From a virus, in the IMG/VR virus record IMGVR_UViG_3300020207_000020, positions 1 to 64,000 of that record: a stretch of DNA of 64,000 nucleotides. One strand, written 5' to 3'. This document shows positions 1 to 64,000 of the stretch, in pieces. The position numbers and the translations under genes are program-made. Below the pieces are notes generated by a model. The model saw only the letters and a program-made list of their open reading frames with translations, made no database searches and was not told the DNA's origin. The number at the start of each line of letters is the position of its first letter. Position 1 is the stretch's first letter.

Positions 1-287
1 CAAAGGGGTTCTTACAAGGACTCGGCGGTGATCTCGCAGGACTTTGTAAAGAACTTCCTCAATGGGAAGACTCAAAGACCGCACAAATAAAAATTCGTGT
101 TGCGGAATTTGGTTTAGAAGGCCCAGAGATTGACATTAAAGAAATTATTATGGAGGGAGCTTCTCCATTCGTATCTAGGATAGAGGAGATTCTTGCGAAA
201 CTAGGATTTTCAATAGATAAAGTTCATGACTATTATGACAAATATGATCAAAAAGCTGATGGAAAATGTTCTTGGACTGACTGTTAA
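1..287 (+). CDS. C-terminal end of an unidentified protein upstream of gp25 (5' truncated)
   Basis: An open frame runs from the window edge (first full codon at base 3) to a TAA at 285-287 and gives 94 residues, with no start visible. The peptide contains GLGGDLAGLCKELPQW near its visible start and an acidic, Lys- and Cys-containing end (KCSWTDC). I do not recognise it. Its place directly before gene 25 on the same strand suggests a baseplate or tail protein, because that is the company gene 25 keeps in T4-like phages, but this is inference from position only. Confidence 0.6.
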   Translation, partial: KGFLQGLGGDLAGLCKELPQWEDSKTAQIKIRVAEFGLEGPEIDIKEIIMEGASPFVSRIEEILAKLGFSIDKVHDYYDKYDQKADGKCSWTDC

Positions 288-291
288 GGGT

Positions 292-299
292 TATAAATA
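292..299 (+). promoter_or_regulatory. T4-type late promoter box TATAAATA before gp25
   Basis: Exact TATAAATA, the sequence recognised by the gp55 sigma-like factor in T4-like phages. It ends only five bases before the gp25 ATG, so the predicted transcription start falls at or next to the start codon. No Shine-Dalgarno lies between box and ATG. Confidence 0.6.
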
Positions 300-304
300 A
301 TACT

Positions 305-703
305 ATGCCTATCAATACACCGACAAGACTTTACAAGGACATCGATCTATCGTTTTCGATGAATCCCAATACAAAGGACATTTCCAAGAAATTGGATGTT
401 CAGGCGGTCAAACAAGCTTTAAAAATATTAATGAATACCCAGTTTTATGAAAAACCATTTGACCCATTGTACGGTTCTAATATAAGAAGAATGTTATTTG
501 AACCTTTTGGTAGAAGTACTGCAAGTATGCTTTCAAATGAAATAGATAATGCTATTACTACATATGAACCGAGAGTAAAAGTAGAAGAGGTTATATGTAC
601 GCCAAATATTGATCAACACACATATGATGTTGAAATTAGATTTTATGTCATTGGTATTACACAAATACAATCTATGGGTGTTGTTCTGGAGAGGTTGCGA
701 TAA
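305..703 (+). CDS. 25: gp25-like baseplate wedge subunit
   Basis: Encodes 132 residues, the same length as T4 gp25, the lysozyme-fold wedge protein that helps join the inner baseplate to the tail sheath. The N-terminal LYKDIDLSF and the later YEPRV segment (the conserved EPR region, residues about 87-91) are typical of this family, as is the LLF/MLFEP-type stretch in the middle. The ATG is preceded closely by a late promoter box and lacks a nearby Shine-Dalgarno. The stop overlaps the next start as TAATG, so it is probably translationally coupled to the PAAR gene. Confidence 0.9.
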   Translation: MPINTPTRLYKDIDLSFSMNPNTKDISKKLDVQAVKQALKILMNTQFYEKPFDPLYGSNIRRMLFEPFGRSTASMLSNEIDNAITTYEPRVKVEEVICTPNIDQHTYDVEIRFYVIGITQIQSMGVVLERLR

Positions 704-1014
704 TGTCATTTGTTTGGGTTGCGCCTGGTGTTATAAAAGATGGACAGGGTGTTGCGGCAATTACACCAAACCCAGCAGCTGCAGCTGCGGGGGTCACAAT
801 AAGTGGTTCTGTTCCAATTCTAGAAGGCAGTGTTGTTGCACCACACGGTAGTCACACAGGGACAATAACAATTGATCCGTCTACATGTGCAAAAGCAACA
901 GTCACTATCGCTGGACTTAGAGTTGCAATAGCAACAACAACAGCTACATGCGGTGGAGGAATTGATCCTGGCCCGCCGCCGAAAACTCTAAGTCCAACAG
1001 TAAGTATAATTTAA
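703..1014 (+). CDS. PAAR-like tail spike tip protein
   Basis: A 103-residue protein with a short, Ala/Gly/Thr-rich PAAR-type pattern: a middle His region (APHGSH, residues about 47-52) and two later Cys residues in DPSTCAK and TATCGG that could hold the tip metal ion with His. PAAR proteins sharpen the central spike of contractile tails, equivalent to T4 gp5.4. The gene sits between gp25 and gp6, a position common in marine T4-like phages, and begins inside the stop codon of gp25. The C-terminus is proline-rich (DPGPPPK). The PAAR call rests on pattern and context, not on an alignment. Confidence 0.75.
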   Translation: MSFVWVAPGVIKDGQGVAAITPNPAAAAAGVTISGSVPILEGSVVAPHGSHTGTITIDPSTCAKATVTIAGLRVAIATTTATCGGGIDPGPPPKTLSPTVSII

Positions 1015-1026
1015 TAGGATAAAAAA

Positions 1027-2940
1027 ATGCCAGTTAAAAATGTCACCGAATTAGACTATGCTGACATTAGAGAGAATCTAAGAGTCTTTTTGCAAAATCA
1101 GGACGAGTTTTCTGATTATAGTTTTGAAGCTTCTGGTCTATCTACTTTGGTAGACCTACTTGCTTATAATACACATTATAATGCAGTGTTGGCCCACATG
1201 GTGGCAAACGAGGCATTTCTTGATTCTGCTGTAAGAAGAAATTCTGTAGTATCTATTGCTAAGACTATGGGTTATACTCCAAGGTCAACTAGGTCTTCCG
1301 TAGCAACAATTAATCTTACTGTTCGACCCCCGGCTTCTTATACAAGTAGTACATTACAGTTGCCAAGAGACAGTGTATTTTCCAGCACAGTGAATGGAAA
1401 AAGTAGATCGTTTGTCCCCCAAGATGATTATACGGTGACCAAGAGTGTTGTCGATGGGGTATCTGCTTTTAGATTTGAAAACATACGGTTGGTGGAAGGA
1501 ACTAGAACCACAACTTCTCAGATTATTACTAACACCACTACTTCTGGCCCAATTGTTCTTGAAAATGATAACATCGACACCACGACAATCAGGGTCAAAG
1601 TTCAGACTTCTACTCGCAACGCATCTACAGAAACCTTCAACATCGTTGACAATGTTTTGGATGTCACATCTACATCTAAAGTTTTCTATTTAGATGAAAG
1701 AACTGATGGACACTATCAAATCGTTTTTGGTGATGATGTTCTTGGCAAATCATTAGAAGTTGGAAACATTGTAATCGTTGATTATGTTGTGTCAAATGGT
1801 GCAGACGGAAATGGTGCTAGAGTTTTTAATTACCCGTCTGCAATTTCTGCCGTTGGCGAAAGTGTAAGTAGTGAACTTATTTCTGCATCTGCTGGTGGAT
1901 TTGCCGCAGAAACAGCCGATAGTATTCGATTCAATGCACCAAGATTTAATGCTTCTAAGGGTAGAACAATAACTAAAACTGACTACGAATCTACCATAAA
2001 ACAGTCTAATCCAAATATTAAATCGGTTGCCGTTTGGGGCGGAGAAGATAATATCCCACCCATTTATGGAAAGGTTTTTATTTCTATGCAGCCGCAAGAT
2101 AATTTTGTTATCACTGAAGACGATAAAAAAAATATAAGAAATTCTGTTCTTAATGATAGAATGCCTATTGGACTGACACCAGAATTTGTTGATCCAGAGT
2201 ATGTTTATATTGGTATCAATGCGAGCGTTACATACGACCAAAAATTAACCACGTTGTCATCGGATTCTTTGAAGTCACTAATTGTTCAAAGAACAGAAAA
2301 TCATTTTGAGACGAACGTAAATGCTCTAAAAAAGAATTTTTATTATTCTAGATTAACAAAAGATATCGATGCTATTTCAGAATCTATCGTTGCAACTGGA
2401 ATTGAAATGAGATTGATTAAGAAATTGAATCCAGTCTTAGGTGGTGTTGCGAGATATGAACCAAAATTTAATAACAAAATTTTACCTCTGTCTATCAGAT
2501 CAAATTATTTTACTGCTGATTTAAACGGTTCTAAAGTAGAAGTATTTTTGTGCGACAAACCAAACCCAGATGTTATCGCACCAGTGTACAGTGGTAGGGG
2601 TATACTGCAATTGAAAACAAAAATAAGGGGCGAAATTGTAGACAAAAATGTTGGGACTATTGACTATGATACTGGAGCACTTGATATAGTTGATTTGAGA
2701 ATAGACTCAATTAGTGGTGCTGGAAATAGTATTTTCAGAGTTGTCTCTACTCCACACGAATCTTCTAAAAATATCTCTACCGATATTCTTGTTAGAACAA
2801 CAGAGGAAGCGGATTATGCTGTTTTTGCACAACCAGCGAGAAACATCATCCTTCAACTAGATGATGCTGCCGAAGATGTTGTAAATAATATTCGCAAAGG
2901 TTTGAACGTAACAATGGTTCCAAGAGTAAGCGATGAGTAA
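1027..2940 (+). CDS. 6: gp6-like baseplate wedge subunit
   Basis: Encodes 637 residues against 660 in T4 gp6, the protein that forms the continuous inner ring of the baseplate and dimerises to join wedges. The N-terminal region (DYADIRENLRVFLQ, then LAYNTHYNAVLAH and ANEAFLDSA) is the conserved gp6/J-type wedge signature. A later stretch with ITKTDYES and IKSVAVWGGEDN (residues about 315-345) also fits this family. The ATG follows an A-rich leader 12 bases after the PAAR gene. The 3' end overlaps the next gene by 8 bases. Confidence 0.92.
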   Translation: MPVKNVTELDYADIRENLRVFLQNQDEFSDYSFEASGLSTLVDLLAYNTHYNAVLAHMVANEAFLDSAVRRNSVVSIAKTMGYTPRSTRSSVATINLTVRPPASYTSSTLQLPRDSVFSSTVNGKSRSFVPQDDYTVTKSVVDGVSAFRFENIRLVEGTRTTTSQIITNTTTSGPIVLENDNIDTTTIRVKVQTSTRNASTETFNIVDNVLDVTSTSKVFYLDERTDGHYQIVFGDDVLGKSLEVGNIVIVDYVVSNGADGNGARVFNYPSAISAVGESVSSELISASAGGFAAETADSIRFNAPRFNASKGRTITKTDYESTIKQSNPNIKSVAVWGGEDNIPPIYGKVFISMQPQDNFVITEDDKKNIRNSVLNDRMPIGLTPEFVDPEYVYIGINASVTYDQKLTTLSSDSLKSLIVQRTENHFETNVNALKKNFYYSRLTKDIDAISESIVATGIEMRLIKKLNPVLGGVARYEPKFNNKILPLSIRSNYFTADLNGSKVEVFLCDKPNPDVIAPVYSGRGILQLKTKIRGEIVDKNVGTIDYDTGALDIVDLRIDSISGAGNSIFRVVSTPHESSKNISTDILVRTTEEADYAVFAQPARNIILQLDDAAEDVVNNIRKGLNVTMVPRVSDE

Positions 2941-5900
2941 TCATACAGTCCCTACATTTAAGGAATACATCAAAGAGATATTTGTTGTAACATCTGGCTC
3001 AGGATATTCTGAACCCCCAACACTTATCATTCCTCCTCCAGATCGCAGCAACGATGAACCTGTTCAAGCTGTTGCAGAGGTAGTTGTTACTGGGGGAAGT
3101 ATTACTGAAGTTAATATTATAGAGGACGGTGATGGGTACATCGAAGCACCAGTCCCCTATGTTGTCGGATTTCCTACTGATTACTCTCTGATATCTGATC
3201 CCAGCACTGAAATTGATGCTGGTACATATATCGGCATTCCAACCACTACTGATTCTGCTGACGGTTCTGGGTTGACAGTAAACATAACTGTTGACGAATT
3301 TGGTTACTCTACTTTTTCAACCAATGATGATGGTAATGCACTATACAGAGAAGGAGATAGGATTACTATCGACCCAATTGAGATGGGTGGGATGGAAGAT
3401 GATCCAGAAATTATTGCATCTATTGTAAAAATCAATAATGGATCAGGAGCTACATTTAGTACAGAAATTGATAAAGTTTTTAAAAACTATGTTTATGCTC
3501 AACCAAAAATATCTCCATTTGTTGGCGAACAAATTCCAGAAGTATTACAAGAAGAGTTTCCCCTCTTCAAAACTCTGTTTGAAAAATATTATGAGTTCAT
3601 GGAACAAACGAACTCAATTGACAATACTAAACACGGCCCGTTAAAAGTACTCCAAGATTTTTTATCAAAACTCGATGTTGATTTTAATGATGATGGAAGT
3701 ATAAACACTGATGATAATTTTATCAGAGAATTTTTCCATGATTATGCTAAAGACTTTCCATTAAATCAAGCAGCGAAATTATCAAGAGTAATAAAAGATA
3801 TTAATAGTTTCTACACTGCTAAGGGTAGTGTGGAAGCTACGAAATACCTTTTCAAAGTTTTGTATAATGAAAATGTTTCTTTAAGAAATTCTGGACAATT
3901 TGTTTTAAGGCCGTCCTCAAACAGATGGAGACAAGATTATGTCGTAAAGGTTTATGAGGCTCAAGTCCCAAATGTAGATGATTTGCAGGGAAAAAGAATT
4001 GACATTCATTATGCTGTATCCGAAGGCGCCGCAACAAATTACTATAAAAAAACTACTACTGTTCAGCGAGTTAAAAAGATATCATATACTTCCCCACAAG
4101 TATATGAATTGACTCTTGATCTTCCCGCCACTTTCGATATCGTTGGGCCTGGAGTAGGTCAATCTGGATATGACGAACAACTGCTAGCTTATGTATCTGG
4201 CGAAATATCTACAATAACTGGTACTGGTTCTAATGGATCATTTGAAAACCCCAGTTCTTCTGTTGTAGACGGGATTTACACTGTAACCGATGCAGACTAT
4301 GAAAGTTATCTTGATGTTGAATATACTAACAATACCGTGTATGAAGTCGGCACATATGTAAAAGCAAACTCAAAAATATACGTCACGGTGAACGAAGGAA
4401 CCACCGATTCTGTTGGTACTGGCCCAACACATGAATCTGGTGATGAACTAAATGGGACTTCTAAATTTAGATTTGTAAGTTTTGATTCGCACAAAACAAC
4501 GGATAGTTCTGGAGGAGAATTCACTGTTGTTATTTCTGGAAATTCTGTTTCCAATATTACTGTGGTCGATAATGGAACCAACTTTCAACCAAACGAAATA
4601 ATTGAAATACCCACCACATTTTTTGGTGGAAGTGGTACGCCATCTGTAAAATTTAAAGTAGATCAAATATCTTCTGGTAAGATTGATAATGTTTTAATTT
4701 TGGATGGCGGTACTGGATTTAGTGCAAACCCAAGTGTTACAATACGACCAAATTCTTTAGACACCATTTCTTCTAATGCAGTAATTGATACTCGACTAAC
4801 AGATGGTACAATTACTTCAACTGTCTTTGTTGCTAATCAACAGGGTAGAGGATATAACAACAGACCAGATTTAGCAATAAATGTTGCTTCTATTTTAACT
4901 TATATTACTCTTGAGGGGGAGTCTGGGTTCTTTAATATTCGAGCCTATCCATCCAGAGTTCTTAATTCTGCATCATTTAATTCTATTGCAGAAGGTTCTT
5001 CTACAACCAACGGTGGTTTTAAAGTAGGACAAACATTTAAAATTTCCGAGACTGGAGACATTCTTGGTGTCTATGCTATTGATTATTTTGCTGAAGATTA
5101 TACTTTAACTGGCATTGATAATAAAGGATATATCAAAATATCAAAAGTTGACTCCAATGGATATCCATCTGCTTTTGATATTATCGCAGTTGGTGTTGGA
5201 TTCTTCCGTGCCGACTTCCAATTCAATATTACTTCGAATACTGGCAATACTTGTGTTATTGATTTAACAACTGGATTTAATGCACTACTTGCTGGAGTAT
5301 ACGAAGACGCAGGAAGTTTCTTATCGGATGCAAACAGATTGTTTGATAATAGAATTTATCAAAACTTCTCTTATGAAATTGAAAGCGAAAGACCACAATC
5401 AGAGTGGAATGATTATGTAAGAAGAGCTGCTCACCCAATTGGATTTGGACTTTTTGGTAATTTACAAATAAGACAATCTGTTGATCTCTCTGGCAATTTT
5501 AATGTCGAAACAGATGTCTACATGTTCTTCAAGTATCCAGATATTGAAACGGTATTAATTTCTGACGAAGATGTTACTAGGGATTTTTCTAAGAACGATG
5601 TCATAGAGTCCATATTCCCAGGCGATGGTTTTGCTGATAGACAAAATATTGCAAGTGTTGTTAATAAACTGGATATACATGCTGTCAGATCAGATGGCGT
5701 TGGAGCTAACTCAGAGTTTGGGCCATATACCTTTCAGGGTACAGAAGTAGAAAACTTCTATGCTACTTCTGATGGTTCAACGCTTGGTGATCCATACTTC
5801 TTTAGATATCCAAATGAAAATGATGACTATGTGGAGAGACTTCAAACTGGTGACTACTTCTTAGAAGATTATGTGTTACTAGGAAATCCTTATAAAGATA

Positions 5901-6796
5901 TTGAAATGGTGTTCGATTCCACCAACGTTGGTGGATATGCAACAGACTATTTCTTGGAGGATTATGTACAGTTCCTTAATCAAGACCCAGAGAGAGGAAC
6001 AGAACTATTCCAAATTAACGATGTAATTACCTCGTTGAATGTTGAGATTGAAGTCACGGGAGGCGCCAGTGCAGTAGATACTCTCTATGCTACTTCTGAC
6101 GGCACAGCGCTTGGCGATCCCTACTTCTTCCAGCATGCCAATCCAGATGACGATTATGTAAGAAGAACCCTTCCAAGTGGGGAGACGATTCTAATCGATG
6201 ATTCGCTTGTTCTGTCTTTCGTATTCTTTAGAAATCCATCTGATTCTGTAGAGTTGGATGACACATCTATTCTCTTTGAAAGAGGAAGACTAGTAGATGA
6301 TTCCGTTACGATGGAAGATGATGCGGTTGAACTTTTCAAAGAAAAATTACAAGAAAATAGAGTTGCTGTTATACAAGACTTGTCCATAGAATCGTTTGGA
6401 AAGAATTTGACAGATACTTTTGACGTAGATGATTCAACATCATTTGATATAACCACCATCCAGTCCGATTCTCTAAGAGTTCTTCAAACAGTTTCTATAG
6501 AGGCTCAACCAACTTTATCTGACGCATTCTCTACTGCGGATACAATCGATGGACTAAATATTGGAGTCATTCCAGCACAAACTTTCTCTGCTGGAGATTC
6601 GATAAACAACTTTGATATTACAACTTTATCGACTGACACCATTGGATTAAATGATTTGACTGCATTTGAATCTACAAATACGAAGTCGGATATATTTAAT
6701 GTTGATGATGAGGGTAGTCTCATATCACAATCATTCACAGTAGACTTAACATATTTTGCGGAAGATTATGTGGCGGATACTGTAGTAAACTTTTAA
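2933..6796 (+). CDS. Large virion protein in the gp7 position of the baseplate wedge
   Basis: A 1287-residue protein between gp6 and gp8, where T4 carries gene 7 (1032 residues). The N-terminus has two glycine/tyrosine beta modules (SGSGYSEPP and DGDGYIEAP). Residues about 195-320 hold a helical segment (IPEVLQEEFPLFKTLFEKYYEFME) seen in large structural proteins of marine T4-like phages. A PTH-type module lies near 4327-4480. The C-terminal third is acidic and repetitive, with four copies of YF(A/L)EDY, the last near the extreme end, and a duplicated block containing YATSDG and LGDPYFF. Role as gp7 counterpart is inferred from position; direct gp7 homology was not established. Confidence 0.7.
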   Translation: MSNHTVPTFKEYIKEIFVVTSGSGYSEPPTLIIPPPDRSNDEPVQAVAEVVVTGGSITEVNIIEDGDGYIEAPVPYVVGFPTDYSLISDPSTEIDAGTYIGIPTTTDSADGSGLTVNITVDEFGYSTFSTNDDGNALYREGDRITIDPIEMGGMEDDPEIIASIVKINNGSGATFSTEIDKVFKNYVYAQPKISPFVGEQIPEVLQEEFPLFKTLFEKYYEFMEQTNSIDNTKHGPLKVLQDFLSKLDVDFNDDGSINTDDNFIREFFHDYAKDFPLNQAAKLSRVIKDINSFYTAKGSVEATKYLFKVLYNENVSLRNSGQFVLRPSSNRWRQDYVVKVYEAQVPNVDDLQGKRIDIHYAVSEGAATNYYKKTTTVQRVKKISYTSPQVYELTLDLPATFDIVGPGVGQSGYDEQLLAYVSGEISTITGTGSNGSFENPSSSVVDGIYTVTDADYESYLDVEYTNNTVYEVGTYVKANSKIYVTVNEGTTDSVGTGPTHESGDELNGTSKFRFVSFDSHKTTDSSGGEFTVVISGNSVSNITVVDNGTNFQPNEIIEIPTTFFGGSGTPSVKFKVDQISSGKIDNVLILDGGTGFSANPSVTIRPNSLDTISSNAVIDTRLTDGTITSTVFVANQQGRGYNNRPDLAINVASILTYITLEGESGFFNIRAYPSRVLNSASFNSIAEGSSTTNGGFKVGQTFKISETGDILGVYAIDYFAEDYTLTGIDNKGYIKISKVDSNGYPSAFDIIAVGVGFFRADFQFNITSNTGNTCVIDLTTGFNALLAGVYEDAGSFLSDANRLFDNRIYQNFSYEIESERPQSEWNDYVRRAAHPIGFGLFGNLQIRQSVDLSGNFNVETDVYMFFKYPDIETVLISDEDVTRDFSKNDVIESIFPGDGFADRQNIASVVNKLDIHAVRSDGVGANSEFGPYTFQGTEVENFYATSDGSTLGDPYFFRYPNENDDYVERLQTGDYFLEDYVLLGNPYKDIEMVFDSTNVGGYATDYFLEDYVQFLNQDPERGTELFQINDVITSLNVEIEVTGGASAVDTLYATSDGTALGDPYFFQHANPDDDYVRRTLPSGETILIDDSLVLSFVFFRNPSDSVELDDTSILFERGRLVDDSVTMEDDAVELFKEKLQENRVAVIQDLSIESFGKNLTDTFDVDDSTSFDITTIQSDSLRVLQTVSIEAQPTLSDAFSTADTIDGLNIGVIPAQTFSAGDSINNFDITTLSTDTIGLNDLTAFESTNTKSDIFNVDDEGSLISQSFTVDLTYFAEDYVADTVVNF
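5755..6166 (+). repeat. Two diverged copies of a ~90-bp coding repeat
   Basis: Bases about 5755-5840 and 6081-6166 encode near-identical peptides (YATSDG, LGDPYFF, then DDYV followed by two basic or acidic residues). The copies differ mostly by silent changes, so the protein sequence is being kept. Both are inside the large gp7-position protein. Confidence 0.8.
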
Positions 6797-6803
6797 AAAG
6801 TTT

Positions 6804-6811
6804 TATAAATA
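6804..6811 (+). promoter_or_regulatory. Late promoter box TATAAATA before the 6852 gene
   Basis: Exact TATAAATA in the 55-bp gap after the large gp7-position gene, 40 bases before the next ATG. An AAGGAG ribosome binding site follows at about 6839-6844. Confidence 0.8.
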
Positions 6812-6851
6812 AGTAAATCAAGGCAAAACAAAATCCCAAAGGAGAACAAAC

Positions 6852-7301
6852 ATGTTACAATCTAGTGCCTTTAATGCAAAGGGTAAACTCACTATCGAAC
6901 AGTTCGATAAGGACGGAAACCTGATTCACACTCAAGACACAACCAACGTTGTTGTTGCTGATGGTCTTGACTATATCGCATCTCGTATGAAAGATGCAAC
7001 CGCCACTGCTATGTCTCACATGGCTATTGGTTCAGACACCACTGCTGCCGCATCTGGCGACACTGCTCTTGGTGGTGAACTTGGTCGGGTTACACTTACG
7101 TCCACCACAGTTACGAGTAATGCAGTAACCTATGTTGGAGATTTTCCTGCTGGCACTGGTACTGGTGCTGTTGTTGAAGCTGGTATCTTGAACAACTCTA
7201 CTGGCGGTACTCTTCTTTGCCGGACGGTATTTTCAGTTGTGAATAAAGCAGCGGCGGATACGTTAAAAATTACTTGGACGCTGACCGTAAGCGACTCCTA
7301 A
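6852..7301 (+). CDS. Small beta-rich virion protein, unknown
   Basis: 149 residues rich in Thr, Ala, Gly and Val with regularly alternating strands and no obvious catalytic motif. It begins LQSSAFNAKGKLTIEQFDKDG and ends in TLKITWTLTVSDS, a pattern seen in small phage structural or fibre-associated proteins. It has its own late promoter and a strong AAGGAG site, which suggests high late expression. Codons are more C-ending than in its neighbours, also fitting high expression. Function beyond a likely structural role cannot be read from the sequence. Confidence 0.65.
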   Translation: MLQSSAFNAKGKLTIEQFDKDGNLIHTQDTTNVVVADGLDYIASRMKDATATAMSHMAIGSDTTAAASGDTALGGELGRVTLTSTTVTSNAVTYVGDFPAGTGTGAVVEAGILNNSTGGTLLCRTVFSVVNKAAADTLKITWTLTVSDS

Positions 7302-7323
7302 TAATTAATTAGGAGTTTGCCTA

Positions 7324-8931
7324 ATGGCTATATTAATACGAGACCAAGCTAGGGTACAACAAGCTAGGTCGTTTTATAGAGATATCTACAACGGAAATGA
7401 TAGATATTATCTAGCGGCCTCTCGTACTCAAACTTGGACAACAGATACATCACCCGACACATCTTATGATAATCGGGTTGATATTTCTCAGTTTAGGCGT
7501 GACATTCTTTTTGTAAAGAAAGTCCAAAACGCCGATGTAGCCATGCTTGCTAGAAGAATAGATTGGGTAAGTGGCACGGTTTATGATAAGTATGACGATG
7601 CACTAAGTCCAGAAAATCTTAGTAATTCTGGTGCTGACAATCTACAAGATGCAAATTTTTATGTGCTTACAGATGATTATAATGTCTATAAGTGTATGGA
7701 TAATAATTCCAACACTGCTAGTACAGTAAAACCAGATGGAACAGGTACAGAAATATTTGAATCTATTGATGGTTATAAGTGGAAATTTATGTTTCAAATC
7801 GGTTCTTCCGACAGAACTAAATTTCTATCGGACAATTACATGCCAGTTAGAAAAGTATCTGGGTCTGGAGAACCATCATTTGATATCAATGGTGAGATAG
7901 ATTCTATAACTATAAGCAATGGTGGAACTGGATATACTTCTTCTCCTATTGTTACCATACAGGGAGATGGTGTTGGTGCAGTAGCTACTGCAACCGTTTC
8001 TGGTGGTGCTGTTAGTGCAATAAATATTACCAATGGTGGGTATGGATATAGTTTTGCTGACGTTGTTCTAACCGGCGGTGGGTATACTACCATTGCAAGG
8101 GCTGATGCTAATTTGGGGTCAACAGAAAGTCCCACCTTGCAGACCGCTGTAGAAAGCACAGCAGTTGGTGGAACAATTGACAATATATTAATTACTGATC
8201 TTGGTTCTGATTATGTAAACGGAGATACTACTATTACCATCGAAGGAGATGGCGAAGGTGCCGATGCTTCTATTTTTATAAACTCAAACGGAAATGTAGA
8301 GTCTGTTTCTATTACGAATCCAGGCAGCGGATATACGAAAGCAAATGTTGTTTTAAATCAGGTTTCTGGCGGAGGTAGTGGAGCATCCTTCAGAATAATA
8401 ATTTCTCCTTGGGCTGGTCACGGTGCAAATCCACAACAAGAATTGTTTGCTAGAAGAGTAGGTATTACCGTTTCATTTGATAATGATTCACAAGACTTAG
8501 TAACTGGCAATGATTACAGGCAGGTTGGTCTGTTAAAAAATATTTATCAGTACGATACAACTACACTGTTTGCAGAAGCAACTGGTAGTTCTTGCTGGAC
8601 TATTGGAACAAACGCCCCCACTAGTTATGAACCAGATGATATTATATCTACAGAAAGTAATGGGGAATTTGTTGTTACTCAAGTTAGAGACGGAAATACC
8701 GATGGTACAGATGATACCGTATATCTTTTGGAAACGGTTGCTGGAATATCAAACTCTGATCTTCTCACAAATATTACTAAGGACATCTCTGGATTGACTA
8801 TAAATAGTAATACTCTCACACAACCAGAAATAGATACTAGTTCTGGTGAATTACTATACTTCGATAACAGAAAACCGATCACCAGAGATGAGGATCAAGT
8901 TGAAACCGTAAAATTAATTTTTACGTTCTAG
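7324..8931 (+). CDS. 8: gp8-like baseplate wedge subunit
   Basis: Encodes 535 residues; T4 gp8 has 334. The N-terminus matches the family layout: ARSFYRDIYNGNDRYYLAASRTQTW, here read in parts, followed by RRDILFVKKV, ARRIDWVSG, the VYKCMDNN segment and GYKWKFMFQI. The extra length is mostly an insertion at about 8-kb coordinates 7890-8390, made of several glycine-tyrosine beta modules (GGTGYTSSP, GGYGYSF, GSDYVNG, GSGYTKA). In T4, gp8 links the inner wedge to peripheral fibre proteins. The ATG lies 22 bases after the previous stop with a GGAG site. Confidence 0.85.
   Translation: MAILIRDQARVQQARSFYRDIYNGNDRYYLAASRTQTWTTDTSPDTSYDNRVDISQFRRDILFVKKVQNADVAMLARRIDWVSGTVYDKYDDALSPENLSNSGADNLQDANFYVLTDDYNVYKCMDNNSNTASTVKPDGTGTEIFESIDGYKWKFMFQIGSSDRTKFLSDNYMPVRKVSGSGEPSFDINGEIDSITISNGGTGYTSSPIVTIQGDGVGAVATATVSGGAVSAINITNGGYGYSFADVVLTGGGYTTIARADANLGSTESPTLQTAVESTAVGGTIDNILITDLGSDYVNGDTTITIEGDGEGADASIFINSNGNVESVSITNPGSGYTKANVVLNQVSGGGSGASFRIIISPWAGHGANPQQELFARRVGITVSFDNDSQDLVTGNDYRQVGLLKNIYQYDTTTLFAEATGSSCWTIGTNAPTSYEPDDIISTESNGEFVVTQVRDGNTDGTDDTVYLLETVAGISNSDLLTNITKDISGLTINSNTLTQPEIDTSSGELLYFDNRKPITRDEDQVETVKLIFTF
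8799..8806 (+). promoter_or_regulatory. Possible late promoter box inside the end of gp8
   Basis: Exact TATAAATA, 135 bases before the giant DUF4815 gene. It lies within gp8 coding sequence, so it could be chance, but it is well placed to add transcripts of the 7.3-kb gene downstream. Confidence 0.4.
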
Positions 8932-8940
8932 GGAAAAAAG

Positions 8941-11900
8941 ATGGCAATTAATCTAAACGTATCTCCATATTATGACGATTTCGATCCGAATAAAAAATTC
9001 AATCGAGTTGTCTTTAAGCCTGGCGTTGCTGTTCAGGCTCGTGAACTTACACAGATGCAAGATTATTTTTATGAAACCATAAAAGATTTTGCTGATTATG
9101 TATTTGTAGATGGTGCAGCTGTTCGTGGTTGCGAGGCAGAACCCCTAATTGTTGATTATGTGAAGATCAACGATACGGACTCAAACGGAAGTACGGTCTC
9201 AAATGATACTCTTGCAAATTATATTGGTGACAAACTTGTAGGTTCTACGACTGGTATAGAAGCGATTGTCTACGATGTAAAAACTGGCGTTCAAACAGAA
9301 GTTACCGACAAAAAAGTTATCTACCTTCAGTATGTGAAGGGGAACGAAGAACTCAGGGGAGACGGTATCAATAAAAGATTTGATTCTGGAGAAACCCTTA
9401 CTGTTGTAAGTACAAATTCTGATAGAAATGGTGATACATTTGTTGTAAATACTGATACTGATTTAACCAGTTTCACAAACAACTTTTATGGTATGATCTT
9501 GGACTTCAGTATGCCAGAAGGCGTATTGTATGCACAAGGTCGTTTTATTAAACACGAAACACAGAAAATTAGATTAGACCCATATACAGCAAAAGTCAAC
9601 TACTTTCTGGGTGTAGTTCTAAACGAAGAAATTGTAACATCTGATGACGATGGCACTCTTCTTGATCCAGCTACTGGCGCATTTAATTATAATGCACCTG
9701 GCGCAGATAGAACAAAAATTACTACCACACTTACAAAGGTTCCTTTTGGTAGTGAATACGCTAATAGTACTTTCTACAAACTTGGTGACCATGTTGCTTA
9801 CGAAGGAAATATTTACGAGGTTACTTCTGCTGGTACTTCTCCTTCTAGTGATGGAGCTCCAGTACATCTTTCTGGTTCCGTAACAAGTGGTTCCGTAGAA
9901 TTTACCTATTATGAATTTCCAGAAAATTTTACTTCTGTTTATAAAATTGTAAACGGAAGACTTCAGAAAAAACTAAATGAAGAATTAAAAGAACTTTCTG
10001 AACTAGGAAAAACTTTAGCTAGAAGAACCAGTGAAGAATCTGGTGATTATGTTATTAATCCATTCACGTTAGAAATCATCGAACACCTTAGAACCGTAAG
10101 GGGCGTTACTTTTAACCTTAGCACTGATGAGTCTTTTGCTAGAGGAACATTTGTAAACCACAATGGAAATCTCTACGAGGTAGTCAATGGTAATGGCACC
10201 TCTGATCATACAATTCCACCAACCCACACCGAAGGCACTGCAACTTCTGGAAGTGTTGTTTTTCAATACCGTGGAGACTCCTATAGAATTGACAATGATG
10301 GATATCATTATGCAACCGATGCAACAGACCCAGGCGATCCAAACTTTGTAGTTGCTAAGGTATCCCCAGGCATTGCTTATGTTGACGGGTATCGCAGAGA
10401 GTTCATACAAAACAATTATGTCAAAATAAGAAAAGGAACGTCAACAAAAATTCAAGAAGCGTTAGATGTCTCTTTGTCTTATGGTAATTTTTTCGATTGT
10501 GTTGAAGTTGTTGGTAATTGGAACTTAGAACAAGGCGCTCAAGTACAACTTGGACACTATGGGGTTAGTCCGAACCTAAGTCCAGCTTACGCTGCTACTG
10601 GGGACGGTGATCCAAACAATTATGGCAGTGGTTCTTTTGGTTCTACTTCTGCTCCTGCCACCGTTCTCGGAACGTGTAGAGTTCGCAGTGTAAAACACAT
10701 TGGTGGAACTATTGGAACAGCTAGTGCTGTACACCGAATTTTTGTTTATGATGTAAAACTTCGTGGAGGTGATCTCAAAGATGCTAGAGTTCTTTTCTAT
10801 AATGATCCCAACGGAAACAACGGTGTTGCCGATTTACTTCTCTATGATTTAAACGGAGACGGATTAGGGGATTCTGCCTTCTTACAGGCATCGCAACAAA
10901 ATAGAATGGTGTTCCCAGTATCTTGGATGGCAACTAAAACTCTATATGCTGCTGGTGCTGGTACTCTCGATACGCAGTATTATTACACCGAAGAATTTAA
11001 TATTTCAACTCTCGGTGATGGAACTTTTGAGATTTCAACTTCTTCCTTGGGATCAGAAGTAACCCTACCCTATTCTAGTTCTCCCACACAAGGAGAGTTG
11101 GACAATTCTTTCTATGTAGTTACCAAAAATGTTGTCACTATTAATGGCACTGCCTATTCGGCCGGACAACAGGTTAGACTCACTCCATCAATGGTAGTTG
11201 GACATACCACTCAACAGATGGACTTTGACCTTGGAACCGTAAGTGGAGCTGTTGATCTTTACATTCAAGTAAAATTGAAAGTGGTTGATGCTGAACCAGT
11301 TCAGAAAAACTACAATATTAATAGATACGTCAAAATTCGTACAAATGATAATGCCGGTGGAGCTAATGGCCCGTGGGGTCTTGGTATTACAGATGTGAAG
11401 GAAATAGTATCGGTTTATATCACAGATTCAGATAACAATGCATATTTGGATGATGACGATGATCCAGTTGATTTCAAAGACGAATTTGTTTTGGATAATG
11501 GCCAGCGAGATAGCTATTATGGCCACGCCCAATTAGTTAAAAAGGGCAGTTCAACTCTCAATACTACTAACAAGTATATTACAGTTAAATTAAGTCACTT
11601 TGTTCCAGACTATAGCAGTTCAAACGGAACATACTTTGCCGTTGATTCGTATCCAGTAGATGATACTGGTTCTACTGGAATATACACATTTGAAATTCCA
11701 TATTACAGATCACAAAAACTTGGTACTTATGATCTGCGAGACTGTATTGACTTTAGACCATATGTAAAAAATACTGCTGTTTCTGCGAGCATTCTTGCAG
11801 CTGCAACACAGAATCCATACAAGACAGAGGAACTAGAACTCCCAACAAACGGAATTCAGTACCCGATTACGTCTACTCCATTTACTACCGATGTTGAGTA

Positions 11901-14900
11901 TTATCTGCCAAGAACAGATAGACTTTATATTAGTAAAAATGGAACGATGAAAATAGTAGAGGGTGTTTCTGACATACCCTCTAGACCCCCCGTATTGAAA
12001 GAGGGGATGCAAATCGCTGAGATTAGGATTCCTCCATATCCATCTATAGCTAGAAATCTTGCTGTTAAGTTTGGAGTAGTAGAAAAATCTGTTGGTTTCT
12101 TCTTGAAGGGACAAACAAGAAGATATACAATGAAGGATATTGGTGCCATCGAAAAGAGAATTGGTAGGCTGGAATATTACCTAGCACTGTCTCTTATGGA
12201 AATGGCTGCAAAAGATAAGGTTATCCTAGACGCAAATAATAACGATAGATTTAAAAATGGTATATATGTAAACCCATTTGACAGTGATCTACTAAGTGAT
12301 ATCGCTGATCCAACTTACAATGCTGCTTACAACTCTATGAAAAAAGAGATGGCGCCAAACTTTGATGAGTCGGAAATATCCTTGATGTTGAATGCCAACT
12401 ATGGAAATAGTGGTTGGTCTTATATGGGACAACATATCACACGACCATATGAAATAGCTGATCTTTTAGAAAACAGATTTGCCACAAAAACTAGAAATTG
12501 TGTTGGTGAACTATTGTTTAACTACACTGGTAAAATGGAGTTGTTCCCCAGATCGGATAACTGGGCAGAAACATCAAACCTACAACCAATGAACTTGACT
12601 GCTAGTAACCAAGCTGGTGCTCAGGCGGTTGCAGCTAGTGTCAATGCATCACAAAACATTGTTGGTTCTAGTACTACTTTTGAAATGGGTGCTGTTGTAA
12701 ATACTGGTACTCCTTGTAACCCCTCACAACAATTCGTGCCAGGGGCAAGTAACCAGACAACCAACACAGTTGACATCACTCAAGGGAATGACGGTTCATT
12801 CCAAGTCTCAGCTGATGCTCCCATAACTGGTGGATTCCCGCAAACAATGGTTCCTGTTGGTGGTGGAGGTATGTGGGAACAGGTTGGTGAGGGACAGATA
12901 GATGTTTCTATCTCTGGTGAGGTTAATGTAAATGGTAGTTATGACCAAATTGTAACTACACAAGACATTCAAGCTTCAACTACTAACTATTTGTTGAATG
13001 CTTCTGCTACATCTGCCGGTTCTCTTGAATTTAATATTGGTAATGTTGTTAGAGATGTAAGTCTACTTCCTTACATGAGAAACAAAAAAATTGGTGTTCG
13101 TGTTACAGCAATGAAACCAAACACCAGATTGTATGTTTACTTTGATAATGATAATGTTACTGAGTTTTGTGCTCCCGCATATGTAGAAGATTATATTGAC
13201 ACTACAGACGAAACAGAATCGCTAAATAGTGGATTTGATAGTCTTACTTCGGTCTGGGCATCTGGGTCTCAGGGAGATGGTTCTGTATTTGAACAGTGTA
13301 TATATCCACCAACTATCAGAACAGATATTATTACGAATGAAGGCGGAGATGCTGCCTTCATACTTGATTTGCCTGGCAATAGATTCCCAGTGGGAACCAG
13401 AAGAATCTGGGTAGTAGACGATCCTCAAAACAGAGATAACTTTATTACCACTCAAGCAGAAAATCAATACTCCGCTTTTGGTTTGCATCAAGCAACTCAA
13501 GAAGTTAGTTTGACTGCTGAAATTTATACAGTAGAGTATGGCACTACAGCCGTAGATGGTGGAACTTCTACTGTAGGTACTGTTGTTACTGATGTGAAAA
13601 ACACCAATGCAGAAATAAATGTATCTATTGACGACCTAGAAGCTAACATCGATGTTACTCAACCGCAATTTATTTTCCATCCACCTAGGCAGTTTGGTGA
13701 TCCAATAGCTCAATCTTTCACTGTTGAGAATTCTCCTACGCCAGTTTTCTTGTCTCAGGTAAAAGTATTCTTTAGAGAAAGACCAGGCGAAAAAGATGGA
13801 GTAACTTTGCCAGAAACTCTTCTGTTTTCTGACGTATCGGCTACAGAACTCAAAATTGGCAGATCATATAAAATTGTAGAATCTGGAAACACCGATTGGG
13901 CTGATGTTGGAGCATCTAGTAGTGATGTGGGTACAATATTTACCGCAACTCAGGCTGGTACTGGTACTGGTGTTGTTCAGCCCACCATTGGCGGTATTAC
14001 AATGGAAATAAGAAAGTGTCTGAACGGATATCCGACCAAAGAAATTTTAGGTACATGTACTTTGTCGCATCAGGCAGTAAAAACTACACCAGATATTTCT
14101 GGTGGTAATGCAACCAATTTTGATTTTAGGGCGCAATACGCTACTACATTCTATTTTGGAGATCAAACTTACGCCGTGGGAGTCACTGGTCAAAACAGTA
14201 ACATCAATGGTAGACCAGTTGTATTAGACCCAACAGAAGAGTATGCATTTGTACTGTTGCCACAAAACAACAACCCGAATTACAATATTTGGGTATCTAA
14301 GTTAGGCGAAAATAAGATTGGTACTCAATCGGATAGAGTTACCGCTGATGAAACATACAGTGGTATGTTGTTTACTTCTTCTAACAACAGAACGTGGACA
14401 CCACACCAAGGTGAAGACATCAAGTTTGTTATGTATGCTAATACTTTCCCCACTGGTACTGGTACGGTAGAAGTTGTCAACGAACACGCAGAATTTGTGA
14501 TCGGTGAAGAATTCACTGGAGGAAAACCAGACCCATCTAGGCCTGGAACTTGGTATAGTTTCAACCACACTATCAATGAAGGTGGTGTCAATTACGCAGT
14601 CGGAGATACCATAACTCTTGATACATCTAGAAACAGATGTCCAAAGGGTATCATATTTGAGGTAACCGAGATTGACAGTGGTCTGGGTACTGGTGGTGGT
14701 GTTGTTACTGCTGTAAAACCGATACAGTATCACGATGGATCAAAAGACTCATTTGAGGCGAAACCCTATACATTTGGTTCTACCGATGGATCAAACAATA
14801 CTTTCATACAATCCACAACTAGTGGAGGCGGAGCTGGATTTGAAATAAATCTTTCAATCAAATCAATGAGAATGAAAAAGATTGATAATCAAAAAAATAG

Positions 14901-16221
14901 ATACGATTTCATTTTACCAGAATCTACCAACTTGTTTGATGTAGATGATATTCTTGTTGACGGAGACACCACTTTGTTGCCAAGAGCAGATGAACTTTGG
15001 TGGTGTGATCAAGTGAATAGGAAGTCCATGTATATTCAACAGGCTGGACTCAAAAAGATTATTAATACATCTAGAACATCAATGACTGTAAAAGAGTTTA
15101 TTGAAACCGATATAGCTATTGGCAGAGCCGTCACAAACTCCACTGGTACGAATACTCGTGGAAATGAATTCGTAAACATGACACCAACTCTATTTACCGA
15201 CACTTCCAGAGAAGCAGCTATTTACTCTTTGAGTGAAGAATTAGGATTTACTGGTACTGATATTTGGTCTAAGAAGAGTTATAGACATCATGTTGTTCTG
15301 ACTAATACGAATCCAAATGTATCTCCAATTCTAAATCCTTCTAGATTTTCTGCTATTGTACGAGAAAACGTTATTAATAATACTTTTACTGATGAAGAAA
15401 CTCCTTTGGGTGGTCAGGCTAAATCCAGATTTATCAGTAAGATAGTTAGACTCGCTGATGGTCAGGAAGCGGACGACATAAAACTTTCTGTTTCTCTGTT
15501 TACTCCGCCTGGGTCTAGTGCAAAAGTATACTTTAGAGGATTGCACCCACATGATGATTCTGATATTAGGAGAGAATTAAATTGGATTGAAATGGAATAT
15601 GATGAAGCAAATCCAAATGGAGCTCCTGCTGCAAAAACTTCATTTATTGATTTGGATTACAAACTTCCCAGTTCTGCTTTAAATGCTGAAGGAAAGTTTT
15701 CTTATAACACTGATAGGATTTCTGCTGTTACTATTACTAACAGCGGCAGTGGTTATGCTTCTATTCAAGAGGTTCCTCTTTTCATATCTGGGGGTGGTGA
15801 TGTAGCAATAAAATCTTTGAGTTCTGGTGCAATAAATGAAGTGGAAATTGTAAACCCAGGCTCTGGATATAATGGCGTTGCTCCTACTATTCAAGTTGGA
15901 TACGAACATGAACTTGCTGAGACGTATCAAACTGGTCAATTGGTTGCTTACGGTGGAAACACATATGAAGCAATTGTTGGAGGTATAACTGCTGCTGTGT
16001 CTGGTTCCGAACCTACTCATACCAGTGGTACTGCTACCGATGGTACTATTACTTGGCAATATCGTGGTACACAGGCTACAATGACTGCAACAATAGATAC
16101 AGCAGAATTTGTTCAATTCAAATATTTCCAGTGTAAGATCGTTTTCTGTGCAGAAAATACTTCTTTAGTGCCAAAAGCAAAACAACTTAGAATGATTGCT
16201 TGTCAGGCTGGTGCAGTGTAA
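8941..16221 (+). CDS. Giant DUF4815-type virion/baseplate protein
   Basis: A 2426-residue protein. Its N-terminus (NVSPYYDDFDPNKKF, FKPGVAVQARELTQMQ) is the DUF4815 signature found in large tail or baseplate proteins of marine myoviruses. The chain is a composite: PTH-type modules at 9766-9915, 10135-10280 and 15922-16075; a module with GNTDWADVGA at 13832-13983; and glycine-tyrosine modules near 15715-15900. No catalytic site is apparent. It fills the place of T4 genes 9 to 12, so a peripheral baseplate or fibre-anchoring role is likely. The stop overlaps the next ATG as TAATG. Confidence 0.8.
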   Translation: MAINLNVSPYYDDFDPNKKFNRVVFKPGVAVQARELTQMQDYFYETIKDFADYVFVDGAAVRGCEAEPLIVDYVKINDTDSNGSTVSNDTLANYIGDKLVGSTTGIEAIVYDVKTGVQTEVTDKKVIYLQYVKGNEELRGDGINKRFDSGETLTVVSTNSDRNGDTFVVNTDTDLTSFTNNFYGMILDFSMPEGVLYAQGRFIKHETQKIRLDPYTAKVNYFLGVVLNEEIVTSDDDGTLLDPATGAFNYNAPGADRTKITTTLTKVPFGSEYANSTFYKLGDHVAYEGNIYEVTSAGTSPSSDGAPVHLSGSVTSGSVEFTYYEFPENFTSVYKIVNGRLQKKLNEELKELSELGKTLARRTSEESGDYVINPFTLEIIEHLRTVRGVTFNLSTDESFARGTFVNHNGNLYEVVNGNGTSDHTIPPTHTEGTATSGSVVFQYRGDSYRIDNDGYHYATDATDPGDPNFVVAKVSPGIAYVDGYRREFIQNNYVKIRKGTSTKIQEALDVSLSYGNFFDCVEVVGNWNLEQGAQVQLGHYGVSPNLSPAYAATGDGDPNNYGSGSFGSTSAPATVLGTCRVRSVKHIGGTIGTASAVHRIFVYDVKLRGGDLKDARVLFYNDPNGNNGVADLLLYDLNGDGLGDSAFLQASQQNRMVFPVSWMATKTLYAAGAGTLDTQYYYTEEFNISTLGDGTFEISTSSLGSEVTLPYSSSPTQGELDNSFYVVTKNVVTINGTAYSAGQQVRLTPSMVVGHTTQQMDFDLGTVSGAVDLYIQVKLKVVDAEPVQKNYNINRYVKIRTNDNAGGANGPWGLGITDVKEIVSVYITDSDNNAYLDDDDDPVDFKDEFVLDNGQRDSYYGHAQLVKKGSSTLNTTNKYITVKLSHFVPDYSSSNGTYFAVDSYPVDDTGSTGIYTFEIPYYRSQKLGTYDLRDCIDFRPYVKNTAVSASILAAATQNPYKTEELELPTNGIQYPITSTPFTTDVEYYLPRTDRLYISKNGTMKIVEGVSDIPSRPPVLKEGMQIAEIRIPPYPSIARNLAVKFGVVEKSVGFFLKGQTRRYTMKDIGAIEKRIGRLEYYLALSLMEMAAKDKVILDANNNDRFKNGIYVNPFDSDLLSDIADPTYNAAYNSMKKEMAPNFDESEISLMLNANYGNSGWSYMGQHITRPYEIADLLENRFATKTRNCVGELLFNYTGKMELFPRSDNWAETSNLQPMNLTASNQAGAQAVAASVNASQNIVGSSTTFEMGAVVNTGTPCNPSQQFVPGASNQTTNTVDITQGNDGSFQVSADAPITGGFPQTMVPVGGGGMWEQVGEGQIDVSISGEVNVNGSYDQIVTTQDIQASTTNYLLNASATSAGSLEFNIGNVVRDVSLLPYMRNKKIGVRVTAMKPNTRLYVYFDNDNVTEFCAPAYVEDYIDTTDETESLNSGFDSLTSVWASGSQGDGSVFEQCIYPPTIRTDIITNEGGDAAFILDLPGNRFPVGTRRIWVVDDPQNRDNFITTQAENQYSAFGLHQATQEVSLTAEIYTVEYGTTAVDGGTSTVGTVVTDVKNTNAEINVSIDDLEANIDVTQPQFIFHPPRQFGDPIAQSFTVENSPTPVFLSQVKVFFRERPGEKDGVTLPETLLFSDVSATELKIGRSYKIVESGNTDWADVGASSSDVGTIFTATQAGTGTGVVQPTIGGITMEIRKCLNGYPTKEILGTCTLSHQAVKTTPDISGGNATNFDFRAQYATTFYFGDQTYAVGVTGQNSNINGRPVVLDPTEEYAFVLLPQNNNPNYNIWVSKLGENKIGTQSDRVTADETYSGMLFTSSNNRTWTPHQGEDIKFVMYANTFPTGTGTVEVVNEHAEFVIGEEFTGGKPDPSRPGTWYSFNHTINEGGVNYAVGDTITLDTSRNRCPKGIIFEVTEIDSGLGTGGGVVTAVKPIQYHDGSKDSFEAKPYTFGSTDGSNNTFIQSTTSGGGAGFEINLSIKSMRMKKIDNQKNRYDFILPESTNLFDVDDILVDGDTTLLPRADELWWCDQVNRKSMYIQQAGLKKIINTSRTSMTVKEFIETDIAIGRAVTNSTGTNTRGNEFVNMTPTLFTDTSREAAIYSLSEELGFTGTDIWSKKSYRHHVVLTNTNPNVSPILNPSRFSAIVRENVINNTFTDEETPLGGQAKSRFISKIVRLADGQEADDIKLSVSLFTPPGSSAKVYFRGLHPHDDSDIRRELNWIEMEYDEANPNGAPAAKTSFIDLDYKLPSSALNAEGKFSYNTDRISAVTITNSGSGYASIQEVPLFISGGGDVAIKSLSSGAINEVEIVNPGSGYNGVAPTIQVGYEHELAETYQTGQLVAYGGNTYEAIVGGITAAVSGSEPTHTSGTATDGTITWQYRGTQATMTATIDTAEFVQFKYFQCKIVFCAENTSLVPKAKQLRMIACQAGAV

Positions 16222-16487
16222 TGAGTATAAATAAGTCAATGAATAGACCAATGATGGATAACGAAGTATCTTCGGAACAGTATACCAGAGACCCTCATTC
16301 TGGTGCTCTTTTATCTGTGGATCACGCTGGTCTTCAACGATATAAAAGAAAAATAGCTTCTGACATTAGAGGAAAAAAACAAATTTCCGAAATGTCAAAT
16401 GATATAAATAGTTTGAAAGAAGAACTCAAAGAAATGAAAAACCTCTTGAGCACGTTTTTAAATTCTTACAACAAAAATGACAGATAG
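16221..16487 (+). CDS. Small coiled-coil protein, unknown
   Basis: 88 residues starting at the ATG that overlaps the DUF4815 stop; an upstream non-ATG start at 16200 is less likely because TAATG coupling is common here. The N-terminal half is charged and Met-rich. The C-terminal half (NDINSLKEELKEMKNLLSTFL) is a strong short coiled coil. Position between the giant baseplate protein and a fibre gene suggests a structural connector or chaperone, but the protein is not recognised. Confidence 0.65.
   Translation: MSINKSMNRPMMDNEVSSEQYTRDPHSGALLSVDHAGLQRYKRKIASDIRGKKQISEMSNDINSLKEELKEMKNLLSTFLNSYNKNDR
16226..16233 (+). promoter_or_regulatory. TATAAATA box at the start of the 16221 gene
   Basis: Exact late-promoter box spanning codons 2-5 of the small coiled-coil gene, too far inside to serve that gene. 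It could add transcripts of the fibre gene 260 bases downstream; chance cannot be excluded. Confidence 0.35.
16403..16410 (+). promoter_or_regulatory. Late promoter box before the 16496 fibre gene
   Basis: Second exact TATAAATA within the 16221 gene, 86 bases before the fibre ATG, a distance similar to other boxes in this window. Confidence 0.5.
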
Positions 16488-16495
16488 GGACTAAA

Positions 16496-17341
16496 ATGGC
16501 TACGATTACTTTAAGGTCAGCAAAAGGGTCTCCACTTACTAACACCGAAGTGGATACAAACTTTACCAACCTAAACAACGACAAATATGAGTCTGGTGAT
16601 AACGCTTCTTTTGGTACTCTAAGTGCTACTGGAAATGTAACATTTGGCATTGCTGCTTCTGTTACAGCTGCTGGTACTACTCAGGGAACTGCAACTGCAA
16701 TCACAAAAACTTATAATATTGTCGAAACCGCTTCTGCGAATCAAGGTGTTGTACTTCCCTCAGCTGCTGCTGGTTTGATCATCAATATCTACAATACTAG
16801 TGGTGCTACTATCAAAGTTTATCCCACTTCTACTGAGACCATTGATGGTGGCGCCGCAAACGCAGCCGTTGAACTGGTGACAGACAATGGTTCTGAGTTT
16901 GTTGGTACTGGAACTGGTGCTTGGCAACAGGTAGGTTCTGGTGGTAACAACGTGGAAGACTTTACTATCAATGGTACTGCTTCACTTCTTGGAGACTTGA
17001 AGGTTGGTGTAACTGCTTCTGTTTCTTCTGCTGGTACTTCCCAAGGAGATGCTACTGCACTCACAGAAACTTTCAACGCAATTACTACTGTTGGCTCTTC
17101 TTCTCAGGGTGTAAAACTTCCTGCTGCTGCAGCTGGACTTACTATTGTTGTTGCTAACACAACTTCAACCGATTGTAAATTGTATCCGAATACATCTGAT
17201 ACGATCAATGGCGGAAGTTCTAACGTTGCGGTAACTTTGCCCGCACATACAACATTTACTTTGACATGCAAAGATACTACAGATTGGATCAGACATCGTG
17301 GACTCGCTGTGTTCAACTCTAGTGGTACATTGATTAACTAA
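16496..17341 (+). CDS. Fibre-like structural protein with internal duplication
   Basis: 281 residues. The N-terminus (LRSAKGSPLTNTEVDTNF, then LNNDK) is a leader seen on fibre proteins of marine T4-like phages. The rest is two copies of a beta module: about residues 54-135 and 165-255. Both have ASV..AGT.QG.AT, then QGV.LP.AAAGL, then Y...(S/T).(D/E)TI(D/N)GG. Small, Thr/Ser/Gly-rich and without Cys-rich or catalytic motifs. A fibre or fibre-associated role is inferred from leader, composition and context. Confidence 0.7.
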   Translation: MATITLRSAKGSPLTNTEVDTNFTNLNNDKYESGDNASFGTLSATGNVTFGIAASVTAAGTTQGTATAITKTYNIVETASANQGVVLPSAAAGLIINIYNTSGATIKVYPTSTETIDGGAANAAVELVTDNGSEFVGTGTGAWQQVGSGGNNVEDFTINGTASLLGDLKVGVTASVSSAGTSQGDATALTETFNAITTVGSSSQGVKLPAAAAGLTIVVANTTSTDCKLYPNTSDTINGGSSNVAVTLPAHTTFTLTCKDTTDWIRHRGLAVFNSSGTLIN

Positions 17342-17352
17342 GGAGTTTATAG

Positions 17353-18327
17353 ATGGCTGGCCCAATAACACTAAAAGCAGGTTCATATCCAGCTGCCGCA
17401 GATGGTTTGCAAGGATTTCGTGAGCTTACTAATACCGAAATTGCAAACCAAATTGCTGGTGTTATTACATCAAAGTTTGCAACTGATACTGATGGAACTG
17501 GTACTGCCGAACTCGTAGTAACTACTGGAAGTCTTTCTGCTGGAGTTACTAACATTGGTTCTTTCTCGGATAGAGTGAGACAGGAATCGGTTGGAGCTCA
17601 TCCAGCAAGTGGCGCTATTAGCACTACTACAAACACTTTCGGTCAGGTGAATACTGTTTTATCAGAAAATCCTACCAGACCTTTGAGATGGAATGGGTCT
17701 GGAGTAGAAGAAAGTAGTGATGGAGAAATTGACACAGAAATTTTAGATATTGTTATTAATGCGATGGTATCAGAAGATGCTAATACTGTAGGTCAGTATA
17801 AAATTGACACATCTTCTCCGGCTGGAGGAACGTGGACTGCTAGATATACTATCACTGATACTCAGACAGATGGCACAACTGTCTCATATTATTTGTGGCA
17901 AAAAACTGGTGTTACCACTAATGCTGGTACTGATAGTAATCTCCTGTTAAAATCTGATGACTTTGGTAATGTCACAGAAATGTCAGTTGCTGATGTAGAA
18001 ACGCTGGATAATAGTTTTAGAAACAGAATTATCTCTTCTGGTGTAGGAACATATCTTGTTCAGACTGGTTCGCCCACAGACCCAGGCACATGGGTTCAAA
18101 TGGGTGGAACAATGACAGACAACCTCAAAGATATTACAAATGTAAATTATGCGGGTGGTTATACTGGTACATATACTGGTTACTATGACAGATTCTTCTC
18201 TGGATATTTAAACGGGTCTTATGCTGGTAGTTATTCTGGTACATATACTGGTTACTATGCTGGTGCTACGATTCAGTCTTCATCTTCTACACAAGAAACA
18301 AAACAACTTTTCTTGAGAACCGCTTAA
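17353..18327 (+). CDS. Fibre-like protein with Gly-Tyr-rich tip
   Basis: 324 residues. The N-terminal half is a Thr/Ser-rich beta region beginning AGPITLKAGSYPAAADGL. The end is unusual: a run of Y-G-T-Y units (YTGTYTGYY, SGYLNGSYAGSYSG, YTGTYTGYYAG, roughly residues 266-305) followed by SSSSTQETKQLFLRTA. Such aromatic-glycine ends are common on adhesin tips of tail fibres. The ATG has an AAGGAG site (17340-17345). A hairpin terminator follows the stop. Confidence 0.7.
   Translation: MAGPITLKAGSYPAAADGLQGFRELTNTEIANQIAGVITSKFATDTDGTGTAELVVTTGSLSAGVTNIGSFSDRVRQESVGAHPASGAISTTTNTFGQVNTVLSENPTRPLRWNGSGVEESSDGEIDTEILDIVINAMVSEDANTVGQYKIDTSSPAGGTWTARYTITDTQTDGTTVSYYLWQKTGVTTNAGTDSNLLLKSDDFGNVTEMSVADVETLDNSFRNRIISSGVGTYLVQTGSPTDPGTWVQMGGTMTDNLKDITNVNYAGGYTGTYTGYYDRFFSGYLNGSYAGSYSGTYTGYYAGATIQSSSSTQETKQLFLRTA
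18166..18259 (+). repeat. 22-bp exact direct repeat encoding the Gly-Tyr tip
   Basis: The 22 bases at 18166-18187 recur exactly at 18238-18259 and encode GTYTGYY in each copy. The repeat could allow recombination-driven length change of the fibre tip. Confidence 0.9.
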
Positions 18328-18343
18328 TCAATTGACATATATA

Positions 18344-18377
18344 ATAGTGAGTGTTGTGGTGACACTCACTATTTTTT
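18344..18377 (+). terminator. Rho-independent terminator after the fibre genes
   Basis: An 11-bp perfect stem (18344-18354 with 18362-18372), a 7-base loop and a following T run (to 18377). It separates the fibre genes from the next operon. Confidence 0.88.
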
Positions 18378-18395
18378 TACATTATGAGGAATATT

Positions 18396-18833
18396 ATGTC
18401 AGACCTCCCCAAGTACAAAAATCCTAGATGGGTCGATAAAGAAACTCGCCGAGTATGGTGTGAAATTCTTGTCGGAGAAAGATATCATCAATGTAATATT
18501 AATGCTGGCAACCCAGAAGAGGGTCTTGTCAATAAAGATTTTGATAATATCATGGAAGAGTTTGGTGAAGAAGTTCTTGATGAGAATACCAAACTTTATG
18601 AAGAAAATTTAGATGAAGATCGAAAGAAGGCTGAAGAAGCTAGAGAAGTTCACATCAATCGGATCAAACAAGAAACTCTCTTTGAGATGAAACTTGAAGC
18701 ATTTGAGATTGATCTAATCAAAGAATCTCCCAACAAAGAATTAAAAAAACTTCTTAGAAAAGCTAAAACCGTTGTTGAGGTTCAGGCTTACGCAACACTT
18801 TTATTACAAGAAGCTATCTCTAATTCTGAATGA
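18396..18833 (+). CDS. Unknown 145-residue charged protein
   Basis: Start chosen at 18396, which has a GAGG site (18387-18390) at good spacing; an in-frame ATG at 18384 lacks one. The N-terminus has NPRWVDKETRRVWCEI, the middle is highly acidic and helical (about residues 45-90), and the end has a Leu-rich helix (KELKKLLRKAKTVVEVQ). It overlaps the next gene by ATGA. Position right after fibre genes would suit a fibre-assembly helper, but nothing specific supports that. Confidence 0.65.
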   Translation: MSDLPKYKNPRWVDKETRRVWCEILVGERYHQCNINAGNPEEGLVNKDFDNIMEEFGEEVLDENTKLYEENLDEDRKKAEEAREVHINRIKQETLFEMKLEAFEIDLIKESPNKELKKLLRKAKTVVEVQAYATLLLQEAISNSE

Positions 18834-19549
18834 ACGGATATCTATACGTTGCAACGGTGAGAAAAGAATATTATCTCGCCGCCAAAGAGTCAGCTCTTTC
18901 GCTCCTCGACTTTAATCCAGAAGCAAGAATAACTTTATTCGCACTAGAAGAATGGATTGAAGAAGAAGACCACGAAATCTTTGATCATATTATAACTGAC
19001 ATCCCCAATCATGTTAGAACAAAGTTGTGGGCTTTGTCAAGAACTCCATATGATATCACCATGTATATTGATTGTGATACTTACATTCAACATGAAGATA
19101 TCAAAGATGTCTTTGGTTTTATAGGCAACAACGATATTATCTTTACCAAAAATCGTCCATACAATGCTAAAATAACAAAACTAAATGATACGGAAGAAAT
19201 GGTTTATCACTGTGGTGTTTTTGTTTATAAAAAGAACGCAAAAACAGTTGACCTCATGGATGATTGGTATGAGTATTATTGCGAACAAATAAAACCATCT
19301 TATGATCCTAGTCCATACACGCACATGGTGAAACCTTGGGATACCTTTACTATGTGGTATCTACTAAATAAAACAGACCACAAAGATAAAATAAAAGTTG
19401 GTGAGTTCCCAGAACCAGATGCCAGATGGAACTTTTGTATGGGTCAAAGACCAGAAGAACTTGTGGGACAAGATGTTGTTATCACTCATTATACATTGGG
19501 AAGAGTAACTTTAAATGCAAACCATAACCATCAATCAAGAATTAAATAA
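18830..19549 (+). CDS. Glycosyltransferase-like protein (GT-A type)
   Basis: 239 residues. The N-terminus (YLYVATVRKEYYLAAKESALSLL) and the central MYIDCDTYI, with a DxD metal/nucleotide-sugar motif, are typical of GT-A glycosyltransferases. Later RWNFCMGQRP and VITHYTLGR fit the acceptor half. It shares the aromatic-(I/L)D-(C/L)-D pattern with the four minus-strand transferases nearby but is more distant. It overlaps the following 2OG-like gene by 35 bases. Acceptor unknown; virion protein, phage DNA or host surface glycan are all possible. Confidence 0.65.
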   Translation: MNGYLYVATVRKEYYLAAKESALSLLDFNPEARITLFALEEWIEEEDHEIFDHIITDIPNHVRTKLWALSRTPYDITMYIDCDTYIQHEDIKDVFGFIGNNDIIFTKNRPYNAKITKLNDTEEMVYHCGVFVYKKNAKTVDLMDDWYEYYCEQIKPSYDPSPYTHMVKPWDTFTMWYLLNKTDHKDKIKVGEFPEPDARWNFCMGQRPEELVGQDVVITHYTLGRVTLNANHNHQSRIK

Positions 19550-20120
19550 GATTCTTGAAGACTACATTGTTTGGTTCAACAAAAAAAACTTTGATCTATC
19601 TTTTGATGAGAGACGGATTGGAGACAATGATATGGAATATTATTGCTCTCAAGAATATCTTAATGAAGTTATGTCAAAGGGAAACAAACATAAAGGCCCG
19701 CCAGAGTTTGCTAAGGTATGTGACTTTCACCTAACTGCAAAGGTTCCAAAAGAAGCCAGAGAAAAATCTTTAGACTTCAGCAAAAATCTATCAGCATATC
19801 TTGGTGCAAAGTTTACCGCAGTCCACGTTTATTATCCCGTAGGTGGATTTATGTCTTGGCACAATAACTGGGATTGTCCAGGCTATAACATACTTCTGTC
19901 TCATAGTGACGGGGGTGGATTTTTTAAACACCTAGAAGATGGTAAAATAAAAACGATCAATGACCAGCCTGGTTGGTCTGCAAAGGTTGGATATTATGGT
20001 GGTAAAGAGGAAGAACCCTATTGGCACTGTGCTGGATCAAATAGTCCAAGACAAACAATAGGGTTTGTTATTCCCGACAAAACCATGTGGGAAATGATGG
20101 TAGAGGACATCGAGGGTTAA
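19515..20120 (+). CDS. 2OG-Fe(II) oxygenase-like protein (phage HxN variant)
   Basis: 201 residues with the double-stranded beta-helix pattern of prolyl-hydroxylase-like enzymes: VYYPVGGFMSWHNNWD, then PGYNILLSHSDGGGFF, and a C-terminal WHCAGSNSPRQTIGFVI containing the second His and the Arg that normally holds 2-oxoglutarate. The first metal site reads H-N-N where most family members have H-x-D, so activity is uncertain. Similar HxN proteins are, from memory, common in marine T4-like phages. It is convergent with the minus-strand methyltransferase gene, and the two stops overlap. Confidence 0.6.
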   Translation: MQTITINQELNKILEDYIVWFNKKNFDLSFDERRIGDNDMEYYCSQEYLNEVMSKGNKHKGPPEFAKVCDFHLTAKVPKEAREKSLDFSKNLSAYLGAKFTAVHVYYPVGGFMSWHNNWDCPGYNILLSHSDGGGFFKHLEDGKIKTINDQPGWSAKVGYYGGKEEEPYWHCAGSNSPRQTIGFVIPDKTMWEMMVEDIEG

Positions 20121-20131
20121 AAGAAACCCTC
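20112..20131. terminator. Small inverted repeat across the convergent stop codons
   Basis: GAGGGTT at 20112-20118 pairs with AACCCTC at 20125-20131 around a 6-base loop and spans the overlapping stops of the 19515 and 20117 genes. No T run follows on either strand, so termination would be weak. Confidence 0.4.
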
Positions 20132-20800
20132 TCTCTGCCCGATGATCATGTAACGATCATATTCTTTCTTTCCTTCCCAAGAGAAGTATGTCTGTTGTTT
20201 TGTTCCTTCGTATCCAGTTTCGGATATTCCCATCTGTTCTTTCAGCTCTTCAATTGATCCGACACAGTTGATACCGTACATTTCTTCTACCACATTTGAA
20301 TTCTGTACTGCATAAACCGCTTGTGCATTTTTTCCATTGAGTTCTTGCAGAGGATACATCTGTTCAGTATGAATACAAATTACCACATCAACTTCAATCT
20401 TGTTTAAGTTTTCAAATTCAAATGGTACATCAAGATTCCAGTGACGGATGTTGACAAATTTTTCTTGGGCGTAGTGTTTATGAAAAATTTTTGACAGTTC
20501 GATTGACTCTTCATCCAAGTCAACCATGTGAATCTGTGATACGTCTAGATTTTCACAGAGAAGAGGAACCATAGGAATCCCCAACCAAGAGTTTAGAATT
20601 AGAATTCTTAGGTTGCCAGTTTTTGTGTAATACTCCTCAAGATATTTTTTTAGTTCTTCTACACACCAGACACTAGCTTCCATATTATTTTCCGACAAAG
20701 ATTGTCTGAAGTCTGCCAGTTTATGTGGCATTTTCTTTTCGATAATATGTAGAGCTTCGCCCCAGTTTTTATAGTTGTTGATAAAATTAGAATTTAACAT
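20117..20800 (-). CDS. Class I methyltransferase-like protein
   Basis: 227 residues from the ATG at 20800; an upstream TTG at 20824 would lengthen it but lacks a ribosome binding site. The central part reads like a Rossmann methyltransferase: LRILILNSWLGIP in place of the usual glycine-rich loop, then IHMVDLDEESIELSK (acidic residue for SAM ribose), then RHWNLDVPFEF and DVVICIHTEQMYPL. The loop is poor in glycine, so it may be divergent or inactive. Last gene of the minus-strand glycosyltransferase cluster; its start overlaps the preceding gene by 14 bases. Confidence 0.55.
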   Translation of the reverse strand: MLNSNFINNYKNWGEALHIIEKKMPHKLADFRQSLSENNMEASVWCVEELKKYLEEYYTKTGNLRILILNSWLGIPMVPLLCENLDVSQIHMVDLDEESIELSKIFHKHYAQEKFVNIRHWNLDVPFEFENLNKIEVDVVICIHTEQMYPLQELNGKNAQAVYAVQNSNVVEEMYGINCVGSIEELKEQMGISETGYEGTKQQTYFSWEGKKEYDRYMIIGQREGFF

Positions 20801-21461
20801 CTTCACTTTTTCCCATTGAGTCAAATATACAAATATATGGTAGTTCTCTGTATGTATGTCTTTCTATGTCATGCGGAAAAACATATCCCTGATTAAAACT
20901 GTACACCCATCCTAGTGGAAACATTTTTGTTTTTACCACCCTTCTGTTGTAGAAGAAGTTGTCAAGGCCTCGATAGTACCACAGTATTTGTTTCTTATAC
21001 TTGTTAAAATATTCGATCAGTTCTCTAGTATTTAGACTGTCATTCCAGCGCAACACAGATGAGTTCAAGTCAGTGTACTTGTGTGGAATGTGTCTAGTGT
21101 CCCTGTACTGTGTTTCTAGATCGTGCCACCATGTTTTTACAAAACACAGACAATCTTCTGGATCATAGTTTACAATATCATCGATGTTCTTTTGGATGAT
21201 TACGTCCAAGTCAAAGAACATCTTTTCGCCTTTTTGTGTAACAATAGTATCATCAAACAGATACATCTTATTCCACCACTTTTCTAGTTTGTTTCCGCCT
21301 GGAAATGACAATACTTTTATAGCGGGGTCTAGGTCTTTTGAATCTTCTGTTAGACAATAGAAGTCAAAGTCGCAACTTATATGTTGCTTACAACTCTCAT
21401 AGAGTTGATTTACATGAGAAGCAATATATTTGTTGCCCCATTTAACAGTGTAAATATTCAT
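20787..21461 (-). CDS. Glycosyltransferase paralogue 1 of the minus-strand cluster
   Basis: 224 residues beginning with the cluster's shared N-terminus (NIYTVKWGNKYIASHVNQLY) and carrying FFDLDVIIQKNID, whose DLD is the likely DxD motif for metal and nucleotide sugar. A later SSVLRWND and a C-terminal GWVYSFNQGYVFP are also shared with its neighbours. The cytoplasmic enzyme would move a sugar to an unknown acceptor. It overlaps both neighbours by a few bases, implying one polycistronic transcript. Confidence 0.7.
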   Translation of the reverse strand: MNIYTVKWGNKYIASHVNQLYESCKQHISCDFDFYCLTEDSKDLDPAIKVLSFPGGNKLEKWWNKMYLFDDTIVTQKGEKMFFDLDVIIQKNIDDIVNYDPEDCLCFVKTWWHDLETQYRDTRHIPHKYTDLNSSVLRWNDSLNTRELIEYFNKYKKQILWYYRGLDNFFYNRRVVKTKMFPLGWVYSFNQGYVFPHDIERHTYRELPYICIFDSMGKSEDVKF

Positions 21462-22276
21462 TCACCAGTCCAATGTTTTAGTAGTTGAGGGTCTGCGAGT
21501 TCATCTTGTTTTGTGTGACCTCTACTTTTGTCTTCAAAAGGCAAAAGATCAACATTGAACACACATATGATACAGTTTGGTCTGTAGATTCCAACGTTCA
21601 AATCATCTTCATCCCATGACCTACCACGGTTATATGAGTATGCCATCCAAGAAGGGAAGTGATCCCACAAGTCTTCGCCGTACCTACCCCATTTCCAAGA
21701 GTGATAGTTGTCGGTTCCATCGGTGTATGTGAACCAAATTTTTTCTTGATTCTCTAATACATCATTCCAGATACACTCACACTGATCATCTGACCACACT
21801 TGACAAGAACCATTCGTATATGCACCGTGGGCCAATTTAAATTGCCGTGTGGTCATCGGTCTTGGGTCTTGCCACCAAGACTTCATCTTAGTGGGTCTTT
21901 CCATGTTGTATGTTAGGACAGGTGTAAGATCACCTTGGATAATAACATCAAGATCAAAAAAAACAAAGCGCCCAGTAGGTTTATCGTCAGCAAAATTATG
22001 AGTATTGAAAACAAAAGTTTTAGGACGATCCCAGCAACGTGCCATACCATACTTAAAATCTTCAGTCCCAAACCAATACTTAGGATGAATATTAGGAATA
22101 TCAGGAAATGGTATAACATTGATGTCAGAGTCAAATCCATCTGAATTGTCCGTGTAACAATAAAAATAAAATTCAAATTCTTCTGGCGTGTTTCTTTTCG
22201 CCATTTCTTTTAATCTGTTGACGAAGTGCGGGCCATACTTTGTTCCCCACTTGCAACATACATAATTTACTCTCAC
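21458..22276 (-). CDS. Glycosyltransferase paralogue 2 of the minus-strand cluster
   Basis: 272 residues from a GTG that overlaps the upstream stop as GTGA, a coupling used throughout this phage. Shared features: VCCKWGTKYGPHFVNRL at the N-terminus, CYTDNSDGFD, VFFDLDVIIQGDLT with the DxD motif, TNGSCQVWSDD and SWMAYSYNRGRSWDED. The closest relative in the window is the N-terminal domain of the 907-residue protein. Confidence 0.7.
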   Translation of the reverse strand: MRVNYVCCKWGTKYGPHFVNRLKEMAKRNTPEEFEFYFYCYTDNSDGFDSDINVIPFPDIPNIHPKYWFGTEDFKYGMARCWDRPKTFVFNTHNFADDKPTGRFVFFDLDVIIQGDLTPVLTYNMERPTKMKSWWQDPRPMTTRQFKLAHGAYTNGSCQVWSDDQCECIWNDVLENQEKIWFTYTDGTDNYHSWKWGRYGEDLWDHFPSWMAYSYNRGRSWDEDDLNVGIYRPNCIICVFNVDLLPFEDKSRGHTKQDELADPQLLKHWTGE

Positions 22277-24996
22277 TTACACCCTCCGCATTTTTTATTA
22301 CAAATAGTCAGGGGGTTTCTTTTTAAACTCTGACTAACATTTTCAAAGTCGTTACTATAAATTATCTCGCCAACAGTAAAATTCTTTAAACTATTATACT
22401 GCGAATTGTATGTGTAGTCAAGTGGATGATAGGGTAATAATCTACTTTCTAATACATCTCTTGCTATATAGGCACACGGATATGCGCCACTGTCAGCACT
22501 AACATAAAAATATCCACTCTTTCTTGCATCGCACCAGACTGCCTCGGACTTCTTCGCCTTTGGTTTTGGTCTACGAACCTCGTCCTTTTGTTTGAACATC
22601 TTTAACGTTTCCAAGTTTACGGGGATGTCACTGGCGATAGTTTCTTGTACTATGGGAATGTTTTCCGTCTGTTGCGGATGATCGATATATTCTATTTTAT
22701 CAACCCAAGTTGGTTTGATAAACGTTTGATCATATGTTTGAACCGTAACGGTAATCCCATTGTCTTGGAAGTATTTACAGATTTCCTCAAAGTGTTCTGA
22801 TTTGGTAGGGTCTGACAATTCACACATAAGCGTAACCCAATTGACTCTATACCTATCGAAAATCTTTCTGATAGATGAGATTGTATGTTCGTTTTCTGTT
22901 AAGAATAAATCATTGTACGGGTCATTGGTATCGTTTCTTTTGCTACTTAATTGAACCAAGGCTCCTTCTGGGGCTCCATCTTCATATAGTCCTCGATACA
23001 TATCAGAGTACTGTTCCCCATGCATTTGGAAATACTTAACTAGAGTATCGTCTGATATGTTATCTTGTTTCAAGATTCCCAAAAGTTCATCCTTTGGCAT
23101 GATGTTATACAGTCTTTCAAATACTGCTTCATAATCTTGTTTGTAGAACAACTCTTTTAGATTGTCTATGTAGTATCTGCGGTATAAACTCTGGATGTCA
23201 CCGTCATCTGCATCCCAGAATAATCTTTGCATCCCATACATTCTAACATTTTTCATGAACTCTTTTTTTATTTTTGGCAGTTCATTTTTATGCCACAGTC
23301 TACGATACAGTGCAAAACACTGTAGCCAGCTGATGTTCCAGAAGTATCTCACCGGCCCATATTCTTTTGCTTCTTCATAAACAATTTTGTGTTGTCTGGA
23401 TATATACCTTTCTTTATAGAAGTCATAGATTCCATCAACGTTTTTATTCCAATACAGTGATTGATCTCCGTTCTGCAATATCTTGTCTTCTGGAAAATCA
23501 GCCAAAAACTTTTTGTGCATAGAAATCATATCACCAGTTTCATATATCTCTTTAATTATTTTTCTGTGATGAGATTCTATTCTTCTAATAAATGTGAAGT
23601 CTGAAATTTCTTTTTCTAACTCTGGGAACTTTTCCTTGATATTTGGAATGGTGTCCTCTTTCAGAGTTTCTAACTCTGGGAAGTACTCTATCATTTGTTT
23701 TGATAAAGATGTCAGATCATTCTCATCCAACATATGTCTGAGTCTGCTTACGATCTTTTGATCCATGTAGTTTTTTTCTAGTGTGTCATCCGTCATAGAA
23801 TCAAACTGAGACCAGTTCTTAATGCTATCAAACTTGTCGTTGTACTTTTCCCAATCCTCTTTTATTTTTGGTAAGTCCTTGTAGAACTTATCAATAAGAA
23901 CATCAAAGACAACCTTGTGCATCTTGTAAACATATCTTTCCTTATAGAAATCATAGATTCCATTTACATCTTTGTTCCAGTATAAAGATTCATCTCCGTC
24001 CAACAAAAATGGATCGGTGGGAAAGTCTGCCAAGAATTTCTTGTGCATTGAAATCAAGTCTCCATCAAGTTCTTTGATGGTTTCTAGGTGTCTGGATTCA
24101 ATCTGTTTTACAAAAGGATCGTAAGAGTTTGCATCATTTATCAGAGTATCAATTCTTTCTGTGTGTTTATTTTTAGTAAAGAAATTTTCTGGAAACTTTG
24201 GCATCCAAAGTTTTTCAAACTCAGTTTTCCCATGCCAGTGTATAAGAATGTTATAGTCTTTGACTTCATGTGGTTTTATGAATTGACCTTTGCTTGGTAC
24301 AACTGGGTTATCAAATATACAAAACTTTGCCGTTTCTCTATACAGATGTTCTGTCACATTATCTGGATATTGTTGTCCTCTATTGTAAGAGTATACCCAA
24401 TCAGACGGAAGGAAAGACCAATAATTATCACCAACCACATCGTGTTCACGATATGGATAATAGTTATCGGTTCCCTTCCAAAAGGTTTTAAATACGGTGT
24501 TCTTGTGTTTTAGAACATCATTGTAAATTTTTTCTCCCTCATCATTGCACCACAACATCACGCTAGAATTGTACAGACTACCTCTAATGTCAGTGAAACG
24601 TCTGTCTTTTAGTACTCTGGGGTCTTCCCAGTGAGAATACAACATGTGAGGAGTAGATGAAAGATCAAAGATTTCATCGATGTTGTTTTGAATTACAACA
24701 TCCAAATCTAAATAACAAAAAGGCCCCTTGGTTTTTAACCATCGGTGAGAGTTTAATACTAAGAATTTCGACCTATCCCAACACCAGTTCTCTTTGCCAA
24801 ACCAATAGTCTGGATGAAGTGGGTCAACTCTGGGAATTGATCTAATGGTTATATTTTTGTCTATTCCATCTGGGTCATCGGTATAACAAATAAACTTGTG
24901 GCGTTTCGTATAGTTCTGTTGAACCATCTTGCGTAAATTGTTTACATATTCTGCCGAGTATTTGTTACCCCATTTCATGCAGAGAAAGTGCATCAT
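22273..24996 (-). CDS. Fusion protein: glycosyltransferase plus radical-SAM/SPASM-like C-terminus
   Basis: 907 residues. Residues 1-270 are the cluster glycosyltransferase (CMKWGNKYSAEYV, CYLDLDVVIQNNID, WVYSYNRGQQYP). Residues about 297-365 and 470-540 are two copies of an unknown module (SMHKKFLADFP, SLYWNK, GIYDFYKERY). From about 690 a stretch (NWVTLMCELSDP, then EEICKYFQDNGITVTVQTYD) resembles the barrel of radical SAM enzymes. Residues about 817-907 resemble a SPASM domain (SADSGAYPCAYIA, ending CNKKCGGCK). The CxxxCxxC that binds the radical-SAM cluster is absent, so the barrel part looks inactive or repurposed. Confidence 0.65.
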   Translation of the reverse strand: MMHFLCMKWGNKYSAEYVNNLRKMVQQNYTKRHKFICYTDDPDGIDKNITIRSIPRVDPLHPDYWFGKENWCWDRSKFLVLNSHRWLKTKGPFCYLDLDVVIQNNIDEIFDLSSTPHMLYSHWEDPRVLKDRRFTDIRGSLYNSSVMLWCNDEGEKIYNDVLKHKNTVFKTFWKGTDNYYPYREHDVVGDNYWSFLPSDWVYSYNRGQQYPDNVTEHLYRETAKFCIFDNPVVPSKGQFIKPHEVKDYNILIHWHGKTEFEKLWMPKFPENFFTKNKHTERIDTLINDANSYDPFVKQIESRHLETIKELDGDLISMHKKFLADFPTDPFLLDGDESLYWNKDVNGIYDFYKERYVYKMHKVVFDVLIDKFYKDLPKIKEDWEKYNDKFDSIKNWSQFDSMTDDTLEKNYMDQKIVSRLRHMLDENDLTSLSKQMIEYFPELETLKEDTIPNIKEKFPELEKEISDFTFIRRIESHHRKIIKEIYETGDMISMHKKFLADFPEDKILQNGDQSLYWNKNVDGIYDFYKERYISRQHKIVYEEAKEYGPVRYFWNISWLQCFALYRRLWHKNELPKIKKEFMKNVRMYGMQRLFWDADDGDIQSLYRRYYIDNLKELFYKQDYEAVFERLYNIMPKDELLGILKQDNISDDTLVKYFQMHGEQYSDMYRGLYEDGAPEGALVQLSSKRNDTNDPYNDLFLTENEHTISSIRKIFDRYRVNWVTLMCELSDPTKSEHFEEICKYFQDNGITVTVQTYDQTFIKPTWVDKIEYIDHPQQTENIPIVQETIASDIPVNLETLKMFKQKDEVRRPKPKAKKSEAVWCDARKSGYFYVSADSGAYPCAYIARDVLESRLLPYHPLDYTYNSQYNSLKNFTVGEIIYSNDFENVSQSLKRNPLTICNKKCGGCK

Positions 24997-25693
24997 AATA
25001 TTTTTTTCTCAATTCTTCTTTTGGTTCGTTACCGTTTAACAAAACTATTGGATAGTCTGGTTTTATTTGATACCCTCTTGGAGATACGTCCGTGTCTAAA
25101 TCTACGCCTCCCGTCAACGAATAGATTAATCCTTTTGGAAATACATTGTCAAACATATTTTCATGATATAAAAATCTATCATCACCACAATATTTAGTCA
25201 TGAAATATTCATCATTTTTTTCAAAATGATCGTAAATGTATCTTGCATCATTCCCATTCCAAACCATTACGCTGGAATTATAAAGACCTTTCCATTTTTG
25301 CATCCACGGATCAGTTGATAGTCCATTTCCAAGGTATGGCATCTCTCGTTGGTATCTTCTATTCTTGGTTTCATGAGTATCTTTATTTTTCCAATAGCAA
25401 TAACATATTGTCGGTGTTGAACAGTGATTAAACAACCTATCTAAACTACCCTGTATTATAACATCTAAGTCTAGATAGAGGCAATCCCCAACCCAATCAT
25501 TCTTGAAAATTTTTATTTTTTCCCAACATCCATCGGTATCAGAATCTATTGGTATAATTTCTATGTTGGGATTTAATCCTGCTGGATCGTCTGTGATACA
25601 GACATGTCTGTAAATATTTGAATTATCATAAATACAATTGACATCGTTGGAGTTATATTTGTCTCCAAACTTCAATGTTATCACGGATTTCAT
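24965..25693 (-). CDS. Glycosyltransferase paralogue 3 of the minus-strand cluster
   Basis: 242 residues, the first gene of the minus-strand operon. It has the shared N-terminus in diverged form (VITLKFGDKYNSNDV), CITDDPAGLNPNIE, LYLDLDVIIQGSLD (DxD), YNSSVMVWNG and a C-terminal GLIYSLTGG. It overlaps the 907-residue gene by 32 bases. No TATAAATA box reads into it on the minus strand, in contrast to the neighbouring fibre genes, so its expression class may differ. Confidence 0.7.
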   Translation of the reverse strand: MKSVITLKFGDKYNSNDVNCIYDNSNIYRHVCITDDPAGLNPNIEIIPIDSDTDGCWEKIKIFKNDWVGDCLYLDLDVIIQGSLDRLFNHCSTPTICYCYWKNKDTHETKNRRYQREMPYLGNGLSTDPWMQKWKGLYNSSVMVWNGNDARYIYDHFEKNDEYFMTKYCGDDRFLYHENMFDNVFPKGLIYSLTGGVDLDTDVSPRGYQIKPDYPIVLLNGNEPKEELRKKYYDALSLHEMG

Positions 25694-25707
25694 AAGTTTC
25701 TTTTTCT

Positions 25708-25715
25708 TATAAATA
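25708..25715 (+). promoter_or_regulatory. Late promoter box before the second fibre array
   Basis: Exact TATAAATA in the 45-bp divergent gap between the minus-strand glycosyltransferase operon and the 25739 gene, 23 bases before its ATG. Confidence 0.78.
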
Positions 25716-25738
25716 ACTTGTAAAAGATGGAATCATAA

Positions 25739-26065
25739 ATGGCTACTGTACAAAATTTGGTAATTGATCAGGGAACAACTTTTGCCTTGTCGATTGACCT
25801 AACTAATGATGATGGGAGTCCAAAAGACTTGTCTTTATATACTCCTAGAGCTCAACTTAGAAAGAGTTATTATACTAATACTTATACAGCTTTTACAACG
25901 AGCAAAGTTGATTTGACTGGAGAAGTTACAATGAGTTTAACTTCAGCACAAACAAGTGCTTTGAAAGCTGGTAGATATGTTTATGATTTAGAAATTGAAG
26001 ACCCCTCGGAAACACTGAGGATATTAGAAGGCATTATTACAGTAACCCCAGAGGTAACTAGGTAA
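25739..26065 (+). CDS. Small beta-sandwich-like structural protein
   Basis: 108 residues with an all-beta pattern: QNLVIDQGTTFALSIDLT, then YTPRAQLRKSYYT, and LKAGRYVYDLEIEDP. It resembles small N-terminal domains of phage baseplate or receptor-binding proteins in strand order, but I cannot name the family. First gene of a late-promoter-driven fibre array; its stop overlaps the next start as TAATG. Confidence 0.6.
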   Translation: MATVQNLVIDQGTTFALSIDLTNDDGSPKDLSLYTPRAQLRKSYYTNTYTAFTTSKVDLTGEVTMSLTSAQTSALKAGRYVYDLEIEDPSETLRILEGIITVTPEVTR

Positions 26066-26295
26066 TGGTAGTCAGAGTAAGGGTTAATACGCCCACATCT
26101 ACAAAAAGAGTTACTACTACTACTAACTCTAAAACTCAGACTTCTACTAGAATAGAAGGTCTTGCTGGTGTTGATGTTACTGACGCACAGGATGGAGAGA
26201 CTCTTGTTTATAATGCCGCTTCAGGAAATTGGGAAGCTGCTCCACTGACTTCGGCAGATGTCCAAGTAAACAGTATTGATGGTGGAACTTTTTAA
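26065..26295 (+). CDS. Short fibre-associated protein ending in DGGTF
   Basis: 76 residues. The N-terminus is Arg/Thr/Ser-rich and likely flexible. The second half (GVDVTDAQDGETLVYNAASGNWEA) is a motif used repeatedly in phage fibres. It ends NSIDGGTF; the 28355 protein ends DSLDGGTF and the 26338 fibre ends AIDGGSY. This shared end suggests a common attachment or trimming signal. Not otherwise recognised. Confidence 0.6.
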   Translation: MVVRVRVNTPTSTKRVTTTTNSKTQTSTRIEGLAGVDVTDAQDGETLVYNAASGNWEAAPLTSADVQVNSIDGGTF

Positions 26296-26337
26296 ATTTT
26301 AGATAACAAAAAACAAACCTTAATTGGGAGAAACTAA

Positions 26338-27726
26338 ATGGCAACAACAATTCAAATCAAAAGATCGAGTGGAAGCGCTGCTCCAGGCACCAGTGATTTG
26401 GTGCAGGGAGAACTTGCTTATGCAGAAGATCAGTCTGGAGATGGTGCGGGCGCCAAACTGTACATTGAGTCTCTTGATTCTGGTTCACAACAGGTTATTC
26501 ATGCAATCGGTGGTAAGTACTATACCGATGCAGTAGATGGTGCTACTGATGCAAATACTGCAAGTAAGATTGTCAAGAGAGATGGTTCTGGTAACTTCTC
26601 TGCTGGTACTATTACTGCTGACCTAAATGGTACTGCTTCAGATGCAACAGTTTTGGAAACTGCTCGTAACATCGCTGGTCAGTCTTTCGATGGTTCTGCT
26701 GATATCACCATTGCAATTGACAACCTTAGTGACGTTTCAACATCTGGTGCGACTTCTGGTCAAGTACTGAAGTACAATGGTACAAGTTGGGCTCCTGCTG
26801 CTGATGCTGACGATTTTTCTGACAACGATACCGATGACCTAGCAGAAGGTTCTACTAACCTCTACTACACAGACGCAAGAGCACAGGCTGCAATTAGTGT
26901 TGACTCCACTCTTTCTAAGTCTGGCGGTCAAATCAGTATGCCTGCTTCTGGTGTTACTGCCTCATCTTACGGTTCTACAACTGCTGTTCCCGTAATCACG
27001 GTTGATGCACAGGGTCGTATCACTGCTGCAACTACCGCTGCGATTGCAACGTCTTTTGATGTCGCTGCTGACAGTGGTACAACTGATACGGTAAACGGTG
27101 GTGAGACTCTTACCTTTGCTGGTACTGCGAACGAAGTAACAACTGCGGTTTCTAACAACCAAGTCACGGTTGGTCTTGCAACTAACCCGACTGTTGGTGG
27201 TAACTTGACGGTTTCTGGTAACCTTACTGTAAACGGTACAACTACCACAGTAAACACCACAAACTTGGACGTTACTGACCCGCTGTTCAAGTTGGCTTCT
27301 GGCAACAATTCATCCGACTCAGTGGACGTTGGTTTCTACGGTCTGTATGACACATCTGGTTCACAAGACCTGTACGCTGGTCTGTTCCGTGATGCGTCTG
27401 ACAGTGGTAAGTGGAAACTGTTTAAGGACTCTCAGTCTGCTCCTACTACTACAGTAGACACTGGTTCAACTGGTTATGCAGTTGCAACATTGGTTGCTAA
27501 CATCGAAGGCAACTTGACCAGTGGTACTGTTTCTGGTCTGTCTGCCGCAATCGCAGTTGCCGATGGTGGTACTGGTGCTACTACACTGACCAGCAACGGT
27601 ATTCTTTTTGGTAACGGTACTGGTGCAATTCAGGCTACTGCTGCTGGAGCTGATGGTTACTACCTACGTTCTAACAATGGGACACCAGAGTGGGTAGAAC
27701 TTGCTATTGATGGCGGTTCTTACTAA
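26338..27726 (+). CDS. Tail fibre-like protein
   Basis: 462 residues. The N-terminus (TTIQIKRSSGSAAPGTSDLV, GELAYAED) is the fibre leader shared with three smaller proteins downstream. The body is Thr/Gly/Ser-rich with typical fibre phrases: VLKYNGTSWAPAAD, LYYTDARAQAAI, VGGNLTVSGNLTVNGTTTTV and GVGFYG-like VDVGFYGLYD. It ends IDGGSY. Codons are rich in C-ending forms, which suggests high expression. Adhesion to host is likely; receptor unknown. Confidence 0.75.
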   Translation: MATTIQIKRSSGSAAPGTSDLVQGELAYAEDQSGDGAGAKLYIESLDSGSQQVIHAIGGKYYTDAVDGATDANTASKIVKRDGSGNFSAGTITADLNGTASDATVLETARNIAGQSFDGSADITIAIDNLSDVSTSGATSGQVLKYNGTSWAPAADADDFSDNDTDDLAEGSTNLYYTDARAQAAISVDSTLSKSGGQISMPASGVTASSYGSTTAVPVITVDAQGRITAATTAAIATSFDVAADSGTTDTVNGGETLTFAGTANEVTTAVSNNQVTVGLATNPTVGGNLTVSGNLTVNGTTTTVNTTNLDVTDPLFKLASGNNSSDSVDVGFYGLYDTSGSQDLYAGLFRDASDSGKWKLFKDSQSAPTTTVDTGSTGYAVATLVANIEGNLTSGTVSGLSAAIAVADGGTGATTLTSNGILFGNGTGAIQATAAGADGYYLRSNNGTPEWVELAIDGGSY

Positions 27727-27736
27727 TTAAATTGAC

Positions 27737-27755
27737 GGGGGGAGTTTATCCCCCC
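27737..27755 (+). terminator. G/C-run hairpin after the fibre gene
   Basis: GGGGGGA (27737-27743) pairs with TCCCCCC (27749-27755) around a 5-base loop just after the fibre stop. No T run follows, so it may be an mRNA end stabiliser or partial terminator. Confidence 0.5.
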
Positions 27756-27777
27756 ATTAATATTATGGAGACATATA

Positions 27778-28047
27778 ATGGATGAAGAATTTTTACAAAC
27801 TTATGTGAACAAATTGGCTACTAAAGTAAATGAGTTACAACAAGAAAACATTTTGTTGAAATCTCAATTAGAGTTTGCAAATTTAAAACTAACTAGATTG
27901 GAGACGGTTGAAAATAAAGAGACAGAGGAAAAGGTTTTAGTACAACCAAAAAAGGTTGAAGAAAAAACACCGAAAGTTTCTCCTCCAAGTCAATTTAAAA
28001 AACAACCTGCTAATTTTTCTGCTGGAGAGATAAGTGGCAACGATTAA
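27778..28047 (+). CDS. Small coiled-coil protein, unknown
   Basis: 89 residues. Residues 5-45 form a clear coiled coil (YVNKLATKVNELQQENILLK). The second half is Lys/Pro/Glu-rich and probably disordered, ending in AGEISGND. It overlaps the next gene by 14 bases. The leading coiled coil beside fibre genes suggests a trimeric connector or assembly factor; no family recognised. Confidence 0.6.
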   Translation: MDEEFLQTYVNKLATKVNELQQENILLKSQLEFANLKLTRLETVENKETEEKVLVQPKKVEEKTPKVSPPSQFKKQPANFSAGEISGND

Positions 28048-28342
28048 ATTAAAAAGAAGCGAAACTGCATCTTCTTTACCAACTACCAGTGATTTGGTGG
28101 TGGGTGAGGTTGCAGTAAATACCGCTGATAAAAAGATTTTTGTTCGTGACTCTGCTGATAATATTGTTACTATTGCAAATTTTTCCATAAGTGATCCAAA
28201 TTTAGTCTTTCCAACTGGTGACTATGGTGGTTTGACCAACCCAGATTCAGATGCTTTTGGAGTAATTATTGAAAATAGTTTTGATTGCAAAACGACACCT
28301 ACTGGTACTTTAGCAACCGAAGATTTGGGCGCATTATCATAA
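28034..28342 (+). CDS. Short fibre-leader protein
   Basis: 102 residues from a GTG with a GGAGAG site just upstream. It starts ATIKLKRSETASSLPTTSDL and VGEVAVNTADKKIFVRD, the same fibre-leader layout as its neighbours, and then has about 45 residues of different sequence. It lacks the DGG(T/S)(F/Y) end. Probably a small virion protein of the fibre array; role unknown. Confidence 0.6.
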   Translation: MATIKLKRSETASSLPTTSDLVVGEVAVNTADKKIFVRDSADNIVTIANFSISDPNLVFPTGDYGGLTNPDSDAFGVIIENSFDCKTTPTGTLATEDLGALS

Positions 28343-28354
28343 GGGTAAAGAGAG

Positions 28355-28582
28355 ATGGCTGGCACGCAAGTTCAGTTTAAAAGAGGTACTACGACTCAAC
28401 ACGCCAGTTTTACTGGTGCAGAGGGCGAGATAACTATCAACACAACCAAAAAGGCTCTGGTAGTACACGATGGTACTACTCAGGGAGGAATAGAACATCT
28501 CAGAGCGGATTTAAATAATCTTAATTCTAGTGCCACTATACCTGGCGCTCAGGTAGATTCGCTAGATGGTGGAACATTTTAG
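28355..28582 (+). CDS. Short fibre-leader protein ending in DGGTF
   Basis: 75 residues: a leader (GTQVQFKRGTTTQHASFTGA, EGEITINTTKKALVVHDG) nearly identical in layout to the start of the 28610 fibre, followed directly by VDSLDGGTF. It looks like a leader domain with no fibre body. The ATG has an AAGGG/GAGAG site. It may cap or compete with the full-length fibre at the same attachment site; this is inference. Confidence 0.6.
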   Translation: MAGTQVQFKRGTTTQHASFTGAEGEITINTTKKALVVHDGTTQGGIEHLRADLNNLNSSATIPGAQVDSLDGGTF

Positions 28583-28609
28583 ATTATAAGATTATAGGAA
28601 GAAACTACT

Positions 28610-29797
28610 ATGCCAACACAGGTACAATTTAGACGGGGAACAGCAACGCAGAACGGTAGCTTCACTGGAGCAGAAGGTGAGATTTCCTATGATACTACCA
28701 ATAATACGTTGCGTGTTCATGACGGTTCAACAGCAGGCGGATTTAGACTCGCTCTTTACTCGGAACTTGCTGGAATTACAGATACAGACGATATCACTGA
28801 AGGTTCTACAAATCTTTGGTACACGGATGCTAGAGTTGGAACATTTCTCTCATCGGTAAATCAGGACATCGTTCCTGATGCAGACAACACAAGAAGTCTC
28901 GGTTCATCATCAAAACAGTGGGCAGATGTCTATGTTGGGCCGGGGTCTCTGTATGTAAACGGACAACAGGTGGTATCAGATAACTCTGGTACAATTACAA
29001 TTTCTGCTGACTCCAATCAGAATGTTAGTGTACAAACATCTGGTACGGGTGATATTGAATTTGATCCCACTGGTACGGGTGTTATTCAAGTTAAGGGTAC
29101 GTTACAGATTACGGACGGTGAGAATATCACCAACTCTGCTGGTAACGATATTACCTTTGCAAACAATATCAAAGTAAATCAGATCACAACTTATAGTAGC
29201 GATACTAATTTGGTATTGAGTGGTAACGGAACTGGTAATGTCACGGTTAATGATGACATGACTGTTACTGGTAGTTTAACTGTTTCTGGAACAACAACTA
29301 CTGTAAACTCTGAAACTGTAAACATTGCCGACAACACTCTGGTTCTTAACAGTAACTTCACCTCTGGAAGTCCAACGGAAGATGCTGGACTCAGTATTTC
29401 TCGTGGTGGGTCTACTTCTGTCACATTACTTTGGGACGAAACTAATGATAAGTGGACAATTGGTTCTGAGACATTTGTAGCAGGAACAGTTGAAGCAAAC
29501 TTAACGGGTAACGTAACTGGTGACTTGACTGGTACAGCATCAAATGCGACCACTGCTGTAACACTTACAGGTTTGACTTCAACTATAACAGAACTCAACT
29601 ATGTTGATGGTGTAACAAGCAATATTCAGACACAATTGGATGATAAGGCTGCACTGGCTTCACCTGCACTGACAGGTACTCCAACCGCTCCTACTGCTAC
29701 AACAGGCACTGACACTACACAGATTGCAACGACTGCATTCGTTCAAGCAGCTATTGCAGAACTTGAAGCGAGACTATACGCTGCTGATGCTTCCTGA
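28610..29797 (+). CDS. Tail fibre-like protein
   Basis: 395 residues. Leader PTQVQFRRGTATQNGSFTGA, then LRVHDGSTAGGFRL, then fibre-body phrases: LWYTDARV, SLGSSSKQWADVYVG, TVTGSLTVSGTTTTV and the C-terminal LNYVDGVTSNIQTQLDDKA, TTAFVQAAIAELEARL. The last is a common fibre or chaperone-adjacent end in phage side-tail fibres. This is the last fibre gene before the neck genes. Confidence 0.75.
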   Translation: MPTQVQFRRGTATQNGSFTGAEGEISYDTTNNTLRVHDGSTAGGFRLALYSELAGITDTDDITEGSTNLWYTDARVGTFLSSVNQDIVPDADNTRSLGSSSKQWADVYVGPGSLYVNGQQVVSDNSGTITISADSNQNVSVQTSGTGDIEFDPTGTGVIQVKGTLQITDGENITNSAGNDITFANNIKVNQITTYSSDTNLVLSGNGTGNVTVNDDMTVTGSLTVSGTTTTVNSETVNIADNTLVLNSNFTSGSPTEDAGLSISRGGSTSVTLLWDETNDKWTIGSETFVAGTVEANLTGNVTGDLTGTASNATTAVTLTGLTSTITELNYVDGVTSNIQTQLDDKAALASPALTGTPTAPTATTGTDTTQIATTAFVQAAIAELEARLYAADAS

Positions 29798-29809
29798 TAG
29801 GAGAGTTGA

Positions 29810-30769
29810 ATGGCTTTATCAAGTCGCCAGGAGCTCATTGATTACTGTCTGAGAAGACTTGGTTTTCCCGTCATTGAAATAAATGTCGATGAAGATCAAA
29901 TCTCAGACAGAATTGATGACGCATTACAATTTTGGCAAGAATATCATTTTGATGGTACGGAAAGAACTTACGTCAAACATAAACTGACGGGTTCTACTGT
30001 AAACCTACAGGCTTCTTTGGCTAGCAACTTTCATGTTGGTGAACTAATCACGGGGAATACTTCTGGGGCCACTGCGAATATAGTATCCTTGGACGGAAAC
30101 GACATCTCCGTAGAAGAAAGTAAGGGAACTTGGTCTGCCAGTGAAACTATCACTGGTAATACTTCTGGTTATACTGCTACTCTTTCTTCGACCCCATATA
30201 CTAAGGGGGACATTGAGAATGGATATGTCCCTATCAGCAATAACATCCTAAATATTGTAAGATTGTTTAAGTTTGGTTCCTTGGTGGGAGGAAAGTCAGA
30301 CGGACTGTTTGATGTTGACTACCAGTTTGCACTGAATGATCTATACAACTTGTTGTCTGCTGATGTCACATACTACGCAATGACAAAGAGTCACATGACA
30401 ACTCTTGAACAACTGTTCCGAAACGAAAGACAGATTAGGTGGAACAGAAAAACAAACAAGCTGCATATTGATGCAGACTTGTCAGAGACATATGACATTG
30501 GAGACTATATTGTAGCTGAAGCTTATGCAATATTAGACCCCAGTGAATACACCGAGGTTTACGATGACATGTTTCTAAAGAGATATGCAACCGCATTAAT
30601 CAAGAAACAGTGGGGTGAAAATATGAAAAAATTCCAAGGCATCCAAATGCCGGGCGGAGTTACTCTTAATGGTGAAACCATCTATCAAGAGGCAGTACAA
30701 GAGATATCTCAGATAGAAGAAGAAATGCAATTAAAGTACGAGTTGCCTCCTTCCTTCATGGTGGGGTAA
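29810..30769 (+). CDS. 13: gp13-like neck protein
   Basis: 319 residues against 309 in T4 gp13, which forms the collar joining head to tail with gp14. N-terminal SRQELIDYCLRRLGFPVIEINVDEDQ and DDALQFWQEYHFDGTE are diagnostic of this family, as is the central DVDYQFALNDLYNLLS. Residues about 65-130 hold two copies of a small insert (GELITGNTSGATA, ETITGNTSGYTA) not typical of T4 gp13. Spacing to gp14 is 3 bases. Confidence 0.9.
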   Translation: MALSSRQELIDYCLRRLGFPVIEINVDEDQISDRIDDALQFWQEYHFDGTERTYVKHKLTGSTVNLQASLASNFHVGELITGNTSGATANIVSLDGNDISVEESKGTWSASETITGNTSGYTATLSSTPYTKGDIENGYVPISNNILNIVRLFKFGSLVGGKSDGLFDVDYQFALNDLYNLLSADVTYYAMTKSHMTTLEQLFRNERQIRWNRKTNKLHIDADLSETYDIGDYIVAEAYAILDPSEYTEVYDDMFLKRYATALIKKQWGENMKKFQGIQMPGGVTLNGETIYQEAVQEISQIEEEMQLKYELPPSFMVG

Positions 30770-30772
30770 ATC

Positions 30773-31519
30773 GTGGCTACTAACTTCTATTTCCAATCTG
30801 GAAACACATCTGGTACAACAAACGAACAACGTTTGGTTGAAGACTTAGTTATTGAAAGTCTCAAAATTTACGGCCACGATGTTTACTATCTTCCCAGAAC
30901 AATTGTAAACAGAGACCTGATTCTTGATGAGGATGCATTGTCTAAGTTTACACAAGCCTATCCTCTAGAAATGTATTTAGAAAACGTAGATGGGTTTGAA
31001 GGTGAGGGAGATTTATTTACAAAATTTGGTATAGAAATTAGAGATTCTGCAACATTTGTTCTGTCAAAGAGAAGATGGGAAGAAATGGTTGTCACTACTG
31101 GTGGAGACTTTCAGTTGGACGCAAGACCAGCAGAAGGTGACTTGTTATATTTTGAAAAGACTGGTTCTATCTTTGAGATTAAATATGTAGAATTTCAAAA
31201 TCCTTTCTATCAATTAGGAAAGATTTATGTGTTCAAATTGCAATGCGAATTGTTCGAGTACTCTTCTGAAATCATCGACACTGGTATTGGCGATCTTGAT
31301 GTTGTTGCAGATGAACAGTCAATCGATATGTTGGCATTTCAGTTTCTACTTGAAGATGGTAATGCATTGGTACTTGAAGATAATGGGACTCTTATATTGG
31401 AAGAATTTGCTGCACAAAAAGCATTGGCCAATACCGACAACACAGATTTTGATACACTGCAAGACTTAGAAGATATTCTTGATTTCAGTGAAGTCAACCC
31501 ATTTGGTGAGTTAAGATAA
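30773..31519 (+). CDS. 14: gp14-like neck protein
   Basis: 248 residues from a GTG start; T4 gp14 has 256. Recognised by NEQRLVEDLVIESLKIYGHDVYYLPRT in parts, ILDEDALSKFTQAYPLEMY and the FGIEIRD, RRWEEMV segments. It closes the head and connects it to the tail terminator. The stop overlaps the gp15 ATG as TAATG, consistent with stoichiometric expression of neck proteins. Confidence 0.9.
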   Translation: MATNFYFQSGNTSGTTNEQRLVEDLVIESLKIYGHDVYYLPRTIVNRDLILDEDALSKFTQAYPLEMYLENVDGFEGEGDLFTKFGIEIRDSATFVLSKRRWEEMVVTTGGDFQLDARPAEGDLLYFEKTGSIFEIKYVEFQNPFYQLGKIYVFKLQCELFEYSSEIIDTGIGDLDVVADEQSIDMLAFQFLLEDGNALVLEDNGTLILEEFAAQKALANTDNTDFDTLQDLEDILDFSEVNPFGELR

Positions 31520-32520
31520 TGTTTCAGAATAGACAATTTTATCACAAACATACAAAGAAAGCAATCATAGCTTTCGGCACTATCTTTAATAATATTCAGA
31601 TAGAAAGAAGAAATGCCGATGGTGATGTTGCTCAGAATCTTCGTGTGCCTCTTGCTTACTCACCAAAACAAAAATTTCTGTCTCGTATTGCACAGGTTCC
31701 TGATGCAGAATCCAGAGGTGAGGTAGCAATATCTCTCCCCAGAATGGGGTTTGAGATTCTTGGATTTAATTTTGATCCCAGTAGAAAAATATCACAGGTA
31801 CAAAAAACCATTGCTGTTGGTGATGGAGATGATTCTAACACATATAGAAAGTCTTTCGTATCTACTCCATATGATATGCAAATGGGATTATATATTTTTT
31901 CTAAAAACCAAGAAGATGCACTACAGATTGTAGAACAGATTCTACCATACTTCAATCCAGATTTTAGTGTGACGGTTAATGATCTACCAGAAATGGGAAT
32001 CAAAAGAGACATAAAAATTGTACTGGACAGCGTAACTTTTGAAGATCAGTATGAAGGAGATTTTGCGGCAAGACAAAGTATTGTGTGGTCTTTGACTTTT
32101 ACGATGAAACTTAATTACTATGGGTTTATACAGAACCAAGGTTTCATCAAAAAGTCTATTGCAAGAACATACGAAAATCCAGATATGCAAGGCCCACATA
32201 TCAAGTTTGGGTTTGAGGTCACTGGTACTTTGCCAGTAGCAACTGCATCTATACAAAACGGTTCTGTTAGTCAAATTGAAATAGAATATGGTGGAGAAGG
32301 ATATACAGAAAGCGCACCTAATATAACTATAGATGGTAACGCTAGAGCACACGCAGAAATTACAAATGGAGTTGTGACAAAAATTGTCATTGACGATGCT
32401 GGTTCTGGATACATAACACCACCTGCCGTTGCCTTTGAGGAACCACCGAACTACAATCCAAACCCATACAAGGATGAACCATATAGGTTCATTGAAGAAT
32501 TTGAACAAGTATATGAATAG
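31519..32520 (+). CDS. 15: gp15-like tail terminator / sheath stabiliser
   Basis: 333 residues; T4 gp15 has 272. The N-terminal part has the family pattern: RQFYHKHTKKAIIAFGTIF, NIQIERR, RVPLAYSPKQKFLSRI, LPRMGFEILGF and VEQILPYFNPDF. The extra C-terminal 70 residues (32260-32440) are two glycine-tyrosine beta modules (GGEGYTESAPNITI, AGSGYITPPAV), then a Pro/Glu-rich end. The modules match those in gp8, gp18 and the two giant proteins. Confidence 0.88.
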   Translation: MFQNRQFYHKHTKKAIIAFGTIFNNIQIERRNADGDVAQNLRVPLAYSPKQKFLSRIAQVPDAESRGEVAISLPRMGFEILGFNFDPSRKISQVQKTIAVGDGDDSNTYRKSFVSTPYDMQMGLYIFSKNQEDALQIVEQILPYFNPDFSVTVNDLPEMGIKRDIKIVLDSVTFEDQYEGDFAARQSIVWSLTFTMKLNYYGFIQNQGFIKKSIARTYENPDMQGPHIKFGFEVTGTLPVATASIQNGSVSQIEIEYGGEGYTESAPNITIDGNARAHAEITNGVVTKIVIDDAGSGYITPPAVAFEEPPNYNPNPYKDEPYRFIEEFEQVYE

Positions 32521-32528
32521 GTGATGTG

Positions 32529-32963
32529 ATGAGCAGAAATAAAGTTTTTGACGCTCTAGATAAAACATTTCAAACGGTTTCTACGGAAACCAATCAAGTG
32601 AAACCTCCGGCCGAAACTGGTAACAACGATGTTGATACCGACTTCCAAAAGGCTAGACAAACTCTTGAGAAAGCAATGGCCTATAGCGAACAGGCTGCTG
32701 AAGGCATTTTGAATGTTGCAATGAACAGCGATAACCCTAGAGCATACGAGGTTGCTGGTCAGATTATCAAGACAATGGGTGAACAGGCAAAAGATGTCAT
32801 GGAGATTCAAGAGAAAAAGAATCGCATAGATGTCAAGTCTGGTGTTGAGAAACCCCTCATAAAAACACAAAATAATATAGTTTTTGCTGGTACTACCAGC
32901 GATATTCTTAAAGCAATTCGTGATGAAAAAAATGAGAATGTTATAGACCATGAGCCAGATTGA
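32529..32963 (+). CDS. 16: gp16-like small terminase subunit
   Basis: 144 residues from the ATG at 32529, one codon inside a GTG at 32526. It lies directly before the large terminase and overlaps it by 14 bases. The central helical segment (KARQTLEKAMAYSEQAAEGI, NPRAYEVAGQIIKTM) matches the coiled-coil oligomerisation core of T4-like small terminases, and the end (VFAGTTSDILKAI) is also typical. It recognises replicated DNA and stimulates gp17. Confidence 0.85.
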   Translation: MSRNKVFDALDKTFQTVSTETNQVKPPAETGNNDVDTDFQKARQTLEKAMAYSEQAAEGILNVAMNSDNPRAYEVAGQIIKTMGEQAKDVMEIQEKKNRIDVKSGVEKPLIKTQNNIVFAGTTSDILKAIRDEKNENVIDHEPD

Positions 32964-34578
32964 TACCTCCTATCACGGAAACCCAAATCTCAAACCAGTT
33001 GGATATCAACACGATTTCACAAAAGAACAACTGACAGAGTTTGTTAAGTGTTCCGAAGACCCCATCTATTTCATAGAAAACTATTGCAAGATTGTAACTC
33101 TTGATAGAGGTTTGCAACCTTTTAAACTATACGATTGTCAGAAAAATAAAGTTGATTTTATTATGAATAATCGTAAGACTATCTTGATGGAAGGTCGTCA
33201 GCAAGGCAAAACGATCACCGCAGCTGCTTGTATTTTGCATTACACTATCTTTCAAGACAACAAGATGGTGGCAATCATGGCAAACAAGACCGCTGCTGCG
33301 AGAGAGGTTCTGTCTCGATATCAAATCATGTATGAAAATTTGCCTATATGGATGCAACAAGGCGTAAAGACTTGGAACAAGGGTGACGTTGATCTTGAGA
33401 ATGGTTCTCGGGTATTCACCTCTGCTACAACGACATCTGGTATTCGTGGTAAGTCTGTAAACTGGTTGTACATTGATGAGGCGGCGATCATTCCAAACAA
33501 CATTGCGGATGAGTTTTTTGCTTCCGTATATCCTACTATTTCTGCTGGTGAAACTACAAAGATTCTTTTGACATCTACCCCGTTGGGTTACAATCACTTC
33601 TGGAAATTCTGGAACGAATCGGAGAAGGGAACCAATGGTTTTAAAAATATGTTCATCCACTACACCGAAATCCCAGGCAGAGATGAGAAGTGGGCAGAAG
33701 AACAGTTTAAACTTCTCGGTGAAGTAAAGTACAATCAGGAAGTTTTATGTGAGTTCTTGGGGTCAACCAACACTCTGATTAGTGGTAAAGCACTGTCTAT
33801 GATGTCTTCCAAAGAGGTCATATATAAGAAAGATGGACTAGACATTTATGAAGAACCGAAAGAAAATAAATATTATGTAATCACAACCGACACATCAAGG
33901 GGAATAGGTGGAGATTTTTCTGCTTTTGTTGTTGTTGATATTACAGAAATGCCTTTCCGTGTTGTTGGAAAGTTTAGAGACAACAAGGTGGCGCCGCTCC
34001 TGTATCCAGACTTTATTGCAAGAGTGGCAAAAGACTATAATAATGCGTATGTATTGATTGAGAATAACGATATCGGTCAACAAGTAGTTGACATATTGCA
34101 CCAAGAACTAGAATACGAAAATATTTTTAGTACGGTACAAGAAAAAAATAAACAGTATGTATCGCCTGGATTTGGAAAACAGACAACTCTCGGTGTCAGA
34201 ACATCGAAGGCTGTAAAAAGGCAGGGTTGTCTTGCTTTAAAAAGTTTAATAGAAGAAAGTAAGTTTTTAGTTTGGGATGCTGATTGCATTAATGAACTAT
34301 CAACATTCGTAGAGAAGGCTGGTTCCTTTTCTGCTGATGAAGGTTATCACGATGACTTGGCCATGTGTATGGTTTTGTTTGCGTGGCTATCAACTCAACA
34401 GTTCTTCAAAGACTTAACAGATGTAGATATACGAGAAGGATTGTATAACGCTCAAATGAGATCAATACAAACCGATCTGACTCCATTCGGGTTCATAGAA
34501 AATGGACTTGAAGTAGAGGCAGAGGTCATTGATGGTGACTACTGGATGTGGGCAGATGAGAGAAAAGATTTTTTATAA
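32950..34578 (+). CDS. 17: gp17-like large terminase
   Basis: 542 residues (T4 gp17 610). The N-terminal ATPase has a Walker A at residues 82-88 (GRQQGKT), a Walker B in LYIDEA (about residue 178) and the coupling motif LTSTP. The C-terminal nuclease has acidic residues in TTDTSRG, ENNDIG and HDDLAMC. It cuts concatemers and pumps DNA into the prohead through the portal. It shares a 14-base overlap with gp16. Confidence 0.95.
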   Translation: MSQIDTSYHGNPNLKPVGYQHDFTKEQLTEFVKCSEDPIYFIENYCKIVTLDRGLQPFKLYDCQKNKVDFIMNNRKTILMEGRQQGKTITAAACILHYTIFQDNKMVAIMANKTAAAREVLSRYQIMYENLPIWMQQGVKTWNKGDVDLENGSRVFTSATTTSGIRGKSVNWLYIDEAAIIPNNIADEFFASVYPTISAGETTKILLTSTPLGYNHFWKFWNESEKGTNGFKNMFIHYTEIPGRDEKWAEEQFKLLGEVKYNQEVLCEFLGSTNTLISGKALSMMSSKEVIYKKDGLDIYEEPKENKYYVITTDTSRGIGGDFSAFVVVDITEMPFRVVGKFRDNKVAPLLYPDFIARVAKDYNNAYVLIENNDIGQQVVDILHQELEYENIFSTVQEKNKQYVSPGFGKQTTLGVRTSKAVKRQGCLALKSLIEESKFLVWDADCINELSTFVEKAGSFSADEGYHDDLAMCMVLFAWLSTQQFFKDLTDVDIREGLYNAQMRSIQTDLTPFGFIENGLEVEAEVIDGDYWMWADERKDFL

Positions 34579-34581
34579 ATA
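34574..34581 (+). promoter_or_regulatory. Late promoter box before the tail sheath gene
   Basis: Exact TATAAATA overlapping the gp17 stop, 54 bases before gene 18. An AAGGAG site precedes the gene 18 ATG. Confidence 0.85.
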
Positions 34582-34635
34582 ATTCTCAGGAACACTATTT
34601 ATTAGTATTTAAACCAAAATACGAAGGAGAACAAC

Positions 34636-36606
34636 ATGGCTTTCCAGATTTCACCTGGCGTCTTAGTCCAAGAAAGAGACCTTACCAACGTTGTTCCAGC
34701 AGTCGCAACTACGATTGGTGGAATTGTTGGTAACTTTCAGTGGGGCCCCGTACACGAAATTGTACAAATTGATTCAGAAAATAATTTGGTAGAAAGATTT
34801 GGTAGGCCTACTACCGAAGTCTACTATGACTTTATGACCGCTGCTAGTTTCTTGGCTTACGGATCAAATCTTTTAACTGTAAGAGAAGTTGGGACTGCTG
34901 CTAGAAATGCTACTGCTGACGCATCAGGCCTTTTGATCACCAACGAAGATAATTATCAAGAACAGTTTGCAAATGGTGCTGCCTCTGTCGGTGTTTGGGC
35001 TGCAAAATATGCTGGTTCACTTGGCAATAACATTAAAGTGGAGATGGCTGACATTTCCTCAATCACTACTACAAGTATTAAAAGTATTGCAGTAGATAGC
35101 AGTCAGGCCAACAACGTTGATATCCTCAGCGTAGAATCAGTAAATATTGCTGATGCTCCTGCTGGTGGAATCAATGCCGCTGCAACAGCAACTATCACTG
35201 CCGGTGTAGTGAATGCCATCACTGTTACCAATTCTGGTTTCGGTTACATTACTGCTCCAACCGTAACTCTTAATTGTAAACAAGACGATGGTCAGGGTGG
35301 AGAAACCGATGTAGTTTTGACTGCTACCGCTTCTCTTCCTACATCGGAGTGGGTATACAGAGACGAGTTTGATTCAATCCCCACATCTACAACTTGGGCT
35401 GAGAAAAACGGTTCTTCATACGATGAAATGCACATAATTGTCATCGATGAAGATGGTGGCATCAGTGGTAGTGCTGGTACTATCCTTGAGAAGTTTGCAG
35501 GCGTTTCTAAAGCAAGAGATGCTAAAGACGATCTCAACCAGACCAATTACTACAAGAACGTAATCAATGATCGTTCTAAGTATATTTGGTGGATGGATCA
35601 TCCTACTGTTGGTTCAAACTGGGGCGAAAGTACTGCTGGTGCTTCTGGCGGAATCGTCTTTGACACTTTGGTGATAGGTGACACAGACCAGTCTCTTTCT
35701 TTGAGTGGTGGTGTTGATGACGATCCGGCAACTGGAGATATTCAAGATGGATACCTCCTGTTCGCCAATGATGAATTGGTTGATGTTGCTCTTGTCTTGA
35801 CTTCAGCACATCCAACAACTGTTGGTGATTTTGTTCTTGATAATATCGCTGAAGTTCGTAAAGACTGTCTTGCATTTATCTCGCCGCAGAGATCAAGTGT
35901 TGTTAATAACGAGGGTGACGAACTTACAGACATTACTGGTCAGGCCGACTTTGGTGCTTATACTAGATCATCTTATGGTGTTTTCGATAGTGGTTGGAAA
36001 TATCAGTATGACAAGTACAATGACCGATATGTATATGTTCCCCTTAATGGTGACGTTGCTGGTTGTTGTGTTGTTACTGATCAGGGGAATGATCCTTGGT
36101 TCTCTCCTGCTGGTTTGAATCGTGGCATCATTAAAAATGCAATTAAACTTGCATGGTCTCCGAGAAAAGCTGCTAGAGACACACTGTACTCTAGAGGAAT
36201 TAACCCCGTAATGAACACACCAGAAGCTGGTATCGTTCTTTTCGGTGACAAGACTATGTTGGGTAAACCTTCTGCCTTCAATAGAATCAACGTTCGCAGA
36301 TTGTTTATTGTTCTTGAGAAAGCAATTGCAACTGCTGCTAAATTCCAGTTGTTTGAATTCAACGATGCATTCACAAGAGCGCAGTTTGTTGCACTGGTAG
36401 AACCGTTCTTGAGAGACGTACAGGGTCGCAGAGGTATCTACGACTTCCGTGTAGTTTGTGACGAGACAAATAACACTCCACAGGTTGTTGACTCTAATGA
36501 ATTTAGAGCTGACATTTACGTTAAACCTGCTAAGTCTATTAACTTCATCACGCTGACGTTTATTGCTACTAGAACTGGCATCTCGTTTGAAGAACTTGGC
36601 GCTTAA
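34636..36606 (+). CDS. 18: gp18-like tail sheath protein
   Basis: 656 residues (T4 gp18 659). The N-terminal SPGVLVQERDLTNVVPAVATTIGGI and the WGPVHEI, LTVREVG segments, plus the C-terminal RRLFIVLEKAI, DVQGRRGIYDFRVVCDE and DIYVKPAKSINFI, are diagnostic of contractile sheath proteins. An inserted glycine-tyrosine module (NSGFGYITAPTVTL) sits at 35205-35270 in the outer, variable domain. It forms the contractile sheath around the gp19 tube. Confidence 0.96.
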   Translation: MAFQISPGVLVQERDLTNVVPAVATTIGGIVGNFQWGPVHEIVQIDSENNLVERFGRPTTEVYYDFMTAASFLAYGSNLLTVREVGTAARNATADASGLLITNEDNYQEQFANGAASVGVWAAKYAGSLGNNIKVEMADISSITTTSIKSIAVDSSQANNVDILSVESVNIADAPAGGINAAATATITAGVVNAITVTNSGFGYITAPTVTLNCKQDDGQGGETDVVLTATASLPTSEWVYRDEFDSIPTSTTWAEKNGSSYDEMHIIVIDEDGGISGSAGTILEKFAGVSKARDAKDDLNQTNYYKNVINDRSKYIWWMDHPTVGSNWGESTAGASGGIVFDTLVIGDTDQSLSLSGGVDDDPATGDIQDGYLLFANDELVDVALVLTSAHPTTVGDFVLDNIAEVRKDCLAFISPQRSSVVNNEGDELTDITGQADFGAYTRSSYGVFDSGWKYQYDKYNDRYVYVPLNGDVAGCCVVTDQGNDPWFSPAGLNRGIIKNAIKLAWSPRKAARDTLYSRGINPVMNTPEAGIVLFGDKTMLGKPSAFNRINVRRLFIVLEKAIATAAKFQLFEFNDAFTRAQFVALVEPFLRDVQGRRGIYDFRVVCDETNNTPQVVDSNEFRADIYVKPAKSINFITLTFIATRTGISFEELGA

Positions 36607-36613
36607 TAGTAAG

Positions 36614-36621
36614 AATAAATA
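36614..36621 (+). promoter_or_regulatory. Weak late promoter-like box before the tail tube gene
   Basis: AATAAATA, one base from the consensus TATAAATA, 24 bases before the gene 19 ATG. The TAGGAG ribosome site follows. Confidence 0.4.
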
Positions 36622-36645
36622 ACAGAAAGTTAGGAGAAAAGTTAG

Positions 36646-37161
36646 ATGAATATTGAAGAGTTTAAGTCAAGACTTGGCGCCGGAGGTGCAAGACCTAACC
36701 AGTTTAGAGTGAAACTTGGTTTTCCCTCTTATGTGGCTGGTGTTGATCCCTCTTATAGTCTGCTTGTAACGGGCGCTGCGTTACCAGCATCCAACGTAAA
36801 CCCCGCTATCATTCAGTATAGGGGTCGTGAGGTTAAGTTGGCTGGTGAACGTATCTTTGATCCGTGGACAATTACGGTTGTAAACGATTCTGAGTTCAGT
36901 CTTAGAACACCATTTGAACAATGGATGGACGGAATGAATAATCGTGAAGACAACACTGGTGTTCTTACACCTCGTGATTACCAAACGGATGTTATTGTTG
37001 AACATCTAGATCGAAATGACGCTGTATTGCCTGGTGGTGTTTACACCCTTCGCAATGCGTTTCCGATTCAGATGTCAGAAATCGCATTGAACTATGCACA
37101 AAATGATATTTTTGAAGAGTTTACGGTGACTTTCCAGTATACATCCTACGATGTAGCTTAA
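36646..37161 (+). CDS. 19: gp19-like tail tube protein
   Basis: 171 residues (T4 gp19 163). Begins NIEEFKSRLGAGGARPNQFRV and continues with the tube-fold strands: LLVTGAALPASN, REVKLAGERIFDPWTI, then FEQWMDGMNN and the C-terminal LNYAQNDIFEEFTVTFQY. Hexamers stack to make the inner tube through which DNA passes. Placed between sheath and portal as in T4. Confidence 0.95.
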   Translation: MNIEEFKSRLGAGGARPNQFRVKLGFPSYVAGVDPSYSLLVTGAALPASNVNPAIIQYRGREVKLAGERIFDPWTITVVNDSEFSLRTPFEQWMDGMNNREDNTGVLTPRDYQTDVIVEHLDRNDAVLPGGVYTLRNAFPIQMSEIALNYAQNDIFEEFTVTFQYTSYDVA

Positions 37162-37187
37162 TATAGTCTCAGTAACTAGGGTAAATT

Positions 37188-38696
37188 ATGGAATTGTTTG
37201 GATACACAATCGAGCGATCCAAACCATCTAAGGGAGAGAAGTCTTTCGTAGCTCCCCATGATGACGGATCGCTTGAGGCTATTAAGGCTGGTGGATATTA
37301 CGGCACATACTTTGATATTGAAGGTACTGCCAATAATGAAAGTCAGCTAATTAAAAGATATAGAGATATCTCCATGATGGGAGATGTTGACGCAGCTATT
37401 GAAGATGTGGTCAACGATGCTATATCAAACTTTGATGATGAAAAACCAGTACAGATCGATCTGGATAATGTTTCTCAACCGGCCACTGTCAAGAAGGCTA
37501 TTGCGGAAGAGTTTAACAATATCATGACTATCTTGGATTTTAATACTAAAGCTCAAGATTATTTCAGACGATGGTACATTGATGGTAGAATTTATTTCCA
37601 CAAAGTAGTGGATGGTACTAAACCCAAAGATGGGATTAAAGACATTCGATACGTTGACCCAAGGAAAATCCGAAAGGTCAGGGAAATTAAAAAGGAAAAA
37701 GATGCAAAGACTCAGGTAACTTTGGTAAAAGAAGTCAACGAGTATTTTGTTTATGATGAAAAAGGTATTGCTCTGAATAGCAACCAGATGTATAAAACAG
37801 ATGTTGCTAACGACAAAGCAATCAAGGTTAGTAAAGATGCGGTGTGTTATTGCACATCTGGTCTAGTAGATCAGGACAGAAATATACCTCTGTCCTTTTT
37901 GCACAAGGCAATTCGTCCTGCTAACCAACTTAGGATGATGGAGAATGCTGTAGTGATTTATCGTATCACACGTTCTCCAGAAAGAAGAATTTTTTATATA
38001 GATGTTGGCAACCTGCCTACTAATAAGGCGGAACAGTATCTAAAAGATGTTATGAATAGGTATCGTAATAAGTTGGTTTACGATTCCGAGACTGGAGAAA
38101 TTAGAGACGACAAGAAGTTCATGTCAATGCTTGAAGATTTCTGGTTACCACGAAAAGAAGGTGGCAGAGGTACGGAGATTCAAACATTGCCTGGTGGACA
38201 AAACTTGGGTGAGATTGAAGACGTAAACTACTTCCAGAAGAAGTTGTATCAATCTCTTAACGTTCCTATCTCTAGACTAGAACAACAAACTGGATTAAAC
38301 TTTGGTCGATCTGCTGAGATTACTAGAGATGAATTAAAGTTTACAAAGTTTATTTCTAAGTTAAGAAGAAGATTTTCTGGTGTGTTTGATGATCTATTAA
38401 AGACTCAGTTGATACTCAAAGGAGTCATAAATGAATCAGAATGGCCAGAATTGCGAGAAAGTATTCAGTATAAGTTTGCGTCAGATGCTTACTATACAGA
38501 GTCAAAAGAACAAGAGGTTTTGAGAAGTAGAATAGAAATTTTGAATAACGTTGCACCTTTCGTTGGACAGTTGTTCAGTAAAGAGTATGTTCAGAAAAAC
38601 ATCTTGAGATTTACCGATGAAGAAATTGCTTTGATGGACAAACAGATTGGAGCAAGTCAACCAGAAGATAATGTGATTGGAGATTCAAATGAGTGA
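37188..38696 (+). CDS. 20: gp20-like portal protein
   Basis: 502 residues (T4 gp20 524). Recognised by IKRYRDISMMGDVDAAIEDVVNDAI, YVDPRKIRKVREI, PLSFLHKAIRPANQLRMMENAVVIYR and the C-terminal LEQQTGLNFGRSAEITRDE. The dodecamer forms the DNA entry channel at one head vertex and nucleates prohead assembly. It overlaps the next, acidic core gene by 8 bases. Sequence pieces here have long served as a marker for marine T4-like phages. Confidence 0.96.
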   Translation: MELFGYTIERSKPSKGEKSFVAPHDDGSLEAIKAGGYYGTYFDIEGTANNESQLIKRYRDISMMGDVDAAIEDVVNDAISNFDDEKPVQIDLDNVSQPATVKKAIAEEFNNIMTILDFNTKAQDYFRRWYIDGRIYFHKVVDGTKPKDGIKDIRYVDPRKIRKVREIKKEKDAKTQVTLVKEVNEYFVYDEKGIALNSNQMYKTDVANDKAIKVSKDAVCYCTSGLVDQDRNIPLSFLHKAIRPANQLRMMENAVVIYRITRSPERRIFYIDVGNLPTNKAEQYLKDVMNRYRNKLVYDSETGEIRDDKKFMSMLEDFWLPRKEGGRGTEIQTLPGGQNLGEIEDVNYFQKKLYQSLNVPISRLEQQTGLNFGRSAEITRDELKFTKFISKLRRRFSGVFDDLLKTQLILKGVINESEWPELRESIQYKFASDAYYTESKEQEVLRSRIEILNNVAPFVGQLFSKEYVQKNILRFTDEEIALMDKQIGASQPEDNVIGDSNE

Positions 38697-38958
38697 AGCA
38701 GAAACAGTAGAGTTGGAAGTACAGGACGAGGTTAGTCCTCAAGATTCTATCAGACAGATGATGGATAAATGGGCTGATGGTGACCTCGCTGGTGCTAATG
38801 ATGATTTTTTTGCAATGATGAACAAACGTGCTGATGACATGCTTGCGGTAAGAAAATCCGAAATTGCTCCTGCTATTTTTAATGATCCAGAAATGCAGAA
38901 GATGGGTTTGGAAGCAACCCCAGAAGAATCAGAGGAAGAGTCAGATGAAGACGTTTAG
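38689..38958 (+). CDS. Small acidic prohead-core protein (gp67 position)
   Basis: 89 residues from the ATG at 38689 inside the end of gene 20. The sequence is strongly acidic with a helical centre (SIRQMMDKWADGDLAGANDDFF) and a Glu-rich end. In T4 the genes between 20 and 21 encode the core proteins gp67 and gp68, which help shape the prohead and are degraded by gp21. Length and charge fit gp67 (80 residues), but homology is not proven. Confidence 0.65.
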   Translation: MSEAETVELEVQDEVSPQDSIRQMMDKWADGDLAGANDDFFAMMNKRADDMLAVRKSEIAPAIFNDPEMQKMGLEATPEESEEESDEDV

Positions 38959-39289
38959 AGATTTCCGTGAAGAAGCTAAACCCGTAGAGAAGGTTTCAAA
39001 AGAAGAACCTATTGCAAACCATCCTGCTGAAGATGGCATCGAAGGGGATAAGACTCCACCCAAACAGGGTGGTTCCGAAGAACCTAAACTGACTCACATG
39101 TGTGCTACAAAGGTGGTACATCCCAAGTTTGGTGAAGGAAAACCAATTATGGGTGAACATGCGGAACCAGATGCTAACGGAAACGTTTGGTGGTACAAAG
39201 TCATGTTTGAACATGGTATTGAGCACTGCGAAACATATGCTCTTGAGGTGATTGAAGAATCATCTCACGGTAACCACAAGAAAAAGTAA
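38945..39289 (+). CDS. Unknown protein of the prohead-core region (gp68 position)
   Basis: 114 residues from the ATG at 38945, overlapping the previous gene by 14 bases. The N-terminus KTFRDFREEA resembles the amphipathic leader on several prohead-core proteins of T4-like phages. The C-terminal half is a compact domain (CATKVVHPKFGEGKPIMGEH, WWYKVMFEHGIEHCETYALEV) with paired Cys/His residues. It ends in a basic HGNHKKK tail. Position fits gp68 but the domain does not obviously match T4. Confidence 0.6.
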   Translation: MKTFRDFREEAKPVEKVSKEEPIANHPAEDGIEGDKTPPKQGGSEEPKLTHMCATKVVHPKFGEGKPIMGEHAEPDANGNVWWYKVMFEHGIEHCETYALEVIEESSHGNHKKK

Positions 39290-39301
39290 CGGAGACGATA
39301 G

Positions 39302-39688
39302 ATGGCATTCGCTAAATCCAATTTAAAACTGACCCAAGTACAGGCCGTTGTTCGTTGTTCTGGTACTGGTGGGGATAGTGGTTCTATTGATCTTGACGTA
39401 GATATTAAAAAATCCACCGAGACCGCCACTTCTCCAGAAGTTAATATCACAAGAGTACATTGGAACTGTGACAAAAACGCCTCAGTAACTATCTCTCGTA
39501 ACAGTGTTGATATCATGCATGTCCACGGCACTGGTTTCACCGATTGGTATGGTTGGGTAGAGAACACAGAAAATGATCAAGACATTGACGTAGCAATTTC
39601 AAACGGTGATGCAGTTCTTTGGTTGGAGTTGTCAAAGGTTTCTGGTTTTGGCCCGCAGCAACATCAAGATCAAGGAGACCTAGGCTAA
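39302..39688 (+). CDS. Small beta-rich protein between portal and protease genes
   Basis: 128 residues with a beta pattern (KLTQVQAVVRCSGTGGDSGS, VNITRVHWNCDKNASVTI, IMHVHGTGFTDWYGW). It has no signal peptide or catalytic motif. Its place in the head gene block suggests a capsid or head-decoration protein. It begins 12 bases after the previous gene and overlaps gp21 as TAATG. Confidence 0.55.
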   Translation: MAFAKSNLKLTQVQAVVRCSGTGGDSGSIDLDVDIKKSTETATSPEVNITRVHWNCDKNASVTISRNSVDIMHVHGTGFTDWYGWVENTENDQDIDVAISNGDAVLWLELSKVSGFGPQQHQDQGDLG

Positions 39689-40341
39689 TGAAACTAATTA
39701 CGGAAGTTACTGAAGATATTCAATATATCTCAGAAGAAAAAAATGGTAAGAGAAACCTTTACATTGAAGGTGTTTTCTTGCAATCTAATATCACCAATCG
39801 CAATAATCGTTCTTATCCCAAGGAGATTATGCGTAAAGAAGTAGATAGATACCGAACCGAACAGATCGACAAGAAGAGAGCGATGGGTGAACTGGGTCAT
39901 CCAGAAGGCCCGACTCTGAATCTAGATCGTGTATCTCATATGATTACTTCTTTGAAAGAAGATGGCGATAACTGGATTGGCAAGGCAAAAATCCTAGACA
40001 CTCCTATGGGGAATATCGTTAAGAATTTAATGGATGAAGGCGCACAACTCGGAGTGAGTTCAAGAGGTCTTGGTTCACTTAAAGAGAAGAACGGCATCAA
40101 CGAAGTACAAGATGATTTTGTTCTTTCGACTGCTGCTGATATCGTGGCAGACCCTTCTGCTCCAGATGCCTTTGTTAGAGGTATTATGGAGAACAAAGAA
40201 TGGATGATGATAAACGGTGTATGGACTGAAAGAGAAATGGACATTGCACAATCTGTTATTAAAAAGTCTAGTTCTCGTGAACTGGAGGAACAGAAACTTG
40301 CAGTGTTTAGTTCATTCCTAGATCGTCTATCTAAAATATAA
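39688..40341 (+). CDS. 21: gp21-like prohead core protease
   Basis: 217 residues from the TAATG-coupled ATG; T4 gp21 has 212. It carries the catalytic His in GELGHPEG (H71) and Ser in GVSSRG (S124/S125), with NRNNRSYPKEIM and DNWIGKAKILDTPMG as supporting family features. It cleaves scaffold and capsid proteins during head maturation and is then self-destroyed. A late promoter for gene 22 follows its stop. Confidence 0.93.
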   Translation: MKLITEVTEDIQYISEEKNGKRNLYIEGVFLQSNITNRNNRSYPKEIMRKEVDRYRTEQIDKKRAMGELGHPEGPTLNLDRVSHMITSLKEDGDNWIGKAKILDTPMGNIVKNLMDEGAQLGVSSRGLGSLKEKNGINEVQDDFVLSTAADIVADPSAPDAFVRGIMENKEWMMINGVWTEREMDIAQSVIKKSSSRELEEQKLAVFSSFLDRLSKI

Positions 40342-40347
40342 TTTTGT

Positions 40348-40355
40348 ATAAATAA
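40348..40355 (+). promoter_or_regulatory. Late promoter box before the scaffold gene
   Basis: Exact TATAAATA 34 bases before the gene 22 ATG, with an AAAGGAG site following. Confidence 0.85.
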
Positions 40356-40389
40356 TTATCAGTAACGCAAAATCTCAAAGGAGAAAATC

Positions 40390-41610
40390 ATGAGCGTAGA
40401 AAGTAAAATCAGAGACTTTCTCAAGAAAGGCAAAGAGATTGAAGAAGCTCTTGACCTTGCTGAAGAAGTCAATGAACTGGAAGAGAAGGCTGCGGCGGAA
40501 AATCTGAAGCCCAATGCAACGCCTGGTGATTCCAAGAATCCTACACAAGGCAGTTCTAACCCTTCACCAGAAATGCAAGACCTTTCTGGTACAGGTGACA
40601 AGCATGGTGGTTTGACATCTTCTGTAGGTAAGGCTGCTGCTGACAAGATGAGTCAGTCTGGTGAGCTTACAAACCAAGGTGCAGGCGATGCCCCCAACTT
40701 TGAAGATGAAGAAGACCCCCGCAAAGTAGTTGCACAGGCTTCATCTAAGGGCAACGTTGCAAGAGAAGAAGTAGAAGAGTCTGAGGAAGACGAAGTAATT
40801 TCAGAAGAAGAAGTTGATTCTGAAGAGGAAGAAACAGAAGTTGTTGCAGAAGAAGAGGAAATCGAAGAAGAAGAAGACGATTCCGAAAATCTTTTTGAAG
40901 GCGACATCATGAATCTGTTTGCTGACGAAGAACATCTTTCAGAAGACTTCAAGGTTAAGGCTGCTGATCTTTTCGAGACAGTTGTTACTGCTCGCCTTGC
41001 CAATGAGATCGAATCAATTCAGGCAGAACTTGCTGAAGAATTTGCTGCCGAGAAAGAACAGTTCAAAGAAGAAATGGTTGAGAAAATTGATTCTTACCTC
41101 AACTATGTTGCTGAGAACTGGATGAAAGAGAACGAGCTCGCCATTGAGCGTGGTCTCCGCACAGAAATTACAGAAGACTTTATCAAGTCTCTGAAAACTG
41201 TTTTCACCGAACACTACATTGAAGTGCCCGAAGAAAAGTACGATGTACTTGGTGAAATGGAAAGCGAAATCGAAGAACTAAAGTCAAAACTCAACGAGAG
41301 TATCGAGCGTGAAGTTGCCCTTTCTTCTGAGAAAGAGACAATGATGCGTGAGAAAATCATCGCTGAGGCCTCAGAAGATTTGACAATGACAGAATCAGAA
41401 AAACTGTCTTCACTTCTTGTTGATGTAGACTTCGGTAGTTCAGAGTTGTTCGCTGAAAAGGTTTCCGTTGTTAAGGAAAACTATTTCCCCAAACAAAGTG
41501 TTGAAACTGAAGATGAAAAGTTGACTGATACAGTTGACTCTAGTTTCCTTGAGGAAAGTTCATCTATCAATAAGTATGCTCAGGCTATTTCAAAACAAAT
41601 CAAAAAGTAA
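40390..41610 (+). CDS. 22: gp22-like prohead scaffold protein
   Basis: 406 residues, longer than T4 gp22 (269). Residues about 110-165 are a run of Glu/Asp with few other residues. From about 180 onward it is a helical, charged scaffold core (AADLFETVVTARLANEI, NYVAENWMKENELAIERGLRTEI) that is typical of gp22. It fills the prohead core and is removed by gp21. The complement of its acidic run creates a spurious Ser-rich minus-strand frame. Confidence 0.88.
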   Translation: MSVESKIRDFLKKGKEIEEALDLAEEVNELEEKAAAENLKPNATPGDSKNPTQGSSNPSPEMQDLSGTGDKHGGLTSSVGKAAADKMSQSGELTNQGAGDAPNFEDEEDPRKVVAQASSKGNVAREEVEESEEDEVISEEEVDSEEEETEVVAEEEEIEEEEDDSENLFEGDIMNLFADEEHLSEDFKVKAADLFETVVTARLANEIESIQAELAEEFAAEKEQFKEEMVEKIDSYLNYVAENWMKENELAIERGLRTEITEDFIKSLKTVFTEHYIEVPEEKYDVLGEMESEIEELKSKLNESIEREVALSSEKETMMREKIIAEASEDLTMTESEKLSSLLVDVDFGSSELFAEKVSVVKENYFPKQSVETEDEKLTDTVDSSFLEESSSINKYAQAISKQIKK

Positions 41611-41616
41611 AACTTT

Positions 41617-41624
41617 TATAAATA
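41617..41624 (+). promoter_or_regulatory. Late promoter box before the major capsid gene
   Basis: Exact TATAAATA 41 bases before the gene 23 ATG; an AAGGAG site follows at about 41653-41658. Confidence 0.88.
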
Positions 41625-41664
41625 AACTTAGGTAAAAACAAAAACCAAAATCAAGGAGACTACA

Positions 41665-42939
41665 ATGTATCTTTCCGAAGAAATCCAAAAAAAGTGGAGT
41701 CCTGTTCTGGATCATCCCGATCTGCAAGAGATTACTGACCCTTATCGTAAGGCAGTAACTTCTGTAATTCTGGAGAACCAAGAAAAGGCTCTCCGTGAAG
41801 AGAAAGCCGTTTTCTCTGAAGCGGTACACGCTAACAACATGTCTGGTGAGATCGATACCTACGATCCGATCCTGATCTCTCTCGTTCGCCGTGCGTTGCC
41901 TAACCTGATGGCATATGACGTTGCTGGTGTTCAACCTATGACTGGCCCTACTGGTCTGATCTTTGCGATGAAGTCGCATTATGATTCACAGACTGGTGAT
42001 GAAGCTCTGTTCAACGAAGCTGACACAGACTTCTCTGGTACTGGTACTCACGCTGGTTCTAACCCCGTTGATGGTGCTTACACCACGGGTACTGGTGTAA
42101 CTCGTGACGCCGCTGAAGTATTCGGTGATTCGGGTGGTACTACACTGAACCAGATGGCATTCTCAATCGAGAAGACCACTGTAACTGCTAAGTCTCGTGC
42201 TCTGAAGGCAGAATACACTGTCGAATTGGCGCAAGACCTCAAGGCAGTTCACGGTCTGGACGCTGAGTCAGAGTTGTCAAACATTCTGTCTCAGGAAATC
42301 CTTGCTGAAATCAACCGTGAAGTGATCCGTACAATCTACAAAGTCGCTAAGACTGGTGCTGCTTCTACTGCAACGCCTGGTACTTTCGACCTTGACGTAG
42401 ATTCAAATGGTCGCTGGTCTGTTGAAAGATTCAAGGGTCTTCTCTTCAACATCGAAAGAGATGCTAACGTAATTGCACAAGACACTCGTAGAGGGAAGGG
42501 TAACTTCATCATCTGTTCTTCAGATGTTGCTTCTGCCCTGTCTATGGCTGGTGTACTTGATTACAACCCTGCGTTGAACACGAACCTGAATGTTGACGAC
42601 ACTGGTAACACTTTTGCTGGTGTACTAAATGGTCGTTATAAGGTATACATTGATCCTTACTCTGCAAACACTGGTGCTTCTGCTCAGTTCTACGTTGCGG
42701 GTTACAAGGGTACTTCACCTTATGACGCCGGTCTGTTCTACTGCCCCTATGTACCTCTCCAGATGGTACGGGCAATCGATCCTAACACCTTCCAGCCCAA
42801 GATTGGCTTCAAGACTCGTTACGGTATGATTGCTAACCCTTACGTCACTACTACTGATGGTGGTGCTACTGACGCAGATACTTTCACTGCTGATCGTAAC
42901 CAGTACTACCGTTCAGTCAAGGTTACTAACCTGATGTAA
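41665..42939 (+). CDS. 23: gp23-like major capsid protein
   Basis: 424 residues; T4 gp23 has 521, but shorter forms are usual in marine T4-like phages. Diagnostic segments: RALPNLMAYDVAGVQPMTGPTGLIFAMKS in pieces, ALKAEYTVELAQDLKAVHGLDAE, ELSNILSQEILAEINREVI and the C-terminal GFKTRYGMIANPYV. Codons are biased to C/G-ending forms (CTG, AAC, CGT), unlike most neighbours, in line with very high expression. It has its own late promoter and terminator. Confidence 0.97.
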   Translation: MYLSEEIQKKWSPVLDHPDLQEITDPYRKAVTSVILENQEKALREEKAVFSEAVHANNMSGEIDTYDPILISLVRRALPNLMAYDVAGVQPMTGPTGLIFAMKSHYDSQTGDEALFNEADTDFSGTGTHAGSNPVDGAYTTGTGVTRDAAEVFGDSGGTTLNQMAFSIEKTTVTAKSRALKAEYTVELAQDLKAVHGLDAESELSNILSQEILAEINREVIRTIYKVAKTGAASTATPGTFDLDVDSNGRWSVERFKGLLFNIERDANVIAQDTRRGKGNFIICSSDVASALSMAGVLDYNPALNTNLNVDDTGNTFAGVLNGRYKVYIDPYSANTGASAQFYVAGYKGTSPYDAGLFYCPYVPLQMVRAIDPNTFQPKIGFKTRYGMIANPYVTTTDGGATDADTFTADRNQYYRSVKVTNLM

Positions 42940-42968
42940 TAAAAAGAATCCCCATAAGGGATCGTTTT

Positions 42969-42995
42969 AAGGGACTCTTCGGAGTCCCTTTTTTT
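42969..42995 (+). terminator. UUCG-loop terminator after the major capsid gene
   Basis: A 9-bp perfect stem (42969-42977 with 42982-42990) closed by C-TTCG-G, an exceptionally stable tetraloop, followed by a T run to 42995. A smaller hairpin (ATCCC/GGGAT near 42952-42965) precedes it. Confidence 0.92.
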
Positions 42996-43010
42996 ATGGC
43001 TCACAATCAT

Positions 43011-43018
43011 TATAAATA
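43011..43018 (+). promoter_or_regulatory. Late promoter box before the lipoprotein gene
   Basis: Exact TATAAATA only 5 bases before the 43024 ATG, the same tight spacing as at gp25, and directly after the capsid terminator. Confidence 0.7.
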
Positions 43019-43023
43019 GTGGC

Positions 43024-43377
43024 ATGAAAAAATTAATACTGCCAGTGTTGTTACTCTTCCTTGCATCGTGTGACCAATCACCGAAAAAGGGTGCAGACGA
43101 TTATTATTTTGAGGAAAAGGAGTATGAAAAGACTTCTTTGGGTGTCACGATTGTGGTGCTAGAAAGTGAAAAAGCCATGGAAAAGGAAGCTTCTAAGCAC
43201 ATGGACAAAGAGACTGCGAAGAAGGTTGCAGCATTTGGAAAAGTGTCACCAGCTACAAACAACTGCACCATTTATATCATTGACCCAGCGGTGTCCTATC
43301 AACCAGAATTTATAGGTCATGAGTTGGTTCACTGTATGTATGGAAGATGGCATCCTAAACAGAATAGAGGTCTTTAA
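43024..43377 (+). CDS. Putative lipoprotein with an HExxH metalloprotease-like motif
   Basis: 117 residues. The first 16 are a lipoprotein signal: KK, a hydrophobic run and the lipobox LASC with C16 as lipidation site. The C-terminal part has HELVH at residues 99-103 and a further His at 110 (HCMYGRWH), a zinc-protease-like arrangement. It would sit in the cell envelope. Roles such as envelope processing, lysis or superinfection effects are possible but unproven. It has its own late promoter and couples by TAATG to a tail gene. No spacing-matched ribosome site is visible. Confidence 0.6.
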   Translation: MKKLILPVLLLFLASCDQSPKKGADDYYFEEKEYEKTSLGVTIVVLESEKAMEKEASKHMDKETAKKVAAFGKVSPATNNCTIYIIDPAVSYQPEFIGHELVHCMYGRWHPKQNRGL

Positions 43378-43964
43378 TGGCTTACACTCCAACCATTTCG
43401 GTAAATAACGGCACATATACTTCTCAGTCTGGTTCAGAATTAGACTATTTGCGGCCGAATGGATTTAAATTCCAAGTGCATAACATCCCGCATGTTGCAT
43501 TCTTTTGTCAGGGAGCAAACATTCCAGATGTAAATATGGGGTTTCCAGTACAGAATACCCCATTATCTGATATTCCATATCCAGGCGACAAAATTACCTT
43601 TGGTGATTTAAACATTCGTTTTTTGATTCAAGAGGATATGACAAATTATAAAGAGTTGTATAACTGGATGATTGGTCTTGGATTCCCAGAAAAACACAGA
43701 CAGTTCACCGACTATGTTAATACTCAAAAATGGAGAACGCAGAGTGCTAGGAAAGATAAACAAGAAGCAATTGCCCAAGTAAGTGATGCTAGTTTATTTG
43801 TCTTAGATTCAAATGACAATCCTAACATAGAGATTGTCTTCAGAGATGCGTTTCCAGTTGCTTTGTCTGGACTGGACTTTGATCAGTCAGCAGGAGACTC
43901 CCCTTACTTTGTTGGATTAGCTTCCTTTAAATATCGAATATATAATATTAAATCTGTTGGTTAA
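43377..43964 (+). CDS. T4-type tail-tube-fold protein (tail completion or tube initiator)
   Basis: 195 residues. The strand order resembles gp19 and gp54: LRPNGFKFQVHNIPHVAFFCQGANIP, then PGDKITFGDLNIRFLIQEDM, YKELYNWMIGLGFP and a C-terminal IVFRDAFPVALSGLDF. In marine T4-like phages a tail completion gene (often called gp3) follows gene 23, and this may be that gene. A gp54-like tube-initiator role is the alternative. It is translationally coupled to the lipoprotein. Confidence 0.6.
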   Translation: MAYTPTISVNNGTYTSQSGSELDYLRPNGFKFQVHNIPHVAFFCQGANIPDVNMGFPVQNTPLSDIPYPGDKITFGDLNIRFLIQEDMTNYKELYNWMIGLGFPEKHRQFTDYVNTQKWRTQSARKDKQEAIAQVSDASLFVLDSNDNPNIEIVFRDAFPVALSGLDFDQSAGDSPYFVGLASFKYRIYNIKSVG

Positions 43965-43980
43965 ATTTGGTTAATTTATT

Positions 43981-44424
43981 ATGGCTACACTTATTGAACT
44001 TCAGTCTATGTGGGCTGAAGATTGCAAACTTGATGAATTAGATTTGGGTGGGGAGTCAACTAGGACTCCCATACTGCACTCAAAGTATGTAACGATTCTA
44101 GCAAACACAAAACTCCAACTCCGAAAGGCAGTCGCTGACTTAAAAAGACTTGAAAGAGTAAAGTCAGATTACTATCGTGGAGAACTTTCCAAAGAAGAAC
44201 TTGATTCTCTGGGGTGGGAACCTTGGAGAAAAAATGCCATTCTTAGGTCTGATATGCGAGATCAACTAGACAGTGATTCAGATGTTATCAAACAACAAGA
44301 TAAAGTTTACTACCTAGAGACTACTGTTGATTTTCTAGACAGAGTACTTCGCAGTTTGAATGGCAGAGGTTGGGATATCAAGACTGCTGTTGAATGGACG
44401 AAAATGCAATCTGGGCTCATATGA
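43981..44424 (+). CDS. uvsY: UvsY-like recombination mediator
   Basis: 147 residues (T4 UvsY 137). Matches in layout: a short N-terminal LIELQSMWAEDCKLDELDL, SKYVTILANTKLQLRKA, ERVKSDYYRGELSKEEL and the C-terminal LDRVLRSLNGRGWDIKTAVEWTK. UvsY loads the UvsX recombinase onto gp32-coated DNA. It overlaps uvsW by ATGA. In T4 uvsY and uvsW are also close neighbours. Confidence 0.85.
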   Translation: MATLIELQSMWAEDCKLDELDLGGESTRTPILHSKYVTILANTKLQLRKAVADLKRLERVKSDYYRGELSKEELDSLGWEPWRKNAILRSDMRDQLDSDSDVIKQQDKVYYLETTVDFLDRVLRSLNGRGWDIKTAVEWTKMQSGLI

Positions 44425-45908
44425 TCTGGGTAAAACAAAAAGACAACGTTCATGTTTATGTAGAAGCATCTGATAGTATCAGACGGGAGATATCAGACTT
44501 CTTTACATTTGAAGTACCTGGCGCCAAGTTTATGCCATCCTATAGAAACAAGTATTGGGATGGCAAAATTCGTTTGTACAATGTGAACAAGGCCGAACTC
44601 TATATTGGTTTGGTTCCCTATCTTATTAAGTTTGCCAAACAATTAGAGTATGAGATTCAGATCGATCTTGAACCATTCGGTGAAAAGATTTCTAAAGAAG
44701 AAGTATCCGAGTTTTGTAATGTCCTTAAACTTCACAGTCAAAAGAAACCTATTCAGGCCAGAGACTACCAACAGTCTGCTATTCATGAGGCGATAAACTC
44801 TGGTAGGACTCTGTTGTTGTCGCCGACTGCATCTGGTAAGTCACTTATCATTTACTCGTTGATTAGATATCATCAAGCTCTGGGGCGCAAACAGTTGATC
44901 GTAGTACCCACCACCTCACTGGTAGAACAAATGTACGGTGACTTCCGAGACTACTCAAGTAACAACGGGTTCAACGTGGCAAAACACTGTCACAGAATTT
45001 ATGGCGGGAAAGAAAAATCCAACAACGCCGATGTAGTTATTTCTACATGGCAATCTATATACAAATTTCCACAAGAATGGTTCAGTCAGTTTGATGTGGT
45101 CTACGGTGATGAGGCACACTTATTCAAAGCGAAGTCTTTGATGACACTCATGGACAAATGTAAAAACGCTCGTTTCCGAATAGGTACTACTGGTACGCTA
45201 GACGGCACAAAGACACACAAACTTGTCTTAGAGGGTGTGTTTGGGCCAGTATTCAAGGTGACCTCAACCAAAAAATTGATGGACAAAAAGGAACTCGCAG
45301 AACTTAAAATCATCTGTATGATAATTGGATACCCAGATGAACAAAGAAAACTTGTATCCAAAATGTCTTATCAAGAGGAAATGGACTTCCTAGTATCTAA
45401 CCCAGAACGCAATGACATCCTGGCGAAGCTGGCGACCTCTCAGAAGGGCAATACGTTGGTTTTATATCAGTATGTAGAGAAACACGGCGATGTCTTATAC
45501 AAGATGATAAAAGGAATGACTGATAAATCGGTGTACTTTGTTTTCGGAGGCACTGAGACGGAACAAAGGGAGAAGATTCGTGAGTTGACGGAACAATCAA
45601 AAGACACTATAATTGTAGCCTCATATGGTACATTTTCTACTGGTATAAATATTAGAAACCTACACAATGTAGTGTTTGCCTCTCCAAGTAAAAGCAGGAT
45701 TAGAAACTTGCAGTCTATTGGTAGGGGGTTGAGAAAGGGGAACGACAAGTCAAGTTGTAACTTGTTTGATGTTGGTGATGATTTATCATGGAAGTCAAAA
45801 AAGAACTATACTTTAAATCATGTCCTTGAAAGAATTAAATTATACAATGAAGAAAATTTTGAATACAAAGTTATAAGGATAGACTCTAATGGTAAAATGC
45901 AAACCTAG
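44421..45908 (+). CDS. uvsW: UvsW-like recombination helicase
   Basis: 495 residues from the ATG overlapping the uvsY stop; T4 UvsW has about 503. The N-terminal domain has DFFTFEVPGAKFMPSYRNKYWDGKIRLY. The superfamily-2 helicase core follows: Walker A TASGKS (residues 136-141), DEAH box in YGDEAHLF, and the C-terminal VASYGTFSTGINIRNLHNVV and QSIGRGLRKG. It unwinds R-loops and drives branch migration, switching replication from origin to recombination mode. Confidence 0.94.
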   Translation: MIWVKQKDNVHVYVEASDSIRREISDFFTFEVPGAKFMPSYRNKYWDGKIRLYNVNKAELYIGLVPYLIKFAKQLEYEIQIDLEPFGEKISKEEVSEFCNVLKLHSQKKPIQARDYQQSAIHEAINSGRTLLLSPTASGKSLIIYSLIRYHQALGRKQLIVVPTTSLVEQMYGDFRDYSSNNGFNVAKHCHRIYGGKEKSNNADVVISTWQSIYKFPQEWFSQFDVVYGDEAHLFKAKSLMTLMDKCKNARFRIGTTGTLDGTKTHKLVLEGVFGPVFKVTSTKKLMDKKELAELKIICMIIGYPDEQRKLVSKMSYQEEMDFLVSNPERNDILAKLATSQKGNTLVLYQYVEKHGDVLYKMIKGMTDKSVYFVFGGTETEQREKIRELTEQSKDTIIVASYGTFSTGINIRNLHNVVFASPSKSRIRNLQSIGRGLRKGNDKSSCNLFDVGDDLSWKSKKNYTLNHVLERIKLYNEENFEYKVIRIDSNGKMQT

Positions 45909-46293
45909 TATTATTTGTTTAGATAACGGCATGCAGCTTATTGCTGGTATTGTATCTGAATCAGAAACACATCTAGAAACAACCATACCTCTAGAAGTTA
46001 CTAGAGTAAAAATTAACTCCACACATGAAGCTTTGTCTTTGCGCCCTTGGATTGCTTTCACCGACTCCGAATTTTATTCTATTAAACAAGATAAAATTAT
46101 TTCTATTTCGCCGCTCAGTCAGCATTATGAAGAGGGATTCTACAAGATGACCGAGGGGTATATGGAAGACAAAAAAGAAGGGTTGGATTTTATGGACGCC
46201 ATGGACGACTTTGAACCAGAATTTGAAGACGGTTTGTCCATAGAAGAATTTATGAATTCTTTAAAAGATAAAGGAAATGATCAAATTCATTAA
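45889..46293 (+). CDS. Unknown protein downstream of uvsW
   Basis: 134 residues. The first 80 form a compact beta pattern (SIICLDNGMQLIAGIVSE, TTIPLEVTRVKI, LSLRPWIAFTDSEFYSI), reminiscent of small RNA-binding barrels but not assignable. The end is acidic and Met-rich (EGLDFMDAMDDFEPEFEDGLS). It overlaps uvsW by 20 bases and is followed by a 134-bp gap holding two divergent sigma70-type promoters. Confidence 0.6.
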   Translation: MVKCKPSIICLDNGMQLIAGIVSESETHLETTIPLEVTRVKINSTHEALSLRPWIAFTDSEFYSIKQDKIISISPLSQHYEEGFYKMTEGYMEDKKEGLDFMDAMDDFEPEFEDGLSIEEFMNSLKDKGNDQIH

Positions 46294-46322
46294 GGCTTAA
46301 TATCCCTTAATGGCACATCCTA

Positions 46323-46351
46323 ATTATAATGATTTTTTGAGCACCTGTCAA
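46323..46351 (-). promoter_or_regulatory. Perfect sigma70-type promoter pointing antisense
   Basis: On the minus strand TTGACA (46351-46346) and TATAAT (46328-46323) are separated by exactly 17 bases, a full consensus match. Transcription would start near 46316 and run leftward, antisense to the 45889 gene and uvsW. No minus-strand gene lies downstream. Confidence 0.7.
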
Positions 46352-46368
46352 GGGCTTTCAAAACACTA

Positions 46369-46397
46369 TTGACATTTATTATAAAATAAATTATACT
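46369..46397 (+). promoter_or_regulatory. Sigma70-type promoter for gp55
   Basis: TTGACA (46369-46374), a 17-base spacer and TATACT (46392-46397), placing the start about 25 bases before the gp55 ATG. This fits gp55 being made before late promoters are used. Confidence 0.85.
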
Positions 46398-46427
46398 TGT
46401 GTTATAAAGTATTAAAGGACTTTTATT

Positions 46428-47018
46428 ATGAGCAAAAAAACTGAGAACAGACATTACGTCAACAACAAAGAGTTTTTGGCGGCAATGATAGAATACAGAG
46501 AACAAGTAAATGAAGCCGAAAAGAAAGGCGAACCTAAACCGAGAGTGTCAAATTACATCGGTGAGTGTTTCGTTAAGATTGCAAATCACTTGGCTTACAA
46601 ATCTAACTTTGTAAACTACACCTTCCGAGAAGAAATGATCCTTGATGGTATTGAAAATTGTATCACATATATTCATAACTTCGACCCAGAAAAATCCAAG
46701 AACCCCTTTGCGTATTTTACACAGATCACTTATTATGCTTTTCTTCGGCGTATTCAAAAAGAAAAGAAACAACTAGATACAAAATATCGATACATTCAGA
46801 GTCTCGATTTGCATGGTATTCTAGATGAACTCGGAGAGGACGGTGGATCAAATGAATTTCTTGAATATATGAAGAAACAAATTGAAGAGTCTGATAAGAT
46901 GAACGAGAAATTTGCCGATCAATCTAAGAATGTTCCGAAACGCAGACCAAAATACTTCAATGACAAGGAAGCAATGGACTTAGCTAAAGAAAAAATTAAC
47001 GCTTTAAAAGACTCTTGA
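46428..47018 (+). CDS. 55: gp55-like late sigma factor
   Basis: 196 residues (T4 gp55 185). Contains the family core ISNYIGECFVKIANHLAYKSNF-like segment (here SNYIGECFVKIANHLAYK), FREEMILDGIENCITYI, FDPEKSKNPFAYFTQITYYAFLRRIQKEKK and IQSLDLH. These correspond to sigma region 2 and allow reading of TATAAATA promoters with the gp45 clamp as activator. The window has about ten such boxes before structural genes. Confidence 0.93.
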   Translation: MSKKTENRHYVNNKEFLAAMIEYREQVNEAEKKGEPKPRVSNYIGECFVKIANHLAYKSNFVNYTFREEMILDGIENCITYIHNFDPEKSKNPFAYFTQITYYAFLRRIQKEKKQLDTKYRYIQSLDLHGILDELGEDGGSNEFLEYMKKQIEESDKMNEKFADQSKNVPKRRPKYFNDKEAMDLAKEKINALKDS

Positions 47019-47043
47019 CATCTGCTCTCAACATATGTATAAT
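47015..47043 (+). promoter_or_regulatory. Sigma70-type promoter for the 47070 operon
   Basis: TTGACA (47015-47020), a 17-base spacer and TATAAT (47038-47043): full consensus. The -35 overlaps the gp55 stop codon. Confidence 0.9.
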
Positions 47044-47069
47044 GATACAAATACTAGGGGGTATATATT

Positions 47070-47612
47070 ATGAATGCATTTGGACTTGACCGCAACTACA
47101 CTGTAGCTGCAAAACTTCACAACGACAAACACGTTGTGAAAATGAACATTGAATATCCACAACTGTTGTCTACTGCACATCGTGTGTTAGATGGTACTAT
47201 CTATCTTGGCAAAACTGCTAATGGTAGAAACATCAAGCGATGGAAACATCCAGATGATATGATGGAAAACACATTGTATAAAGCATCTCACATCAATCAT
47301 CCTACTGCCATCTGGACAAGAACCACCGTGGCAAACTATATCTGGTTGTATGGGTTGTGGGAATCACTTGCAAAAGAATATACACATCGTTATGGTAAAC
47401 AACATGCATGTTGGACAAAACTCGGTGATGTACTCAAGTCAGTACCAAGAAATATTCCAGACGGGCCAATGACCGAGATACCACAAGCAATGCCAGATGA
47501 TGTAAAATGTGATGACTTTGTTGAAGCATATCAAGCTTACTATCGCAAATACAAAGCACACTTCTCTAAGTGGACTAATAGACCTATTCCACAATTCATG
47601 ACTGCTGTATGA
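47070..47612 (+). CDS. Pyrimidine-dimer glycosylase-like protein
   Basis: 180 residues. The N-terminus (NAFGLDRNYTVAAKLHNDKHVVKMNIEYPQLLSTAHR in pieces) shows the D-KHVVKM-E-QLLSTAH pattern of a phage family often annotated as pyrimidine-dimer DNA glycosylase-like. HPTAIWTRTT and WLYGLWESLAKEYTHRYGKQH support it. A repair or DNA-modification role is likely, but catalytic residues are not proven. First gene of an operon that continues with ATGA-type overlaps to gp47. Confidence 0.55.
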   Translation: MNAFGLDRNYTVAAKLHNDKHVVKMNIEYPQLLSTAHRVLDGTIYLGKTANGRNIKRWKHPDDMMENTLYKASHINHPTAIWTRTTVANYIWLYGLWESLAKEYTHRYGKQHACWTKLGDVLKSVPRNIPDGPMTEIPQAMPDDVKCDDFVEAYQAYYRKYKAHFSKWTNRPIPQFMTAV

Positions 47613-48721
47613 TTCTATCCAAAGAAGACTCGCTGTATGCGAGCAAGCTAATTATTGATTATTTTTCCAAGTTTGGAAGGATAGACGATTACTTTCGTGC
47701 AAGAAAAATTGAACGGGTGAAGGCTTTGCCTCCGCCCCTGTTTGGTATGAGTGTTGAAGACGATATGTTTCAGTTATGGGACACACCGCCTGAGGACTTG
47801 GACTTTGAAGTTGTTCAAATGAACAATGAAATCTTTGATCAGATGTTGGAGATGACCGCTTCGTTTTCCCCCGATGAGGCGCCAGGTAAAACTCTTAAAC
47901 TGATTGTCAAAGAAACAAACACCAATAAAGCCGTTGGGTTTATTAAGATGGGTTCCCCCCTCATCAACTCAAAACCCAGAAACGACTACCTCGGCGGTGT
48001 TCCCGATCTGGGAATTTTCAACCAACGTGCAATCATGGGGTTCAACATTGTGCCCGTTCAACCTTTTGGTTTCAACTATCTTGGGGGTAAACTCATGGCT
48101 GCAATCTGTTGTTCCCATGATGTTCGCAGGATGTTGAACAAGAAGTATGACACGGAGTTTTGTTTGTTTGAGACGACATCTCTTTATGGCAACATAAAGG
48201 GTGCATCTATGTATGATGGTATGCGCCCTTATCTAAGATACAAGGGTGACACCATGTCATCATTTTTGTTGACTATGGGTGAAGATATATACTTTCACCT
48301 AAGAGATTGGTTTGAGGAAAGAAACGGCGGAGAACCTTTGATTCACAAGGGTGCATCTAGTCGCAAACTAAAGTATCAAACCAAGATGGTTGGGATTGTT
48401 AAGGCATCTCTCAAGGAACATGATGCCGAAGAGTACAAAAGATTTACCGACACTATCAAATCATCCACTGATGTAACAACAAACAAACGGTTTTACATGT
48501 CAGAGTATGGATACTCCAACGTGAAAGATGTGTTACTTGGAAAAACAGACACATTGACAAAGGCAGAAAACTTTGATAGATTTGAACTGCCAGAAATTAT
48601 TAAGTGGTGGAAGAAACTGGCCACCAAGAGATACAACAACCTCCATTCTGATGGTAGAATAAGAAAAGAGTTGGAGGTATGGAACCGTGACACGATTGAT
48701 AAGATAGATATTATACGATGA
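47609..48721 (+). CDS. DruA/DUF4338-like protein
   Basis: 370 residues. The centre shows the pattern of the Druantia DruA family (DUF4338): KAVGFIKMGSPLI, NDYLGG, then FNQRAIMGFNIVPVQPFG, LGGKLMAAIC, NKKYDTEFCLFETTSLYG and MYDGMRPYLRYKGDT. DruA is the marker protein of a bacterial anti-phage system and also occurs with mobile elements. In a phage it could serve in defence against other phages or in DNA processing. The assignment rests on motif order only. Confidence 0.5.
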   Translation: MILSKEDSLYASKLIIDYFSKFGRIDDYFRARKIERVKALPPPLFGMSVEDDMFQLWDTPPEDLDFEVVQMNNEIFDQMLEMTASFSPDEAPGKTLKLIVKETNTNKAVGFIKMGSPLINSKPRNDYLGGVPDLGIFNQRAIMGFNIVPVQPFGFNYLGGKLMAAICCSHDVRRMLNKKYDTEFCLFETTSLYGNIKGASMYDGMRPYLRYKGDTMSSFLLTMGEDIYFHLRDWFEERNGGEPLIHKGASSRKLKYQTKMVGIVKASLKEHDAEEYKRFTDTIKSSTDVTTNKRFYMSEYGYSNVKDVLLGKTDTLTKAENFDRFELPEIIKWWKKLATKRYNNLHSDGRIRKELEVWNRDTIDKIDIIR

Positions 48722-49113
48722 TAGTTGGATTTACTTGTGGTGCATTTGATTTGTTGCACGCTGGACATGTTGTGATGCTGGAAGAGGCATCAAGCAAATG
48801 TGATTACTTGATTGTTGGTTTGCAGATTGACCCCAGCTTAGACAGAAAAGGTAAGAACTCGCCGGTGCAGTCTGTATACGAACGATTTATACAACTGGAC
48901 GGGTTGAAGTATGTGGATGAAATTATTCCGTACTCAAGTGAGACATGCCTGATGGATATTCTTGTCACTAAAAAAATTGATGTACGGTTTGTCGGTGAAG
49001 ATTATAGGGACAAAAGATTTACTGGTGACGAATTAAACATACCTGTTGTATTCACCAATAGGAAACACTCTTTTTCTTCCACTAGTTTGCGAGACCGAGT
49101 GAAGTTATCATGA
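48718..49113 (+). CDS. Glycerol-3-phosphate cytidylyltransferase-like protein
   Basis: 131 residues. The N-terminal GFTCGAFDLLHAGHVVMLEEA includes the HxGH nucleotide-binding motif (H14-H17), and the C-terminus has SSTSLRDRV in place of the usual ISTT motif. TagD-like enzymes make CDP-glycerol or related CDP-alcohols. It sits next to a glycosyltransferase-like gene, so an activated precursor for surface or virion decoration is plausible. Start and stop both overlap neighbours as ATGA. Confidence 0.8.
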   Translation: MIVGFTCGAFDLLHAGHVVMLEEASSKCDYLIVGLQIDPSLDRKGKNSPVQSVYERFIQLDGLKYVDEIIPYSSETCLMDILVTKKIDVRFVGEDYRDKRFTGDELNIPVVFTNRKHSFSSTSLRDRVKLS

Positions 49114-50096
49114 AAATTGCTTGTGCCAGATTGCGATCTAATGTAAAGTACAATGGCCCACTGGAAACTGTGTTGGATAGTTTCTTGGAGAACTATGTAC
49201 AGTGGATGAGAAATAATCCACAACATGAGTATGGCACATACAATATTTCTTTTGACCATACTCGACCAGTCCGTACACCAGAGTCTATTGAGTGGGCAGA
49301 TGTAATTGTAATTCCTAGTGATAGTGAGTTTAGATATCATGGTGAGTTACAAATGAACCCCAAAGACTTGGCAAAGTCTCAGTCCCATATTGAAAAGATT
49401 GCACCTTTCTTTGATGGTAAAACAGTGATCATTTGGAGAAGTGACAGAGGTGACACCGAAGAACTTTATAGGAGTTTTCTGCCAAACGTCAAAAAATTTG
49501 TTGTCATAGATGAAATTGATTTTCCAGGCAACATCCACGGAATGAAGTATCATTTTATTCGTGATAGATTTGAAAATGCAATATCTGAAATGTTTGGACG
49601 AACACATAACCACGACTTTGGTTATTGGGGTCGAATGAAAGACGGGTGTGATCGTGGCAAAGTATTGCGAAAGATTTACAGAGACCCAGACATCTCTACT
49701 GTTTTGATAGGTGGGTTTCCCTCTGGAATGAAAAGACAGTCTGCGTGGATTAAAAATTGGAATCAGTTGTACCCAAAACTAGAACCATGCCGATCAACAC
49801 TTTGTTTCAACTGGAAAGACCCTACCGCCACTACTTCAAGGTATGTTGAGGCCCTGGCGATTGGTATGATTCCTTTTGTTTACCAGAACTATGATGAGAA
49901 TAATACATATAATATTGATGACTGGCAAAGGGTGCAGGACTTTGAAGATTTTAGAGAAAAGGTTATCGAACTAAAGAACCCGTCTGTTATGGCAGATAAA
50001 CTTTCTGAATACAGAAGAAACTATGAGAGTGTGCTACTATCAAAGGGTGGATACTATGACATGTTTGCACACATGATGAATAAGGCTATTGCATGA
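49110..50096 (+). CDS. Glycosyltransferase-like protein (GT-B style)
   Basis: 328 residues. The C-terminal half (CRSTLCFNWKDPTATTSRYVEALAIGMIPFVYQ, read in parts, then FREKVIELKNPSVMADKLSEYR) has the E-x7 layout of GT-B glycosyltransferases that bind the nucleotide sugar at a conserved Glu. It lacks a DxD motif. It differs from the GT-A cluster at 20-25 kb. It overlaps both the cytidylyltransferase and gene 47. Confidence 0.5.
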   Translation: MKIACARLRSNVKYNGPLETVLDSFLENYVQWMRNNPQHEYGTYNISFDHTRPVRTPESIEWADVIVIPSDSEFRYHGELQMNPKDLAKSQSHIEKIAPFFDGKTVIIWRSDRGDTEELYRSFLPNVKKFVVIDEIDFPGNIHGMKYHFIRDRFENAISEMFGRTHNHDFGYWGRMKDGCDRGKVLRKIYRDPDISTVLIGGFPSGMKRQSAWIKNWNQLYPKLEPCRSTLCFNWKDPTATTSRYVEALAIGMIPFVYQNYDENNTYNIDDWQRVQDFEDFREKVIELKNPSVMADKLSEYRRNYESVLLSKGGYYDMFAHMMNKAIA

Positions 50097-51145
50097 AGGT
50101 TGCACTAATTACTGATACGCACTTTGGTGCTAGATCAGACAGTCTTGCGTTTGATGCGTATTTTAAGAAATTCTATGATGAGTATTTTTTTCCATATTTA
50201 CAAGAAAACAATATAGATACTATTGTACATTTGGGTGATGCGTTTGATAGAAGGAAGTTTGTAAACTTCAACACACTCAAATCATGCAAGGAGTATTTTT
50301 TTGGGCAGGCACAACGCCTTGGTATGACTTTGCACATGATTCCAGGCAATCATGACACATATTATAAAAATACCAATGACGTAAACTCTTTGGAATTGTT
50401 GTTGAAGGAGTATGACAATATCCATGTCTACCCAGAAGTTACGGAGATAACGTTAGATGAAAGAAAAATTTTATTCGTCCCTTGGATATGTAGTGACAAT
50501 TATACAACTACAATGGATGCTGTTAAGTCAACGGATGCCAAAGTATGTTTTGGGCATTTTGAGTTTACTGGGTTCCAAATGTACAAAGGTGTACCAAACC
50601 CTCACGGAATGGATACTGATGCCTTTGATCATTTTGATTTGGTTTGCAGCGGGCATTTCCATCATCGTTCTTCTAGGGATAACATTACTTATCTTGGCAA
50701 TCCTTATGAGATTACATGGTCTGATTTCGATGATGACAGAGGATTTCACATCTACGATACGGAATCGAACGAACTGGATTTTATCAAAAATCCCTACAGA
50801 ATGTTTCACAAACTCTTCTATAACGATATGGACGGAGACAGCTCTTTTGATCTTTCTGGTCTTGTCGGCTCTTGCGTTAAGCTTATTGTGGTAAAGAAAG
50901 AGAACTTCCTAAAGTTTGACAAACTAGTTGATTCTTTGTATACTTGCAACTGTGTAGAATTAAAAATCGTAGAAGACTTCTCTGAGTTTGAAGATGATGC
51001 GGTTGGCGATGATGTAGAACTTGCTATAGATGATACAATGACATTACTTAGGGACTACATTAGCAATACTGTTACCGACTTGGACAGAGAAAAACTTACA
51101 TCGGTTGTGCAAACACTCTATGTTGAAGCACAACATATGGAATAG
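50093..51145 (+). CDS. 47: gp47-like recombination nuclease subunit (SbcD/Mre11 type)
   Basis: 350 residues (T4 gp47 339). All metallophosphoesterase motifs are visible: ITDTHFG (residues 6-12), HLGDAFDRR, MIPGNHDTYY, and later GHFEF and SGHFHHRS. With gp46 it resects DNA ends to make recombination intermediates and degrades host DNA. Unusually, another gene lies between it and gene 46. Confidence 0.94.
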   Translation: MKVALITDTHFGARSDSLAFDAYFKKFYDEYFFPYLQENNIDTIVHLGDAFDRRKFVNFNTLKSCKEYFFGQAQRLGMTLHMIPGNHDTYYKNTNDVNSLELLLKEYDNIHVYPEVTEITLDERKILFVPWICSDNYTTTMDAVKSTDAKVCFGHFEFTGFQMYKGVPNPHGMDTDAFDHFDLVCSGHFHHRSSRDNITYLGNPYEITWSDFDDDRGFHIYDTESNELDFIKNPYRMFHKLFYNDMDGDSSFDLSGLVGSCVKLIVVKKENFLKFDKLVDSLYTCNCVELKIVEDFSEFEDDAVGDDVELAIDDTMTLLRDYISNTVTDLDREKLTSVVQTLYVEAQHME

Positions 51146-51148
51146 ACA

Positions 51149-51997
51149 ATGAAAATTCAGTATGTAAAAATTCCAAACAAATCCCCAGAACAAAAATACT
51201 TTGTTGCTGGTGGATGTTCATTTACTTCAAACATGTTAAACGTTTCATGGCCAGAGTCCGTGTGTTCAAAGATGAACATGGTAGGAATGAACACTGGGAT
51301 ACCGGCGATAGGCAACAATCTAATATTGATGAATGTTCTCCATGTTCTTCAACGTATGATAGAGTCTGGCATTGGTGCGGATGAAATTGTTGTAGGAGTC
51401 ATGTGGTCTCATGCAGACAGAGCAGAATATTACAGAGAAGATCATAGAGATGATATTTTGCCACAAGGAAAAGCAGTTCCTTCTGTAGTAAAATTTGTAG
51501 AGGGATCAGACGGACACTGGGTTCCCTTTTCTCCCACAAATGTTGGGTGGATATCACAAAACCTAGATGATCCAAATTCAAATTTATACCCAGAATATAC
51601 AAGAAGGTATGTCGATCTTGGCCGTATTATGTTGGAGGAGTTTTTTCTTACCGATGTTTCTCGTGTTGTTAATACCATGAAAAGTATTTTGACCCTCCAA
51701 GAATTCTTAAAGAGAAATAACATCAAGTACTTTTTTGCAAAATACATTGATGATGCCTTTGTTAAAAGTTCTTGGGAACATCCAGAAGTAAATTGGTTAG
51801 TAAAACTTATTGATTGGGATTCTTTCATACCGAGTGGTGAGTTTGAATGGTGTTTTGATAACACCGATTTACCTTTTAAGGAACAACTTGCCTTTGGTAG
51901 AGAAAGAGATAGAAATTCTCCCTCACACCCCACCCCAGAACAACATGACATATATGCTGAACAAGTAATTGTTCCCCGACTAAAGACTATTTTATGA
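51149..51997 (+). CDS. SGNH-hydrolase-like protein between genes 47 and 46
   Basis: 282 residues. The N-terminal AGGCSFTSNML resembles the catalytic-Ser block of SGNH/GDSL hydrolases, IGNNLILMN follows, and the C-terminal HPTPEQHDIYAEQVIVPRL resembles the block with the catalytic His. Such enzymes remove acyl groups from lipids or glycans. The gene is in frame with the nuclease operon (3-base gap after 47, ATGA overlap with 46). No signal peptide, so cytoplasmic. Confidence 0.6.
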   Translation: MKIQYVKIPNKSPEQKYFVAGGCSFTSNMLNVSWPESVCSKMNMVGMNTGIPAIGNNLILMNVLHVLQRMIESGIGADEIVVGVMWSHADRAEYYREDHRDDILPQGKAVPSVVKFVEGSDGHWVPFSPTNVGWISQNLDDPNSNLYPEYTRRYVDLGRIMLEEFFLTDVSRVVNTMKSILTLQEFLKRNNIKYFFAKYIDDAFVKSSWEHPEVNWLVKLIDWDSFIPSGEFEWCFDNTDLPFKEQLAFGRERDRNSPSHPTPEQHDIYAEQVIVPRLKTIL

Positions 51998-53664
51998 TTA
52001 TATTTCAAAAATTGCGGTGGAAAAACTTTCTTTCCACTGGCAATAATTTTACTGAGATAGATTTTACCCGCAACCCCACGACACTTATTGTGGGTGAGAA
52101 CGGCAGTGGTAAGTCTACCTGTCTTGATGCTTTGTGTTTTGTATTATTCAACAAACCATTTAGAAGTATTAACAAGCCACAACTTGTAAACTCAATTAAC
52201 AGTAAAAAGATGTTGGTTGAAATTGAATTCTCTGTTGGAAAAAAACAGTATAAAGTAATTCGTGGAATGAAACCAAATGTCTTTGAGATATACTGCAACG
52301 ATAAGTTTCTAGACCAAGATGCGGCACTCAGAGACACCCAAAAGTATCTTGAAGAAAGTATTCTCAAGTTAAACTACAAGTCATTTACTCAGATTGTTAT
52401 TTTGGGTAGTGCCTCTTTCACCCCCTTCATGCAGCTGCCTCTTGCATCTAGACGAGAGATCATTGAAGACATTCTCGACATACAAATTTTTACTACTATG
52501 AATGTTTTGTTAAAAGAAAAGATGAACATTCTAAAAGAAGATATTCGCACAATAGAATCTGAAGTAGAACTTGCTAAACACAAAACCAAAGTTCAGAAAA
52601 ATTATATTGATACTTTGGAGAAAGATAAAGCAACCAAGATTGACAATATTAAGGAGTCTATAAATGAGACGACAACATCAATTGAGAATAATGAACAACA
52701 ACTTCAGAAATATGAGGCTGAGAAGTCAGACTTGGGTGAACCTGAGAAACGAAAAAGAGAACTCGATTCCTTCAGAGAAAAATTCTCAACCAATATTAAA
52801 AGAGCAGAAAAAGAGTTAAAGTTTTACGAAGAGAACAGTGATTGTCCTACATGTAAACAGGAGATTTGCGAAGACTTCAAACATGATATGTCAAATACTA
52901 AATCAGAAGAAATATCTTCTCTGGAAAAATCTTTAAAGGGATTGGAGAAGGAATATGATGATGTTGCTAGTACATTATTGAAGTGGCAAAATATATCCGA
53001 TAAAATATCTTCTGTACAATCTGACATCATCGGACAAGAAAGATACAAACAAAAATTAAAAGATATGTTATCTGATGCGGAAACAAATTCTACTGATATT
53101 AGTGACGAAAAAAAGAAACTAAGAGTGATGGCTAAGGAAGTTATATCCAAGAATGAGTTGCGTTCTGCCAAGAATGAAGAACAACATTATAATTTGGCTG
53201 TTTCACATCTATTGAAAGACACTGGTATTAAAACTAGAATTATCAAACAGTACTTACCGGCTATCAATAAACTGGTTAATAAGTATTTGCAGTCGATGGA
53301 TTTCTTTGTACACTTTGAACTTGATGAGAAGTTTAATGAGACAATCAAATCTAGACACCGAGATAAATTTAGTTACGCATCCTTCAGCGAGGGTGAGAAA
53401 CAACGTATTGACTTGGCTCTTTTGTTCACATGGAGAACAATTGCCAAGATGAAGAACAGTGCTAGTACAAACTTGTTGATACTGGATGAAGTGTTTGACA
53501 GTTCTTTGGATAATAATGGTACAGACTATGTTATGCAACTACTAAATACTATCGGTGATCAAGCAAATGTATTTGTTATCAGCCACAAGGGTGATCAACT
53601 GTTTGATAAATTTAGAAGTCAGATTAAATTTGAAAAGAAACAAAACTATTCGGTGATGTCATGA
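51994..53664 (+). CDS. 46: gp46-like recombination nuclease ATPase (SbcC/Rad50 type)
   Basis: 556 residues (T4 gp46 560). Walker A GENGSGKST at residues 34-42, a central coiled coil with zinc hook C284-P-T-C287, the ABC signature FSEGEKQR near 464 and Walker B LLILDEVFD. It forms the ATP-driven clamp that directs the gp47 nuclease. It overlaps both neighbours by 4 bases. Confidence 0.95.
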   Translation: MIIFQKLRWKNFLSTGNNFTEIDFTRNPTTLIVGENGSGKSTCLDALCFVLFNKPFRSINKPQLVNSINSKKMLVEIEFSVGKKQYKVIRGMKPNVFEIYCNDKFLDQDAALRDTQKYLEESILKLNYKSFTQIVILGSASFTPFMQLPLASRREIIEDILDIQIFTTMNVLLKEKMNILKEDIRTIESEVELAKHKTKVQKNYIDTLEKDKATKIDNIKESINETTTSIENNEQQLQKYEAEKSDLGEPEKRKRELDSFREKFSTNIKRAEKELKFYEENSDCPTCKQEICEDFKHDMSNTKSEEISSLEKSLKGLEKEYDDVASTLLKWQNISDKISSVQSDIIGQERYKQKLKDMLSDAETNSTDISDEKKKLRVMAKEVISKNELRSAKNEEQHYNLAVSHLLKDTGIKTRIIKQYLPAINKLVNKYLQSMDFFVHFELDEKFNETIKSRHRDKFSYASFSEGEKQRIDLALLFTWRTIAKMKNSASTNLLILDEVFDSSLDNNGTDYVMQLLNTIGDQANVFVISHKGDQLFDKFRSQIKFEKKQNYSVMS

Positions 53665-54176
53665 GCGATTTAGAATTACTTCCCCTTAACCACCCCATGC
53701 TAAAGGTTCCGCCTAATGAGTTTGTGGATTGGGAAAATGCAGAAGAATTTGGAGATAAGATTTGGAAAAGACAGCAGTCTTTGGGCGGGATCGGATTGTC
53801 TGCAAATCAGGTTGGGTTGAATGCTAGGGTATTTACTATGGGTGCTGGTGCAAAAAAATGGATATTCTTTAATCCAGAACTAGTTTCTCATAGTGACACT
53901 GTTGTAATGATGGAAGAGGGTTGCTTGAGTGCGCCTGGATTGATGTTGAGAGTCAAAAGACCAGAAAAGTGTACACTCTCATATCAAAATGAAAATCAAG
54001 AAATTGTTATGGAAGAGTTTGATGGTCTTTGGGCTAGAGTTGTTTTGCATGAATATGATCATATGTTAGGACAAAACATGTTGCAAAGAGTTGGTAAACT
54101 GCAACTAGATAGGGCTTTGAAAAAGGTGAAAAAACAAAACAAAAAAATTAAGATGTTGAAGTCTAGTGCTGCATAA
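53661..54176 (+). CDS. def: Peptide deformylase
   Basis: 171 residues. The three active-site motifs are present: GIGLSANQ (43-50, with Asn in place of the usual Pro), EGCLS with Cys metal ligand (86-90) and HEYDH (130-134). It removes formyl from new proteins. Marine phages carry short deformylases; this one is full length with a basic helical tail (KKVKKQNKKIKML). It overlaps gene 46 by ATGA and precedes the iron-sulfur genes. Confidence 0.92.
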   Translation: MSDLELLPLNHPMLKVPPNEFVDWENAEEFGDKIWKRQQSLGGIGLSANQVGLNARVFTMGAGAKKWIFFNPELVSHSDTVVMMEEGCLSAPGLMLRVKRPEKCTLSYQNENQEIVMEEFDGLWARVVLHEYDHMLGQNMLQRVGKLQLDRALKKVKKQNKKIKMLKSSAA

Positions 54177-54179
54177 ATA
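54172..54179 (+). promoter_or_regulatory. Weak late-promoter-like box before iscU
   Basis: CATAAATA, one base from consensus, overlaps the def stop and lies 5 bases before the IscU ATG. That spacing equals the boxes at gp25 and the lipoprotein. Confidence 0.35.
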
Positions 54180-54184
54180 TAGAC

Positions 54185-54592
54185 ATGGCTTATTCAGATA
54201 AAGTACTAGATCACTACGAGAACCCAAGGAATGTTGGCAAACTTGACGAAAATGATGAAACTGTCGGAACTGGCATGGTCGGAGCTCCAGCGTGTGGAGA
54301 CGTTATGCGGTTGCAAATCCGAGTATCGGATGACGGAATTATTGAAGACGCTAAATTCAAAACTTACGGATGCGGCAGTGCTATTGCTTCTTCATCACTA
54401 CTCACAGAATGGGTTAGAGGAAAGTCCCTTGACGAAGCAGGAAAAATCCGCAATACAGAAATTGCTCAAGAACTATCACTCCCGCCTGTAAAGATTCATT
54501 GTAGTGTACTTGCCGAAGATGCAATCAAGGCGGCAATAAAAAACTATCAAGAGAAGCATGGAAACGATACAGATCACCAAACAAGCCGCTGA
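54185..54592 (+). CDS. iscU: IscU-like iron-sulfur scaffold protein
   Basis: 135 residues. All ligands are present: C37 and D39 in GAPACGDV, C63 in YGCGSAIASS, H105 and C106 in LPPVKIHC. The LPPVK (99-103) is the site used by the HscA chaperone in bacterial ISC systems, so the phage protein could plug into host HscA/HscB and IscS. From memory the sequence is strikingly close to E. coli IscU, differing mostly at the C-terminal tail. It overlaps iscA by 35 bases. Confidence 0.93.
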   Translation: MAYSDKVLDHYENPRNVGKLDENDETVGTGMVGAPACGDVMRLQIRVSDDGIIEDAKFKTYGCGSAIASSSLLTEWVRGKSLDEAGKIRNTEIAQELSLPPVKIHCSVLAEDAIKAAIKNYQEKHGNDTDHQTSR

Positions 54593-54884
54593 TTGGATTG
54601 GAAAACAATTACAAGAACGTGGAAGAGGGTTGGGTGTGAGAGTGGGTGTCACTCCGAGTGGGTGTACTGGATTCAAGTACGTTATTGAGTATGCCGATCA
54701 CCAATCTATAGAAGATGTTGTAGTCGAAGAACACGGCGTAACAGTTTTCATTGATCCAAAAAGTTTGTTGTACCTCTCTGGGTCTTTGATAGATTTTAAG
54801 AGAGAGGGTATCAACAGCGGCATAGAAATTTCCAACCCAAAGGCAACCGCACACTGTGGTTGTGGAGAGAGTTTCGCCGTCTAG
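54558..54884 (+). CDS. iscA: IscA-type iron-sulfur carrier
   Basis: 108 residues with the A-type carrier cysteines: C36 in PSGCTGFKY and C100, C102 in HCGCGESF. The rest (VRVGVTPSG, VTVFIDPKSLLYLSGSLIDF) follows IscA closely in length and order. It would pass clusters from IscU to target proteins. Overlap with iscU implies coupled translation and equal amounts. Confidence 0.92.
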   Translation: METIQITKQAADWIGKQLQERGRGLGVRVGVTPSGCTGFKYVIEYADHQSIEDVVVEEHGVTVFIDPKSLLYLSGSLIDFKREGINSGIEISNPKATAHCGCGESFAV

Positions 54885-54893
54885 GAGAAATAG

Positions 54894-55262
54894 ATGTCAG
54901 ATGATTTCGATTTTGGTTTTACTGCGGTAGATGACGTACCTACCAGTACAACCGTCCCATCCGAACCTGTACAGGCTACATTGCCCGAGGGGTCTTTGGA
55001 TTCGATCATGGATAAACTAGAACAATTGGAATCCAGAATCCTGTCTGCCGATAATACTGGCATGATAAACGAACACCGAGCCCTGTTGGAGGCCGATGTT
55101 AGTGGCAAATTGAAGGATGTAGAACTGCTGATCCTGCCCCTGTTGCAGAATCTCAAAAAGAACCCCGAAAAGGACTACATTCACTGGCCCAATAGAACCG
55201 CCATAATTGACAAACAAATCGAGAAAATTCTCGCCGTAACTCGCTATTTTGAGCGGATTTGA
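54894..55262 (+). CDS. Unknown protein with acidic N-terminus and helical C-terminus
   Basis: 122 residues. It starts SDDFDFGFTAVDDVP, an acidic leader recurring in marine T4-like phage proteins, followed by two helices (SIMDKLEQLESRIL, DVELLILPLLQNLKK) and IDKQIEKILAVTRYFERI at the end. No family recognised. It is separated from the next operon by a 122-bp gap that holds a promoter. Confidence 0.6.
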   Translation: MSDDFDFGFTAVDDVPTSTTVPSEPVQATLPEGSLDSIMDKLEQLESRILSADNTGMINEHRALLEADVSGKLKDVELLILPLLQNLKKNPEKDYIHWPNRTAIIDKQIEKILAVTRYFERI

Positions 55263-55328
55263 TCGAAAAAAATTGAAAAAAATTTGTAAGCCCTTGATTT
55301 ATAAGGAAATCTTTTTTCGCTGGGCCCC

Positions 55329-55359
55329 TTGACTTTTGCCTCGATAGCTGTCATACTAT
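55329..55359 (+). promoter_or_regulatory. Sigma70-type promoter for the CobT-like gene
   Basis: TTGACT (55329-55334) with CATACT (55352-55357, 17-base spacer) or TACTAT (19-base spacer). The -35 is within GCCCCTTGACTTTTGCCTCG (55324-55343), which recurs with two changes before the CobS-like gene. Confidence 0.65.
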
Positions 55360-55384
55360 ACATGTATTTGAGAGTGAGAGTTAT

Positions 55385-57682
55385 ATGAATATTGAATCCA
55401 AGTCCTATCTCGCCAAGTTGTTGGCCACCGAAGACCTTGCGATAGAACATGCTAATGTTCCTACCGCAGCGTTCGATCTTAAAAACCGCAAAATTATTCT
55501 TCCCAATTGGAAAGATATGCCCGGCTATGTTTACGATCTTCTGATCGGACATGAAGTTGGCCACGGTTTGGTCACCCCCGCTGAAGGATGGCATGATGCT
55601 GTTTGTGATCAAGGTGCTGGTTTCAAGTCATTCCTAAATGTTATTGAAGACGCTCGCAACGAACGACTAGTCAAGCAACGATACCCCGGCCTTGTTAAAT
55701 CATTCTACAAGGGTTATCGTTTCCTATTCGACAAAGATTTTTTCGGTGTTGCTGATAAAGATGTCAACACCCTGCCTCTGATTGATCGTATCAATCTTCA
55801 TTACAAGATTGGTTCATTCCTCAATGTTCAGTTTTCCGATTCCGAGAAAGAATTTCTCGCTCGCATTGATTCTGCTGAGGAATGGTCTGATGTAGTTGAC
55901 ATTGCCAATGATCTTTATAATGGCGCAATGGAAGATATGGAAGATCAGCAACAGGAACAGCCTGCTCCTGCCGCTGGCGAAGATGACAGTGAAGAAGTCG
56001 AGGGTCAAGGTTCCTCAATGGAAATGTCCGATGACGCCGAAGATACTGATGATCCCACCGAGGGCGATGGCCAATCTGGTGAGACCACTGGCGAAGAGTC
56101 CGATGACAGTTCCGAATCTGCCGAGTCTACTGATTCCGAATCTGATTCTCAATCTGACACCGAACAGTCTGAATCTGATCAACCGATTGAATCACAATCA
56201 AGTCAATCAAGTGAATCGCCTGTTGAAGATGGCGAACCCATGTCGCAAACCGACAGAAGTTTCCGTCAAAATGAAAGTCGCCTCTTGGAGTCTGACAGTG
56301 AATCAGTTTTCACCGCTTACTTCCCCAAGTTTATCAGTCGCAAACACCATGTAATCCCCGTCTCAAAAACTTGGGACTTTGAGTTCAAACTAACAAAAAA
56401 TTATTATGATGAAGTTTCTGCCGATGAGGCAAAAGCCTATCGTAAAAGTTTGTCTGATGCGTTTCGATCTAAAAACAAGTCTTCCATCAATCAGTTGGTC
56501 ATGCAGTTTGAGATGAAGCGCAAGGCGTCTGAGTTACGCAAGGCACAGGTTCACAATACTGGCAAACTCAATGAAGATAAGTTGTGGGCCTACAAGTTGA
56601 CCGAAGACTTGTTCTTGTCAAACACTGTCACGCCTTCTGGCAAAAACCACGGCATGTTCATGATTCTTGATATGTCTGGTTCTATGGCTCAACATATGGC
56701 TGGCACAATTGAACAGTTATTGATACAAGTTTCCTTCTGCAAAAAAGTTGGCATCCCATTTGATGTATATGGTTTTGTTTGTGGTATGGATATGAGAGAA
56801 GGTGTTCGCCAGTCAAATTCTGAAAATGAAATTTGCATCAATCCTGGCACTGGTATGATTCAATTAATCACTTCAGAATCTTCACCCAGTGACTACAAAA
56901 AACAATTTGAAAGTCTTTTGATTTACGCTGATACTTGGGCTAATTATGGTAGTCGTTGGCGTTCTAACCGACACAATGGATGTCTTGCCAATTATGCCGA
57001 TCTTCCTCGACACTTGTCGTTGGGTTCTACCCCCCTTGCCGGTGCTATGATCATTGCTACTGATCTTGCCAAAGAATTCAAAGACCGCAATCGTGTCGAA
57101 GTGCTTAACACCATTGTTCTTTCCGATGGCGGTAACACTGATGAGTATGAAATTTGGGGTGACAATATCAGAGATGATGGCTGGAGAAATCGCAAATCAG
57201 TTTTCGCCACTAAACTCATTCTAAAACGTGGCACTACTTCTGTTGTGGTTAAACAACCCGCCGCAGTTTATCAGTCACGTTACCGTATTGGCAAAGAGAT
57301 GTCTCTTCTCGCTGGTATTGCCATGTTCAAAAAAGTTACGGGTTCCCGCATGGTAAACTTCTGGATCACCAGTAAAAAACGTGGCGATGTCAAAAATGCT
57401 TACAATTGGGTAACCCTCAATCCGTATCAATGGGATACCGCTGAGTTTGATGCCGTATACAAAAGTACTTGGTTGAAAAAAGATTACCTGCCACTTGATA
57501 GTGCATGGGGATATGATCAGGCTTTCCTTATCAAAGGTGGTTCTGATCTCAAAATTGATGATGCTGAATTGGAAGTAAAGTCCGAAAAGAAGTCAGATAT
57601 TCTGCGTGGATTCCGCCAATTTCAGTCCAAAAAGACCAATTCCCGCCACTTTATCAATCGATTTATTGATATGGTTGCGTAA
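55385..57682 (+). CDS. CobT-like protein with HExxH and VWA domains
   Basis: 765 residues. Residues 56-60 are HEVGH, followed by NVIEDARNE, a zinc-site layout seen in CobT-type proteins. Residues about 190-300 are an Asp/Glu/Ser-rich linker. The C-terminal VWA domain has the metal site DMSGS (429-433) and VLSDGG further on. VWA proteins of this kind work with the adjacent MoxR-type AAA+ ATPase, as in CobS-CobT. Whether it inserts cobalt or acts as a co-chaperone in phage is unknown. Codons are richer in GCC and CCC than in structural genes. Confidence 0.75.
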   Translation: MNIESKSYLAKLLATEDLAIEHANVPTAAFDLKNRKIILPNWKDMPGYVYDLLIGHEVGHGLVTPAEGWHDAVCDQGAGFKSFLNVIEDARNERLVKQRYPGLVKSFYKGYRFLFDKDFFGVADKDVNTLPLIDRINLHYKIGSFLNVQFSDSEKEFLARIDSAEEWSDVVDIANDLYNGAMEDMEDQQQEQPAPAAGEDDSEEVEGQGSSMEMSDDAEDTDDPTEGDGQSGETTGEESDDSSESAESTDSESDSQSDTEQSESDQPIESQSSQSSESPVEDGEPMSQTDRSFRQNESRLLESDSESVFTAYFPKFISRKHHVIPVSKTWDFEFKLTKNYYDEVSADEAKAYRKSLSDAFRSKNKSSINQLVMQFEMKRKASELRKAQVHNTGKLNEDKLWAYKLTEDLFLSNTVTPSGKNHGMFMILDMSGSMAQHMAGTIEQLLIQVSFCKKVGIPFDVYGFVCGMDMREGVRQSNSENEICINPGTGMIQLITSESSPSDYKKQFESLLIYADTWANYGSRWRSNRHNGCLANYADLPRHLSLGSTPLAGAMIIATDLAKEFKDRNRVEVLNTIVLSDGGNTDEYEIWGDNIRDDGWRNRKSVFATKLILKRGTTSVVVKQPAAVYQSRYRIGKEMSLLAGIAMFKKVTGSRMVNFWITSKKRGDVKNAYNWVTLNPYQWDTAEFDAVYKSTWLKKDYLPLDSAWGYDQAFLIKGGSDLKIDDAELEVKSEKKSDILRGFRQFQSKKTNSRHFINRFIDMVA

Positions 57683-57731
57683 GTTGTTGATTTCAAAGGG
57701 AAAGAAAATTCAATTATTTTCGCCAAGCCCC

Positions 57732-57760
57732 TTGACTTCTGCTTCGGGATGTAGTAAGCT
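57732..57760 (+). promoter_or_regulatory. Sigma70-type promoter for the CobS-like gene
   Basis: TTGACT (57732-57737) and a weak TAAGCT (57755-57760) with a 17-base spacer, in the 119-bp gap between the CobT-like and CobS-like genes. The -35 surroundings repeat those at 55324-55343. Confidence 0.55.
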
Positions 57761-57801
57761 AGTAGTATGTTGAGTGATTGAGTTAATAGAGAGAGTAAAT
57801 T

Positions 57802-58986
57802 ATGAGTATTAAACAGAAAGATCAACTGATGGCCGCCCTTGCTGAGTCTAACAACCAGACGGGTATTTTCTCAAAATCTGAAGTTATGGATATCGCCCGT
57901 GAGGCTGGTCTCAAAAACCCGATGTGGTTTTTCAAAGAGGCCAAGGTTGGCCGCAATCAGTTTAACCCCGAGATGGTTGGCCAAGTTGTGTCAATGCCCA
58001 AACCAACCAAACCAGTGGCGGTTATTCAAACCCAACCCGAACCAGTGGCCGCTGCTGCTTCTAGGGTTCTAACTCAGGCGAAACTTGCTGTGGAAATTGA
58101 AAACCTAGTTCCTGCCGCTGACAAAACATATGTTCCTTTTGGTTTCTATCGTGACCTAGTGAACATTGTCAAGTCTGGTATGTTCTATCCTACATTCATT
58201 TGTGGTTTGTCGGGTAACGGTAAAACCATGATGGTTGAACAGGTTTGTGCCAAACTCAAACGTGAGGCAATCCGTGTCAACATTTCGATTGAGACCGATG
58301 AAGATGATCTGATCGGTGGCAATACGTTGGTTGATGGTAACGTAGTTTACCGTGAAGGCCCTGTGCTGACTGCCATGAAACGTGGCGCTGTCTTGATCCT
58401 TGATGAGATTGATCGTGGATCAAACAAGTTGATGTGTCTACAGGCAATCCTTGAAGGCAAACCCTACTTCAACAAAAAGACTGGCGAAGTTGTTACTCCC
58501 GCCTCTGGTTTCAATGTGATCGCTACTGCGAACACCAAGGGCCGTGGTTCTGATGACGGTAAGTTCATGGGTGCTCAGGTTCTTGATGAGGCATTCCTCG
58601 AACGATTCGCAATCACGGTTGAACAGGAATACCCGTCTTCCGCTCAAGAGAAAAAAATTGTTCTCAACAAGATGGAAGTCGCTGACTGCGTTGATGATGA
58701 ATTCGCCGACAAGTTGGTACTGTGGGCTGATGTGATCCGAAAGACTTTCTATGAGGGTGGCATTGATGAGTTGGTTTCAACCCGCCGTCTAGAACACATT
58801 GTCAAGGCATACGCCATGTTCAAAGATCGCCTCAAGGCAATTCAGTTGTGTGTCAACCGTTTCGACACTGACACCAAGTCTGCCTTCATCGATCTTTACA
58901 CCAAGGTTGATGCTGGTGTTGATCTTGATGCCCCTGCTGAAGACCAGAATGATGACAACCCAGAGGCAGATAACTATGACTTCTAA
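57802..58986 (+). CDS. cobS: CobS-like MoxR-type AAA+ ATPase
   Basis: 394 residues. Walker A GLSGNGKT at 135-142, Walker B LILDEID ending at D204, sensor 1 in VIATANTKGRG and the arginine-bearing AFLERFAI. The first 90 residues are a separate helical domain (KSEVMDIAREAGL). CobS homologues are common in marine T4-like cyanophages, where they were named after a cobaltochelatase subunit. A VWA partner gene precedes it. The stop overlaps the DUF3310-like gene. Confidence 0.85.
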   Translation: MSIKQKDQLMAALAESNNQTGIFSKSEVMDIAREAGLKNPMWFFKEAKVGRNQFNPEMVGQVVSMPKPTKPVAVIQTQPEPVAAAASRVLTQAKLAVEIENLVPAADKTYVPFGFYRDLVNIVKSGMFYPTFICGLSGNGKTMMVEQVCAKLKREAIRVNISIETDEDDLIGGNTLVDGNVVYREGPVLTAMKRGAVLILDEIDRGSNKLMCLQAILEGKPYFNKKTGEVVTPASGFNVIATANTKGRGSDDGKFMGAQVLDEAFLERFAITVEQEYPSSAQEKKIVLNKMEVADCVDDEFADKLVLWADVIRKTFYEGGIDELVSTRRLEHIVKAYAMFKDRLKAIQLCVNRFDTDTKSAFIDLYTKVDAGVDLDAPAEDQNDDNPEADNYDF

Positions 58987-59251
58987 GAAAGATTACAAAT
59001 ACAATGAGGGTCAGCTGATCGCTGACCTTCAAGCATATGTTGATAGTACATATGATGAACACTATGCTCAGAACAAAGTACAAACCACCGAGTTTGTTAT
59101 AGATACTGGACATGGCGAAGGATTTTGCCTTGGTAATATTATCAAATATACGCAAAGGTATGGTAAAAAAGAGGGCAAGAACCGTAAAGACTTGCTAAAA
59201 GTACTGCACTATGCGTTAATTGCACTACATGTTCATGACTTAGAACAGTAG
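58976..59251 (+). CDS. DUF3310-like small protein
   Basis: 91 residues from the ATG overlapping the end of the CobS-like gene. The end (FCLGNIIKYTQRYGKKEGKNRKDLLKVLHYALIAL in pieces) is the DUF3310 pattern found in many phages, sometimes labelled nucleotide-kinase-like. Function is not established. It is the last gene before a strong terminator. Confidence 0.75.
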   Translation: MTSKKDYKYNEGQLIADLQAYVDSTYDEHYAQNKVQTTEFVIDTGHGEGFCLGNIIKYTQRYGKKEGKNRKDLLKVLHYALIALHVHDLEQ

Positions 59252-59259
59252 TAAAGGTT

Positions 59260-59330
59260 CCGCCTTAGGGCGGATCGGGGACTGGCGGCCTCTCTCACTC
59301 TCTCTCAATTCGCCAGTCCCCGATTTTTTT
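59260..59330 (+). terminator. Long-stem terminator after the CobT/CobS operon
   Basis: A small CCGCC/GGCGG hairpin (59260-59273) directly abuts a perfect 14-bp stem (59274-59287 with 59311-59324) with a 23-base pyrimidine-rich loop and a T run (59325-59330). Confidence 0.9.
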
Positions 59331-59332
59331 GT

Positions 59333-59340
59333 TATAAATA
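59333..59340 (+). promoter_or_regulatory. Late promoter box before the 59377 gene
   Basis: Exact TATAAATA two bases after the terminator T run and 36 bases before the 59377 ATG. Confidence 0.75.
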
Positions 59341-59376
59341 AGAGAGTAAATTACCATTTAACTTTTGGAGAGAATA

Positions 59377-59712
59377 ATGGCTTATCGAATTAGAATTACA
59401 TTTACCCGTCAATCTGAGAGTGTAGAGTGGCCTTTTTGGGCAAATGACCTCTTAGGATCAACCTATGAAACCAAGGCGTCTGCATTTCAAGATTGGTTGA
59501 CTGGTAGAGACGAAGCTGATGTGGTGTTTGATGCAGAACCAGACGGCAATACCGTTTATTGTGATATCATGTTTGCTAATGAAGATGCATACGATGATTA
59601 TACTTCTGCTTGGACATCAGCTGGTCTTGAAGACCAATTCCAAGATCAGGCTTTCCTAGATTATTGTACGACAAATAACGTCACCATTGCTCATACTACG
59701 GAAAATGTATAA
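59377..59712 (+). CDS. Unknown 111-residue protein, paralogue of the next gene
   Basis: Start at 59377 is supported by GGAGAG just upstream; a TTG at 59365 is rejected. The protein has a single alpha-beta pattern: RIRITFTRQSES, SAFQDWL, VYCDIMFANEDAYDDYTSAW. The next gene has the same core (IFHDWL, WTMVFDDEEHYNDYERQF), so the two are tandem paralogues. Late promoter upstream. No function recognised. Confidence 0.6.
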   Translation: MAYRIRITFTRQSESVEWPFWANDLLGSTYETKASAFQDWLTGRDEADVVFDAEPDGNTVYCDIMFANEDAYDDYTSAWTSAGLEDQFQDQAFLDYCTTNNVTIAHTTENV

Positions 59713-60073
59713 ACTTGAGTATGTTTTAAAAAGACCTACACTTAGTACAAAATGGTATCAACAATCAGAAGAAAGAACTGTTGAACACAAAAAAGCATCA
59801 CAGATATTTCATGATTGGTTAAGACAACAAGAAAGAGTTGAGGCCCATAGTACGTTTTCATCTGATGGATTGACTTATAAGTGGACAATGGTTTTTGATG
59901 ATGAAGAACACTACAATGATTATGAAAGGCAGTTTAAAGAATTGATCAGTGATGAACCGTTTAACGGAATTCCAATTACCTCTTTCCCATGTCTTCTAGA
60001 ATATCACAAGAAGCATGGGATTGAGTGTAGTTTGCCAGAAAATGAAATTTTGGAAAAACCTTTTGAAATTTGA
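59705..60073 (+). CDS. Unknown 122-residue protein, paralogue of the previous gene
   Basis: Start at 59705 overlaps the previous stop by 8 bases. It begins YKLEYVLKRPTLSTKW and keeps the core W-aromatic-DY pattern of its neighbour with a longer, more charged C-terminus. A sigma70-type promoter for gene 45 follows directly. Function unknown. Confidence 0.6.
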   Translation: MYKLEYVLKRPTLSTKWYQQSEERTVEHKKASQIFHDWLRQQERVEAHSTFSSDGLTYKWTMVFDDEEHYNDYERQFKELISDEPFNGIPITSFPCLLEYHKKHGIECSLPENEILEKPFEI

Positions 60074-60075
60074 TC

Positions 60076-60104
60076 TTGACTTTTCCTTTTTTATTTGTTA
60101 TTAT
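60076..60104 (+). promoter_or_regulatory. Sigma70-type promoter for the sliding clamp gene
   Basis: TTGACT (60076-60081), a 17-base spacer and TATTAT (60099-60104), ending 25 bases before gene 45. Confidence 0.85.
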
Positions 60105-60129
60105 GTAATTTGTTTGATCGGAGTATATT

Positions 60130-60786
60130 ATGATGAAAGTTTCCAAACCAACCCTCGACACATTTAAGAACTTTGCCTCTATCAATACGAATCTTTTGGT
60201 TCGTGAGGGACAAACTCTTGCTACTGTGTCAAACTCAATGAACATTTTGTGCCGTGCCACGGTAACAGAAAGTTTCCCCAAAGAATTTGCCATCTATGAT
60301 TTGAATCAGTTCTTGTCTTTGTTGACTATGGATGAGAATGCTGATCTCCAGTTTGGAGATGAATCTGTCACGGTACAAACTAATGCTGGCAAGTTTGAAT
60401 TCTACTATGCTGAACCGTCTGTGATTAAAGCTGCACCAGATCGCTCGATTGAAGTAGAACCACTCTACACATTTCATATCGCCAAAGAAAATATTCAGAC
60501 AATTTATCGTGCTGCATCTGCCATCTCTGCTCCATTCTTGCGAGTAGTTGGCAATGGACAACAGGTATTAATGTCTGTTGGTGATCCAAATACCCCCAAG
60601 AGTAATTCTTTTACGACAGTTCTTGGTGATAGTGATTTGGAATTTGATGCTAGGTTGTCAATTGAATCATTGAAGATCATTCCAGACACATACGATGTGA
60701 CCATTGGCACAAAACCAGTAATGATGTTTTCCAATAGTGAAAGAACCTATTGGTTGGCACTTGACCCAAGTTCAAAAACTCAGTAA
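60130..60786 (+). CDS. 45: gp45-like sliding clamp
   Basis: 218 residues (T4 gp45 228). N-terminal KVSKPTLDTFKNFASINTNLLV, then FAIYDLNQFLSLLT, a FYYAEPSVI segment and C-terminal VTIGTKPVMMFSNSERTYWLALDPSSKT. It rings DNA, holds the polymerase and, in T4-like phages, activates gp55-directed late transcription. A GGAG site (60120-60123) precedes the ATG. Confidence 0.92.
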   Translation: MMKVSKPTLDTFKNFASINTNLLVREGQTLATVSNSMNILCRATVTESFPKEFAIYDLNQFLSLLTMDENADLQFGDESVTVQTNAGKFEFYYAEPSVIKAAPDRSIEVEPLYTFHIAKENIQTIYRAASAISAPFLRVVGNGQQVLMSVGDPNTPKSNSFTTVLGDSDLEFDARLSIESLKIIPDTYDVTIGTKPVMMFSNSERTYWLALDPSSKTQ

Positions 60787-60797
60787 GGTGAATTAAA

Positions 60798-61403
60798 ATG
60801 ATTGAAGTAGGACAGCGATTTCCAATGGATGTCGTTTTTAAAACACGGGTTCGTGATGAATCCGTTGGTGGTACTAATCCATATCGATGGCAAGATGTAG
60901 TTTCTGGTGATTTGTTTAGGGACAAGAGGGTAATTATCTTTGCATTGCCTGGGGCATTTACTCCAACTTGTTCTGCTTTCCAGTTGCCTGGATATGAAGA
61001 AAACTATGAAGTGTTTAGGTCAAAAGGTATTGACGAAATCTATTGTTTATCTGTAAATGATTCGTTTGTTATGAACATGTGGTTCCGATATCAACAGATC
61101 AATGGAGTTAAACCTATTCCAGATGGTTCTGGTATGTTTACTTCTGAGATAGGGATGTTGGTTGACAAAGATAATCTTGGATTTGGCCAAAGATCATGGA
61201 GATACTCGGTACTTTTGAATGATGGTGTTGTTGAAAAAGCCTTTGTTGAAGATGGTTTTGGAGACAACGTTGAAAATGATCCGTATGAAGTTTCTGATCC
61301 AGCTACGATGTTTGAATACATTATGAACGAGAGTCCAGTTGGCGGCAGTCAATTAGAACTCAATCTGGAAGAGTCTCTTGGTACAAAGGATAAAATTGGA
61401 TAA
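60798..61403 (+). CDS. Peroxiredoxin (Prx5/AhpE-type)
   Basis: 201 residues. The active site PGAFTPTCS has the peroxidatic C58, with the usual LPGYEENYEVF following and VNDSFVMNMWF later. The last 40 residues (SPVGGSQLELNLEESL) go beyond the fold. It reduces peroxides using host thiols. It sits between the sliding clamp and the clamp loader genes, so it is expressed with the replisome. Confidence 0.88.
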   Translation: MIEVGQRFPMDVVFKTRVRDESVGGTNPYRWQDVVSGDLFRDKRVIIFALPGAFTPTCSAFQLPGYEENYEVFRSKGIDEIYCLSVNDSFVMNMWFRYQQINGVKPIPDGSGMFTSEIGMLVDKDNLGFGQRSWRYSVLLNDGVVEKAFVEDGFGDNVENDPYEVSDPATMFEYIMNESPVGGSQLELNLEESLGTKDKIG

Positions 61404-61411
61404 GGAGTATT

Positions 61412-61573
61412 ATGGCTTCTGCATGGAGAAGTAAGAACGCTCGTGGTCGGCGTATGGTGGCACTTGAAAACCTCAAGAGTGCCAAGTTTTTCCCCAAAGG
61501 TGATCGCACCGAAGAGAAGTGGGAAGAGAAACGACAACAACAGATTGAGGTTCTTGAAAAAAGGATACGGTGA
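61412..61573 (+). CDS. Small basic protein between peroxiredoxin and gp44
   Basis: 53 residues, too short for the usual gene callers. It has an AAGGAG site (61402-61406 region) and overlaps the gp44 start as TGATG. The sequence is basic at the start (SAWRSKNARGRRMVALENLKSAK) and helical at the end (EEKRQQQIEVLEKRIR). Position in the replisome operon may mean a DNA- or clamp-associated factor; no match recognised. Confidence 0.6.
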   Translation: MASAWRSKNARGRRMVALENLKSAKFFPKGDRTEEKWEEKRQQQIEVLEKRIR

Positions 61574-62502
61574 TGAATGAATTTCTCTGGGTGGAGAAGT
61601 ACAGACCCCAAACTATTTCGGAGTGTGTTCTCCCAAATAGACTGAAGGATGTATTTCAATCTTTTGTTGACCAGAAAGAAATTCCTAACATGTTGCTCTG
61701 TGGTACTGCCGGTACAGGCAAGACCACAGTGGCACGTGCTCTTTGTAATGAATTAGAATGTGACTACATCATTATCAATGGATCGGATGAGTCCGGCATT
61801 GATGTTCTCAGAACAAAGATTAGGGACTTTGCAAGTACGGTCAGTTTCGGCGGTAAGACCAAGGTAGTTATCCTTGACGAGGCGGACTATCTAAACCCCA
61901 ACTCTACGCAACCAGCGTTGCGTGCCTTTATCGAAGAGTTCTCCAAGAACTGTCGATTTATTTTTACATGTAACTTCAAGAATCGAATCATCGAACCGCT
62001 TCATAGTCGGACAACGGTGGTAGAATTCAAACTCAAGAAAGAAGAGAAACCTCAGATGGCATCTGCCTTCATGAATCGTATCTCTGACATCCTTGATCAA
62101 GAAAGTATTCAGTATTCAGAAAAAGTTCTTGCTGAACTTCTGATGAAATATTTCCCAGACTATCGTAGGACGCTAAACGAACTACAACGGTACTCAAAGT
62201 CTGGTGCAATTGATGAAGGTATTCTGAGTAACATTGCTGAAGTCAACATGAAGGGATTGTGTGATAGTCTCAAGGACAAAGACTTCAAGAAGATGCGCCA
62301 GTGGGTTGCTAACAATGTAGACACCGACCCACAAGGGTTGTATCGTAAAATCTATGATACTCTGATGGACAAAGTGGTACAGGTTCCTCACTTGGTGTTG
62401 TTGATTGCTGACTACCAGTACAAGTCGGCATTTGTTGCTGACCAAGAAATTAATCTTACAGCATGTCTTGTTGATATTATGGCCAACGTGGATATGAAAT
62501 GA
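61573..62502 (+). CDS. 44: gp44-like clamp loader large subunit
   Basis: 309 residues (T4 gp44 319) from the ATG at 61573; a GTG three bases upstream is not needed. Walker A GTAGTGKT at 44-51, Walker B VVILDEADYL near 98-107, and the sensor stretch FTCNFKNRI. It loads the clamp on DNA together with gp62. It overlaps the oxygenase gene by ATGA. Confidence 0.95.
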   Translation: MNEFLWVEKYRPQTISECVLPNRLKDVFQSFVDQKEIPNMLLCGTAGTGKTTVARALCNELECDYIIINGSDESGIDVLRTKIRDFASTVSFGGKTKVVILDEADYLNPNSTQPALRAFIEEFSKNCRFIFTCNFKNRIIEPLHSRTTVVEFKLKKEEKPQMASAFMNRISDILDQESIQYSEKVLAELLMKYFPDYRRTLNELQRYSKSGAIDEGILSNIAEVNMKGLCDSLKDKDFKKMRQWVANNVDTDPQGLYRKIYDTLMDKVVQVPHLVLLIADYQYKSAFVADQEINLTACLVDIMANVDMK

Positions 62503-63296
62503 GATTTGCAAAATACGATTTAACAAAAGCAACCGAATCAGTAGCACATGCAATTGCAGAAGAAGTTCTTGATCACGGTGTGATTGTCTTTCGTAATCAG
62601 AATCTAACCCCAGATGATGAGGTTAGGTTTTGCCAAATGATTGGTGAGTGTCAGCAGTTGCAGAACAAGCCAGGCGAACGTGGTGAGCATATTGCAGTCA
62701 ATGATCATATCATTCGGGTCACTGGTGAGAAGAATCAACACGGCGAGCCTGGGTTGTTTGGTCACACCTCTGCTCTTGACTGGCATGCCAATCAGGCAAG
62801 CAGTTATGATCGTGCTCCACTTATTTGGTTGCATGGTGTCAAGGATACTGTTGGTAGTTGTACCAGTTGGATTGACATGCGACAGGCATATGAAGACCTT
62901 TCCGACAAAGATAAAAAAAGAATCAACAAACTTCATATTACCTTGGGATATAAAACTGGTTCGTATTCTGAAAGTGATTTTTTTATTGAACATCATGCTA
63001 CAGATAAACCATTCCCATTAGTCTATACCAATGAAGCAGGAAAAACTGGACTTTACTTTCCTTTCCTACAGATATTTGGTATAGTAGAATATGAACAACC
63101 TCAGTTTGAAGAAACTATGGATTGGTTGAAGGAACATGTATTGCAAGATAAGTATAGGTACGATCATCACTGGCAAGATGGTGATGTTGTTATTAGTGAA
63201 CAGTGGTTGACTATTCACAAGAGGTGGGAGTGCGACAACATGGAGAATAGAGTGTTGCATCGCATCGCATTTGATTATTCCAAGGTGAAGTTATGA
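62499..63296 (+). CDS. TauD/TfdA-like 2OG oxygenase family protein (HxN variant)
   Basis: 265 residues, typical length for TauD-type enzymes. Layout: DHGVIVFRNQNLTPDDEVRF near the start, LDWHANQASSYDRAPL at the first metal motif, and LTIHKRW, RVLHRIAFDY at the end with the second His and the Arg. The first motif reads H-A-N rather than H-x-D, so the iron site is altered. It is placed between the two clamp-loader genes. It could oxidise a small molecule or have lost catalysis. Confidence 0.7.
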   Translation: MRFAKYDLTKATESVAHAIAEEVLDHGVIVFRNQNLTPDDEVRFCQMIGECQQLQNKPGERGEHIAVNDHIIRVTGEKNQHGEPGLFGHTSALDWHANQASSYDRAPLIWLHGVKDTVGSCTSWIDMRQAYEDLSDKDKKRINKLHITLGYKTGSYSESDFFIEHHATDKPFPLVYTNEAGKTGLYFPFLQIFGIVEYEQPQFEETMDWLKEHVLQDKYRYDHHWQDGDVVISEQWLTIHKRWECDNMENRVLHRIAFDYSKVKL

Positions 63297-63442
63297 GTAA
63301 AAAGTTGGCGATACAAAGAATAAAAAATTGTCTGGAAGCTAGTAAACGTACCATTGATCCACAGTGGCGTGCTTACTGGATAGACACTGCAAAGAAACTA
63401 TCAGTCAAATACAAAGTGAGTGTTGTAGATAAAAATGCTTGA
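63293..63442 (+). CDS. Small unknown protein before gp62
   Basis: 49 residues, ATGA overlap with the oxygenase stop and 8-base overlap with gene 62. Basic and helical: SKKLAIQRIKNCLEASKRT, then WRAYWIDTAKKLSVKYKVS. No family recognised; the tight packing supports it as real. Confidence 0.6.
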   Translation: MSKKLAIQRIKNCLEASKRTIDPQWRAYWIDTAKKLSVKYKVSVVDKNA

Positions 63443-63881
63443 AGATTTAGGAACACCCAAACCAACTTACAATCCAGAGGACTATCAGACAAAGAAGAAG
63501 TCTATTAGTCCATTTGATTTTACAAACAGCATTACTTATACCAAAGAGAATCTGATTGTAGATGATTGGTCAGAGAAACAGTATAATCCATTTTTGGTAA
63601 ACAAGTCTCTGTCTCATGGTAATGATACTGTACATGTGGCAAATGAAATGAATTCTAGACCACACATAGATAAGAAGATGCAGTACGATTTCCTGATCGG
63701 TATAGTTCGTAAGAAAAAACGATTTAACAAGTGGATCAAACCCGAGCGGGAAAGTAATGTTGAGATCGTGAAAGAATATTTTGGGTACACTGATACCAAG
63801 GCGATTGAGGCTCTGAGAATATTATCCGATGATGACCTCCAGTCTATTATTAAACTATTAAATAAGGGTGGGAAAAATTAG
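63435..63881 (+). CDS. 62: gp62-like clamp loader small subunit
   Basis: 148 residues (T4 gp62 187). The core SPFDFTNSITYTKENL, YNPFLVNKSLSHGNDTV, ANEMNSRPHIDKKMQYDFLIGIVRKKKRFNKW in pieces is typical of gp62 in marine T4-like phages. With four gp44 subunits it forms the clamp loader. Next in many relatives are regA and gene 43. Confidence 0.85.
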   Translation: MLEDLGTPKPTYNPEDYQTKKKSISPFDFTNSITYTKENLIVDDWSEKQYNPFLVNKSLSHGNDTVHVANEMNSRPHIDKKMQYDFLIGIVRKKKRFNKWIKPERESNVEIVKEYFGYTDTKAIEALRILSDDDLQSIIKLLNKGGKN

Positions 63882-63886
63882 CATTT

Positions 63887-63894
63887 TATAAATA
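63887..63894 (+). promoter_or_regulatory. Late promoter box after gp62
   Basis: Exact TATAAATA 43 bases before the last, incomplete gene. Confidence 0.75.
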
Positions 63895-63936
63895 ATCTTC
63901 ATAAACAATAATAATAATTATGAAGGTAACTTTAAA

Positions 63937-64000
63937 ATGAGTGAAGATTTTTTTGCTATTAATTTTCCAGATTATACTCCAGTGGAAATAAAATTAAAAA
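63937..64000 (+). CDS. Start of an unidentified gene (3' truncated)
   Basis: ATG at 63937 opens a frame that runs out of the window (21 codons: SEDFFAINFPDYTPVEIKLK after the Met). Not recognisable as regA or gene 43. A late promoter box and an AAGG-type site lie upstream. Confidence 0.5.
   Translation, partial: MSEDFFAINFPDYTPVEIKLK

Follow-up and report, generated by a model that had tools for sequence, protein, structure and literature searches.

The minus strand of the window, which is the whole stretch of viral DNA that was analysed (64,000 nucleotides of IMG/VR record IMGVR_UViG_3300020207_000020), carries a gene at 22273..24996 whose product joins a probable glycosyltransferase to a degenerate radical-SAM/twitch unit. 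Homology and modelling together show that this C-terminal part (approximately residues 673-907) is descended from a radical-SAM/SPASM enzyme, and that it has lost the SAM-binding CxxxCxxC, the GxxGEP-type glycines and most of the second half of the barrel. The gene belongs to a family that is conserved among uncultivated marine phages of the T4-like kind, and it is part of a fixed cassette of glycosyltransferase genes adjoining tail genes. Since the chemical centre has been lost while the cysteines for one iron-sulfur cluster have been kept, it seems that a dead radical-SAM enzyme has been given a new use as an accessory to another enzyme.

The family and its N-terminal regions

The reading frame is open throughout and encodes 907 amino acids in the order glycosyltransferase, helical middle region, pseudo-radical-SAM half barrel and twitch domain. 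An uncut single frame running from query residue 1 to 906 or 907 occurs in 43 of 62 IMG/VR loci. The scans for relatives kept the best 80 of 81, 94, 113 and 234 confirmed relatives. In all but the last of these, the query was either the whole protein or its C-terminal part, and relatives without the C-terminal part could escape detection. No cellular relative was confirmed among 16 stretches in a profile scan of cellular genome contigs. The preliminary description knew of no protein with this layout, which was upheld in the sources searched: no place in 50,697 phage records covers 80% of the query, Pfam searching gives no such layout, and none was found in the portions of the literature that the search covered. 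The ratio dN/dS is low in both parts of the protein (0.03-0.07, from few usable pairs and with saturated dS), which argues for a kept function.

Residues 1-275 (24172..24996, minus strand) are probably a phage glycosyltransferase of GT-A-like type, as predicted from a profile match and a DxD motif. The phage family phrog_1962 is matched by 14/16 members at E values up to 0.01 in a profile search, and by the window protein at 5.3e-4; D97, L98 and D99 are invariant in all 16 aligned members. The same part has no match in Pfam, and its profile reaches a best E of only 0.13 against PDB sequences. A full-length AlphaFold model built from 15 sequences is poor, with a mean pLDDT of 53 and values mostly of 22-40 in the glycosyltransferase part and of about 30 in the twitch part. 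A tree of the glycosyltransferase part gives no clear branching order among the short, 812-residue and long forms; two of its rows, L056 and L031, are truncated where their contigs end and have incorrect length labels.

The middle region (residues 276-672; 22981..24171, minus), modelled as helices with mixed confidence, is variable in length and missing from the short form (L108, L195). The duplicated module described there from the letters alone is real: copy 1 (residues 295-365; 23902..24114, minus) and copy 2 (residues 469-541; 23374..23592, minus) are identical in 46 of 73 aligned columns, and their local alignment score is 262, a value that 500 residue shuffles do not approach (72 at most). 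The duplication is lineage-specific, with two copies in the forms of about 910 residues and copy 1 absent from those of 833-838 residues.

Descent of the C-terminal part

The likeness to radical-SAM and SPASM proteins that had been read from the sequence pattern is more than chance. Aligned by hhalign with a family of intact phage radical-SAM/SPASM proteins (the L268 type, 51 IMG/VR loci), the C-terminal profile scores 73.0; 100 column shuffles give no more than 25.3, and reversal gives 14.7. The half barrel alone (672-771) scores 37.5 against at most 20.0 (100 column shuffles), and the SPASM part alone (800-907) scores 69.2 against at most 23.3 (column shuffles). Only this family is clear; two other kinds of radical-SAM protein, the L185 type and the L191 type, give weak scores (25.6 and 33.0). 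In hmmsearch, likewise, the intact protein L268 is found at E 1.2e-7 and is the only one counted, because the other intact radical-SAM proteins (L255, 6.5e-4; L275, 0.0025; L267, 0.0048) are no stronger than an unrelated cassette protein of the 149-residue type (L023, 0.0022; L039, 0.0094). Radical-SAM matches occur in 7/15 and 5/10 records with the target gene in two record sets, the misses being shorter records (fragments).

The structural comparison points the same way. A fold search had been proposed for residues 690-907; carried out on an AlphaFold model of residues 653-907 (pTM 0.66; ten-residue means of 83-97 over residues 673-772, and of 41-82, which is low to middling confidence, in the twitch part), it returned radical-SAM enzymes as the 33 best PDB entries, at Z 7.9-13.0, before a drop to 5.5. 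This count includes AbmM, which we take to be a radical-SAM enzyme, its PDB title not saying so. The best matches are SuiB (Z 13.0), PqqE (12.8) and BtrN (12.5), and several of the matches have a large rmsd, up to 11.2. Sequence searches of the PDB gave 0 matches for the single sequence and only chance-like matches, with a best E of 0.096, for a profile of 8 aligned members.

What was lost and what was kept

The retained strands belong to the first half of the radical-SAM barrel (residues 673-775; 22672..22980, minus), and not, as the preliminary description had it, to the second. The partial (beta/alpha)6 barrel of radical-SAM enzymes is not present in full: AlphaFold models four strands between residues 678 and 770, and the spacing from the motif proline to the first SPASM cysteine is 70-92 residues, compared with 146-169 in the intact relatives. 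The SAM-cluster motif is replaced by a loop (residues 682-698; 22903..22953, minus) of the pattern N-D-T...F, in which N688 and F698 are invariant in 48/48 rows and D689 and T690 are kept in 47/48. All four motifs noted earlier are present: CELSDP (725-730; 22807..22824, minus), ICKYFQDNGITVTVQT (739-754), YPCAYIA (839-845) and CNKKCGGC (899-906). The first of these, with P730 invariant (48/48), stands where 30/35 intact relatives have CGN[FYW]G[ED]P, so the GGEP-type SAM-contact motif is absent. The reported absence of CxxxCxxC holds for the radical-SAM site, where the motif is found in 0 of 87 distinct complete C-termini; it does not hold for the very end of the protein, within the twitch/SPASM part, the one place where a literal CxxxCxxC exists. 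In the same way, the statement that the cluster-binding cysteines are lacking is correct for the SAM cluster only.

The twitch/SPASM domain (residues 819-906; 22279..22542, minus) keeps five cysteines, C822, C841, C899, C903 and C906, in 48/48 rows, and the binding of one auxiliary cluster, suggested beforehand, is accordingly a real possibility. H857 and D860 are also invariant (48/48). A twitch/SPASM motif CX9-15GX4C has been described (PMC6231123). It is exact in 33/48 rows and both of its cysteines are present in 48/48; the window protein has serine in place of the glycine and so gives no exact match. The C-terminal CxxxCGxC, present in 48/48 rows, corresponds to the CX2C of the four-cysteine twitch set, and the helix preceding it is poorly modelled. 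A full SPASM domain, in which seven cysteines hold two clusters (CX2CX5CX3C plus a later cysteine), is not seen, there being five cysteines from residue 822 on, the last at residue 906 of 907. The Pfam SPASM model is matched above its cut-off by L108 (22.7 vs 21.5 bits) and at E up to 5 by 6/12 aligned members; the window protein alone matches neither SPASM nor Radical_SAM in Pfam.

The split sister clade and known relatives

In a sister clade, two overlapping genes encode the glycosyltransferase and, separately, a pseudo-radical-SAM protein with a full barrel. The sequences of this clade fall into three distinct types (L432 with L435, L438 and L431; L433 with L441 and L437; and L446), and its pseudo-radical-SAM protein aligns with the intact barrel over 195 columns with a score of 115.8, compared with at most 22.2 in 60 shuffles. 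A C-terminal tree, built from 12/35 intact, 3/4 split and 19/48 fused rows, groups all of its pseudo forms in a single clade apart from the intact outgroup (100/100), with the split forms beside the fused ones and L446 on a long branch. Because the sister clade keeps both components as two overlapping genes, the simplest history is one inactivation followed by gene fusion and truncation of the barrel. The last cluster cysteines are lost in L446, and the cluster is therefore not needed everywhere.

The intact L268-type family is colinear with the fusion over the start of the barrel and the SPASM part, and resembles it in having CxxxC within the last 70 residues (34/35). Unlike the fusion, it has CxxxCxxC near its start in 35/35, as well as the CGN[FYW]G[ED]P motif and the longer barrel given above; its reading frames of 288-342 residues leave no room for a fused glycosyltransferase. 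The twitch enzymes BtrN and SkfB and the SPASM enzymes SuiB and PqqE, which match the fold at Z 8.3-13.0, share the hairpin cysteine pair and the CX2C near the end, whereas the phage fusion is without the SAM-cluster motif, is missing much of the barrel and has a glycosyltransferase attached. The NCBIfam model TIGR04150 (pseudo_rSAM_GG) likewise denotes a radical-SAM-like protein that is called pseudo in the name of the model. We take it to come from a Bacteroidales peptide system and to be associated with a glycosyltransferase, the two being separate proteins there. The model has no match in 3/3 phage records and is not among the families listed for 8 aligned members.

The cassette beside the tail genes

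The target gene is flanked on the minus strand by an upstream glycosyltransferase gene (24965..25693; 242 residues, phrog_1962 E 1.1e-15), which overlaps its start by 32 bases, and by a downstream glycosyltransferase paralogue (21458..22276; 272 residues), which overlaps it by 4 bases and is 80-100% identical among the best 80 of 234 relatives. Beyond these lie a further paralogue of 224 residues (20787..21461, minus; phrog_1962 E 2.4e-9) and a methyltransferase-like protein (20117..20824, minus), whose match to Pfam Spermine_synth is weak and below cut-off (E 0.007). On the plus strand follow a gene without a family match (19515..20120), which looks oxygenase-like by eye only, a GT8-like protein (18830..19549; Pfam E 0.021, below cut-off) and a structural-like protein with C-terminal Y-x-G-x-Y repeats (17353..18327), a fixed neighbour of the cassette and a candidate acceptor. 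In every record with room, the 272-residue glycosyltransferase (70/70) and, for long forms, the Y-repeat protein (24/24) are present, counts that are not independent because the contig sets include near-identical contigs. A putative role in holding a protein substrate for glycosylation, raised in the preliminary description, fits both the split-clade gene pair and this fixed tail-gene setting.

In a host-recognition cluster of pelagimyophages and cyanomyophages, glycosyltransferases and cassettes with radical SAM likewise lie among tail genes (PMC7029224). It differs in that the passages covered describe neither a fusion nor a degenerate radical SAM, with 0 occurrences of the word "spasm".

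Function of the fusion

The chances are about even that the protein is a phage glycosyltransferase joined to an exapted pseudo-radical-SAM/twitch unit that positions the acceptor, a phage protein of the same locus, and acceptor positioning is the most likely mechanism for the C-terminal part. According to this mechanism, that part would be unable to cleave SAM, while the twitch part would still fold round one iron-sulfur cluster, with a role in structure or recognition; the module would bind the acceptor and position it for the glycosyltransferase. The acceptor would be a phage protein encoded at this locus, and the most likely candidate is a component of the tail or baseplate, for instance the Y-x-G-x-Y repeat protein. 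Extension or capping of the sugar may fall to the glycosyltransferases next to the gene and to the methyltransferase-like protein. The fuller history can be offered more tentatively: a phage radical-SAM enzyme may have lost its chemistry once and become an acceptor-recognition partner, possibly bearing an iron-sulfur cluster, at first separate and then fused and reduced to a half barrel, which would now serve to place sugar onto virion tail proteins.

Somewhat unlikely, and the best of the alternatives, is that the enzyme glycosylates the polysaccharide on the host surface (O-chain) and not a virion protein, the pseudo-radical-SAM part only holding the glycosyltransferases of the cassette together. 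Four glycosyltransferase-family genes do stand in tandem at the target locus, and pelagimyophage glycosyltransferases have been read as likely modifiers of the host O-chain against co-infection (PMC7029224). However, the cassette has a constant set of genes and adjoins the same structural-like gene in all the long-form records with room, and the best fold matches include SuiB, PqqE and anSME, one SuiB match being named with its precursor peptide. These three enzymes act on peptides or proteins.

The invariance of the five cluster cysteines despite the lost catalytic site could also be explained if the twitch cluster sensed redox state or iron/oxygen and so turned the glycosyltransferase on or off; this is improbable, as nothing suggesting redox control was seen in the cassette and L446 is without the last cysteines. 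That the protein is still a radical-SAM enzyme whose cluster occupies an unusual site, such as the C-terminal CxxxCxxC, is highly improbable. The literal CxxxCGxC is constant at the C-terminus, and its third cysteine looks gained, because 34/35 intact relatives have CxxxC in the last 70 residues and 0/35 have CxxxCxxC there. The motif sits, however, at the twitch position at the protein end instead of following strand 1; moreover, the second half of the barrel has been lost along with the motif glycines, and Pfam Radical_SAM is matched in just 1/12 members, at E 0.93. Least credible of all is a decaying remnant without function, which would account for the loss of the catalytic residues and of part of the barrel, but not for the low dN/dS in both parts, the invariant cysteines, N688, F698, H857 and D860, or the constant presence of the C-terminal part, fused or split, in the newly listed uncut cassettes that were looked at (best 80 of 234 relatives).

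The family offers a readable evolutionary series, from an intact radical-SAM/SPASM enzyme, through a full-barrel pseudo-enzyme beside a glycosyltransferase, to a half-barrel fusion, and it illustrates how a radical enzyme can become a non-catalytic part of another enzyme. The protein is a natural one in which the role of SPASM/twitch clusters without radical chemistry can be tested, and its constant place in a cassette that is conserved among marine T4-like phages suggests a specific glycosylation system at the phage tail, which can be tested.

Architecture and distribution of the protein

The 907 codons at 22273-24996 on the minus strand form an open reading frame throughout, as the preliminary description had read them, and the aligned relatives indicate that the encoded protein is modular. 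Judged from sequence, residues 1-275 are probably a glycosyltransferase of the phage family phrog_1962, which is matched by 14 of the 16 aligned cassette members (E 5.3e-4 for this domain of the target), with D97-L98-D99 invariant in all 16. Pfam and PDB sequences provided no independent backing for this assignment, and the predicted structure of these residues is too poor for use. Residues 276-672 form a helical region that differs among relatives and is absent from the short forms. The repeated module described in this region is duplicated, at residues 295-365 and 469-541 (46/73 identical), and the first copy is missing from the shorter forms in the alignment. By length, measured from stop to stop, 64 complete distinct ORFs fall into the 460-489 bins (19 ORFs), the 730s (11), the 810s (2), the 830-849 bins (17) and the 910s (15).

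The record that holds the window is a 76-kb virus with T4-like tail and baseplate genes (the matches include baseplate wedge and tail-fibre assembly families), and the top ten matches of its terminase are cyanomyophages, at 49-51% identity. In INPHARED, 8 of 50,697 records match the target protein, every match lies inside residues 1-254, and no record covers 80% of the protein. The target is common in IMG/VR, where the full protein as query gave 62 loci; at 43 of these one uncut ORF covers its whole length. Later scans confirmed 81, 94, 113 and 234 relatives and retained the best 80 from each, the last scan having used the neighbouring 272-aa gene as query. At L020:191-2937 the ORF is split into two overlapping frames near residue 698, through a natural or an assembly frameshift.

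Homology of the C-terminal part

The C-terminal part of the target is almost certainly a degenerate radical-SAM/twitch unit. By itself the window protein has no family match here; among its relatives, SPASM (PF13186) is matched in 6 of the 12 members of alignment A2 (best E 0.0015) and in 5 of the 8 of A4, and the short form at L108 lies above the curated cut-off (22.7 vs 21.5 bits). A profile of the part (A5), when searched against the ORFs of 333 loci, reached beyond the target family to L268, an intact radical-SAM/SPASM protein of a phage in which the two parts follow one another as they do in the target (E 1.2e-7 overall, with 0.18 and 0.0015 for the separate stretches); the remaining matches are weak (E 6.5e-4 to 0.009) and come both from intact radical-SAM proteins and from a single unrelated cassette family. 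The L268-type family numbers 51 loci, or 35 once near copies are taken out, and all 35 proteins carry CxxxCxxC within their first 60 residues. Profile-profile comparison of the target part with this family gives a score of 73.0 (probability 96.6, E 6.3e-10 for a single comparison), against at most 25.3 in 100 column shuffles and 14.7 for the reversed family; the half barrel alone scores 37.5 (shuffles up to 20.0) and the SPASM part alone 69.2 (shuffles up to 23.3).

The predicted fold was obtained by running AlphaFold on residues 653-907 with 48 sequences, which gave a mean pLDDT of 70 and a pTM of 0.66; averaged over ten residues, pLDDT runs from 83 to 97 across residues 673-772 and from 41 to 82 across the twitch part. 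The radical-SAM likeness that had been read from the sequence is borne out by the fold search with VIA-align, in which 33 radical-SAM entries rank first (Z 13.0 to 7.9, then 5.5), among them SuiB (Z 13.0, rmsd 3.2, 149 aligned), PqqE (Z 12.8) and BtrN (Z 12.5, rmsd 3.0, 154 aligned); the rmsd is as high as 11.2 in some of the others. AbmM, which we take to be a radical-SAM protein, is also among the 33. SuiB chains likewise head the Foldseek matches in the PDB (best E 8.5e-4, the sole match below 0.001), and in a viral structure library the sole match below 0.001 is a phage radical-SAM maturase (E 1.8e-4), followed by ten matches likewise named as radical-SAM or Fe-S proteins.

Losses and retentions in the degenerate unit

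The unit descends from a radical-SAM protein, has lost the SAM site and has retained the twitch cysteines. CxxxCxxC outside the last residues is absent from all 87 distinct complete C-termini, as had been observed for the target itself, and a loop conserved at N688 and F698 (48/48 rows) and at D689 and T690 (47/48) takes its place. The barrel had been described as a second half, but alignment and model both identify the retained strands as the first half, strands 1 to 3 or 4 (678-681, 720-723, 749-754 and 767-770 in the model). The spacing between the motif proline and the first SPASM cysteine amounts to 70-92 residues in all 48 target rows and to 146-169 in all 35 intact L268-type relatives.

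Cysteines C822, C841, C899, C903 and C906 are present in 48/48 rows, as is a C-terminal CxxxCGxC, while C725 (27/48) and C740 (30/48) are not general in the family. This pattern fits the twitch as described in an excerpt of PMC6231123, namely the first four cysteines of CX9-15GX4C...CX2C, a hairpin and then a helix; the exact CX9-15GX4C occurs in 33/48 rows, and the window row departs from it with S in place of G. By analogy, a twitch cluster could plausibly exist in the absence of a SAM cluster, because BtrN keeps its auxiliary [4Fe-4S] cluster when the three cysteines of its SAM cluster are replaced, according to an excerpt of PMC9012708. The dN/dS values are low (0.03 to 0.07 by region), calculated from only 2 to 11 usable pairs of 15, with dS saturated.

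A two-gene sister form

When the highly conserved neighbouring 272-aa glycosyltransferase served as query, the same cassette was found with a divided target at L432, L433, L435, L437, L438, L441 and L446, which represent three distinct sequence types; contig ends truncate L431 and L434. Here the glycosyltransferase has an ORF to itself (about 260 aa, DLD intact), followed by a second ORF that overlaps it (about 505-515 aa). The N-terminal part of this second protein resembles glycosyltransferases (hhalign 36.9, 60 shuffles up to 21.4, over 42 columns only), and no DxD was seen in it by eye. Its pseudo-radical-SAM part matches the intact family over the whole barrel, in 195 columns (score 115.8, 60 shuffles up to 22.2), with no CxxxCxxC at the SAM site, and is accompanied by a twitch part. 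In the split-clade protein at L446:3222-4766 the last, C-terminal, twitch cluster cysteines are lost too.

In a C-terminal tree of 12 of the 35 intact, 3 split and 19 of the 48 fused rows, rooted on the intact family, all pseudo forms make up one clade (100/100), in which the split forms (99/92) stand beside the fused (97/93), L446 being a long branch. Fission of a fused gene would be the less simple history, because the split form retains the full barrel; the simplest is that the SAM cluster was lost once, after which two adjacent genes fused and the second half of the barrel disappeared.

Cassette and genomic setting

The unit has a glycosyltransferase-family partner, in one gene or two, and a fixed place beside tail genes. 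The same neighbours occur wherever the record has room, in counts that include near-identical contigs: the long forms are accompanied by the 242-aa (66/66), 272-aa (70/70) and 224-aa (58/58) glycosyltransferases, by methyltransferase-like (48/48), oxygenase-like (38/38) and GT8-like (34/34) genes, by a 149-aa gene (31/31) and by a Y-x-G-x-Y protein (24/24). The short forms, whose records have too little room for most other neighbours, are accompanied by the same three glycosyltransferases (18/18, 21/21 and 15/15). The cassette protein at 19515-20120 has a pattern which, by eye, we take to be like that of 2-oxoglutarate oxygenases, with no Pfam or PHROG match backing this likeness. At 17353-18327 the window encodes a structural-like protein with terminal Y-x-G-x-Y repeats (6 matches), and its counterpart at L086 has a longer repeat tail.

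Radical-SAM matches number 7 to 9 in each of the five longest records (G001-G005), one each in two of ten shorter records of the same set, and occur in 5/10 records of a further set; intact superfamily enzymes are therefore at hand in at least some target-bearing genomes. The matches in the five longest records include a protein cluster with a SPASM-like part N-terminal to the barrel (L186, G001:136000-150000). At L191 (1366-2172 and 2147-2416) and L255 (382-1161 and 1136-1405) of two phages, a radical-SAM protein and its twitch-like part are encoded in separate frames that overlap by 26 bases in both cases, either a conserved split or a frameshift site. The phage radical-SAM/SPASM protein at L185:1468-3198 runs on into a further C-terminal part, which by eye resembles a short-chain dehydrogenase. 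In G018, the record of L435, weak Radical_SAM matches at 14082-14480 fall within a 511-aa frame outside the cassette, and this frame may encode a further degenerate radical-SAM protein.

Comparison with known systems and proposed role

Related settings are known: the pelagimyophage host-recognition cluster holds glycosyltransferases and radical-SAM cassettes (PMC7029224), and a T4-like marine genome has 12 radical-SAM genes (PMC5332604). The excerpts of these two papers mention neither a fusion nor a degenerate radical SAM. One scan of genome contigs returned no cellular relative, and neither the 272-aa neighbour nor the split-clade protein has a match among the records of the phage set. Literature searches on pseudo-radical-SAM, degenerate radical SAM and radical-SAM/glycosyltransferase fusion with SPASM found nothing comparable among the papers listed. 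Pseudo-radical-SAM proteins as such are already known, for example TIGR04150 (NCBIfam) by its name.

We consider the chances even that the following mechanism is correct. The pseudo-radical-SAM/twitch part, probably with one structural Fe-S cluster, would bind the acceptor and position it for the glycosyltransferase, and the acceptor would probably be a phage structural protein made beside the target.
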